37,098 nucleotides of DNA, taken from a virus. The translations under genes were made by a program, and so were the position numbers. Below the pieces are notes generated by a model. It was not told the DNA's origin. It made no database searches and worked only from the letters and a program-made list of their open reading frames with translations. The stretch spans positions 1 through 37,098 of the IMG/VR virus record IMGVR_UViG_3300026132_000003, one strand, 5' to 3'. The number at the start of each line of letters is the position of its first letter. Position 1 is the stretch's first letter. Shown one piece after another: positions 1 to 37,098 of the stretch.

Positions 1-54
1 TGCTGATGTCCCCGCCTCGGGAAACCTACGAAACAGACGCATAGGAGGGATTCC

Positions 55-573
55 ATGGAGAGCAGTATTTACCCCGGACGAATCGTCGCAATTGACCCGG
101 GCGATGTCCGGTCGGCCTGGGTGCAAATCGTGGAAGGACGCCCGGAGAGGTGGAGCATCGACAACAATCTGCATTTGCGATCGCGCATCCTGGATGGGGC
201 TTTCTCGCACGCCGAATACCTCGTCATCGAAATGATCGCATCCTACGGAATGCCAGTCGGCGCCACAATTTTCGAAACCTGTTTCTGGATCGGGCGATTT
301 CGCGAGGCATGGCGCGGTCCGTGCGTTCGACTCACCCGCAATCGCGTCAAGCAACATATTTGCCACAGTGCCCGCGCAAAGGACTCGAACATCCGCCAGG
401 CGCTGATTGATCGATACGGGCCCGGGAAGGAGCGCGCGATCGGGCGCAAGGCGATGCCGGGCCCGCTGTATGGGGTCAAGTCCGACCTCTGGGCCGCGCT
501 CGCCGTGGGCCTGACCTTTCTGGACCAGCGCGGGAATGTTCGGGTCCCGGCCGTCCCTGTGGAGCTGGACTGA
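55..573 (+). CDS. RuvC-like Holliday junction resolvase (RNase H fold)
   Basis: A 172-residue protein with the acidic-residue pattern of RuvC/RNase H-fold nucleases: a first strand ending in AIDPG (D14), a second strand LVIEM (E59), and a C-terminal helix SDLWAALAVG (D144). These would bind two metal ions to cut branched DNA. In phages such enzymes resolve recombination or replication intermediates before packaging. The start is supported by AGGAGGG at 43-49, six bases before the ATG. The stop overlaps the next start (TGATG). A TGA at 4-6 may end an upstream gene outside the window. The fold is inferred from motif spacing; another RNase H-like phage nuclease is possible. Confidence 0.7.
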   Translation: MESSIYPGRIVAIDPGDVRSAWVQIVEGRPERWSIDNNLHLRSRILDGAFSHAEYLVIEMIASYGMPVGATIFETCFWIGRFREAWRGPCVRLTRNRVKQHICHSARAKDSNIRQALIDRYGPGKERAIGRKAMPGPLYGVKSDLWAALAVGLTFLDQRGNVRVPAVPVELD

Positions 574-1799
574 TGGGAAACAAAATTCGACTTCCGAGGG
601 AAATCCAGATGCGTCCAATCGCTGCCCTGGTTCCCTACGCGAAAAATTCACGCAAGCACACCTCGGCCCAGATCGACCGGGTGGCCCGATCCATGCGCGA
701 GTTTGGATGGACCAATCCGGTCCTGGTCGACAAGGCGGGGAACATTATCGCGGGCCACGCCCGCGTGCTCGCCGCTGAGCGCATCGGGCTCGAGCAGGTC
801 CCGACCATAGACCTCTCTCACCTGTCCGATGCTCAGCGCCGCGCCTACATCCTGGCCGACAATCGCTTGGCGGAGGACGCGAGTTGGGACCGCGGGCTCC
901 TTCGTGTGGAGATCGAGGCCTTGCATGCCGAGGCGTTCGATCTGGACACGATCGGATTCAGCGCCTCTGAGCTGGAGCGTCTGCTGGGCCCTGCCGATGG
1001 TCTGACCGATCCCGACGAGCTTCCCACGGACGCCCCCAGGCGCACATCGGACGGGGACCTATGGGTATTGGGCAGGCACCGGCTCCTCGTGGGGGACGCG
1101 ACGGACGCCGCGTCCGTTGCCTGTCTGTTCGGCGATGAGGTGCCTCTTGGCATGGTGACCGACCCTCCCTACGGGGTGAATTACGACCCCGAATGGCGTT
1201 CCCGGGTTCAGGATTCACCGCGCACGAGAAAAATGGGCCGCGTCATGAACGATGACCGGGCTGATTGGCGCGAGGCCTGGGCCCTCTTTCCTGGCGATGT
1301 TGCGTATGTATGGCATGCAGATAAAAAGGCGCGCGTCGTCCAGGAGAGCCTGGAAGTGGTCGGTTTTAATATTCGCGCCCAAATTATCTGGGTGAAGGAC
1401 AGCTTCGCGCTCTCGCGTGGCCATTACCACGCGCAGCATGAGCCCTGTTTTTACGGCGTGCGTCGCCGTGGGCACTGGACGGGAGACCGGACTCAGAGCA
1501 CCGTCTGGGAAATTCCCGCACGCGAGGATTCCGGACACGGGCACTCCACGCAGAAGCCGGTCGAGTGCATGCGCCGCCCAATGCTCAACAATTCCGAACC
1601 GGGCGCGATCTGGTATGACCCGTTCGTCGGGTCTGGGACCTCGATCATCGCGGCCGAGAGCTGCGATCGGCGATGCTTTGCGTTCGAGCTAGAGCCCCGC
1701 TATGCGGACATCGTTCTCGCCCGCTGGGAAGCGTTTTCCGGCGGCACGGCGAGTCTGGAGAAAAACCTGAAGGGATCGGGGCATGGCGACAAGAATTGA
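573..1799 (+). CDS. ParB/Srx-domain fused to beta-class DNA adenine methyltransferase
   Basis: 408 residues in two parts. Residues about 12-100 form a ParB N-terminal-like domain (R-P-I-A-A-L-V-P-Y start, then INPVLV-like and IIAGHAR strands). Residues about 160-400 form an S-adenosylmethionine-dependent methyltransferase. Catalytic motif IV DPPYG is at 197-201 and AdoMet-binding motif I DPFVGSGT is at 349-356, so the order IV then I marks the beta class; DPPY points to N6-adenine modification. This fusion is common in phages and prophages, where it may protect phage DNA from restriction or set its methylation state. It is coupled by overlap to the preceding resolvase. The recognition sequence cannot be read from the protein. 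Confidence 0.88.
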   Translation: MGNKIRLPREIQMRPIAALVPYAKNSRKHTSAQIDRVARSMREFGWTNPVLVDKAGNIIAGHARVLAAERIGLEQVPTIDLSHLSDAQRRAYILADNRLAEDASWDRGLLRVEIEALHAEAFDLDTIGFSASELERLLGPADGLTDPDELPTDAPRRTSDGDLWVLGRHRLLVGDATDAASVACLFGDEVPLGMVTDPPYGVNYDPEWRSRVQDSPRTRKMGRVMNDDRADWREAWALFPGDVAYVWHADKKARVVQESLEVVGFNIRAQIIWVKDSFALSRGHYHAQHEPCFYGVRRRGHWTGDRTQSTVWEIPAREDSGHGHSTQKPVECMRRPMLNNSEPGAIWYDPFVGSGTSIIAAESCDRRCFAFELEPRYADIVLARWEAFSGGTASLEKNLKGSGHGDKN

Positions 1800-1824
1800 G
1801 CCAGCTTGCAAGGGAGGTGAGTCG

Positions 1825-2409
1825 ATGCAACTGGAACAGCGGACAATTCCCGACCTGATGCACGAGTGGGCGCGGTGGGCCTCCCAGGGCGGCGCGGCCG
1901 CCAGCCTGGGGTATCGGCCCTACTCCAGCGAGGCGACGATCCGAAGCCTCGCCCTCGCCGAGAGCCCGCGCAACCCGACCCATCCCAAGGCGCCTCGGCC
2001 GCTGACCGCCAACGGTAAGCAGACGCGCTCGTTTCGCGGTGACCGTCTGCGCGTGGATCCCGTTCCCGAGCGCGTGGACCGCTGCATCGCGGAGATGCGA
2101 GTCCTCTACCCCGAGGCATTCCTGGTGCTCGTGGCCGAATACCTCGGGATGGTCCCGGTGTTCGAGGCCGAGGCCTGGCGCCCGCGCTGGCGCGGACGGC
2201 GCTGGGATCGGCGCCTGCACGCGCTCCAGGCGCGGCCCAATGCCGGCTGGCGCTGGCGGTTTCGCCCCCGGCGCACCGGCGAGCCTGCGCACACCTACCA
2301 GGAGCGCATGGCCACCACCCTCGGCCTGGGCGACCGGAAGCGGTATCGTGAATGGCTGGACCGCGCGCAAATCCTCCTCTACGGCATCCTGATGACCGGC
2401 GATCTCTAG
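1825..2409 (+). CDS. Probable Q-type late antitermination protein
   Basis: A 194-residue basic protein. The start at 1825 is preferred over an in-frame ATG at 1783 because an AGGGAGGTGA ribosome site sits at 1811-1820. The layout resembles the phage antitermination Q family: a WARWA motif near the N-terminus (15-19), a central helix with D-x-C-I-A-E-M then L-V-A-E-Y-L-G, and a C-terminal segment (about 157-185) reading like a helix-turn-helix plus helix (YQERMATTLGLG, then WLDRAQ). Context strongly supports this: a sigma70-like promoter begins five bases after its stop, with a terminator just downstream, as in lambdoid pR'-tR'. A Q protein would bind at the promoter, load onto paused polymerase and let it ignore terminators. 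Family call by eye only. Confidence 0.6.
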   Translation: MQLEQRTIPDLMHEWARWASQGGAAASLGYRPYSSEATIRSLALAESPRNPTHPKAPRPLTANGKQTRSFRGDRLRVDPVPERVDRCIAEMRVLYPEAFLVLVAEYLGMVPVFEAEAWRPRWRGRRWDRRLHALQARPNAGWRWRFRPRRTGEPAHTYQERMATTLGLGDRKRYREWLDRAQILLYGILMTGDL

Positions 2410-2413
2410 GGGA

Positions 2414-2443
2414 TTGACACCGGGGGGAACTTTTGCGTACATT
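2414..2443 (+). promoter_or_regulatory. Putative late promoter (pR'-like)
   Basis: A perfect -35 TTGACA lies at 2414-2419, then an 18-base spacer, then TACATT (4 of 6 matches to TATAAT) at 2438-2443. It begins just after the stop of the Q-like gene and reads towards the terminase and structural genes. A start near 2450 would give a leader of only about 45-50 nt before the terminator at 2474-2497. This is inferred from sequence; no other hexamer pair in the gap is as good. Confidence 0.6.
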
Positions 2444-2473
2444 CACAGGCAGACTGCGACAGCTATTCCCGAG

Positions 2474-2497
2474 GGGCGCCGATGTGGCGCCCTTTTT
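2474..2497 (+). terminator. Rho-independent terminator just after the late promoter (tR'-like)
   Basis: Perfect 7-bp stem GGGCGCC (2474-2480) and GGCGCCC (2486-2492) around a GATGT loop, followed at once by five T residues (2493-2497). It lies between the promoter at 2414 and the first gene of the late block, so it would stop all late transcription unless polymerase is modified. That fits regulation by the adjacent Q-like protein. Confidence 0.75.
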
Positions 2498-2517
2498 CGT
2501 GGGCGGGAGGACCGGAC

Positions 2518-2694
2518 ATGATCGGTGCCATCATCGGGCTATGCGTCGGGGCCGCGCTTGCCGCCCCCATCGCCTACCAGGTCGGGCGCGTCGTGGAGCG
2601 CCGTCGCACGGCCCCCCGCGCCCCGTCGTCGCCGGAGGTCGGCGCCGCGCGCCCTACCACCCGCAACCCTTCGGCCCGGCCCTCGCAGCGCTGA
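2518..2694 (+). CDS. Small single-TM membrane protein (possible N-terminal part of a split gene)
   Basis: 58 residues: one hydrophobic segment at about 2-22, then an Arg-rich turn (VGRVVERRR) and a Pro/Arg/Ser-rich tail with little predicted structure. A GGGAGG ribosome site at 2505-2510 fits the ATG at 2518. It is the first gene after the late terminator, a position where many phages keep holin or lysis genes. The tail looks non-native, and a more protein-like continuation lies in the -1 frame (2541-2894). The two frames could be joined at a run of six C at 2612-2617, so this may be the front half of one membrane protein. Function unknown. Confidence 0.5.
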   Translation: MIGAIIGLCVGAALAAPIAYQVGRVVERRRTAPRAPSSPEVGAARPTTRNPSARPSQR

Positions 2695-2894
2695 GCGCCC
2701 CGGAGGCTCGCCGCCTGGCGGGCGAGCTGGAGGCAATGCTGGCCGAGATTCGCGCCCACGGCGGAGCGGACTCGCCCGGCGTCCTCGAGGCCGCCATTAC
2801 CGTCCAGGCGCGCCTGAGCTACCTGCGCGAGCTGGCTGAGCGAAAATGCGCACACACTGAGAACCCCGATCATGGCCACACGCAAGACCGCTAG
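2541..2894 (+). CDS. Helical protein in -1 frame (possible C-terminal half of split membrane gene)
   Basis: The 3' half of this frame (from about 2670) codes for a convincing amphipathic helical domain rich in Ala, Glu, Arg and Leu (SAPEARRLAGELEAMLAEI), with G/C-ending codons. The 5' half (ATG at 2541) looks like a shadow of the overlapping small membrane ORF. There is no good ribosome site at 2541; a CTG at 2691 overlapping the stop of the upstream ORF is another possible start. The simplest reading is that this is the C-terminal part of that ORF, joined by a -1 shift. It overlaps the start of the small terminase gene by 23 bases. Function unknown. Confidence 0.4.
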   Translation: MRRGRACRPHRLPGRARRGAPSHGPPRPVVAGGRRRAPYHPQPFGPALAALSAPEARRLAGELEAMLAEIRAHGGADSPGVLEAAITVQARLSYLRELAERKCAHTENPDHGHTQDR

Positions 2895-3324
2895 TCGCGG
2901 CAGGAAAACCAAAGCCCGGAGCAAGGGCGGCCGCCCCCGCCTCGAGATCGACTGGAAGGTCGTGACCGGCCTTTGCCAGATTTTCTGCACGCTGGAGGAG
3001 ATCGTTTCCGTCCTGGGAATCTCCGAGGACACGCTCGAGCGCGCATGCGTTCGCGAACACCACATGCGTTTTGCGGACTTCCGTAAAAAGCACAGCGCCT
3101 CGGGACGGATGAGCTTGCGCCGCGAACAGTACCAGGCGGCCAAGCGTGGGAACACGACGATGTTGATCTGGCTTGGCAAACAGCACCTGGGCCAGCGGGA
3201 CAAGATCGAGCGCGACGACACGGTGCGCTTCTCGCAGCCGATCGAGGAATGGACGGACGAGGAGCTGATGGCGGCGCTGTCCGGGCGCGGCGATGTAATG
3301 GCCGGCGAGCAGCAGACCCACTAG
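2872..3324 (+). CDS. Terminase small subunit
   Basis: 150 residues. A basic, probably disordered N-terminus (about 1-24) is followed by GRPRLEIDW and a helix-turn-helix-like stretch (about 28-62: CTLEEIVSVLGISEDTLERA), the usual DNA-binding module of phage small terminases. A helical part then carries the frequent AAKRGNTTMLIWLGKQHLGQ motif (about 85-105), common in small terminase-like proteins. It would form a ring that recognises the packaging site and hands DNA to the large subunit encoded 10 bases downstream. Its start overlaps the preceding ORF. Confidence 0.75.
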   Translation: MATRKTASRGRKTKARSKGGRPRLEIDWKVVTGLCQIFCTLEEIVSVLGISEDTLERACVREHHMRFADFRKKHSASGRMSLRREQYQAAKRGNTTMLIWLGKQHLGQRDKIERDDTVRFSQPIEEWTDEELMAALSGRGDVMAGEQQTH

Positions 3325-3334
3325 GCACACGCGG

Positions 3335-4924
3335 ATGAGCAGGGCTCAGTCTGCGCGCGCCGTCGCGATGGAACGCGTGGACGAGCGCATTCGCGTGGAG
3401 CTGCGCCGGCGCCGGCTGGCGCGCGAGTCCTTGGTCGCGTTCTCGCGGTCCATCATCATTCCCGGCGCGCCTGCGGGCGACGATCCCGAGGCCTGGGTAT
3501 TCGAGCCCGTCGAGTCGGGGATCGCCGCGCACCATGCGCTGACGATGGAGCGCATCCAGGCATGCATCCAGAAGCCCTACGGGCGCCTGATGATCTTCGA
3601 ACCGCCGGGCTCAGCGAAGAGCACCTATGCCAGCGTCGTCGCCCCGACCTGGGCGATGGGGCTCGTACCCGGGCTGCAGGTCCTGGCAACCTCCTACGGC
3701 AGCCGGCCGATCGAGCGGCACTCGCGGCGCGCACGCCAGATCGCGGCCTCGTCGCTCTACCGGCGTATATTCGGGGCCGCGCTCAAGGAGGGCTCCAGGG
3801 CAGCGGATCAGTGGGAGCTGGACAACGGCTCGCGCTATTACGCTGCCGGCCTGATGGGCGCGATCACCTCCACGCGCTGCGGCCTGGGCATCATCGACGA
3901 CCCGGTCGCCGGGCGGCAGGAGGCCAGCTCGGATACGGTGCGGCGGGCGACTCGCGAGGCCTACGAGGACGACTTTCTCACGCGCCTGGTCCCGGGCGCC
4001 TCGATCATCCTGATCCAGACGCGCTGGGACGAGGACGACCTGGCGGGCTCTATCCTGCCCGAGACCTGGAACGGCGAGTCGGGGCTGATCGAGTGCCGGG
4101 ATGGGCAGACCTGGGAGGTGCTGTGCCTGCCGGCCGAGTGCGAGCGCACCGACGATCCCCTGGGCCGCGAGGTCGGGGAGTACCTCTGGCCCGAGTGGTT
4201 CGACGAGAGTCACTGGGCCATCTTCCGCAAGAACCGCCGGACGTGGGAGTCGCTCTATCAGCAGCGGCCCCACGCGCTCAAGGGCGCGTTCTACAGCGAG
4301 GACGACCTGCTCGTCGACGGCGCGCCGGCCGAGGTCCCGGAGCGCATGGACGTCGCCTACGCGGTCGTGGACACGGCGAGCAAGACGGGCACCGAGCACG
4401 ACGGCGTGGGCGTGGCGTTCTGGCTGCACTCGCGCCACCTGCCCTATCCGCTCATCCTCTACGACTGGGAGCTGCGCCAGATCGAGGGCGCCATGCTCGA
4501 GACATGGCTGCCGACAGTATTCGAGCGCCTCGAGCACATGTGCCGGCAGCACCGGGTTCGACTCGGCTCGGCTGGGGTGTTCATCGAGGACAAGGCCTCG
4601 GGCATCGTGCTGCTCCAGCAGGCGGCGCGGAACCAAGAATGGGCTGCGCGCGGCTGGCGGGCCCAGCCGATCGAGTCCAAGCTCACCTCGCTCGGCAAGG
4701 TCGAGCGCGGGATCAACGTCTCGGGCTATGTCCACTCGGGCCAGGTCAAGATCGCGCGGCCGGCCGTTGACCGGATCAGCGAGTTCAAGGGCGCGGCCCG
4801 CAACCACATGCTCTCGCAGGTACTGTCCTTCGACCCGGGCGTCAAGGACATGGGCGCTGACGACCTGTTCGACTGCTTTTGTTACGGCATTGCCATCGGG
4901 ATCGGTGGCGCGGAGGGATTCTGA
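3335..4924 (+). CDS. Terminase large subunit (packaging ATPase/nuclease)
   Basis: 529 residues, a normal length for the family. The N-terminal ATPase has a Walker A-type loop EPPGSAKST (89-97) and Walker B GLGIIDD (183-189), and an IQTRW segment follows (about 227-231). The C-terminal RNase H-like nuclease has AVVDTAS (D346), FIEDKASG (E418, D419) and a late acidic cluster GADDLFD. It powers DNA translocation into the prohead through the portal and cuts the concatemer. It lies directly after the small subunit and before the portal, with only two tiny ORFs between, the usual order for this module. Confidence 0.93.
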   Translation: MSRAQSARAVAMERVDERIRVELRRRRLARESLVAFSRSIIIPGAPAGDDPEAWVFEPVESGIAAHHALTMERIQACIQKPYGRLMIFEPPGSAKSTYASVVAPTWAMGLVPGLQVLATSYGSRPIERHSRRARQIAASSLYRRIFGAALKEGSRAADQWELDNGSRYYAAGLMGAITSTRCGLGIIDDPVAGRQEASSDTVRRATREAYEDDFLTRLVPGASIILIQTRWDEDDLAGSILPETWNGESGLIECRDGQTWEVLCLPAECERTDDPLGREVGEYLWPEWFDESHWAIFRKNRRTWESLYQQRPHALKGAFYSEDDLLVDGAPAEVPERMDVAYAVVDTASKTGTEHDGVGVAFWLHSRHLPYPLILYDWELRQIEGAMLETWLPTVFERLEHMCRQHRVRLGSAGVFIEDKASGIVLLQQAARNQEWAARGWRAQPIESKLTSLGKVERGINVSGYVHSGQVKIARPAVDRISEFKGAARNHMLSQVLSFDPGVKDMGADDLFDCFCYGIAIGIGGAEGF

Positions 4925-4925
4925 C

Positions 4926-5039
4926 ATGCCCTGGTGGTTCTGGCTTTGCAGTGCACTCGACCTCTTTGGCCTGGTGTTCATCCTGGGAGCGGTGTGGGTT
5001 CTGCACCGGGCGGGGAAAGCGTGGAAGGATGCCATCTGA
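4926..5039 (+). CDS. 37-residue single-pass membrane peptide
   Basis: The ATG lies one base after the terminase stop. The product begins MPWWFWLCSALDLFGLVFIL and ends in a basic tail (HRAGKAWKDAI): one strongly hydrophobic Trp-rich helix plus a positive cytoplasmic end. It is followed two bases later by another small ORF and then the portal. Codons match the neighbours. No family recognised; tiny membrane proteins inside packaging modules are usually dispensable or act on the host envelope. Confidence 0.5.
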   Translation: MPWWFWLCSALDLFGLVFILGAVWVLHRAGKAWKDAI

Positions 5040-5041
5040 GG

Positions 5042-5176
5042 ATGTTCGCCTGGTTCGAGCGCCTCGCCGTGACGCACGCCGCCTACCTGTCGCTGGACAC
5101 CATCTGGCTGCCGCCGCACACGATCTGGCTGCGGAACCGGCCGCCGGCTAATTCGCCCCTGGAGCGCATCTCGTGA
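5042..5176 (+). CDS. 44-residue hypothetical protein coupled to portal
   Basis: ATG at 5042, three bases after the preceding stop; its own stop TGA overlaps the portal GTG start (GTGA at 5173-5176). The product (MFAWFERLAVTHAAYLSLDT start, two TIWL repeats in the middle) has no recognisable domain. The main argument for a real gene is the tight overlap on both sides, which would couple portal translation to it. It could be only a translational leader. Confidence 0.4.
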   Translation: MFAWFERLAVTHAAYLSLDTIWLPPHTIWLRNRPPANSPLERIS

Positions 5177-6798
5177 ACGAACCGGACAGCGCCACCTCCT
5201 CGATCACCGCCTCTACCCTTGGCGGCTCGCTGCGCTCGCTGCTCATGGCGGACGACATCGCGCCGGGGTCGGACGCGGGCTACGAGCTGTGCAAGGTCAT
5301 TTACCTCTACCACCCGCTCGGGCGAAAGATGGCGGAGACGCCGCTACAGATCGCGCAGTCCCAGCGACGCGAGATCGCGGTCCAGGGCGCGCCCGACGAG
5401 GCGGTCGAGGCCTTCGAGCGCGAGTGGGACAAGCTGCGATGCACGGCGAAAATCCGCAACGTCGCCCGGCTCGCGCGCATCTACGGAATCGCCTCGGTGG
5501 TGGCGGTCAGCGAGGGGAACCTGAACAAGCCACTCGACCTGAACGAGCTGTGGAAGTCCCCGCTCTCGTTCAATGTCCTGGACCCGCTCAACACGGCCGG
5601 CTCCCTGGTGCTCTCCCAGATCCCGACCGCGCGCGACTTCAACGCACCGATCGCAGTCACGGTGATGGGCACGCATGTGCACCCGACGCGCAGCGCCGTG
5701 GTGATGAACGAGGATCCGATCTACCTCGCCTACACCAGCTCGGGCTTCGGCTTCGTGGGCCGCTCGGTATACCAGCGGGCTCTGTACCCGCTCAAGAGCT
5801 TCATCCGCTCGATGATGGCCGACGACATGATCAGCACGAAGCTGGGGCTGCTCGTCGCCAAGCAGAAGTCCCCGGGCTCGTTGGTCGACAAAATGATGAT
5901 GGCGGCCGCAGCGGTCAAGCGCGCCATCCTGCGCGATGCCCAGACCGGCCAGGTGCTCTCGATCGGAGTGGATGAGGAGATCGAGACGCTTAACATGATG
6001 AACGTGGACGGCGCGGGCACCTACGCGCGCACGAACATCATCAAGAACACGGCCACGGCGGCGGACATGCCGGCCAAGCTCCTGGACAACGAGACGATGG
6101 TCTCCGGGTTCGGAGAGGGAACCGAGGACGCGAAGAACATCGCCCGCTACATCGACAGCGTGCGCGACTGGATGCAGCCGACCTACGAGTTCTTCGATAA
6201 GATCGTGATGCACCGGGCGTGGAATCCCGATTTCTACGCGAGGATGCAGGCGCTCTACCCCGAGTACTACCAGGACCGCGCCTACGAGGACGTGCTCTCG
6301 GAATGGATCGAGAACTTCGAGGCGCAGTGGCCCTCCCTCCTGATCGAGCCCGAGTCCGAGGCGATCAAGGTCGAGGACGTGAAGCTGCAGGGCGTGATCG
6401 CGTTCCTGCAGACGCTTCTCCCGGAGCTGGACCTGGACAACAAGCTGCTGGTGATCCAGTGGGCGGTCGACAACATCTCGGACAACAAGATGCTGTTCCC
6501 GCACGACCTGGAGATCGACATATCCGACCTCAAGGAATTCCTCGAGGAGCAGCAGGCTCAGCTCGAGGAGGCCCGCGAGCAGTCCGGGGCGGGGCTTCCC
6601 GGTGGCCCGGGGGGCGTGAAGGGCAATCCCATTACCCACGAGGAGAAGGAGCTGGGGACGGTCGCGCGGCGCTTCGGCAGTTTCCGCGGCGATACCCTGA
6701 CGCCGCTCCAGCGCGCATCGGCCCGGCTTGAGGGCTCGGATACGCGGGCGCTGCTCGAGGACATTCGGCGCCGGCTTCCGAGCAAGGGCGCGGCGTGA
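5173..6798 (+). CDS. Portal protein, HI1409/DUF1073 type
   Basis: 541 residues with GTG start at 5173. The N-terminal half has the pattern of this portal family: a short leader, then YELCKVIYLYHPLGRKMAE, a variable stretch, and ARLARIYGIASVVAV near residue 100, then an MNVDGAGTYAR-like core and a region rich in negatively charged helices. The protein would form the dodecameric ring at the capsid vertex, where terminase docks and DNA enters and leaves. The C-terminal ~80 residues (Gln/Glu-rich helix, then a Gly/Pro linker LPGGPGGVKG) extend past the core. The stop overlaps the GTG start of the next gene. Confidence 0.85.
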   Translation: MNEPDSATSSITASTLGGSLRSLLMADDIAPGSDAGYELCKVIYLYHPLGRKMAETPLQIAQSQRREIAVQGAPDEAVEAFEREWDKLRCTAKIRNVARLARIYGIASVVAVSEGNLNKPLDLNELWKSPLSFNVLDPLNTAGSLVLSQIPTARDFNAPIAVTVMGTHVHPTRSAVVMNEDPIYLAYTSSGFGFVGRSVYQRALYPLKSFIRSMMADDMISTKLGLLVAKQKSPGSLVDKMMMAAAAVKRAILRDAQTGQVLSIGVDEEIETLNMMNVDGAGTYARTNIIKNTATAADMPAKLLDNETMVSGFGEGTEDAKNIARYIDSVRDWMQPTYEFFDKIVMHRAWNPDFYARMQALYPEYYQDRAYEDVLSEWIENFEAQWPSLLIEPESEAIKVEDVKLQGVIAFLQTLLPELDLDNKLLVIQWAVDNISDNKMLFPHDLEIDISDLKEFLEEQQAQLEEAREQSGAGLPGGPGGVKGNPITHEEKELGTVARRFGSFRGDTLTPLQRASARLEGSDTRALLEDIRRRLPSKGAA

Positions 6799-7625
6799 CC
6801 CGACGCGAGTTCTACGAGCTGCTCTCGGCGGCGGTTCGCGACCTGCTCGAGCACGGCTACGACTCGCGCGAGCGCGTGCAGGACTGGCTCGACCGGATTC
6901 GCCGGGCGATGCATGAGGCCCTCGTGCCCGAGTCGCTCCTGCGCGAGCGGCTGGTCGAGGGGCTCTCGCGCACGTTTCGCCAGCAGGTCGAGACCGACGC
7001 GCTGTTCCGCCGCCATCCGGGCGTCGCCCGCTACACCATCGAGCGCCTGCGCCCGCAGATGCGCCAGGAGCTGGACCGGCGCATTCTCGCCTCGGCGAAC
7101 CTGATCCGGCTGAACCGGCGCCAGTCGATCGAGCGCACGTTGCAGCGGTTCGAGGGCTGGGCGACGGCGATCCCCGCCGGCGGCCGGCCGAGCCAACTCA
7201 AGCGCCCCGTCGACAAGCGTCTGAGGAAGGCCTTCCAGTCGCTGCCCTTCGAAGAGCGCCGCGTGATCGTCGACCAGGGTCACAAGCTCACGGCGGCGAT
7301 CAACGACATCGTGGCCGAGGCCGGGGATGCCATCGCGCAGGTCTGGCATTCGCACTGGCGCGAGACCGGCTACGATTACCGGCCCCGGCACAAGCAATTC
7401 GACGGCATGGTGTTCCTGCTGCGCGGGAACTGGGCGCAGCGCGAGGGCCTCGTGAAGCTCGGCGGCCACCTCTATGCCGACCAGATCGAGCGGCCGGCGG
7501 AGCTTCCGTTCTGCCGCTGCTACGCGACATACCTGTACTCGCCCTCGGAGTTGCCGGAGGACATGCTGACCGCCAAGGGTCGGCGCTGGATCAAGGAGGC
7601 GCGCCGCCGCGTCGCCGCTGCCTAG
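6795..7625 (+). CDS. Head morphogenesis protein, Mu F-like
   Basis: 276 residues, GTG start overlapping the portal stop. Long helical Arg-rich N-terminal region. The C-terminal third reads as the Mu gpF-like minor head domain: WHSHWRETGYDYRPRHKQFDG (starting near residue 185), then ADQIERPAELP, and the conserved end FCRCYATYLYS (Cys240, Cys242). Proteins of this type lie next to the portal gene and are packaged into the capsid as minor head proteins, thought to help DNA ejection or prohead maturation. Placement directly after the portal fits the family. Confidence 0.8.
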   Translation: MTRREFYELLSAAVRDLLEHGYDSRERVQDWLDRIRRAMHEALVPESLLRERLVEGLSRTFRQQVETDALFRRHPGVARYTIERLRPQMRQELDRRILASANLIRLNRRQSIERTLQRFEGWATAIPAGGRPSQLKRPVDKRLRKAFQSLPFEERRVIVDQGHKLTAAINDIVAEAGDAIAQVWHSHWRETGYDYRPRHKQFDGMVFLLRGNWAQREGLVKLGGHLYADQIERPAELPFCRCYATYLYSPSELPEDMLTAKGRRWIKEARRRVAAA

Positions 7626-7637
7626 GAGGATGCCGAC

Positions 7638-8021
7638 ATGCCGCTGACTGCGAAGGGCGAGAAGATCATGCACGCCATGGAAAAGGAGTACGGCAAGGAC
7701 AAGGGAGAGCGCGTGTTCTATGCCTCGAAGAACAAGGGCACGATCTCGGGCGTGGACAGCACCTCGCGCCTGGATGCGGTCGTTGCCGCCTGCGATGCCT
7801 ACGACAGCGCGCACACGCTCGAGGGCGCGGCCGATGCGCTCGAGCGTCACCTGGAGGAGCGCGACGACTCGAAGTTCTCCGATCTCGTCCACAAGCTCGA
7901 GGGCGAGGGCAAGTCGAAGGAATACGCGACGAAGATCGCCGCCAAAGTCGGGCGCGAGAAGTATGGCGCGCACGAGATGGCCAAGAAGTCGGCGGCGAGC
8001 CGGTCCCATCACCATCACTGA
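7638..8021 (+). CDS. Small phage head-module protein with two short conserved motifs
   Basis: 127 residues with AGGAGG 10 bases before ATG. The N-terminus (MPLTAKGEKIMHAMEKEYG, then GERVFYASKNKGTISGV) is a motif seen in many phages just upstream of, or fused to, DUF2213-type proteins. The C-terminal part has a second charged helix motif (GKSKEYATKIAAKVGREKYG) and ends with four native histidines. Charged, helical, no signal peptide. Its position between the Mu F-like protein and the protease/scaffold gene suggests a head-assembly role, but function is unknown. Confidence 0.65.
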   Translation: MPLTAKGEKIMHAMEKEYGKDKGERVFYASKNKGTISGVDSTSRLDAVVAACDAYDSAHTLEGAADALERHLEERDDSKFSDLVHKLEGEGKSKEYATKIAAKVGREKYGAHEMAKKSAASRSHHHH

Positions 8022-8023
8022 TC

Positions 8024-9826
8024 ATGGCGCGTGACCGCGCCCGCGCCGCGGGCATCCTCTTTCGCGCGCCGGACGGGCAAGTCCTGCTCTGCCACCGGGC
8101 GCCCGGGCACAAGGCCGACCAGAATGTATGGGCCTATCCCGGCGGCGGCCTCGAGGACGGCGAGAGCGCGGCGCAGGCTGCGGCCCGCGAGGCCGAGGAG
8201 GAGACCGGGCGCGCGGTAGACGCGGACGGCCTCAAGGTCTGGACCCGGCGCGAGCGCGGGGGGCTGGACTTTACGACGTTCCTCGTGGATGTCGATGCGC
8301 CGTTCGAGCCGGTGCTCAACGACGAGCACGACGAGTTTCGGTGGGTCAAGCCGGCGCAGGCGCTGGAGTCGCTCACGCTGCACGAGGGCGCGAAGATCGC
8401 GCTCCTGCGCTTTGACCTGGACGAGTACGGGATTGCCCGCGCGATCCGGGCCGGCGAGCTGACCAGCCCGCAGTTCTACCACAACGTCCTGCTGGTGGCG
8501 CTTCGGATCACCGGCACGGGGGCGAGCTACCGCAAGGCGCTCAAGGAGTTCGTCTGGCGCGACCCCTCGCTCTATCTCAACGACGAGTTCGTGGCGCGGT
8601 GCAACGGTCTCCCGGTCATCCTGGAGCATCCGCCGAGCCAAGAGCTGAACTCTGACGAGTACCGCGAGCGCGTCGCGGGCTCGATCGTGCTGCCCTTCAT
8701 CGGCGACGGGGACGTGTTTCCGGCCGAGGAGGTCTGGGGCATCGCGAAAATCTACGACATGGCCAGCGCTGAGCTGCTCGCAACTCAGCCGCTGTCGACA
8801 AGTCCCGCCGTCGCGTTCCGCGAGGGCGAGGCCGGCGGCCGGTATGCGCTCGCCGATGGTTCCCATATCCTGGTCGAGGGAAAGCCCGCCCTCCTCGACC
8901 ATCTGGCGATCTGTGTGGCGGGCGTGTGGGACAAAGGCGGCGAGCCGTCCGGCGTCTCGAATGAATCCTCAAGGGGTGACATTATGGCAACCGAGGAGCA
9001 GCACGAGGAAGCCGAGGAGCGCAAAGACGCGGCGGCGACCCCCGAAAATTCGAAGGAGGGTGAGAAGCTGGACAAGGTGCTCACGCACCTGGACAGCCTC
9101 CACTCGCGAATGGACGAAATGAGCGCCCGCATGGATGCGGTCGAAAAGCGCGGCGACGCCGAGTCCGAGTCCAAGTCCGAGGAAAAGGACGAGAAGGACG
9201 AGGACGAGGAGAAGCGCGACGATGCCGAATCCGAGGGCGAGAAGAAGCTCGAGGAGGAGGAGCGCGAGGCCGAGGACAAGGAAACCGAGGACACGCGCAA
9301 GGACGAGGCCGAGACCGAGGACGAGGAGGAAAAAGCCTTGAAGCGTGAAGCACGATCGGATTCGGACAGCGAGCTGGTCGGCCTGCTGCGCGACATCCAC
9401 CGGCGCCTGCCGCGGGAGATGCCCGAGGCCGAGCGCGGTCGTTTCGTCGAGGCGCAGGCGCGCGCGGACCGCGTGGCGCAGGCGTTCGGCGACACCGCCC
9501 CGCGATGGCTGAATGGCGAGTCGCTCCTGCAGTATCGCCGGCGCCTGGCGCGCACGTTCCAGCACCACTCCGGCGACTGGAAGGGCGTGGACCTCTCGCG
9601 CATCGCCGATGAGGCGGCGCTCGACATCGCCGAGCGGCGCATCTACGCCGACGCGATGGAGGCGGCCCTTCACCCGGCGGACACCTCCACCCCGTTCCTG
9701 CGTCCCATCAGCGAGACCGATCGGGCCGGGCGCAAGATCACCCGATTCGTCGGGTCCATCGAGGCGACCTTCGGACCGTTCAAGCAGCGGGCCCGTCGGG
9801 TCACGAAGTTCAACCGGGACGTCTGA
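8024..9826 (+). CDS. Nudix hydrolase - DUF2213-like prohead protease - scaffold fusion
   Basis: 600 residues with at least three parts. Residues 1-130 are a Nudix domain with a complete box: G41-x5-E47, then x7 and REAEEETG at 55-62. Residues about 140-315 resemble the DUF2213 phage family, with VILEHPP, then AGSIVLPFIGDGDVF, PLSTSPAV and LLDHLAICVAGVW; the Ser and His in the last two are candidate protease residues. Residues about 321-445 are a very acidic Glu/Asp/Lys coiled segment typical of scaffolds. The last ~150 residues form a separate helical domain. Placement right before cement and capsid genes fits a maturation protease plus scaffold. Protease activity is inferred; the Nudix substrate is unknown. 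Confidence 0.75.
   Translation: MARDRARAAGILFRAPDGQVLLCHRAPGHKADQNVWAYPGGGLEDGESAAQAAAREAEEETGRAVDADGLKVWTRRERGGLDFTTFLVDVDAPFEPVLNDEHDEFRWVKPAQALESLTLHEGAKIALLRFDLDEYGIARAIRAGELTSPQFYHNVLLVALRITGTGASYRKALKEFVWRDPSLYLNDEFVARCNGLPVILEHPPSQELNSDEYRERVAGSIVLPFIGDGDVFPAEEVWGIAKIYDMASAELLATQPLSTSPAVAFREGEAGGRYALADGSHILVEGKPALLDHLAICVAGVWDKGGEPSGVSNESSRGDIMATEEQHEEAEERKDAAATPENSKEGEKLDKVLTHLDSLHSRMDEMSARMDAVEKRGDAESESKSEEKDEKDEDEEKRDDAESEGEKKLEEEEREAEDKETEDTRKDEAETEDEEEKALKREARSDSDSELVGLLRDIHRRLPREMPEAERGRFVEAQARADRVAQAFGDTAPRWLNGESLLQYRRRLARTFQHHSGDWKGVDLSRIADEAALDIAERRIYADAMEAALHPADTSTPFLRPISETDRAGRKITRFVGSIEATFGPFKQRARRVTKFNRDV
8971..8986 (+). promoter_or_regulatory. Internal ribosome binding site and ATG inside the protease/scaffold gene
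   Basis: AAGGGGTGA at 8971-8979 stands four bases before an in-frame ATG at 8984-8986 (residue 321 of the 600-residue protein). The ATG falls exactly at the boundary between the protease-like domain and the acidic scaffold-like domain. Confidence 0.6.
8984..9826 (+). CDS. Nested in-frame scaffold protein (internal start)
   Basis: Predicted 280-residue product from the internal ATG, beginning MATEEQHEEAEERKDAAA. It would comprise the acidic coiled segment and the C-terminal helical domain without the Nudix and protease parts. This mirrors lambda C/Nu3, where scaffold is made in large amounts from a start inside the protease gene and shares its C-terminus. Evidence is the ribosome site, the frame and the exact domain boundary. 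Real use of the start needs protein N-terminal data. Confidence 0.55.
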   Translation: MATEEQHEEAEERKDAAATPENSKEGEKLDKVLTHLDSLHSRMDEMSARMDAVEKRGDAESESKSEEKDEKDEDEEKRDDAESEGEKKLEEEEREAEDKETEDTRKDEAETEDEEEKALKREARSDSDSELVGLLRDIHRRLPREMPEAERGRFVEAQARADRVAQAFGDTAPRWLNGESLLQYRRRLARTFQHHSGDWKGVDLSRIADEAALDIAERRIYADAMEAALHPADTSTPFLRPISETDRAGRKITRFVGSIEATFGPFKQRARRVTKFNRDV

Positions 9827-9853
9827 CCCGGATCAGCCAGAGGAGGTTAACCA

Positions 9854-10468
9854 ATGGCAACCCCGAACATCAGCATTAATCCGGTTCAGACGACGAACTT
9901 CCCCGGCACCTTCTCCGTCGACTCGACGGGCTGGGTACAGGGCATTTTCGTCGACGATCCGGCCATCCGCTTCCAGCTCGCAGGCGGCTTCGTCGCCTCG
10001 TCCGAGACGACCCCCATGTGGGGCGGCATCGCCGTCGCGGCGGCCGTGCCGAACCCGGCGAGCCAGACTCCGCAGCTGGGCTATGAACTCACCCGCGCCG
10101 GCTCGATCGGCGCCATCGACGGCTTCACGGTGTTCAACCAGGCGATCGCCATGGTGCAGACGCCCCAGAGCCGGGTCCCGATGGCTGGTTCGAACATGGA
10201 GATCAGCTTCTTCAAGCTGGGCTCCAAGGCGCGGATCGTCGTCCAGGCGGACGCGGCGTTCGCGGCCACCCTCGAGGGCAACGCGATCTCGCAGCAGGTG
10301 GCCTGGGACACCACGAACCAGAAGCTCATCGCGTACAGCTCCGGGACGGCGCTGCCGGTCAAGGTGCTCGGCGTCAACGTCGGCAACTCCAAGATCGTCA
10401 GCTACGCCTCGGGCACCAACTTCGCCAACTGGACCAACGACGGCTCGACCGTCCTGATCGAGCTGTAA
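9854..10468 (+). CDS. Capsid cement/decoration-like structural protein
   Basis: 204 residues with a strong AGAGGAGG site before ATG. Rich in Ala, Gly, Ser, Thr and Val with alternating beta pattern, few charged residues, no Cys. Starts MATPNISINPVQTTNFPGTF and contains AGGFVASSETTPMWGG. Its place between the scaffold and major capsid genes, and its beta-rich composition, match the cement protein that precedes the capsid gene in many phages with this portal and capsid type. It would bind the outside of expanded capsids. Assigned by context and composition. Confidence 0.6.
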   Translation: MATPNISINPVQTTNFPGTFSVDSTGWVQGIFVDDPAIRFQLAGGFVASSETTPMWGGIAVAAAVPNPASQTPQLGYELTRAGSIGAIDGFTVFNQAIAMVQTPQSRVPMAGSNMEISFFKLGSKARIVVQADAAFAATLEGNAISQQVAWDTTNQKLIAYSSGTALPVKVLGVNVGNSKIVSYASGTNFANWTNDGSTVLIEL

Positions 10469-10484
10469 GGCAGGAGGAGACACC

Positions 10485-11507
10485 GTGGCAAACATCGCAA
10501 CCGCATGGGTCCAGACCCATCCGTCCTTCGTCGAGCCTGGTCTGCTCCTGCAGTACAACCAGGCCTCGGGGGCCTTCGAAACGCTGGCTACCGGCAACCC
10601 GCTCGTCAAGATCGGCTCGGAGGACCTCGCGGTCTACATCCGTCGCCTTGACGTGCGCACGCAGGTCGCAGCCGGCCAGGCGGCATACAACGAGCTGCCG
10701 TCGGTGCAGATCGTGGCCGATATGGCCTCGACACCGACGTACCTGCAGCAAGTTCGCGCCGAGTACGACCACCACGACACGGCCGCCATGGCCAACTGGG
10801 GCACCTCGATCGTCGAGGCCCAGCGCCTGGGCATGCGCCAGGGGCATTTCCAGCTCTTGCGCAACTCGCTGCTCTACGGGATGAACCCGGCGAACGGCGA
10901 GGGCTTGCTCAACACCAACGGGGCGACCAGCGTGTCCCTGCCGCCGGACTCGAACGGCAACGACACGGTCGCGACCTACGACAACGGGCAAATGGCGTTC
11001 TTCTTCCTGCAGCAGATCTCGGGGGCGAAAACCCGCACGATGCAGCTCGGGCTCCCGCGCAAGTTCGTCATCCTCGGCCCGCAGCGAGTCCTGAGTGCCT
11101 TCGAGTACCAGGGCATCGTCCAGCTGACGCAGTACCAGCGCCCCGGCGCCGGCACGGCCTCGGTTGCGGGCACCGTCAAGGCGGTCGCCGAGGAGAACGG
11201 GGACGAGATCGTATGGGTCTACGACGACACCCTGATCGGCAAGGGTGCCGGGGGCACCGACGCGGTGCTGCTGGTCATGCCCGAGGTCGAGAAGCCCGAG
11301 GGGCCGGAGTGGTCCACCAACGAGTTCGCCAAGCTCGAGCCCGGCATCGCGGCCTGCACGTTGCAGTACGCGGACGTCGCGGCCCCGGTCGAGATTCCGA
11401 CCCCGCTGCCCGGCGGCGCGATCGACGTGCTGTCGGAGATGCGGGCGACCCCCGGCTGGGCGGTTCGTCCCGAGGCGGTCACGATCGTCTCGATGACCTA
11501 CCAGTAA
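10485..11507 (+). CDS. Major capsid protein, DUF2184-like (HK97 fold expected)
   Basis: 340 residues. The GTG at 10485 follows CAGGAGGAG at 10472-10480. The order of motifs resembles the DUF2184/gp6-type capsid family: an N-terminal LLQYNQASGAFETLA segment, a long spine-like helix around DYHHDTAAMANWGTSIVEA-type residues, then a conserved C-terminal part with VYDDTLIGKGAGGTDAVLL and MPEVEKPEGPEW. It forms the icosahedral shell. Followed by a strong terminator, which fits a very highly expressed gene. No Lys-Asn crosslink can be judged by eye. Confidence 0.82.
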   Translation: MANIATAWVQTHPSFVEPGLLLQYNQASGAFETLATGNPLVKIGSEDLAVYIRRLDVRTQVAAGQAAYNELPSVQIVADMASTPTYLQQVRAEYDHHDTAAMANWGTSIVEAQRLGMRQGHFQLLRNSLLYGMNPANGEGLLNTNGATSVSLPPDSNGNDTVATYDNGQMAFFFLQQISGAKTRTMQLGLPRKFVILGPQRVLSAFEYQGIVQLTQYQRPGAGTASVAGTVKAVAEENGDEIVWVYDDTLIGKGAGGTDAVLLVMPEVEKPEGPEWSTNEFAKLEPGIAACTLQYADVAAPVEIPTPLPGGAIDVLSEMRATPGWAVRPEAVTIVSMTYQ

Positions 11508-11579
11508 GCGTTCCTCCGAGGGGTCCTGATCCCTCATCGCGTGCGCGTCGCGGGCTTCTCCATGGGCCTGCACGCTCTC

Positions 11580-11610
11580 GGGGGCGGCTTCGGCCGCCCC
11601 CACCTTTTTT
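11580..11610 (+). terminator. Strong Rho-independent terminator after the capsid gene
   Basis: Perfect 9-bp stem GGGGGCGGC (11580-11588) and GCCGCCCCC (11593-11601) around a UUCG tetraloop, then ACC and six T residues (11605-11610). It lies in the only intergenic gap over 100 bp in the structural block (11508-11653). The rest of that gap holds a weaker GAGGG...CCCTC hairpin at about 11518-11535 and no clear promoter. Confidence 0.85.
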
Positions 11611-11653
11611 CGACATGGAGACCGCGCACTTTCTTTCACATGGAGATGCCATC

Positions 11654-12184
11654 ATGAAGCTCTACGTTGCCAATACGTCGAAGCAGCACCACGATTTCAT
11701 CTGCCGCCTCCCGGAGGCGACGCGCACCCTGACGGTGCGCATCCCGGCCGGGCGCCAGGTCCAGGTCGGGCCCGATCTTTCGGCCGGCTCGATCGACGCG
11801 ATCATTGCCCAGCATTCGCGTTACGGGATGATCGATGCGCGCGAGGCGCTCAAGCGTCACGGCTATGCCGGGCTGTGCTACAGCGTCGACAAGCCTGTGA
11901 GCAATACGCAGTTCGCCGCCGCCTACCACGCCAACGAGGAGGCCCTGCAGGAGCAGGCCGAGGAGAACCGCGAGAACGCTGCGGCCGCGATCGCCCAGAG
12001 CATCGACGAGAACACCGGGGGCCTCGCGCACCTGGATGTCAAGGTCTCGGAGGTCACGAAGCCGGGCGAGACGCCCCGGGTCAACAGCGGGATCGAGGTC
12101 ACGCGCGATGGGACGGCCCCGCGCCATGGCGGCAAGACGCGCAAGAGCGGCGGCCGGCGCACCACCCGCAAGGCGACCAAGTAG
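11654..12184 (+). CDS. Hypothetical head/neck region protein
   Basis: 176 residues. The start at 11654 is chosen for the GGAG at 11642-11645; in-frame upstream ATGs lie between the terminator and this site. The N-terminal ~70 residues look like a small beta domain (MKLYVANTSKQHHDF, then RIPAGRQVQVGPDLS), followed by an Ala/Glu helix and a long basic tail (KTRKSGGRRTTRKATK). Such short beta-domain proteins with charged tails often occur just after phage capsid genes. It may contact the capsid or DNA. No specific family recognised. Confidence 0.6.
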   Translation: MKLYVANTSKQHHDFICRLPEATRTLTVRIPAGRQVQVGPDLSAGSIDAIIAQHSRYGMIDAREALKRHGYAGLCYSVDKPVSNTQFAAAYHANEEALQEQAEENRENAAAAIAQSIDENTGGLAHLDVKVSEVTKPGETPRVNSGIEVTRDGTAPRHGGKTRKSGGRRTTRKATK

Positions 12185-12190
12185 CGGCCC

Positions 12191-12649
12191 ATGTTCGCCA
12201 CCCCGACGGAGCCGAACCGCGCCGACTACCTGGTGTTCTTGCGCTCGATCGCCGGCATCTCGGCCAACGTGCTGCCGGATGCGAGCGAGTACGTGGACCA
12301 CACGCTCACGGTCGCCCAGGGCATCGTTAACACGGCTCTCGAGGACGTGGATGCGGCGATCTACACGCTCGCCGTCTACAACCTCGCGGCCGATCGGCTC
12401 ATCAACTACGCGCAGGACCAGGACGGGCAGTCGTTTTTCAAGAACCTGCGCGCGCAGTTCAACATCGGCTCTCCCTCCGTCGGGGTGGTGGCGTCCACCT
12501 CCGACCAGGGGACCTCGACGTCGCTGCTCAATCCCGAGGCGCTCAAGGGGCTGACGCTGGCCGACCTGCAGACGCTCAAGACGCCCTTCGGGCGCCAGTA
12601 CATGGCGTTCGCCCAGACCTACGGTCCCACGATCTGGGGCGTGTCATGA
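12191..12649 (+). CDS. Probable head-tail connector (neck) protein
   Basis: 152 residues, mostly helical, with a conserved-looking core LAVYNLAADRLINYAQDQDG at about residues 58-77 and the end QTLKTPFGRQYMAFAQTYGPTIWGV. Located between the capsid gene and the tail genes, where head completion or adaptor proteins lie. Its stop overlaps the ATG of the next gene (ATGA at 12646-12649). Function inferred from position. Confidence 0.55.
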   Translation: MFATPTEPNRADYLVFLRSIAGISANVLPDASEYVDHTLTVAQGIVNTALEDVDAAIYTLAVYNLAADRLINYAQDQDGQSFFKNLRAQFNIGSPSVGVVASTSDQGTSTSLLNPEALKGLTLADLQTLKTPFGRQYMAFAQTYGPTIWGVS

Positions 12650-13077
12650 GCCTGACGCTCCATCTGGGCGTCGTCGTCCAGCCCTACTCGGCCTACGGGC
12701 GCCACGTCACCACCGGCGATGTCGCGACCTGGCTCGAGGACCGCTACGGGGTCATGGGCGCGTTCTGGCGCGTACATGGCAAGGACGTGGCGCGGGACAT
12801 GGAGGGCGGCGTGCTGCGGGCGGTGGAGCTGGTCATGATGGGGCGGCGCGGGGCCGATCCCTACGCGCGGGCCATGTCCGACCTCCAGCATCGATTCCGG
12901 CGCTTTATCTCGAGCCGCGAGGTCGAGCGCGTGGGGATCCCGGGCGTTCCGACCCAGGCGGCGCTTCGGGGGGTGAATCACCGCCTGAAGCATCCGTATC
13001 GCAAGTCGAACCCGCGCCGGCCGTCCTTCCGGGATACGGGGCTCTACGAGGCCTCGTTCCGGGCCTGGATCGACTGA
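12646..13077 (+). CDS. Probable head-tail joining / tail completion protein
   Basis: 143 residues, basic, with a small alpha/beta pattern. A characteristic C-terminal stretch (RGVNHRLKHPYRKSNPRRPS, then FRDTGLYEASFRAW) has the look of the tail completion proteins that sit on the neck of contractile tails. Coupled to the previous gene by ATGA. The next gene starts at a GTG two bases past its stop. Identified by context. Confidence 0.5.
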   Translation: MSLTLHLGVVVQPYSAYGRHVTTGDVATWLEDRYGVMGAFWRVHGKDVARDMEGGVLRAVELVMMGRRGADPYARAMSDLQHRFRRFISSREVERVGIPGVPTQAALRGVNHRLKHPYRKSNPRRPSFRDTGLYEASFRAWID

Positions 13078-13078
13078 C

Positions 13079-14032
13079 GTGCAGGTCGGGGAAATCCAGC
13101 CGGACGAGACGCTGCTTCATGCGGCGCTCTCGCAGGGGGTCCAAAACCTCTCGCTCGACCAGAGCGTGACGTTCCAGGAGTATCTTCGCGTCGTGCTCCC
13201 GGTTGACGGGTTCGTGTTCTGGAAGCCGACGGGCAAGGCGATCAAGCCGCGCGGCTCGCTGCACTACGCGCAGGAGCTGCACCAGGACGAGGAGCAGACC
13301 GCAGCGCTCGCCAACACGCTGTTCACGACCACGAAGGAGATCAAGAATTTCGCGCGAACGCTGACCGGCGGCGCGCGCTATCTCTACGTCGCGACGGTTA
13401 ACGGCTTCCGCTTCGCGGTCTCCCAGCAGCAGGGGTTCTACAGCCAGGCGGGACTCTGGCACTACTTCGGGCGCTCGATCTGGCCCGCGCTCTACTCCCA
13501 GCTCCTGGACCCCGGGCGCAGTGTGGATACGACCCGCGCGGTTGTCTCCAACTCGCTGCCCTTCTGGCTGCAGATCGCGGACTGGGCGCCGGACTGGCTG
13601 CCCTACGGGAAGTCCCCGCCGCTTTTCCCGGCGTTTCTCGCGCCGGCGAACGAGCCCCCGCCCTACGGGACGGTCGAGATCACCCCGACACGGGCCCTGC
13701 AGCCGGTCCCGACGCGCGGGGGACTCGGGGGCGCGCACAGCCAGCTCGTCGCCGATACCGTGCGCCTGACGCTCTACGGGCTGCAGAACAACGAGGCCGT
13801 GGATTTCCTCGATGCGGTGATCGACTACAGCGCCGCGACGGATAACATCGGCCTGATGAACGCGCCGACCATCGTCGACGACCCACGCCCGCAGGAGGAA
13901 ATTCAGGCCCTGGCGATGCGAAAGCGCATCGAGTTCGACGTGTCCTACTACCAGAGCCGCTCCCTCGATCTGGCCTACCAGATGATCCGGGAGGCGGACT
14001 GCGAGACCATCCTCGGCACCCTTGCCACTTAA
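13079..14032 (+). CDS. Neck/tail terminator-like protein
   Basis: 317 residues with GTG start. The N-terminal ~190 residues have many aromatics (FGRSIWPALYSQLLDPGRS, LPFWLQIADWAPDWLPYG). The C-terminal ~110 residues resemble tail terminator folds: DTVRLTLYGLQNNEAVDFLD, then RKRIEFDVSYYQSRSLD and a final amphipathic helix. Similar two-part proteins in other phages are called neck terminators; they cap the finished tail and join it to the head. The position directly before the sheath fits. Confidence 0.55.
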   Translation: MQVGEIQPDETLLHAALSQGVQNLSLDQSVTFQEYLRVVLPVDGFVFWKPTGKAIKPRGSLHYAQELHQDEEQTAALANTLFTTTKEIKNFARTLTGGARYLYVATVNGFRFAVSQQQGFYSQAGLWHYFGRSIWPALYSQLLDPGRSVDTTRAVVSNSLPFWLQIADWAPDWLPYGKSPPLFPAFLAPANEPPPYGTVEITPTRALQPVPTRGGLGGAHSQLVADTVRLTLYGLQNNEAVDFLDAVIDYSAATDNIGLMNAPTIVDDPRPQEEIQALAMRKRIEFDVSYYQSRSLDLAYQMIREADCETILGTLAT

Positions 14033-14046
14033 CGGAGACCACTGCC

Positions 14047-14361
14047 ATGCCACAGGGACCTATTCCGGTCAAAGCGACCACGGCCAACTCCACGGCGCTG
14101 AACCAGAGCGCCGCGGCCGTCATCAAGGCGACTCCCGGCATTCTGTGCCGCGTCGTCATCGGAACGGTCGGCACCGCCGGCTCGCTCACCTTCAACGACA
14201 TCGACACCGTTGGCGGCGCGGCCGCCGCGAACCAGATCGTCAGCCTCGCCTACGGTGACCTCACGGCCGGGCAGGTCATCGACCTGGAGTTCCCCTGCAA
14301 GACGGGCATCGTGCTCTCGGCGATCCCGACCGGGGGCGTCATCTCGGTGTCCTACGCCTGA
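14047..14361 (+). CDS. Small beta-rich structural protein
   Basis: 104 residues, almost free of charged residues, rich in Ala, Thr, Gly, Ile and Val, with alternating beta pattern (KATPGILCRVVIGTVGTAGS, then GQVIDLEFPCKTGIVLSAIP). Two Cys. Proteins of this size and composition are frequent among phage virion genes and may be decoration or tail-associated. It lies between the neck terminator-like gene and the sheath gene. Exact role unknown. Confidence 0.55.
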   Translation: MPQGPIPVKATTANSTALNQSAAAVIKATPGILCRVVIGTVGTAGSLTFNDIDTVGGAAAANQIVSLAYGDLTAGQVIDLEFPCKTGIVLSAIPTGGVISVSYA

Positions 14362-14392
14362 TCCGCGCACAGCCACATAGGAGGCGCCCGCC

Positions 14393-15778
14393 ATGGCCAA
14401 CTCCATCGTAGAGGTCGACGTTTCGGTTACCGCTGCGCCGACGCCGGCGAGCCTGCAGCGGACCGGGGCGCTGATCAGCCAGGGCGCGACGACGGCGACC
14501 GTCGGGGACTACAAGCTGCTCACGCAGTACTCGGACCTCGCATCGCTGCTCATCGCCCCGCTCGATCTCCAGTCGCTCACCTGGTCGGGGGGCACGGTCA
14601 CGGCCACGGCGGTCGCCAACCTGGCCGCCAACGTCTCGACGGGCGACACCTTCCCCGTGACCATCTCCGGGGCGTCTCCGGCCGGCTACAACGGGACGTT
14701 CCTCGCCACCGTCACGGGGGCCGACACCTTCACCTACGCGCTCTCGGCCAATCCGGGCACCGAGACGGCGCCGGGTACCTACACCGCGCCGGGCGTGGTG
14801 GAGCTGCAGCAGATGGCGCAGACCTTCTTCGCCCAGGGGGCACAGATGTCGGTCTACGTGCTGGAGCTGGGGGCCGGCGACGCCGCGAGCGGCGTGACGC
14901 AGCTCACGAGCTTCATCACGGCCAACCCCTCGACGATCTACGCCTACCTGATCCCGCGCAGCTGGGACAGCGAGCCGACGTTCCTCTCGTTCCTCTCGGG
15001 GTACACGGGCGTCACGGCCATGACGTACTTCTTCGTCACCACGACCGTCGCCTCCTACACGCAGTACTCGAGCACCGAGAAGTGCGTCGTCGCTCTAGTG
15101 GAGAGCCCGGACGCGCCGCTGACGGAGTTCTCCTGCGCGGCCGCGCTCTGGTCCGCCCTGCACTACGACCCCTCCAGCACCAACAAGGTCACGCCCTTCG
15201 CCTTCTCGTTCCTCTCGGGCGTCACGGCCTACCCCGTCAAGGGCAACTCGGCCACGCTGGCGGCGCTCAATGGCGCACATGTCAACTACGTGGCCGTGGC
15301 CTCGGAGGGCGGCCTGACCAACACCATGCTCGCCTGGGGGACCACGCTCGACGGGCGCGATTTCACCTACTGGTACTCGGTGGACTGGGCGCAGATCAAC
15401 CTCGGGCGCGCGATCGCCAATGCGGTCATCAACGGCTCGAACAATGCGCTGAACCCGCTGTATTTCAACCAGGACGGCATCAACCGCCTGCAGGACGTGG
15501 TTGCGGCCACGCTCCAGAGCGCGGTGACCTACGGGCTGTCCATCGGGACGGTCGTGCGCTCCTCGCTCAGCGGTCCGGCATTCACCCAGGCGCTGGACGC
15601 CGGGACCTACGACGGCGATGACGTGGTCAACGCGGTCCCCTTCGCCGACTACGTGGCCGCCAATCCCGGGGACTACAAGATCGGTAAGTACGCCGGACTC
15701 TCGGCGGTCTATATCCCGGCGCGCGGGTTCCTGCAGATCGTGTTCACGCTCAACGTCACCGATTTCCTCTCACAGTGA
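14393..15778 (+). CDS. Tail sheath protein (DUF3383-like)
   Basis: 461 residues with TAGGAGG before ATG. N-terminus MANSIVEVDVSVTAAPTPAS and the C-terminal part (DFTYWYSVDWAQINLGRAIA, NQDGINRLQDVVAATLQSAV, then a final FTLNV strand) match the order of contractile sheath subunits of the DUF3383 type. A beta-rich module at about residues 61-134 (LTWSGGTV to TYTAPG, with AGYNGTF and VTGADTFTYAL) interrupts the N-terminal domain and looks inserted; a similar module occurs in the baseplate plug gene at 19192. The sheath contracts to drive the tube through the cell envelope. It defines the phage as a myovirus. Confidence 0.85.
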   Translation: MANSIVEVDVSVTAAPTPASLQRTGALISQGATTATVGDYKLLTQYSDLASLLIAPLDLQSLTWSGGTVTATAVANLAANVSTGDTFPVTISGASPAGYNGTFLATVTGADTFTYALSANPGTETAPGTYTAPGVVELQQMAQTFFAQGAQMSVYVLELGAGDAASGVTQLTSFITANPSTIYAYLIPRSWDSEPTFLSFLSGYTGVTAMTYFFVTTTVASYTQYSSTEKCVVALVESPDAPLTEFSCAAALWSALHYDPSSTNKVTPFAFSFLSGVTAYPVKGNSATLAALNGAHVNYVAVASEGGLTNTMLAWGTTLDGRDFTYWYSVDWAQINLGRAIANAVINGSNNALNPLYFNQDGINRLQDVVAATLQSAVTYGLSIGTVVRSSLSGPAFTQALDAGTYDGDDVVNAVPFADYVAANPGDYKIGKYAGLSAVYIPARGFLQIVFTLNVTDFLSQ

Positions 15779-15789
15779 GGGCCTGATCC

Positions 15790-16230
15790 ATGGCAAATCC
15801 ACTCGTCGAGCAGGGGTCGCTGAACCGGCTCCGTGCCTCGGTCACCTGGCCGGATAACCCGTCTCTCAATGTCACCGCCTCGTTCCTGGGCAAGGAGGGG
15901 GTGGGGCTTGCGCTCGAGGGCGACTCGGTGACCTATCTCCCGACGCTCACCGGCGCGGTCACCTCGCCCGAGCCCTACCAGATGATCTCCTGCACCATTC
16001 ACCTGCTCAAGACGCAGGGGCTCGCGAACCTCTACAAGAGCCAGATGGAGAGCGATGCGATTATCGGCAACGGCGTGGTGCGCGCCGATACCAAGTCGCT
16101 CGGTGCCTACGACATCGTCAACTGCTCGATCGCGAGCGTGCGCGAGTTGGACTTTTCCGGCGCCGACGCCGGGTTCGCGGTCACGATTCGCGGGTACTAC
16201 CGGATCAACGACACCCTGTGGAACGCATGA
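15790..16230 (+). CDS. Tail tube protein
   Basis: 146 residues, directly after the sheath, the usual order. Beta-sandwich composition with motifs LNRLRASVTWPDNPSLNVTA, LTGAVTSPEPYQMISCTIHL and LDFSGADAGFAVTIRGYYRI, typical of contractile tail tube subunits that stack as hexamers to form the DNA channel. Its stop overlaps the tail chaperone ATG (ATGA at 16227-16230). Confidence 0.75.
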   Translation: MANPLVEQGSLNRLRASVTWPDNPSLNVTASFLGKEGVGLALEGDSVTYLPTLTGAVTSPEPYQMISCTIHLLKTQGLANLYKSQMESDAIIGNGVVRADTKSLGAYDIVNCSIASVRELDFSGADAGFAVTIRGYYRINDTLWNA

Positions 16231-16784
16231 ATATCGACCGCCAGCTGCACCTGGTGCTCCCGGTGGACCAGCCGGACGGCGGCCAGATATTCATCCACGC
16301 GACCCCGGTCAGCCAGGAGACGTTCGATGCGTACTACCTGGTGCTCGCCAAAACGTTTGCCGAAATCCACGCCCAGGGCCTGGGGGTCATCGCCGGTCCC
16401 CGGGTCGCGGCGAAGCTGCTCGCGGACGTTGCGCGCGAGGCCGGGACCTGGGATGGGCCGACCGGCGTCGAGCGCGGGCTCCTCGCCGAGATTCGCCGGC
16501 TCATCAACGTGTACGCCCCTGGCGAGAACGGCTGGACGCTCAGCCCCTTCGAGGATGCACGCGCCGCCGGCGTGATCGACCCGCAGGACGCCTCGGAGGT
16601 CGAGAACGCGGTGGTTTTTTTTACGCTGAGCTGGCTCATGCATCGCCGGACGGAGCGCGAGGGGATACTCCAGAGCGCGGTTCTGCTCTGGGGCGGGCAA
16701 ATTACGTCATCGACCTGTACGGAATTCCGCGATTCCTTGCCGACCTTGACGACGGACGCCAGTACTGGCGCGAGCCCGGGGTAA
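16227..16784 (+). CDS. Tail assembly chaperone, zero-frame product (gpG-like)
   Basis: 185 residues. Its position between tail tube and tape measure is that of lambda G and equivalents. Helical and acidic, with a conserved-looking segment FFTLSWLMHRRTEREGIL followed by LLWGGQITSSTCTEFRDSLP near the C-terminus. A run of eight T at 16615-16622 gives T TTT TTT in the reading frame, and the -1 frame stays open past the zero-frame stop until 16912. The chaperone would coat the tape measure during tail assembly and does not enter the virion. Confidence 0.75.
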   Translation: MNIDRQLHLVLPVDQPDGGQIFIHATPVSQETFDAYYLVLAKTFAEIHAQGLGVIAGPRVAAKLLADVAREAGTWDGPTGVERGLLAEIRRLINVYAPGENGWTLSPFEDARAAGVIDPQDASEVENAVVFFTLSWLMHRRTEREGILQSAVLLWGGQITSSTCTEFRDSLPTLTTDASTGASPG

Positions 16785-16912
16785 TCGCCGCGATCCTGGA
16801 CTGGGTCAGCGCGGAGGGGTTTCGGGAGTTCGCCGAGCAGTTCCCGGACGTGCTTCCCTACCAGAGCGCGGCGGAGTTTCGCAGTCGTCACCAGTCCCGC
16901 GGGCTGTTCTAG
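16227..16912 (+). CDS. Tail assembly chaperone, -1 frameshift product (gpGT-like)
   Basis: Predicted fusion: 132 residues of the zero frame to 16622, then 96 residues in the -1 frame from 16622 to 16909. The -1 part has no ATG, GTG or TTG suited as its own start, yet looks coding from about 16700 (G/C-ending codons; YVIDLYGIPRFLADLDDG, then IAAILDWVSAEGFREFAEQF). A second possible slip heptamer, C CCG GGG, lies just before the zero-frame TAA. Production of two products with one N-terminus is the rule for this gene in many tailed phages. Confidence 0.65.
16615..16622 (+). promoter_or_regulatory. Putative -1 programmed ribosomal frameshift site (T8)
   Basis: Zero-frame codons read GTT TTT TTT, so the heptamer T TTT TTT allows both tRNAs to re-pair after a one-base backward slip. 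The downstream 16623-16912 region is open in the -1 frame. A stimulatory RNA structure was not established by eye. Confidence 0.6.
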
Positions 16913-16921
16913 GGGGTCGCC

Positions 16922-18481
16922 ATGCCGCTTAAATCCGTCGTCGACATCGATGTTAACGACGAGCAGTTCCGCCGGTTCGCGGCGCTGTTCGAGAAGTATC
17001 GGGACGCGCTGGACAAGACGCCGGGCGCGTGGGCCGAGGTCGGGCGCGAGCAAAAGGGCATCGGCCAGCACATCCGCTCGGTGGTCTCGGCGCTCATGGC
17101 CCAGGCCCAGCTCGGGCGCGAGAGCGCGCAGGCGGCCGAGACGCAGTCGCGCTCGCTGCGCCACCACGAGACGCTGTGGAAGTCGATCTCGCGCTCCTCG
17201 GGCACCACGCTGCGCAACGTCCTGGGCATTACGCGCAGCGTCCTGCGCTGGGGCGTCGGGCTCGCCGGCGTCGGGGGCATCGTCGGGGGTGCCTCGCTGT
17301 TCGGCCTCGGCCGGCTCGCGGAGGACGTCTCCGGCCGGCGTAACTACGCGCTGGGCAGCTTCACGCAGATCGGCCAGCGCCGGGCGTTCGGGCTCTACGC
17401 CGGTCGGAACCTGGAGAACTCGTCCGGCTTTCTCGGCGACGTGGCCCAGGCGCTGCACACGATCGGACCCTCGCGCGCCGCGCTCTCGACGCTCGGCGTG
17501 GGCACCGCCGGCGGCACGATGGACGTCGCCCAGCGGGCGCTCCTGCGCGTTCAGCAACTGGCCAAGGCGCAGCCAGCGGGGGCGATCGGCAATCTCATGC
17601 AGATGTACCAGCTCGGCACCCTGGGGCTGTCCGAGCGCGACGTGTTCCGCCTGCGAAATCTCTCGCGCCAGGAGCTGCTCGCCGACATTCGCCGCTCGCG
17701 GGCCTCCGCCGGGCGCTTCGGGCTCTCAGACCGCACGGGACAACAGTGGCAGAACTTCCAGAGCCAGCTGGGCGCGACCTGGGGCGGTGTCTGGACGGGA
17801 ATCGTCAAGGACCTGACGCGCCTCACGGGGCCGCTCACGCGCGTCTCCCAGGCGCTGGGCCATGCCGCGGATACGCTGCTCAGCTCGCCTGAGCTGAAGA
17901 AGGGGCTCGACGAGTTCGCGAAGGGGATCGACCAGTTCGCGCATTGGCTGGTCAGCCCGGGCTTCCAGAAGGGGCTCGACAACTTCGTCTCGCGGATCGG
18001 CACCGTCGCCCATATCCTGGGATTCACCGGATCGACCCTCTCGCCGATCGGGGGCGCCAAGGCGGCAGCCGTGGCCGCGAACGCGCGCTCAGTCTGGGCC
18101 CAGCGGGGCGCGGCGGCGGCGAAGAAGTACGGGATCCCGGTCGGCATGCTGCACTCGCAGTACCAGGCGTTCGCCGGGGCCGGAGAGGTCGTCAATCCGT
18201 ACTGGCTGGCCGACTTCGACAAGGGAGTGCCGCAGATGAGCGCGCGCGATAAGATTCGCGCCTCCCTCGCGGCCTATTACCTGCGGATGCATCACCTGGG
18301 GATCGCCGGGGCTCCCTTCCGCGAGATGCTGCGCGAGCATCCCGACGACTGGTTCAAGCGCCTGAACCGCGACGTGCAAGGATACGTGAACCGGGCGCTC
18401 AAGGTCGACGTCGAGGTCCACAACCAGACGGGGCAGGACGTGCATGCCTCGGTTAACCAGCTCTCGCCGCAGGTGCCCTGA
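16922..18481 (+). CDS. Tape measure protein
   Basis: 519 residues, following the chaperone gene as expected. Long helical N-terminal region (about 1-95), then a Gly-rich hydrophobic stretch at about 108-130 (WGVGLAGVGGIVGGASLFGL), more helices, and a C-terminal domain containing AAKKYGIPVGMLHSQYQAFA. That last motif loosely recalls lytic transglycosylase helices but lacks an obvious catalytic Glu setting. The length sets the tail length: the usual 1.5 Angstrom per residue would give a tail near 80 nm. Its stop overlaps the next ATG. Confidence 0.75.
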   Translation: MPLKSVVDIDVNDEQFRRFAALFEKYRDALDKTPGAWAEVGREQKGIGQHIRSVVSALMAQAQLGRESAQAAETQSRSLRHHETLWKSISRSSGTTLRNVLGITRSVLRWGVGLAGVGGIVGGASLFGLGRLAEDVSGRRNYALGSFTQIGQRRAFGLYAGRNLENSSGFLGDVAQALHTIGPSRAALSTLGVGTAGGTMDVAQRALLRVQQLAKAQPAGAIGNLMQMYQLGTLGLSERDVFRLRNLSRQELLADIRRSRASAGRFGLSDRTGQQWQNFQSQLGATWGGVWTGIVKDLTRLTGPLTRVSQALGHAADTLLSSPELKKGLDEFAKGIDQFAHWLVSPGFQKGLDNFVSRIGTVAHILGFTGSTLSPIGGAKAAAVAANARSVWAQRGAAAAKKYGIPVGMLHSQYQAFAGAGEVVNPYWLADFDKGVPQMSARDKIRASLAAYYLRMHHLGIAGAPFREMLREHPDDWFKRLNRDVQGYVNRALKVDVEVHNQTGQDVHASVNQLSPQVP

Positions 18482-19188
18482 TGTCCACGGGGCGCGCGCT
18501 CTACCAGCTCGGGTTCGAGATTTCCCCGATCGTGCTCACCGGCGGCATCGCGAGCCAGATTCCCGGCGGAATGCTCCCGATCATCGCGATTACGGAGGCG
18601 GCGAACTTCATCGACGGTCTGCTCTCCGGGGCGGACATCAGCCCGGATAATTTTTTCGCGCACTACCGGCCGGCGCCGGGCACGACGCTCGCGCGCAACA
18701 TGATTGCGACCTACCCGTTCGCGAACCAGACGGTCGCGGCGAACGCGCTCATCGCCGAGCCGCTCAAGACCTCGATGCTCATGATGTGCCCGGCGCGCAA
18801 CGCGGCCGGCGCCTGGGTCAAGCTCGCGACGATGGCGGCTCTGCAAAAGACGCTCGCGCTGCACAACAGCCAGGGGGGCCTCTACTCGGTGGTGACGCCC
18901 AGCTACATTTACACCGGATGCATGATGACGGCCTTCGTGGACGTCTCGGAGGGGAGCACCCGCCAGTCGCAGGCGACGTGGCAGATGGATTTCGTGCAGC
19001 CGCTGACCACGCTCACCCAGGCCCAGAGCGTGGTGTCAGGGCTCATGCAGCGGCTGGGATCGGGCGCTCGCATCTCCGGTCAGCCCTCCTGGTCCGGGGT
19101 CGCCACAACGATCGCCGAGCCCTTCTCGCTCGCCGGGACCTCGGTTATCACGGCGGCGAAGGACCTCATCGGCATGATCGGGGGCTAG
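18481..19188 (+). CDS. Tail/baseplate hub-associated protein
   Basis: 235 residues, overlapping the tape measure stop by one base. Starts with LYQLGFEISPIVLTGGIASQ, a central stretch of Met/Ala-rich segments (TSMLMMCPARNAAGAWVKLA) and a Gly/Ser-rich C-terminus. In contractile-tail phages of similar order, a protein of this size lies between tape measure and the plug/hub genes and forms part of the tail tube initiator or hub. No catalytic motif seen. Assigned by position. Confidence 0.5.
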   Translation: MSTGRALYQLGFEISPIVLTGGIASQIPGGMLPIIAITEAANFIDGLLSGADISPDNFFAHYRPAPGTTLARNMIATYPFANQTVAANALIAEPLKTSMLMMCPARNAAGAWVKLATMAALQKTLALHNSQGGLYSVVTPSYIYTGCMMTAFVDVSEGSTRQSQATWQMDFVQPLTTLTQAQSVVSGLMQRLGSGARISGQPSWSGVATTIAEPFSLAGTSVITAAKDLIGMIGG

Positions 19189-19191
19189 GCG

Positions 19192-19674
19192 GTGATCTTT
19201 ACGTTTCCCAACACCGACCAGCCGTTTACCTTCTCGCCCACCCTGGACGGGCTGGTGTGCAGCGTCGAGGTGCGCTGGCTCGCCTTCGGCCGTCGCTGGT
19301 ACATCGCGGTCTCGGACCCGACGGGAAACCTGCTGGTAAACCGGGCGCTCGTGGGCTCGCGCAGTCCGGTCGCGCTCACGAACCTCACCTGGGAGCTGGG
19401 CGTCGCCTCGGCCGATGCCGCCGAGCCGCTCGGTCTCCCCGTCGGCTCGGTTGCCCGCGCGCTGGTCTACGGCTGCTCGCCCGGGGCCTATAACGGCTGG
19501 TATACCGTGCGCGTGACGGGCGCCGCGAGCTTTGCCTTCGACATCGCCCAGGATCCCGGCTCGGTGGTCACGCTCGGCAGCTGGGCGCCGGCCGTGGACC
19601 TGGTGCGCGGGTATTTCCAGACCTCCTCGCTGGTCTACTGGAGCGGGCGCGCCCAGTTCGAGGCGCTCCCGTGA
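19192..19674 (+). CDS. Baseplate plug-like protein with inserted beta module
   Basis: 160 residues, GTG start three bases after the previous stop. The outer parts (SPTLDGLVCSVEVRWLAFGR, WYIAVSDPTGNLLVNRALVG, and the end FQTSSLVYWSGRAQFEALP) match the small beta-barrel baseplate plug family. Residues about 63-134 interrupt it with a module (TWELGVAS to LGSWAP, including YNGWYTVRVTGAASFAFDI) that resembles the one inserted in the sheath. Its stop overlaps the GTG start of the hub gene. Likely a small subunit closing the baseplate hub. Confidence 0.6.
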   Translation: MIFTFPNTDQPFTFSPTLDGLVCSVEVRWLAFGRRWYIAVSDPTGNLLVNRALVGSRSPVALTNLTWELGVASADAAEPLGLPVGSVARALVYGCSPGAYNGWYTVRVTGAASFAFDIAQDPGSVVTLGSWAPAVDLVRGYFQTSSLVYWSGRAQFEALP

Positions 19675-20741
19675 GGTACTACGACATCGCCATCACCAAT
19701 CGCGACGGCGCGGTGGTGACCCCGGACCCGACCTCGGGCATCTTCCAGGCGCAGGGCGCCGCGACGACCTTCTCCAGCCTCAGCGCGGGACTGAACGACG
19801 CCGGGGCGCTGAACGTGGAGCTGGACATCGTCGGCTACAACTTCGCGAACTTCCAGGGCGGCTCGCGGCTGCGGGTCTGGGGCCTGGGGCTGCCATCGCT
19901 CGCGCAGGCCTCGAACCTCGCGTATTACGGGATCAGCATCGCGGCCGGGATGCGCGGGGCGCCGGACATCAACCAGAACGCGAAGGCGGGCACGATCGCC
20001 CAGGGCATCATCTACCAGAGCTACGGCAACTGGCAGGGCGTGAACCAGCACCTGGACCTGGTGCTCCAGCCCAAGCCCGCGCTGCTGAACCTGCGGGCGA
20101 ATATCAGCTTTTCCTGGAAGGCGGGCGACGATCTGTCGGCGGCCATCCGCTCGGCGCTCTCCTCGGCCTTCCCGGGGTTTACGCTCTCGATCAACCTGCG
20201 GCCCATCGCGCTCGCGCATGACGAGGCGGGGCACTTCGACAGCTTGGTGGCCTTTGCCGAGGACCTGCAGACCCTGACCTCGGGATTCGGCGATGGCTCC
20301 TATCCGGGCGTGAACGTCTACGTATTCGGCCAGACCATCTACGTCTACGACACGACCTCGCCCTCGGGCAGCACGCCCGAGGCGCCGCTTCCGGTCGCCT
20401 TCGAGGACATGATCGGGCAGCCGACGTGGATCACGCCGACGCAGCTCTCGTTCACCTGCGTCCTGCGCGGAGACTTCCAGATCGGCGACTGGGTAAAATT
20501 CCCGGCCGGGATTTACCCGCCATACGTGCTGGCGCTCCCCGATGCGGCCTATCCGGGAGCGCCGCCGGCCTCGCGCTCGAGCTTCCAGGGGGTGTTCCAG
20601 CTCGCCGAGGTGCACCACTACGGCAATTTCCGCCGCCCCGAGGCCGAGAGCTGGAATACGACCTACGTCGCCAATTTCCTCGCCTCGGCGCTGCCCACGT
20701 ACCGTGACCTGCCGGATGCGCTGCCGGCCAACTACGTATGA
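19671..20741 (+). CDS. Baseplate hub protein (gp27/gpD-like)
   Basis: 356 residues from GTG at 19671. Beta-rich N-terminal domain with LNVELDIVGYNFANFQGGSR and LRVWGLGLPSL, a central loop-binding part, a segment with ISFSWKAGDDLSAAIRSALS typical of hub proteins, and VYVFGQTIYVYDTTSP. The order plug, hub, spike, wedge and J-like gene is that of many contractile tails. It would form the trimeric ring that joins the tail tube to the spike. The stop overlaps the spike ATG. Confidence 0.7.
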   Translation: MRYYDIAITNRDGAVVTPDPTSGIFQAQGAATTFSSLSAGLNDAGALNVELDIVGYNFANFQGGSRLRVWGLGLPSLAQASNLAYYGISIAAGMRGAPDINQNAKAGTIAQGIIYQSYGNWQGVNQHLDLVLQPKPALLNLRANISFSWKAGDDLSAAIRSALSSAFPGFTLSINLRPIALAHDEAGHFDSLVAFAEDLQTLTSGFGDGSYPGVNVYVFGQTIYVYDTTSPSGSTPEAPLPVAFEDMIGQPTWITPTQLSFTCVLRGDFQIGDWVKFPAGIYPPYVLALPDAAYPGAPPASRSSFQGVFQLAEVHHYGNFRRPEAESWNTTYVANFLASALPTYRDLPDALPANYV

Positions 20742-21397
20742 GCGTCAAGACGCCCCTCTCGCGCTCGCTCCCGCAGGCGATCCAGGCGGCGATCCGCCAG
20801 GAGGTCTCGCGCCTGGGACGCGCGCTGCCGGCGCGGGTCACGGCGGTGAGCGGCGCGATCGTCACGGTCGCCTTCGAGGTCGCGGACGCATCGCTCCCGC
20901 AGGTCACCGTGCCGCTGTTCGGGCCAGAATACATACGCTATCCCGTCCAGGTGGGCGATAAGGGTTTTTGCATCCCGGCCGATGCCTATCTGGGCGGCGT
21001 CTCGGGGCTCGGCGGGGGAACGGCGCAGCTCGGGCGGCGCATGAACCTCTCAACGCTCGTGTTCTTCCCCATCGGGAACAAGGGCTGGTCGAGCGTCGAC
21101 CCCGATGCGGTCACGATCTACGGGCCCAACGGGGTCGTCCTGCGCGACACGAACGGCCACACGACGGCGACGCTCACGCCCAGCAATTTCACCATCGACT
21201 CCTCGAGCGGCGCCCTGAGCTTCACGATCAACGGATGCACGCTCACCATGGATTCATCGGGCATTACGATCAGTTTCAGCGGAAACGAGATCGTTATCGA
21301 TTCGACGGGCGTGCAGATCATGGGTAAATACTTCATGCAGCACGAGCACACCGGCGTCCAGACCGGCAGCGGTGTCTCGGGGCCGGTGTCGCCATGA
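20738..21397 (+). CDS. Baseplate central spike protein (gpV/Gp138-like)
   Basis: 219 residues. The N-terminal part is an OB-like domain (ARVTAVSGAIVTVAFEVADA, YPVQVGDKGFCIPADAYLGG). Residues about 125-195 are short strands repeating as in a triangular beta-helix (TIDSSSGALSFTINGCTLTM, then GNEIVIDSTGVQIMG). The tip carries an HEH motif (H202, H204) that can bind an iron ion in the needle apex of such spikes. It pierces the outer membrane on sheath contraction. Confidence 0.8.
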   Translation: MSVKTPLSRSLPQAIQAAIRQEVSRLGRALPARVTAVSGAIVTVAFEVADASLPQVTVPLFGPEYIRYPVQVGDKGFCIPADAYLGGVSGLGGGTAQLGRRMNLSTLVFFPIGNKGWSSVDPDAVTIYGPNGVVLRDTNGHTTATLTPSNFTIDSSSGALSFTINGCTLTMDSSGITISFSGNEIVIDSTGVQIMGKYFMQHEHTGVQTGSGVSGPVSP

Positions 21398-21744
21398 GGA
21401 CCTACGGGCGCGCGCGCCAGGCCGACGGCTCCTACAAGTGGGTCAAGGTCGTCACGACGCCCGCGGGGCTCGACGATTTCGTGTGGATCACGACGCTGAT
21501 CCAGTGCCTGAAGCTGAACCTGGGCGAGTCGCCGTTCTGGTCCGATTACGGGATCCCGGCGCGCCAGGCGATCGTCCAGCAGATTTTCCCCGACTATTAC
21601 GTCGCGGTCACGCAGCAGCGGTTCGCCTCGCGCTTTGCCTCGCTCATGATGTCGCGCAAGGCGACCGACCCGCCGACGTACCAGATCAACCTCACCACAC
21701 ATGAGGGCGTCAAACTCTCGACGGTCGTGGAGATTCCCGGATGA
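21394..21744 (+). CDS. Baseplate wedge protein (gp25/gpW-like)
   Basis: 116 residues overlapping the spike stop. Small alpha/beta protein with CLKLNLGESPFWSDYGIPA and QQIFPDYYVAVTQQRFASRF, as in gp25-type wedge subunits near the end of contractile baseplate operons. The C-terminus (INLTTHEGVKLSTVVEIPG) is a beta hairpin. It joins the sheath to the wedge formed with the J-like protein, whose ATG overlaps its stop. Confidence 0.65.
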   Translation: MRTYGRARQADGSYKWVKVVTTPAGLDDFVWITTLIQCLKLNLGESPFWSDYGIPARQAIVQQIFPDYYVAVTQQRFASRFASLMMSRKATDPPTYQINLTTHEGVKLSTVVEIPG

Positions 21745-22952
21745 GCAATTTCGACTTCCCCGTCGTGATGAGCGCGGCCGGCGCGCAGCCGCAGTCGCCC
21801 GCCTCGCTCCTGCAGCAGCTGCTCGCGGCCGTGGCGGCGACGAATCCCGGCTATACGGCGAACCTGCCGGGCTCGCTGGTCGAGGACATCAGCTCGACGG
21901 ACGTCGGTGCGCTGCTGCTGTGCGACCAGGCGCGGGTCGAGGCGATCAACTCGCTGACCCCCTACGGGGCCAATGCCTACGTGCTCGGCCAGCTCGGCGC
22001 CATGTACGGGATCATGCTCGGGCAGCAGACCAATACCTCGGTGGACGTAGTGTTCACCTGCGATACGGCCGGATTCGTGATCTCGCCCGGCTTCCAGGTC
22101 ACCGACGGGGTCTACATCTACCAGGTCCTCGACGGCGGGATCACAAAGACGGTCGGGGGCTCTATCGAGACGGACCCCCTCACGGCGGTCGCCATCGAGG
22201 CCGGTTCCTGGGCGGTTCCGGCCAGCAGCGTGACGGGCATCGTCAGCTCCTATTCCTCCTCCGTCACGCTCTCAGTGACCAATCCCAACGCCGGGACGCC
22301 GGGGCAGGATCCCGAGACGGAGGAGAGCTACCGCGCGCGCGTGCTCCAGGCCGGGATCGCCTCGGCGCAGGGCGTGCCGCGACTGATCAAGAGCGCCGTG
22401 CAGGCCGTCCCGGGCGTGATCTCCAGGCTCGTCGCCGTGCAGCAGGTCGTCGGATCGGGCATCCGCGTGATCGTCGGCGGGGGCGATAACTCCGACGTCG
22501 GCTACGCGATTTTCCGCTCCTGGTTCGACCCCGCCGGCCTGTTGGGCGCGGCGGCCGGGGGGAGCACCGTCACGGTCTCGGTAGTGGACTATCCCGACAC
22601 CTACAGCATCCAGTTCGTGGACCCGGTCTCGCAGGCGGTCACGATCGCCATCACCTGGAATACGTCACTCTCGAACTTCACGCAGGCCTCGGCAGTCGCG
22701 CAGCTCGTTCCGCAGCCGATCGCCGATTACCTGAATTCGATCTATGTCGGAGAGCCCATCAACCTGCTCGAACTCCAATCGGTATTCGAGACCGCGATCG
22801 CCTCCGTGCTGGACGCTTCGCTGATCTCCAAGCTGCAGTTCTCGGTATCGATCGCCGGCTCGGTGGTTGCGCCGACCGGGACGCTCGTCAGCGGCGACAC
22901 CGAGGGTTACTTTACCGCCGATGCCTCGGGCATCACCGTGACACAGGGGTAG
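21741..22952 (+). CDS. Baseplate J-like protein
   Basis: 403 residues. Clear J-like pattern: SPASLLQQLLAAVAATNPGY near the start, DVGALLLCDQARVEAINSLT, NTSVDVVFTCDTAGFVISPG, and the hallmark NAGTPGQDPETEESYRARVL (around residue 185-205). It forms the baseplate wedge together with the gp25-like protein and anchors further wedge or fibre proteins. Coupled to the upstream gene by a 4-base overlap. Confidence 0.88.
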   Translation: MSNFDFPVVMSAAGAQPQSPASLLQQLLAAVAATNPGYTANLPGSLVEDISSTDVGALLLCDQARVEAINSLTPYGANAYVLGQLGAMYGIMLGQQTNTSVDVVFTCDTAGFVISPGFQVTDGVYIYQVLDGGITKTVGGSIETDPLTAVAIEAGSWAVPASSVTGIVSSYSSSVTLSVTNPNAGTPGQDPETEESYRARVLQAGIASAQGVPRLIKSAVQAVPGVISRLVAVQQVVGSGIRVIVGGGDNSDVGYAIFRSWFDPAGLLGAAAGGSTVTVSVVDYPDTYSIQFVDPVSQAVTIAITWNTSLSNFTQASAVAQLVPQPIADYLNSIYVGEPINLLELQSVFETAIASVLDASLISKLQFSVSIAGSVVAPTGTLVSGDTEGYFTADASGITVTQG

Positions 22953-22955
22953 AAC

Positions 22956-23210
22956 ATGGCTGGATTTACGCCTCCCGTCTCCGAGACCGCGCCCGGTCCG
23001 TGCGCGCACGGTTTCGCCATCACGCCGGGCGCCACGGCGCTGCCGTCGCTCACGCGCTATATCGTCGCCACGGCTGCGGGGACGATCACCTGCCAACTTG
23101 CAGGCGACACCGCCTCGATCACTCTCCAGCTGGCCGCCGGCATCCCGATGCCGATCGTGGCCGAATACGTCACCGCGGCGACCGCGACGGGGCTGATCGG
23201 GCTTTACTGA
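22956..23210 (+). CDS. Small spike-base-like structural protein
   Basis: 84 residues, low charge, beta-rich. Contains HGFAITPGATALPSLTRYIV and PMPIVAEYVTAATATGLIGL, a pattern seen in small spike-base or adapter proteins of phages and gene transfer agents, in which a Gly-rich loop precedes a final hydrophobic strand. It lies between the J-like and next baseplate gene, with gaps of only 1-3 bases. Role inferred. Confidence 0.5.
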   Translation: MAGFTPPVSETAPGPCAHGFAITPGATALPSLTRYIVATAAGTITCQLAGDTASITLQLAAGIPMPIVAEYVTAATATGLIGLY

Positions 23211-23211
23211 C

Positions 23212-24168
23212 ATGCTCTCGGGGGCGATCAATTCCGAGCCGATCAACGCCCTCGCGATCAACGGCTCGACGTGGCATGTGTATGCCCAACTGGCGCGCGC
23301 TGCGGCGCTTACGGCAACACACGTCCCGTGGCGCACTGGCACCGTCGACATCTCGCTTGCGCGCGGCCCGGCTGCGAACGAGGTCTATGATGCCGTCGCG
23401 GACGCGGCGATTACGCGCACCCGGTCGGCATCCTCAAGTTCCTATGCCAATGACCTCGCCGGCAATGACATTGCCCGGTCACGATCGACAGTCGTCACGG
23501 GTCGTTATTACCCGTCCCAGGCCTCCTACCCGGCGAGCTTCGCCGATTCGCCCTCGGTCCTGACCGAGGTCATCCCGAGCTACCTCTACGTCCAGTACAA
23601 CGACGACGACGACCTGCAGGCGTTCGTGGCGGCCTACAACGAGGCCGCACAGACTTTCCTCAGTTGGTTCGTCTCGACGAACCTGGGCGACTATCGCAAT
23701 CTCTCGGGCTCGCTCCTGGACTGGATCGCCCGGGGGATTTATGGCATGAGCCGCCCGGTTCTGGGCGCGCCGGCCGTCCCCACCCAGGGCGTCCTGAACT
23801 CCGATCCGATCGACGATCTCGCTGTCAACCAGGGGATCGACCCGATCTCGGGCACCTATATCCAGACGACGGACGACATTTTCCAGCGCGTGCTCACCTG
23901 GCACCTGTACCGGGGGGACGGCCATGCGTTCACGGTGACGTGGCTCAAGCGGCGCATTATGCGCTTTCTCACCGGGGCGCGCGGCTACGATGCGGACCTG
24001 TCGGACCTGAGCCCGGTATCGGTGTCCATCTCCGGGTCGGCCATCACCATCACGCTGTCGGCCAGCTACGGCTGGGCTGCGGGTATAACGGATGCGTTCA
24101 CCTACGCCGTGCAGAGCGGCGCGATTGATCTGCCTCCCGTCTATACCTACACCATAACTGTCGCTTGA
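23212..24168 (+). CDS. Baseplate/tail protein with N-terminal arginine repeats
   Basis: 318 residues. The C-terminal ~210 residues (SYLYVQYNDDDDLQAFVAAY, GSLLDWIARGIYGMSRPVLG, LTWHLYRGDGHAFTVTWLKR) look like a tail protein of the DUF2612/gpI type that follows J in baseplates. Residues about 22-100 hold four repeats of about 20 residues with an Arg at 29, 51, 71 and 91, each followed by a Ser/Ala/Thr-rich stretch and often ending in Tyr. The same repeat style occurs eleven times in the adhesin at 28761. The repeats may serve for attachment; that part is inference. Confidence 0.6.
   Translation: MLSGAINSEPINALAINGSTWHVYAQLARAAALTATHVPWRTGTVDISLARGPAANEVYDAVADAAITRTRSASSSSYANDLAGNDIARSRSTVVTGRYYPSQASYPASFADSPSVLTEVIPSYLYVQYNDDDDLQAFVAAYNEAAQTFLSWFVSTNLGDYRNLSGSLLDWIARGIYGMSRPVLGAPAVPTQGVLNSDPIDDLAVNQGIDPISGTYIQTTDDIFQRVLTWHLYRGDGHAFTVTWLKRRIMRFLTGARGYDADLSDLSPVSVSISGSAITITLSASYGWAAGITDAFTYAVQSGAIDLPPVYTYTITVA
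23275..23511 (+). repeat. Four ~20-residue arginine repeats encoded in the baseplate gene
   Basis: Protein-level repeat with Arg spacing of 22, 20 and 20 residues (29, 51, 71, 91). Typical units read IARSRSTVVTGRYY and ITRTRSASSSSY. DNA copies are divergent, so this is an old repeat, not a recent duplication. Confidence 0.55.
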
Positions 24169-24179
24169 GGAGATAATCC

Positions 24180-24770
24180 ATGGCACAGCTGTTTGCAAAT
24201 AACGCCGCCACGACCCTCGCCGCATCGGCGACGGCGAGCGCGACCAGCCTCTCGCTCGTCTCCGGGGCGTCCTTCCCGTCGCCTTCTTCCGGGGACTTTT
24301 TCATCGCGACAATCTCCGCCGCAGGCGACCCCACGACCATGGAAATCGTCAAGGTCACGGCGCGTTCGACCAACAGCCTCACCGTTACACGGGGTCAGGA
24401 AGGAACGAGCGCTCAGGCCTGGAATGCCGGGGACAACGTGCAGCTTCGACTGACGGCCGGAGCGCTCACCACGCAGTTCAAGCAGTGGGAAAACTGGACG
24501 ATCACCTATCCGAATACTCCCTTAAATACCGATCTGACGAATGCCACCGGCTATCCGATAATCGGTTTTGGGGTCGCGTTTGGGAATACGTCATCGCAGG
24601 GGCTTTCAATTTACCTCGGGGCGAGCACATCCTCCTATAAGAATGTCCTGACGGCATTATCGCAGCAGCCTTTTACCGTCATCATCCCGCCCGGCTGGTC
24701 ATATAAATTTGTGCCCATCGGATCGGGGGGAAGCTTCGGAAGTTATTACGCGTTGACATTCTCGTCCTGA
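24180..24770 (+). CDS. Tail fibre-like protein with conserved N-terminal attachment domain
   Basis: 196 residues with GAGGAGAT before ATG. Residues about 1-98 are a module found in many phage tail fibres: FANNAATTLAASATASATSL, then TMEIVKVTARSTNSLTVTRG and QEGTSAQAWNAGDNVQLRLT. The rest (about 100-196) is a beta-rich Gly/Ser/Tyr region ending YYALTFSS. From about 24490 the DNA uses more A/T-ending codons than its neighbours, hinting at a separately acquired distal part. Likely a short fibre or fibre adapter. Confidence 0.65.
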   Translation: MAQLFANNAATTLAASATASATSLSLVSGASFPSPSSGDFFIATISAAGDPTTMEIVKVTARSTNSLTVTRGQEGTSAQAWNAGDNVQLRLTAGALTTQFKQWENWTITYPNTPLNTDLTNATGYPIIGFGVAFGNTSSQGLSIYLGASTSSYKNVLTALSQQPFTVIIPPGWSYKFVPIGSGGSFGSYYALTFSS

Positions 24771-24814
24771 TGGCATGCGTAATGCCTTCGTGAATCAAAA
24801 CCTGTGAGGGCTCC

Positions 24815-25357
24815 ATGGAAATCCTGCGAGTCGCTGAATTCTCACTTCTATCCGCGTTCTGTCTGGGCGTAATGATCCCCCAGCTAATACGGAAATGGAA
24901 CGCACGCCGCGAGTACATATCGGCGGGATTCACCGGCCGCTTCCATCTATTCGAGAATGCCGGCTTTTCGGCGCTCTCCGCGTGCATGGTGCTGATCGGG
25001 ATCCTGCAGCTTCGCCCGATGGGATTTTTCCCCATGCTCCTCGCCTTCATCATCGCCGGCGCGCTCACAATGACCCAGGTCAGCGACACCTGGTCGGGGC
25101 TGATCGGGCGTGACTGGCACTCGGTGCATATCGGGGCGGCGGCCACCTCGTTCGTGACCGCTGGTCTGCTGGAGCTGGCGATCTGCCTGCACTGGCACCA
25201 CGGCTGGCTATGGGCGATGTTCGGACTCTCCGCAGCGCCGGCGGCGATCGTCAAATTCCTCTGGCCGTCAGACGGCCCATGGATCGAGAAGGCGGGGACC
25301 GCCGGCGTCGTTGCCTTCTTCACCGCCTTTATCGCCGGTATTCCCCTACCACACTGA
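24815..25357 (+). CDS. Multi-pass membrane protein of unknown function
   Basis: 180 residues with about five hydrophobic helices (around 8-25, 52-68, 73-92, 108-128, 132-150, and a C-terminal one). The linker after helix 1 is basic (IRKWNARREY), and His/Trp-rich residues cluster at 120-130 (LHWHHGWLWAMFGL). No signal peptide cleavage site and no known family recognised. It opens a four-gene cassette that separates tail fibre genes. A holin is unlikely at this size; exclusion or envelope modification is possible. Confidence 0.55.
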   Translation: MEILRVAEFSLLSAFCLGVMIPQLIRKWNARREYISAGFTGRFHLFENAGFSALSACMVLIGILQLRPMGFFPMLLAFIIAGALTMTQVSDTWSGLIGRDWHSVHIGAAATSFVTAGLLELAICLHWHHGWLWAMFGLSAAPAAIVKFLWPSDGPWIEKAGTAGVVAFFTAFIAGIPLPH

Positions 25358-25367
25358 GGAGATCAAC

Positions 25368-25550
25368 ATGCTCGATACGATCATCGCCGACCTCAAGGCC
25401 GAGGCCGCTCGTCTCAAAAAGGATCTGGCCCATGTGGAGGCACTCATTGATCATGCGCTTCACATCAAGGGAGCCGACCCCGCCGGAACCACGCTCGGTG
25501 GCGGCGGCCAGCAGCCGCCTCCTCCGCCTGGAGGCAGCTCCGCCCAATAA
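25368..25550 (+). CDS. 60-residue coiled-coil protein with Gly/Pro tail
   Basis: The ATG at 25368 is chosen for the GAGGAG at 25356-25361. Residues 1-32 form one amphipathic helix (MLDTIIADLKAEAARLKKDL), then a Gly/Gln/Pro-rich tail (GGGGQQPPPPPGGSS). It lies between two membrane proteins; the stop TAA overlaps the next ATG by one base. Could be a subunit or assembly partner of the membrane proteins. Function unknown. Confidence 0.5.
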   Translation: MLDTIIADLKAEAARLKKDLAHVEALIDHALHIKGADPAGTTLGGGGQQPPPPPGGSSAQ

Positions 25551-26053
25551 TGGACATGCAGCAGGCGATCGCCATGCTGGCCCTGGTCGCCGGGTCCCTA
25601 GCGGCCCGGCGCAACCAGCGGCAGGCGGCGCTCGCCTTCGGCTACGGGATCGTGTTCACGGCATTCCTGGTCCTGATCCCGTCGCCGGCCATTTTCCGAA
25701 CCGTCGGCTATGCCTGGTGGTATTCGGCCTGGGCCTGCTACGAGGCCCTAATCATCCTCATCGCGTGGAAGGCACACGCGCCGTCCTCCGGGCTCATCAT
25801 CGCCGCCAGCTTTGTCTCCGGCGCCATGCACCTGGTGACGGGCTTCTTCTACGTGACGGGGCCACACCTGATTGCCTACGCGCTGTGGCGCGCTCATGGC
25901 TGGGTCTGTGACGGATTGGAATCCGCGCAGGTCGCAGCCCTGTTCTGGTATGGACCGATCGGCTTTGCGGGGATTCGTATCGCGCGATCGGCGCTGCGAA
26001 TGCTGAGGGGGAAAAAGATGAATAACTCTCGACGTTCGGGAATCCCGACATGA
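25550..26053 (+). CDS. Multi-pass membrane protein of unknown function
   Basis: 167 residues with about four hydrophobic stretches (around 5-18, 28-48, 56-74, 80-108, plus a weaker one near 128-145), many aromatic residues (VGYAWWYSAWACYEALIILI) and a basic C-terminus (RSALRMLRGKKMNNSRR). Size and polytopic style are like the protein at 24815, but no clear sequence match between the two is visible. Its stop overlaps the next gene start. No family recognised. Confidence 0.5.
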   Translation: MDMQQAIAMLALVAGSLAARRNQRQAALAFGYGIVFTAFLVLIPSPAIFRTVGYAWWYSAWACYEALIILIAWKAHAPSSGLIIAASFVSGAMHLVTGFFYVTGPHLIAYALWRAHGWVCDGLESAQVAALFWYGPIGFAGIRIARSALRMLRGKKMNNSRRSGIPT

Positions 26054-26460
26054 CGTTCGATCTGAGCCATATCGGACACAAGATTCTCGAGGAGTTGCCC
26101 TCACAGACCTACGGCGCGATCGTGATCGCCATCGTGATGTGGGTCTGGCTGCTCCCCGAGAACTATGCCCGCAAGGCTGATCTTGACCACACCAACACGG
26201 AGGTCGCGCAGGCGCTGTGCCGCGCATCCTCGGTCACCCAGAAATTCTCCCGCTTCGTCGTCCAGCAGTCTCTGTGGACGGCCGAGGGGCAGCTGTATGA
26301 CGTCAAACGCGACATCAAGCTGTACCCGAATAAGGTCGACGCCTCGGTACTCACGCATCGCGATCAGCTGCGCATCGAGGTCGACCAGCTCAACCAGCGA
26401 CTCCAGTCGCTGCCTTCCAATGAGCCCAAGGCCTGTCGTCAATTCGACTCCGAAGGCTAG
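26050..26460 (+). CDS. Single-TM protein with coiled-coil tail
   Basis: 136 residues. An N-terminal amphipathic part is followed by one membrane helix (about 22-35, YGAIVIAIVMWVWLL), then a charged stretch and a C-terminal helix (RDQLRIEVDQLNQRLQSLPS). Architecture resembles small phage envelope proteins, but the long spanin-type heptads are absent and no lipoprotein partner overlaps it. Last gene of the membrane cassette; overlaps the upstream stop by four bases. Confidence 0.5.
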   Translation: MTFDLSHIGHKILEELPSQTYGAIVIAIVMWVWLLPENYARKADLDHTNTEVAQALCRASSVTQKFSRFVVQQSLWTAEGQLYDVKRDIKLYPNKVDASVLTHRDQLRIEVDQLNQRLQSLPSNEPKACRQFDSEG

Positions 26461-26487
26461 TTTCCACTCAACACGAGGACCTTTCTC

Positions 26488-26994
26488 ATGGCAGAGCAGA
26501 ACCTTCCGGCCGTCGGCAGCCGGAGCAAGCGCGCCCATTACGAGTTCGTCTACCGCGATTCAAGCGGTGTCGAGCAGTGGCGGGCCGATGCCGACAACCT
26601 CGTCCCGTCGGCCTCTCTGGACGCGGGCCTGGACTCGATCTACGGCGGCTCGGGCTTCACGGCCTACCTCGCCCTCGTCTCGGGAACGCCGACCTTCGCG
26701 GCCGGGGACACGCTCGCCTCGCACGCCGGCTGGACCGAGCAGACCCCCTACTCCGGCAACCGCCCGGCGGTGACCTGGTCTGCGGCCTCCGGCGGCGTGA
26801 AGAGCAACAGCAGCAACCCGGTCGTCATCTCGATCACGGCTTCGGCCACGATCGGCGGCGTGGCGATCGTCTCGGCGGCGACCGGCACGACCGGGCTGCT
26901 CGACTCCGAGGCGGCCTTCAACCAGGGCAACCAGGCGGTGTCGAACGGCGGAACGCTGACGATCACGGTCTCCGTGACCGCGACCTCGGCTTAA
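26488..26994 (+). CDS. Phage structural protein (tail fibre/decoration-like beta domain)
   Basis: 168 residues. Characteristic pattern GGSGFTAYLALVSGTPTFAA, then HAGWTEQTPYSGNRPAVTWS, and a C-terminal VSNGGTLTITVSVTAT, a domain common among phage virion genes of unknown exact role. Few charges, beta-rich, no Cys. It stands alone between the membrane cassette and a terminator. Surface decoration or a fibre accessory protein are both possible. Confidence 0.6.
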   Translation: MAEQNLPAVGSRSKRAHYEFVYRDSSGVEQWRADADNLVPSASLDAGLDSIYGGSGFTAYLALVSGTPTFAAGDTLASHAGWTEQTPYSGNRPAVTWSAASGGVKSNSSNPVVISITASATIGGVAIVSAATGTTGLLDSEAAFNQGNQAVSNGGTLTITVSVTATSA

Positions 26995-27002
26995 CGAGCG
27001 CA

Positions 27003-27028
27003 GGGAGGGGCACGACGCCCCTCCCTTT
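27003..27028 (+). terminator. Putative Rho-independent terminator
   Basis: Perfect 9-bp stem GGGAGGGGC (27003-27011) and GCCCCTCCC (27017-27025) with loop ACGAC, followed by only three T residues. The short T tract makes it weaker than the others. It separates the preceding structural gene from the secreted beta-propeller gene. Confidence 0.6.
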
Positions 27029-27062
27029 CTCTGGCCTTCCCGTTTCCTTGTAGGGGGTCCCC

Positions 27063-28760
27063 ATGCGCGCACGCATCCTCCTGGCCGCATTTGCGGCCGC
27101 GCTTCTCATCCCGTCGGCCTTTGCCTATCCGCCAGGCGGATTCTGGAAAAATGACTCGGCTACCTCGCCGATCATGGCGCCGTACACCTCTACCGACATC
27201 GCGGCGTTTTTCCCTTCCACGCGGACTCAGTTCACGTTCCCCTCTCCCTACGGAACCCAGGCGATTCGCATCACGCTCCCCTCCGACTGCACGAGCATCG
27301 GCTACCCGGCCAACTGCTTCCAGGCCATCGGGTCGAATTACTGGCAGGTCATGTCCAATTCGGCCGGCAGTCCCTTCATGTATATCTACGTCGGTAGAAA
27401 CGGGAGTCCGGGGCACAATGCGGCGCTCTACAAGTACGACAAGGACAAGAACGTCATGTCCTACGTCAAGGGGCTCGGGAACCTGGGTCCCGGGGGCACT
27501 GAGGAGTGGTTCTGGAGCAAGGGCTACCCCGACTCGATCTACATGCGAAACGCATCCGCGAACGGGATTATTCGCTATAACGCCATGACCGGCACATCGA
27601 CGACGGTCATGGACCTGACGACCTGGTCGGGCTATCCGGGGAACGGCGACTACATCACCCAGTGCAGCTATGCGATGAACGACAGCGTCGTCGCCTGCGT
27701 CGATGAGACCAGCGGGACGCCCTTCGTCGCTAACGGCTGCCTCGCCTACAACATGCGCACGGACCAGTGGTACTGGTTCCCGAACTCGCTGGTGAAGCAT
27801 CCGCCGATTCACAAGTGCCAGCCCAGCGCACTGGGCCGTTACCTCTACATCAACGACCAGGCGACTAGTACGCCCTACGATTCGATGATCGCGGACCTTG
27901 ACGAGGACGGTCGAATCTACGATGTCAGCGCCATCGACGGCGCCCAGGGCCACACGGCCATGGGGTATGGCTGGGGGGTGATCAACGACGCGGACGCTGT
28001 CGGCTACACCGGAAACAAGGTGTATGATCTGGGCGATCCGCTGGGCGTCAACTCCAACAAGTGGCTGTTCGTCTCGCCGTGGAGCGCCGATCCCGGCGCC
28101 CCGGCGCATCCGATGTGGTCCAATACGCAGCCGCTGTCCGAACGGCCGCTGAGCTGGCAGTACATCTGCGATTCCACCGACCGCGACTACAGCGCCACGC
28201 AGTTCCTGAACTGGTCCGTCGTAGTGTTTTGCTCCCCCTTCCAGAACGGCGACCCAATCTCACAGCACAAGAGCCTGATTGTCGCGCCCACCATGTCAAA
28301 CGACATCTCGACCGGCGGCTGCGGCGCCGGGACCTACGCCAATCTTGCCTGGGCCAACATTGACTACACCGGACACTACATCGCGCTGACGACAAACCTG
28401 GACTCGACGGATAACTGCCAGGAAATCCTGATCAAGATACCCGTCGGGCAGTTTGCGCATCCTCCGCCGGACGTGACGCCGCCGGAGGCCTCGATCATTG
28501 CCCCGCTTGCAGCCTCGACGTTGAGCGGAACGGAGACCTTTAGTGGCCATGCATGGGACAACGAGGGGGTCAGCTCGTGCCAGTGGGAGATCGACGGCAC
28601 CGACATCAAATCCGGCGTTACCACATCGCCCTACGCCATCACCTACAACACGGCCGCGCTCGCCTCCGGGCCGCATTCCGTCACCCTGGTCTGCTCTGAC
28701 GCGGCCGGGAACGCCAGCGCGAACGCCTCCGGGGACGCGCAGGTGCTGGTGATCAAATAA
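27063..28760 (+). CDS. Secreted beta-propeller-like protein with C-terminal Ig domain
   Basis: 565 residues. The N-terminus is a classical signal peptide: Arg-rich start, hydrophobic core LLAAFAAALLIP and a predicted cut after SAFA (residue 21). The body (about 25-465) consists of repeated beta segments with Trp/Tyr-Gly and Asp turns (GTEEWFWSKGYPDSIYMRNA; ASANGIIRYNAMTG), suggesting a beta-propeller. Residues 470-565 form a bacterial Ig-like domain of the DTTPP type (DVTPPEASI to NASANASG). Several Cys fit an oxidising compartment. Signal peptides are unusual for phage virion proteins, so it may alter the host surface or be a cargo gene. Its stop abuts the next ATG. Confidence 0.6.
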   Translation: MRARILLAAFAAALLIPSAFAYPPGGFWKNDSATSPIMAPYTSTDIAAFFPSTRTQFTFPSPYGTQAIRITLPSDCTSIGYPANCFQAIGSNYWQVMSNSAGSPFMYIYVGRNGSPGHNAALYKYDKDKNVMSYVKGLGNLGPGGTEEWFWSKGYPDSIYMRNASANGIIRYNAMTGTSTTVMDLTTWSGYPGNGDYITQCSYAMNDSVVACVDETSGTPFVANGCLAYNMRTDQWYWFPNSLVKHPPIHKCQPSALGRYLYINDQATSTPYDSMIADLDEDGRIYDVSAIDGAQGHTAMGYGWGVINDADAVGYTGNKVYDLGDPLGVNSNKWLFVSPWSADPGAPAHPMWSNTQPLSERPLSWQYICDSTDRDYSATQFLNWSVVVFCSPFQNGDPISQHKSLIVAPTMSNDISTGGCGAGTYANLAWANIDYTGHYIALTTNLDSTDNCQEILIKIPVGQFAHPPPDVTPPEASIIAPLAASTLSGTETFSGHAWDNEGVSSCQWEIDGTDIKSGVTTSPYAITYNTAALASGPHSVTLVCSDAAGNASANASGDAQVLVIK

Positions 28761-30497
28761 ATGGCTATCTCGCTCGTCCAGTACGCCGTCGCCGATACGC
28801 AGTCGGGGGGAACGAGCCCCTGCACGGTCACGCTTTCGAGCGCGCCGTCCCAGGGCTCCCTCCTGCTGGCGTTCGTCAGCGTCAAGAACGGCGCAGGAAC
28901 GACCAATCCATTCACCGCGCCCTCTGGCTGGACCGTCGACCAGAGTAACGATTTCAACACGGACGGATCAACGTTCTCGGAATGGCTGATTACCGCCTAC
29001 AAGGTCGCGGGAGCCAGCGAGCCGACCTCGTATGACTTCGCGAGCAGCGCGGGCCTTGGCCTGGGCGCCATGGTGCTCGAATACAGTGGTGTCGACTCCT
29101 CGGTATTTGACGCTGCCTCGGTAATCTCCAGCGGGACCAGCTCCACGCCGTCCGTCACGGGCATCACGACCGGGACGAACGGGGCAGAGGTCGTCGCCGG
29201 GTTTGGCGTCGCCGGCGGCGGGGCCACTTTCACCGTTCCCTCCCCATTGACGCTCGTCGACCAGGAGAACGCTGCCGGTATCGCGACGAATTACGTCGTC
29301 GGGAATAACAACTACGCGAGCGCCGGCGCTACGGGAAACTTCGCATTCAGTGCCGGGGTCTATGTCGCCTATGGCGGCGTCGTAGTGGCACTCAAGCCCT
29401 CCTCGACGAGCCCCGCTCTTTCCGGGACAGTAGATGTGGCGCTGACGCGCGGGCTCTCGGCGAGCGTTAGCACGGTACTTTCCGGGACGGGAGACATGAC
29501 CTCGGGGCGCCTCGCGGGCCTGCTCGCCTCGCAGAGCTACACCGCTCCCAGCGGAAGCTGGATTGGCACGGCGTCGGTCGCGCGCTCGCGGGCAATGGGG
29601 ATCTCCGTCTCCTATGCCCAGGGTGGCAACAATACCGCCGGTGTGGCGGAGTCGCGCTCTCTCTCGGCATCATATCTCTACGATGCGGTGGGTGCCGAGA
29701 ACATTGCATTCGGCCGGGGCTTGTCGGTATCCCTGATCTACGGACCGTCAGGCGACTCCTCCATTTCATCTCATCGTGGGATGACTGCCGGATTCTCCTA
29801 CGCCGTCTCTACTAGCCTGTCAGCTACCTCGACGCGCGCTCGCGCGCTCGCGCTTGCGCTTGCCTACTCGCCGGCCGTACTCGCCGAGTCGCTTCGCAGT
29901 CGGGCCCTTTCGGCAGCGTCGGTCTACTCGCCGGTGGTCTCTGCCACCATTGCACGGGCGCGCGCATTTTTGGCCTCAACGCGCCCCGGCATTTTTGCGT
30001 CGACCGCAATTGCCCGGGCACGATCGCTCCTTGGGTCGGCGCGCTATTTTGTGCCTGGTGGCCTCGACCAGGCGGCGCTGCATTCAAACCGCGGCCTCAC
30101 GGCGTCGGCTATCTATGAGACGCCCTCATTCTCCGTCGACGTCTATGTCTGGGCGGTCGCGGGCGATCCGCCGGCCACCGAGTCGAACCTGTACCTGAAC
30201 GTCAACGAGTGGGGCGCGCGGCTGTTCGTCTACGCCGGTTTCGACCTTTCCGGCGCGAGCGGTCTCGTGCTCGAGTTGATCCGTCCCGATACCTCGATCA
30301 TCTCGGTGCGCCCGTCCCTGCAAACTGCGGGCACCACCACGAGCGGGGGAGAGTCCTGGGGGGGCAACCAATATGTCCTGTATGTCACCGAGCAAGGCGA
30401 CCTCGACCAGGTCGGGACCTGGGGGGCGCGCATCATCTACTCCGACGCCGTCCAGTCGATCCCGACCGACATCGGCTCCTTCAACGTGGGGCCATGA
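28761..30497 (+). CDS. Tail adhesin with eleven arginine repeats
   Basis: 578 residues in three parts. Residues 1-212 form a beta-sandwich like those in many phage and bacterial surface proteins (GSLLLAFVSVKN, then TAPSGWTVD, AYKVAGASEPTSYDF, MVLEYSGVD). Residues about 222-455 are eleven ~20-residue repeats, each with a key Arg (230, 250, 277, 299, 319, 339, 361, 381, 401, 421, 444) followed by a Leu/Met, Ala/Ser-rich stretch and usually Tyr. Residues about 456-578 are a BppU-like beta domain (LNVNEWGARLFVYAGFDLSG, then GDLDQVGTWGARIIYSDA). Likely a fibre or receptor-binding protein. The repeat style recurs in the baseplate gene at 23212. Confidence 0.6.
   Translation: MAISLVQYAVADTQSGGTSPCTVTLSSAPSQGSLLLAFVSVKNGAGTTNPFTAPSGWTVDQSNDFNTDGSTFSEWLITAYKVAGASEPTSYDFASSAGLGLGAMVLEYSGVDSSVFDAASVISSGTSSTPSVTGITTGTNGAEVVAGFGVAGGGATFTVPSPLTLVDQENAAGIATNYVVGNNNYASAGATGNFAFSAGVYVAYGGVVVALKPSSTSPALSGTVDVALTRGLSASVSTVLSGTGDMTSGRLAGLLASQSYTAPSGSWIGTASVARSRAMGISVSYAQGGNNTAGVAESRSLSASYLYDAVGAENIAFGRGLSVSLIYGPSGDSSISSHRGMTAGFSYAVSTSLSATSTRARALALALAYSPAVLAESLRSRALSAASVYSPVVSATIARARAFLASTRPGIFASTAIARARSLLGSARYFVPGGLDQAALHSNRGLTASAIYETPSFSVDVYVWAVAGDPPATESNLYLNVNEWGARLFVYAGFDLSGASGLVLELIRPDTSIISVRPSLQTAGTTTSGGESWGGNQYVLYVTEQGDLDQVGTWGARIIYSDAVQSIPTDIGSFNVGP
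29424..30125 (+). repeat. Eleven ~20-residue arginine repeats in the adhesin
   Basis: Arg spacings are 20, 27, 22, 20, 20, 22, 20, 20, 20 and 23 residues. Consensus roughly A-x-x-R-x-R-[GAS]-[LM]-x-[AV]-[SA]-x-x-Y. Copies differ in DNA, apart from a short low-complexity cgcgctcgcg patch near 29834. Confidence 0.65.
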
Positions 30498-30819
30498 CCT
30501 CGGCCTGTTCGATCGCTTCGCCGTCTGGGTCGACCAGAAGGTCGGGACCGCACGCGCGTTCTGCCTCGCCTTCGCCTCGATCATTCTGTGGGGCGCCTCG
30601 GGGCCGTTTCTGGACTTCTCGAACCGCTGGCAGCTGATCGCCAACACGGGGACGACGATCGTGACGTTTCTGATGCTGTTCACCGCCGCCTACGGCAACA
30701 ACCGGGCGCACCACGAGGACATGCGTATCCGAGACGAGCAGCACCGAGAGGAAATGGAGGTGCTGCGCACGCTGACGGAGGAAATCCACGCCCGCGTGCA
30801 TCAGGACATGGGAGGGTAG
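30373..30819 (+). CDS. Low-affinity iron permease-like small membrane protein (start uncertain)
   Basis: The convincing part begins at about 30505: LFDRFAVWVDQKVGTARAF, a membrane helix (CLAFASIILWGASGPF), then the hallmark WQLIANTGTTIVTFLMLFTA and a charged C-terminal helix. This is the pattern of the small PF04120-type 'low affinity iron permease' family; in phages its role is unknown. The reading frame has ATGs only at 30373 and 30382, deep inside the adhesin gene; the ATG overlapping the adhesin stop (30494) is one frame off. An indel, a CTG start at 30505 or an upstream start are all possible. Its position opens the lysis-type region. Confidence 0.55.
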   Translation: MSCMSPSKATSTRSGPGGRASSTPTPSSRSRPTSAPSTWGHDLGLFDRFAVWVDQKVGTARAFCLAFASIILWGASGPFLDFSNRWQLIANTGTTIVTFLMLFTAAYGNNRAHHEDMRIRDEQHREEMEVLRTLTEEIHARVHQDMGG

Positions 30820-30823
30820 CGCC

Positions 30824-31261
30824 GTGAACATCTCGATCGCCCGTTTTCAGATGGCCCAACGCTACTCGGTGGGGACGCTGGTCACGCCCAAGTTCATGCT
30901 CTACACCATGGAGCTACCCTGGATGCGCAACCAGGCGAGCATTTCATGCGTCCCTCCGGGGCTGTTCGAGCTGGAGCCGCACCACTCCCGCGATCACCCG
31001 CATACCTGGGCGCTGGTCAATCCGGCGCTCGGGGTCTATCACGAGCCGGCGGACATACCGGCGGGGAAAACCGGCCGCTATGCGATACTCCTGCATCCGG
31101 CGAACTGGCCGTGGGAGCTGCGCGGCTGCATCGGGCCGGGAATCGGCTGGAACGGCAGCAACATGGTCACCAGCAGCAAGGACGGCATGAACATGCTCAG
31201 GGACCTCCTGGGCGTTGGTTCGACCGGGCACCGGCTGCGCATCCTGGAGCCGCAAAAATGA
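30824..31261 (+). CDS. DUF5675-family protein, candidate cell-wall enzyme
   Basis: 145 residues from GTG at 30824, preceded by GGGAGGGTAG. It shows the DUF5675 order: FMLYTMELPWMRNQASISCV, a short PPGLFEL turn, VYHEPADIPAGKTGRYAILL, then H91 and GCI (Cys102) before a short helical end. The His/Cys spacing recalls L,D-transpeptidase-like catalytic sites, though this is inference. It lies within the lysis-type genes, so a role in wall cleavage is possible. Its stop overlaps the next ATG. Confidence 0.6.
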   Translation: MNISIARFQMAQRYSVGTLVTPKFMLYTMELPWMRNQASISCVPPGLFELEPHHSRDHPHTWALVNPALGVYHEPADIPAGKTGRYAILLHPANWPWELRGCIGPGIGWNGSNMVTSSKDGMNMLRDLLGVGSTGHRLRILEPQK

Positions 31262-31524
31262 AAATCTGCACTGTCTCGCAGTTCCTGAAGGACCTGACGC
31301 AGGAGCAGGGCCAGTTTAGCCCTCGCAAGATGGGAATCGTTGCCTCGCTGGTCATCGTCGTGGTGGGGGCCATGACCATGATCGCCATTTTCGCCTATCA
31401 CGGCGTGGTCAATGCCCACTCGACGGCCGAGTATGCGCAGCTGGGCGTGGGCCTGGGCGCGCTGGGGATTGGAGGGGCCCTGGGGGCCATGTTCCATACC
31501 AAGTCGCGACAGGAGCCCGCATGA
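31258..31524 (+). CDS. Two-TM holin-like protein
   Basis: 88 residues. Polar N-terminus (MKICTVSQFLKDLTQEQGQF), then TM1 at about 28-48 (SLVIVVVGAMTMIAIFAYHG), a short loop, and TM2 at about 60-80 (LGVGLGALGIGGALGAMF) with a charged tail KSRQEPA. Size and layout match class II holins, and it is followed by spanin genes two positions on. It overlaps neighbours by ATGA on both sides. Could instead be another small membrane protein. Confidence 0.5.
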   Translation: MKICTVSQFLKDLTQEQGQFSPRKMGIVASLVIVVVGAMTMIAIFAYHGVVNAHSTAEYAQLGVGLGALGIGGALGAMFHTKSRQEPA

Positions 31525-32288
31525 ACCGATGGCTGATCTGCGGGGCGGCGACCGTCGTCGCCATCACGGGCGCCGCAGACACGCTCTACGTGCTACGCCC
31601 GCGCTGGTTCGCCGGACACCGTCCCTCGGTGCGCTGGCACCTGCCGGCGATCCTGGGTCTGCTGATCCTGGCCGTCTGGGGCACGGCGGCAATGGGGGCG
31701 GCCGCGCCGGAAGGCGCATTCCCCGGCTGCCCGCCCCAGGGGCAGACGCGCATTGCGCGTATCCAGGCGCTGAACCGGCTCAAGAACCGGGCGGTGCCCC
31801 CCGCCACCACGGATCCCGCCGCCACGCTGACGAGCATGCTCGCGGCGGGCAGCGACCTGCATCGATTCTCCGACGGCGACGGGGCGAGCATTACCGGCTA
31901 CGTCATCCGGGTAAAACCGGGCGGCGTGGAATCGGTGAACTGCCATGCTCATGCGATCGCGCGTCGCGATACGCACATCGAGGTCGCCCCCTCGGCCACC
32001 GCTGCGGCCACCCGCGCTGTGATCGTCGAGGTCACGCCGCGCTGGCGCACGGTCATGCACGCGCTGGGCATCGACTGGTCCACCCGCACGCTCGAGCAGG
32101 TGCTCCCGGGCCACCTTGTCACCTTCCGCGGCTGGCTGTTTCTGGACGCCGAGCACACGAACGCCTCCGAGACCGATAATCCCGGCAACGCGCACGACTG
32201 GCGCGGCACCGCCTGGGAAATCCACCCCGTGACCTCGATTTGTGTCCACGGGGTACTGACGCCGGCGAACTCGCCCGGCTGCCACTGA
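31521..32288 (+). CDS. Membrane-anchored OB-like domain protein of unknown function
   Basis: 255 residues. Two N-terminal hydrophobic helices (about 5-25 and 40-60). A helix-hairpin-like patch (QTRIARIQALNRLKNRAVPP) then leads into a C-terminal domain at about 120-250 with SITGYVIRVKPGGVESVNCH, VIVEVTPRWR and the motif DNPGNAHDWRGTAWEIHPVT. The last motif occurs in bacterial hypothetical proteins and looks like an OB or nuclease-like fold without clear catalytic residues. It sits between the holin-like gene and the spanins. Function unknown. Confidence 0.5.
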   Translation: MNRWLICGAATVVAITGAADTLYVLRPRWFAGHRPSVRWHLPAILGLLILAVWGTAAMGAAAPEGAFPGCPPQGQTRIARIQALNRLKNRAVPPATTDPAATLTSMLAAGSDLHRFSDGDGASITGYVIRVKPGGVESVNCHAHAIARRDTHIEVAPSATAAATRAVIVEVTPRWRTVMHALGIDWSTRTLEQVLPGHLVTFRGWLFLDAEHTNASETDNPGNAHDWRGTAWEIHPVTSICVHGVLTPANSPGCH

Positions 32289-32298
32289 GTGCCAAGAT

Positions 32299-32730
32299 AT
32301 GGGATGGATGACCGGCACCGTCGCCAAGCTGATCGGAGGGGCTTTTGCCGTCGTCGCACTGGGCGTGGCGATCTGGCTCGGGGTGCGCTTCGAGATGGGT
32401 CTGATCGACTCCCGCGCGACCTGTCGCTCGGACCTGGCTCAGCTCCAGGCGAAGGAGCAGAATGCGGCCGACAGCGCCCGGGCCCAGCAGTTGAGCGCCG
32501 ATCGGCGTGCGGTGCAGGCGATGGCCGCCTACGCCCGCGAGAGGGCCTCAGCGGCCGCGAGCGCCCGGGCGGCGGCAAGTGCCGCCACGGCCCGGATCGC
32601 CTCGTACCGCGCGGCTCTGGCGCACGCAGAGTCCGCTTCGAGCAGCGCGCGCGCCCAGGCGGCGCTATGCCTGGACCCGGCCATCCGCCAATCGCAGGGG
32701 TTCGCGAAACAATGTCCCACCAAGCCCTGA
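32299..32730 (+). CDS. Inner-membrane spanin (i-spanin, Rz-like)
   Basis: 143 residues. Basic/short N-terminus, one membrane helix (about 10-28, IGGAFAVVALGVAIWLGV), then a long Ala/Arg/Glu/Gln coiled-coil periplasmic part (DLAQLQAKEQNAADSARAQQ and SAAASARAAASAATARIAS) and a short C-terminus with Cys. It overlaps the o-spanin by 19 bases. Together the pair fuses inner and outer membranes at the end of lysis, which implies a Gram-negative host. Confidence 0.75.
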   Translation: MGWMTGTVAKLIGGAFAVVALGVAIWLGVRFEMGLIDSRATCRSDLAQLQAKEQNAADSARAQQLSADRRAVQAMAAYARERASAAASARAAASAATARIASYRAALAHAESASSSARAQAALCLDPAIRQSQGFAKQCPTKP

Positions 32731-33017
32731 TCCGGGGAGCCGGAGCCGCGCTTCTCGCGCTCGCCCTGGGCGCCTGCGCCCAGAAGCCGCCGATCGTGCC
32801 CGTCACGCGCATCGTGACGGTGACCAAGCGCGTTTATATCGTGCCGAAGAAGGCGCTCCTCGCCCCGTGCCCGACGTCGGCGCCGCGCCCGGCGATCGCC
32901 AACATCGGCGATCTCGTGCAGGGATTCGACCGTAACGCGCAGGGGCTGGACTGCCGCCAGAAGAAGATCAACAAGGCGCTGCACTTCCACGCGCCCGCGC
33001 CCACTACCTCCCACTAG
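32712..33017 (+). CDS. Outer-membrane lipoprotein spanin (o-spanin, Rz1-like)
   Basis: 101 residues starting inside the i-spanin in another frame. Lipoprotein signal: hydrophobic LLALALGAC with lipobox Cys22. The mature part is Pro/Lys-rich (KPPIVPVTRIVTVTKRVYIV), with several Cys that could form disulfides. Bigger than lambda Rz1 but normal for longer o-spanins. Its TAG stop at 33015-33017 overlaps the stop of the opposing small ORF. Confidence 0.75.
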   Translation: MSHQALIRGAGAALLALALGACAQKPPIVPVTRIVTVTKRVYIVPKKALLAPCPTSAPRPAIANIGDLVQGFDRNAQGLDCRQKKINKALHFHAPAPTTSH

Positions 33018-33112
33018 GGCCGCATCGCCTCCAGAATGCAGAGCGTCAGCACGCCTGCGACAATCACCAAGGCAACCCCCCACTCCCGCCATCCCCACTG
33101 CTTTTCCTTCAT
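33014..33112 (-). CDS. 32-residue single-pass membrane peptide
   Basis: ATG at 33112 (complement), AGGAGG at about 33119-33124. Product starts MKEKQWGWREWGVALVIVAG and continues VLTLCILEAMRP: charged N-terminus, one membrane helix. Its stop overlaps the o-spanin stop on the other strand, and it starts 12 bases after the stop of the minus-strand secreted gene upstream. Too short for ordinary gene callers. The good ribosome site and typical small-membrane-protein design support it. Function unknown; lysis modulation is one possibility. Confidence 0.5.
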   Translation of the reverse strand: MKEKQWGWREWGVALVIVAGVLTLCILEAMRP

Positions 33113-33123
33113 CGCTTCCCCTC

Positions 33124-33492
33124 CTACGTTGCCTGGTTGCACCCGATCACGGTCAGTGCGTTCACGACGACCTGCGCCTCCGGCACGATGTTGCCGGCCT
33201 CGGCGTCGATCTTGTGGTCCATGTAGCCAGCGTGCCAGATCGCTCCCATCTCGAACATCAGCGCCGCGCGCCCGTCCCCCTTGTAGGACAGCCCGGCGTT
33301 GAGCATCGTATTATCGACCGTCGAGACCTCCCGTTCGACGTAACTGGCGATTGTCTTATGCGCGCTCTGCGCACCCCAGCCGTCGATCAGCATGCGCTGG
33401 GCGGCCATGCAGAACCCCGATCCTGCCGCGTCGGCGAACGCGTCGGTCATGAACATCGCCGCCAGGGCGAGCACGAAAATCAGCTTCTTCAT
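33124..33492 (-). CDS. Small secreted periplasmic protein
   Basis: 122 residues on the minus strand, with GGGAGGAAAACCG before ATG. Signal peptide MKKLIFVLALAAMFMTDAFA with a cut after residue 20. The mature part is about 100 residues with two Cys (28 and 118) that could form a disulfide, and an Asp/Tyr-rich core (YVEREVSTVDNTMLNAGLSY; WHAGYMDHKIDAEAGNI). No family recognised. It ends the leftward cluster together with the small membrane peptide. Exclusion or periplasmic control of lysis are guesses. Confidence 0.6.
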   Translation of the reverse strand: MKKLIFVLALAAMFMTDAFADAAGSGFCMAAQRMLIDGWGAQSAHKTIASYVEREVSTVDNTMLNAGLSYKGDGRAALMFEMGAIWHAGYMDHKIDAEAGNIVPEAQVVVNALTVIGCNQAT

Positions 33493-33531
33493 CGGTTTTC
33501 CTCCCTTTGAATTCTGTGAGGATGGTGGCGA

Positions 33532-34143
33532 TCATTGGTCTTTCCATTCAATCCCGAGGATATGCAAGATCATTTCCCGCGCTTGCATGGCATCGAACAG
33601 GTTTGTCCCCGTGGGCTCATGGCGCATAGGCGGCTTCCCCTGCTTTGCCATATATTCGACGTTAAATTCTGGCTCAAACGATATGCCAGCGTCGGGGCAG
33701 AAATTCTCGGGCAACCTCCACCCTAGAAAGCGATCCACCATCGCGTCTATTTCGTCCTTGCTGAACCGGCAAACAGGGGGCGGTGGGGCGGCTTTTGCCG
33801 CCGCCTTCTGCGCGTTTTCGACTGCACGTTCAATAGCAGTATGGATTCCCCTTGCTATGATCGTCGCAACGTCATCATCTCCATCCCACTCGCTAGTATC
33901 TATGCCGCACTTCTCTATGGCTTCAAGTAGTCGAGTGACCTCAATAGTTTCTTGCTGCTCGGCCTCCTGCCGTTCTTGCGCGAGGGCGGCTTCTAGTTCG
34001 TCGGCCTTTAAGCTAATTGCTCGCGCCATGTCTCGGTAAGTTGTACGGGTCGGCATACGCATATATTTCTGGTTTGACTTCTTTTGTAGATTACGCGCTT
34101 CCTTGCGCCACTTCTCGGGCAAATCGTCCAGCTTCTCAGTCAT
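33532..34143 (-). CDS. Hypothetical phage protein with conserved C-terminal domain
   Basis: 203 residues. The start at 34143 is chosen; a longer frame to 34194 overlaps the upstream gene. The N-terminal half is charged and helical (ARAISLKADELEAALAQERQ). The C-terminal ~75 residues carry FLGWRLPENFCPDAGISFEP, then YMAKQGKPPMRHEPTGTNLF, a segment found in many phage early-region proteins, with no known function. A/T content is higher than in the structural genes. Lies in the leftward cluster. Confidence 0.65.
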   Translation of the reverse strand: MTEKLDDLPEKWRKEARNLQKKSNQKYMRMPTRTTYRDMARAISLKADELEAALAQERQEAEQQETIEVTRLLEAIEKCGIDTSEWDGDDDVATIIARGIHTAIERAVENAQKAAAKAAPPPPVCRFSKDEIDAMVDRFLGWRLPENFCPDAGISFEPEFNVEYMAKQGKPPMRHEPTGTNLFDAMQAREMILHILGIEWKDQ

Positions 34144-34153
34144 GTCTGAACCC

Positions 34154-34414
34154 CTATTTCTGGCGCCACTCGTCGGCAGCAGCGCAACTCGCAAAATGTG
34201 AGGTATAGAGCCGCTCGTCTGCGGCCTTGGCCATGTTCAGGGCATGTCCGCTCAGAACAACGCCCAGATCCTTGTTCCCCGGCGCCCCGCCGACGATCAC
34301 GCGGATATTCCCCTCGCGGCCTGGCGTGGGGTCCACCGGCATGTTGCCGCCCTTTTCGGTTCGCACCCATCGGATCGTGTATCCACATCCGCGGCACTCG
34401 TCAAAATGCAGCAT
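34154..34414 (-). CDS. Zinc-ribbon-like phage protein
   Basis: 86 residues. The ATG at 34414 fits GGAGGG at 34422-34427; an ATG at 34429 is closer to the preceding gene but has a poorer site. Four possible zinc ligands: C7-x2-C10 near the start and H73-x3-C77 near the end. Between them are YTIRWVRTEKGGNMPVDPTP, a stretch seen in phage early proteins, and a Gly-rich middle part. It overlaps the upstream gene by 14 bases. Probably small nucleic-acid-binding or structural zinc protein. Confidence 0.6.
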   Translation of the reverse strand: MLHFDECRGCGYTIRWVRTEKGGNMPVDPTPGREGNIRVIVGGAPGNKDLGVVLSGHALNMAKAADERLYTSHFASCAAADEWRQK

Positions 34415-34655
34415 CCCCGTTCCCTCCATTGATGATCTCTATCAGCTGTGCCTCGACCTCGGATGCTCGGCGCGCGAGCGCGACCAGGGCACCCATGACA
34501 GCCTCATCGGCAGTCAGCTCGCCCTTCTTCCAGGCCATCACGAAATGGTTGAGCACCGGCAGATTCAGGCGCATGGCGAGATGCGCCAGCTCCTGCATCG
34601 TCCAGTCCACGCCCTCTGCCGTGCGCGGGTCGGGCGGGGCGTCTGCGCCGCTCAT
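34401..34655 (-). CDS. Small helical hypothetical protein
   Basis: 84 residues, starting MSGADAPPDPRTAEGVDWTM and ending in a long helix (VEAQLIEIINGGNGDAAF). Two amphipathic helices in the middle (ELAHLAMRLNLPVLNHFVMA; ADEAVMGALVALARRASE). Start ATG at 34655 overlaps the stop of a tiny upstream ORF (ATGA), and its end overlaps the next gene. No family recognised. Confidence 0.5.
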   Translation of the reverse strand: MSGADAPPDPRTAEGVDWTMQELAHLAMRLNLPVLNHFVMAWKKGELTADEAVMGALVALARRASEVEAQLIEIINGGNGDAAF

Positions 34656-34717
34656 GCCGCCGGCTCCCGGTTCCGATCGCCAAACTCCAGCTCCTGTCCG
34701 TTATATGCGAATCCCAT
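34652..34717 (-). CDS. 21-residue micro-ORF
   Basis: ATG at 34717 with GGAGAG seven bases ahead; product MGFAYNGQELEFGDRNREPA plus one Ala. The stop overlaps the next ATG (ATGA), so it could couple translation. It is too short to assess as a functional peptide. The overlap and ribosome site are the only support. Confidence 0.35.
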   Translation of the reverse strand: MGFAYNGQELEFGDRNREPAA

Positions 34718-34861
34718 GTTTGCTCTCCAGTCCGGCGAAAAGGGGGGAGGGGTCGCAATTCCCATTGACGGCTTTTCCTGAGACTCTTGCGGCTTGCGAC
34801 CAGGTCATGGCCGGTATTGCTCCGGCAACCGCCAACCCTTTCCTCCCATTGATATTCCCCT
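34718..34861. other. 144-bp gap without a supported gene
   Basis: On the minus strand a 14-codon frame near the right end (MGGKGWRLPEQYRP) overlaps a 35-codon frame (MTWSQAARVSGKAVNGNCDP start) that ends inside the 21-residue micro-ORF. Neither has a good ribosome site. GWRLPEQY resembles GWRLPENF in the protein at 33532, so this may be a remnant. No clear promoter or terminator was found here. Confidence 0.3.
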
Positions 34862-35554
34862 TCAGCCCTGCTGGGCCGTCGGGACCTTCTCGCAATAAAC
34901 CTCGACCCCGGCGATGTTGGTGTCGCCCTTCATCGCGCGCACGACCTGGCCGATGCGCTTTTCGTCGACCACCTTGTAGGCGTCGGGAATCTGCGCAGCG
35001 TCCACAATGCGAAAGCGCCAGACCTCGCGGAAGGAAATCCCCTCGACCCTAGGGGCAGCCTGCTGAGAGGTTGGCGCGACGACGGTCGCCGCCTCCTGCT
35101 CCAGCGCCGCCGCGCGCTCGGCCTTCCCCGCCTCCTCGGCCCGGCGAGCCTGCTCGAGCTTGCGCGCCCGATCCTTCCGCGCCTTCTCCTCGAGCCGGGC
35201 CTGCTCCTCGCGCTGGCGCCTCTCGCGCTCCCGGTTGAATGCCCCGATGCGGCCCTTAAGGACGCGCTCGGCCTCCTGCAGCACGCCCTCCGGCGCCTTG
35301 AACCATTCGCGCACCTCGCGCAGCGCCTGGTTCAGCGGCTTGAGCGCCCGGTCCTTCTTCGCCTTGAGATTCGCCTGCGCAGTCTTGATCTTGCGCAGCT
35401 GCTCGGCGCTCGCCTGGTACTGCTCATCCGTCGCGATCTGGAACTCCTCGCTGGCTGCCAGTACGGCCGCCGCCTGGTCGTTGAGTTCGGTTACCTGCTG
35501 CTCGATTTCCTGGCGCTCGGGAATCACGCTCGCGCCTTGCTCCATGTTGCTCAT
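34862..35554 (-). CDS. Coiled-coil protein of phage recombination region
   Basis: 230 residues. The ATG at 35554 is preferred to the GTG at 35566 because GGAGAG sits close before it. Residues about 1-150 are a long charged coiled coil (QEIEQQVTELNDQAAAVLAA; RERERRQREEQARLEEKARK). The C-terminal ~65 residues form a conserved domain: ISFREVWRFRIVDAAQIPDA, VVDEKRIGQVVRAMKG, GVEVYCEK. Proteins with this tail often sit beside exonuclease or recombinase genes in phages. Here the neighbour upstream is a PD-(D/E)XK nuclease. Its exact role is unknown. Confidence 0.65.
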   Translation of the reverse strand: MSNMEQGASVIPERQEIEQQVTELNDQAAAVLAASEEFQIATDEQYQASAEQLRKIKTAQANLKAKKDRALKPLNQALREVREWFKAPEGVLQEAERVLKGRIGAFNRERERRQREEQARLEEKARKDRARKLEQARRAEEAGKAERAAALEQEAATVVAPTSQQAAPRVEGISFREVWRFRIVDAAQIPDAYKVVDEKRIGQVVRAMKGDTNIAGVEVYCEKVPTAQQG

Positions 35555-35575
35555 TGCTCTCTCCACGTCATGCGC

Positions 35576-36190
35576 CTAGACCTTGGCGCTTTCCATAAAC
35601 CTCATGACATTCAGGCATGAGACGAATATCGAGAAATCCTGCGAATCCTGAAGGCGGCGCACCCGGTAGGTTCCGCGCTCGAGTTGGAGCACGTAGCGCC
35701 GCGTAATCTTGTGCTTCCCGGGCAACTTCATGCTCTGGTAGGCCTCCAGATAGGCGGCCGTCTGGGGGCGCACACTCGGAAGCAGGAGCCCGGACTTGAT
35801 GTCGACGAGCGCCTTGTAGCCGGGACCCTGGACGATCAGGTCCAGGCGCCCCGCATAGCGATGCAGGCAATGCGCGACCGGCATCTCCCAGGCGAGCGCG
35901 GTCCACTCGTAGTGCGCCTTCGCCAGAGAATACTGGCGCAGAACCTCGCGCAACTCCGGCGCAAGGGCGTCCACGTCCAGATCGCCATCCTCGTGGAACT
36001 GCACCAGGTCATGCACGGCGGTCCCCCATTCGCGCGCCCGGCGCAGCACCTCGGGGTCCACATTCGCAAATCCCCGATTCAGCTGCGCATCCAGCACCGT
36101 GGTCACACTCGTCCACGCCTCTCCGCGCACGTAGTAGATATGCCCCTGTTCCGAGAACAGAATGTCCTCCGGGCGGATCGGATCAATCAT
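35576..36190 (-). CDS. PD-(D/E)XK exonuclease (RecB/Cas4-like)
   Basis: 204 residues. The metal-binding core is readable: GTAVH (H60), AGRLDLI (D117), VDIKSG (D130, K132) and QTAAYLEAY (Q143). This is the H...D...D-x-K...Q arrangement of RecB-type phage exonucleases, which chew DNA ends for single-strand annealing recombination. An annealing partner may be nearby; the coiled-coil protein just downstream is a candidate partner but does not look like a known annealase. Start ATG at 36190 overlaps the preceding stop. Confidence 0.78.
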   Translation of the reverse strand: MIDPIRPEDILFSEQGHIYYVRGEAWTSVTTVLDAQLNRGFANVDPEVLRRAREWGTAVHDLVQFHEDGDLDVDALAPELREVLRQYSLAKAHYEWTALAWEMPVAHCLHRYAGRLDLIVQGPGYKALVDIKSGLLLPSVRPQTAAYLEAYQSMKLPGKHKITRRYVLQLERGTYRVRRLQDSQDFSIFVSCLNVMRFMESAKV

Positions 36191-36417
36191 GCCAGCGGAC
36201 GCATGATGGCGTCATACTCGGCGGCATCGATCTCGCGCACCGCATAGGGCGCACGCGAGAGCCGGTCTACATGGACGCCAGGACTGCCTGTGACGGCGGT
36301 GCCGGTGCAGATGTCGCCGTGTTTCGCGCCGCATTCCTGGCACCGGCCCCAGACCATGCGCTCGCCCTGCGACAGTTGTCGCACTGGGCCCGGGGCCTTC
36401 GTGAATATCATTGACAT
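36187..36417 (-). CDS. Small zinc-finger-like protein
   Basis: 76 residues, GGGAGGGAG before ATG. Zinc ligand set C26-x2-C29, C37 and H49 in RCQECGAKHGDICTGT and GVHVDR, as seen in small phage zinc proteins. N- and C-terminal parts are short and charged. Stop overlaps the nuclease start, so the two are probably co-translated. Possibly nucleic-acid binding. Confidence 0.55.
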   Translation of the reverse strand: MSMIFTKAPGPVRQLSQGERMVWGRCQECGAKHGDICTGTAVTGSPGVHVDRLSRAPYAVREIDAAEYDAIMRPLA

Positions 36418-36668
36418 GATTGCTCCCTCCCTCGTTGGCCGCCGCCTATGGTCCAGGCGGCGACTGCGTCGTAGGATTCCCGCGCTGACTCACTTAATAG
36501 CAATTTTGCCCACTCCCAATCAAACTCGCTCGCATGACTCCGGCACCACCGATCAGTGATCGTTATATAGCCATTATCCCCGCAGTATTTGAGAAATAGT
36601 TGATACTGCCCTTGGCACGGCTCTTTCTCTTTTACAGTGCTTGCGTATAACCGACGGCTGTTACTCAT
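36408..36668 (-). CDS. Paralogue with single copy of WCRSHASEFDW domain
   Basis: 86 residues with CGGAGGCAGATC before ATG. Central domain GYITITDRWCRSHASEFDW is repeated almost exactly in the truncated gene next to it (36661-37098). After the domain one degenerate 11-residue unit remains (ESARESYDAVA), then a short Gly/Gln/Arg tail. Overlaps both neighbours by a few bases. The gene looks like a shortened duplicate of its neighbour. Function unknown. Confidence 0.5.
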   Translation of the reverse strand: MSNSRRLYASTVKEKEPCQGQYQLFLKYCGDNGYITITDRWCRSHASEFDWEWAKLLLSESARESYDAVAAWTIGGGQRGREQSCQ

Positions 36669-37098
36669 GATCTGCCTCCGTGTCGTTGATATAAGCGTGT
36701 GCCCACGCTGGCGCTGTGGCCGCGTCGAAGGCTTCCAACGCTGGCGCTGTGGCCGCTTTGTAGGCTTCCCACGCTGACTCCGTGGCCGCCTTGTAGGCTT
36801 CCAACGCTTGCGCTCTGGCCGCGTCGAAGGCTTCCCACGCTTGCGATGTGGCCGCCTTGTAGGCTTCCAACGCTGGCGCTGTGGCCGCTTTGTAGGCTTC
36901 CCGCGCTGACTCTATGGCCGCCTCGAAGGCTTCCCGCGCTGACTCTATGGCCGCCTTGTAGGCTACCCACGCTGACGCTATGGTCGCGTAGTAGGCTTCC
37001 CACGCTGGTTTATTTAATAAGTTTCTTGCGGCCCAGTACCAATCAAATTCACTCGCATGGCTCCGGCACCAGTCTACCGTGATTGTGACATACCCCTT
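36661..37098 (-). CDS. Hendecad-repeat protein, 5' end outside window (partial)
   Basis: Open to the window edge; at least 145 residues visible. The N-terminal part seen (GYVTITVDWCRSHASEFDWY) matches the paralogue at 36408. It is followed by nine 11-residue repeats (units such as SAWEAYKAATA, PALEAFDAATA, QAWEAFDAARA) and a short end PAWAHAYINDTEADHE. Eleven-residue Ala/Glu/Tyr/Lys units form right-handed coiled coils, as in LEA-type proteins. A frame starting with TTG at 36870 is not a real start. Function unknown. Confidence 0.6.
   Translation of the reverse strand, partial: KGYVTITVDWCRSHASEFDWYWAARNLLNKPAWEAYYATIASAWVAYKAAIESAREAFEAAIESAREAYKAATAPALEAYKAATSQAWEAFDAARAQALEAYKAATESAWEAYKAATAPALEAFDAATAPAWAHAYINDTEADHE
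36712..37008 (-). repeat. Nine tandem 33-bp repeats (11-residue hendecads)
   Basis: Nine in-frame 33-bp copies encoding [SPQ]-A-[WRL]-[EV]-A-[YF]-[KDEY]-A-[AT]-[TIR]-[AES]. Copies vary at a few fixed positions, so they look like products of repeated slippage or recombination followed by drift. All lie inside one gene. Confidence 0.8.

Follow-up and report, generated by a model that had tools for sequence, protein, structure and literature searches.

Phage Q proteins have been assigned to families that include Q21 (PF06530), lambda Q (PF03589), and Q82 (PF06323) (PMC7171158), and the described system closest to the locus presented here is the Q/PR′/tR′ unit of phage 21. The sequence of the phage 21 binding element was inferred from the text of PMC6606751 and then sought in viral sequences, where it was found in 88 stretches, most of them phage-21-type loci encoding a 162-aa protein, which is the protein in PDB entries 6jnx and 6p18. 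The order of elements in these loci is the Q stop codon, 6 nt, TTGACA-N17-AACACT, an A at +1, TAAGCT at +2 to +7, a hairpin, and a T-run at +40 to +46. The Q protein of the Variovorax phage VarioGold (OP296522) has been published as a PF06530 member on the basis of HHpred. In Pseudomonas aeruginosa, AlpA loads at the promoter and bypasses intrinsic terminators that lie close to the transcription start of its targets, starting 26 or 54 nt after it (+26 and +54) (PMC7969949).

Our window, the whole stretch of DNA that was analyzed, comprises the 37,098 bases of one IMG/VR virus record from a GC-rich tailed phage known only from metagenomes, and no end repeats were found in it. Our sequence and profile data indicated that the locus upstream of its terminase genes is very probably a Q-dependent late-gene switch of the phage 21 type, composed of and surrounded by the following features.

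55-573, plus strand: early, upstream gene resembling a Holliday junction resolvase (PHROG 1770, E = 3.4e-14)
573-1799, plus strand: ParB-like nuclease/DNA methyltransferase gene directly 5′ of Q (PHROG 498, E = 6e-127; Pfam PF01555)
1825-2409, plus strand: Q-like antiterminator gene, 194 aa (Q21-family profile, 29.5 bits; weak PDB fold matches, only to Q21; PHROG 79, E = 0.25)
2414-2443, plus strand: predicted late promoter, TTGACA (2414-2419), N18, TACATT (2438-2443) (same placement behind Q in the phage 21, AS1, and Marinobacter loci)
2449-2451, plus strand: predicted transcription start (hexamer spacing, phage 21 as reference)
2450-2455, plus strand: candidate −10-like pause element CAGACT (+2 to +7 if +1 is 2449; a weak sequence match)
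2474-2497, plus strand: predicted intrinsic terminator, GGGCGCC (2474-2480), loop GATGT, GGCGCCC (2486-2492), T5 (2493-2497) (sequence and fold)
2518-2694, plus strand: first ORF of the late block, 58 aa, Shine-Dalgarno GGGAGG (ORF list and sequence)
2872-3324, plus strand: terminase small subunit (PHROG 309, E = 3.8e-7)
3335-4924, plus strand: terminase large subunit (PHROG 38, E = 3e-64)
5173-33017, plus strand: remaining collinear late block with portal, capsid, tail sheath, baseplate, tail, and lysis genes (PHROG matches)
10485-11507, plus strand: capsid gene (PHROG match)
14393-15778, plus strand: tail sheath gene (PHROG match)
32712-33014, plus strand: Rz-like spanin, a lysis gene located distally in the late block (PHROG match)

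The phage is a myovirus, since genes for a tail sheath, a baseplate hub, and a baseplate wedge were found in the late block by PHROG search. All identified genes in 2518-33017 are of late type and lie on the plus strand (PHROG), and the position of the Rz-like spanin places at least part of the lysis cassette at the end of the late block, not at its start. The 58-aa ORF between the terminator and the terminase genes has one apparent membrane span and no family. Within the late block and close to the lysis genes, the protein encoded at 30373-30816 strongly matched the Pfam low-affinity iron permease family (PF04120, E = 2e-22) and also the membrane protein PHROG 3485. The genes at 33124-36668 lie on the minus strand, convergent to the late block, and two of them (34865-35566 and 35579-36190) had exonuclease-type PHROG matches. 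The late operon and what appears to be a leftward early operon would therefore meet end to end near 33.1 kb.

The sequence-only reading had described TTGACA-N18-TACATT starting five bases after the Q stop, followed by a 7-bp hairpin with T5, and this description was confirmed base for base. TTGACA begins on the fifth base past the stop (a gap of 4 nt) and is a perfect −35 consensus, and the −10 hexamer matches at 4/6 positions. On both strands of the window, this was the only promoter-like pair with at least 10/12 matches, about 0.16 being expected per strand. A composite was defined as a promoter scoring 9/12 or better with, 25-75 nt further on, a T-run hairpin of 6 bp or more; the window has one, and 120 randomized strands had none. 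The controls were 2,266 ORF ends from other phage loci, taken from ORFs of 150 codons or more; 15 of them (0.66%) had a terminator 70-135 nt beyond the stop codon, and one (0.04%) had both a terminator and a promoter. The joint occurrence of the two elements at the end of the Q-like gene is very improbable by chance. Folding of 2450-2500 in RNAfold gave −20.3 kcal/mol (z −2.2), and Rfam had no match to the leader. The hairpin was not listed by a generic terminator scan; in our reading, the scan missed it because the T-run was consumed by a G-T/A-T extension of the stem. The candidate pause element CAGACT retains A2 and T6 and has 3/6 matches, a weak resemblance with a background of 1.6% per position. 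A near-identical contig (L001/L050, 99.9%) carries identical promoter and terminator sequences and therefore offers no evolutionary test of these elements.

As in phage 21, the Q gene is followed by a promoter with a perfect TTGACA, the gap after the stop being 4 nt here and 6 nt there; and the T-run starts 84 nt past the Q stop compared with 81 nt in phage 21, and covers about +43 to +49, the exact numbering varying with the base taken as +1. The weak candidate for a −10-like hexamer, CAGACT, would stand at +2 to +7 if +1 is 2449, where phage 21 has TAAGCT. The encoded protein appears remotely homologous to phage 21 Q (21Q, PF06530 family), but it has 194 aa instead of 162, is very diverged, and has longer loops. 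Other differences are the spacer of N18 instead of N17, the GC-rich myovirus that carries the locus, and the head genes, not lysis genes, that follow the unit. Also unlike phage 21, the promoter here has no visible direct-repeat binding element, none having been found as an exact repeat in the promoter spacer; this is not decisive, because an exact direct repeat is also absent from most other Q21-family loci surveyed. In Marinobacter-type Q21 loci (L068, L069, L078-L081), a palindrome, TGCATGCA, occurs within the first 60 nt past the Q stop, either between the −35 and −10 hexamers or close to them, and several of these loci have a similar motif, GTGCAGGAAGTGCATC, just downstream. The palindrome is a candidate Q binding element unlike the phage 21 direct repeat.

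Our survey of 23 Q21-family loci, the window included, revealed a terminator T-run starting 77-133 nt past the Q stop in about two thirds of them, including phage 21, PotUPM1, SC_8, EKP1, PhiR5_1, PseuP224, CF3a/JBD68, AS1, PS3, a Rhodopirellula MAG, and three Marinobacter genomes. Phage 21, AS1, M. xestospongiae, and M. maroccanus have a TTGACA site no more than 25 nt from the Q stop. The window combines a promoter directly after Q with an intrinsic terminator in a short leader, as a phage-21-type unit does. The compact leader, taken by the sequence-only reading for a new variant, is typical of the Q21 class and not new, because phage 21 has nearly the same spacing, about two thirds of the surveyed loci have their terminator in this zone, and the terminators of AlpA targets are similarly close to the start.

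The Q-like ORF starts with ATG at 1825, is preceded by a strong Shine-Dalgarno sequence, AGGGAGGTGA, at 1811-1820, and comprises 194 codons ending in TAG (2407-2409). Pfam and NCBIfam had no match to the protein at E ≤ 10, including the lambda Q (PF03589) and Q82 (PF06323) models, and neither PHROG 127 nor PHROG 753, the respective matches of lambda Q and Chronis Q, was matched. Profiles were made from Q proteins of the PF06530/PHROG 79 type taken from named phages and genomes. With a 10-sequence Q21 profile, the protein aligned in three collinear blocks and scored 19.1 bits (no shuffle exceeded 8.1 and no decoy 7.3), and with a 21-sequence Q21-family profile it scored 29.5 bits, again in collinear blocks, the best of 20,000 shuffles reaching 12.4 bits and the best decoy ORF 8.7. 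For comparison, VarioGold Q, which was left out of the 21-sequence profile, scored 29.0 bits and the real 21Q 37.7 bits. This homology extends along the Q21 core (WxxW helix, D-rich helix H3, and HTH), with conserved blocks at aa 8-35, 84-112, and 160-190 and insertions at about aa 29-77 and 108-156. Two AlphaFold models, one with an alignment and one without, both gave a moderately confident core, disordered insertions, and low mean confidence. Foldseek searches of 350,542 PDB chains with the two models returned 8 and 4 matches, all of them Q21 and each weak (E 1 to 9), the first model having been aided by Q21-family rows in its alignment and the second not.

The Q-like gene proposed at 1825-2409 is upheld by the 29.5-bit score. 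The match to Q families that had been anticipated for its product was obtained with the custom Q21 profile, but not with Pfam or NCBIfam, and PHROG 79 (Q-like) gave only E = 0.25. Judged by its profile scores, the protein is a remote, very diverged homologue of the Q21 family; we use this term, and not Pfam member, because the curated models were unmatched and because VarioGold Q, too, falls below the Pfam cut-off (13.3 of 26 bits against PF06530). Close homologues were looked for among viral contigs, phage and plasmid records, and GTDB genomes, and by translated search of 398 genomes; only the 99% copy came up. Two weak genome matches (L107 and L110) were rejected as homologues on inspection, their frames being broken or antisense, and mixed-family Q alignments contained no stretch conserved enough for a database scan.

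The novelty that remains is the protein itself, which is very diverged and has the longest loops among the surveyed Q21-family proteins in both regions that are functional in 21Q. The span from W18 to D, which includes the stretch from which 21Q builds its RNA-exit-channel ring, has 60 residues, compared with 23-42 in the family and 34 in 21Q, and the Y-to-A span has 75, compared with 27-28 in most members, 47 in Moraxella, and 49 in 21Q. The second enlarged region lies around the HTH and contains many Arg and Trp residues (13 R and 5 W out of 49); in 21Q, the DNA-contacting loop L3 is located near the HTH (PMC6606751). The position of this insertion differs between alignments, being before the first HTH helix in the profile and inside the HTH in another alignment. 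With the exit-channel segment and the HTH-region loop each ~26 residues longer than in 21Q, the protein might be a mechanistic Q21 variant that forms a larger nozzle and reads DNA through the loop, without a direct-repeat site, although we consider this rather unlikely.

In the proposed switch, RNA polymerase would initiate constitutively at the predicted promoter after the Q gene, at about 2449-2451, and without Q would stop at the hairpin, releasing an RNA of ~45-49 nt. As Q accumulates from the early operon, it would bind DNA and load on polymerase that is held close to the promoter and has yet to transcribe the hairpin, the holding point probably being a sigma-dependent pause about 14-20 nt into the transcript. 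Polymerase carrying Q could then pass 2497 and proceed processively for ~30.5 kb, as far as about 33.0 kb, transcribing the collinear head, tail, and lysis genes on the way. Such loading at the promoter and bypass of a nearby intrinsic terminator would resemble the action of AlpA, although the AlpA protein is unrelated and serves a bacterial programmed-death operon.

Readthrough by the 194-aa protein would best explain the arrangement, but other explanations deserve consideration. Terminators are common after regulatory genes, and promoter matches alone are weak evidence, 0.6 being expected by chance in 8 kb; the hairpin might merely end the early transcript after Q, with TTGACA/TACATT a coincidence and the late genes served by another promoter or an activator. 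We regard this as improbable, since a promoter and terminator were paired at just 1 of 2,266 ORF ends, the same order recurs in phage 21 and the Marinobacter Q21 loci, and the window has no other promoter of 10/12. If the promoter is genuine, the protein could still be a DNA-binding activator that recruits or stabilizes polymerase there, the hairpin leaking enough for late expression. The 4/6 match of the −10 hexamer would fit such a role, as would a core similar in fold class to sigma region 4, as in 21Q (PMC6606751). However, the −35 hexamer is a perfect consensus, the relatives of known function are antiterminators, and a terminator in the leader would make activation alone inefficient, so that this explanation is quite improbable as well.

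That the protein is instead unrelated to Q, its resemblance being an artefact of composition or profile building, might be argued from its recognition by no curated family, but its profile score lies far above those of shuffles and decoys, both structure searches returned Q21 only, and its gene has the location and the cis layout of a Q gene, which leaves this idea hardly credible. Antitermination of the phage 21 type is the reading that we retain.

By capsid, the nearest named phages are Klebsiella, Pantoea, Yersinia, and Shewanella phages, with Rac-SA53 more distant. In the Klebsiella phage Chronis, gp65 is a PHROG 753 Q, and a tRNA and lysis genes come after it; Rac-SA53 has an annotated Q gene. 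Both belong to the same virion group and have Q in the same genome slot, between the early genes and the late block, and a Q gene in such a myovirus is consequently not the novelty that had been claimed. Unlike our locus, both have lysis genes between Q and terminase, and the Chronis Q belongs to another family. VarioGold Q is a comparably diverged Q21-family protein and is likewise encoded upstream of terminase with no lysis genes between; however, it has 134 aa and no large insertions, its terminator lies later (279 nt), its promoter is weak, and two small genes, one hypothetical and one for an HNH nuclease, separate it from terminase. The proposal that the unit stands directly before a myovirus head block, with no lysis genes between, holds for the window, but for a Q upstream of packaging genes without intervening lysis genes VarioGold is a precedent. 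What sets this locus apart is the pairing of a Q21-type unit with the head block of such a myovirus, which the unit directly precedes.

No Q was found in the same slot of the methyltransferase and terminase loci, and 80 IMG/VR relatives by major capsid had neither a Q21-like ORF nor a promoter-terminator composite 5′ of terminase, where that region was present. The control cassette may therefore have been exchanged and not be ancestral to the virion group. In Shewanella phage QDWS (L286:37184-37774), RusA and terminase flank an unannotated 196-aa ORF that has a 312-nt gap behind it; this ORF occupies the slot of the window's Q gene, had no antiterminator family match, and is a candidate for an unrecognized late regulator.

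Collectively, the locus is a good new example of the phage-21-type switch, not a new mechanism. It would extend the Q21 class to a very diverged, uncultivated, GC-rich myovirus, in which the geometry of promoter and terminator has outlasted recognizable protein sequence. For annotators, this geometry offers a cis-element signature by which Q genes missed by Pfam can be found, and the 194-aa protein provides a natural test of how far the nozzle-forming and DNA-contacting loops of 21Q can enlarge.
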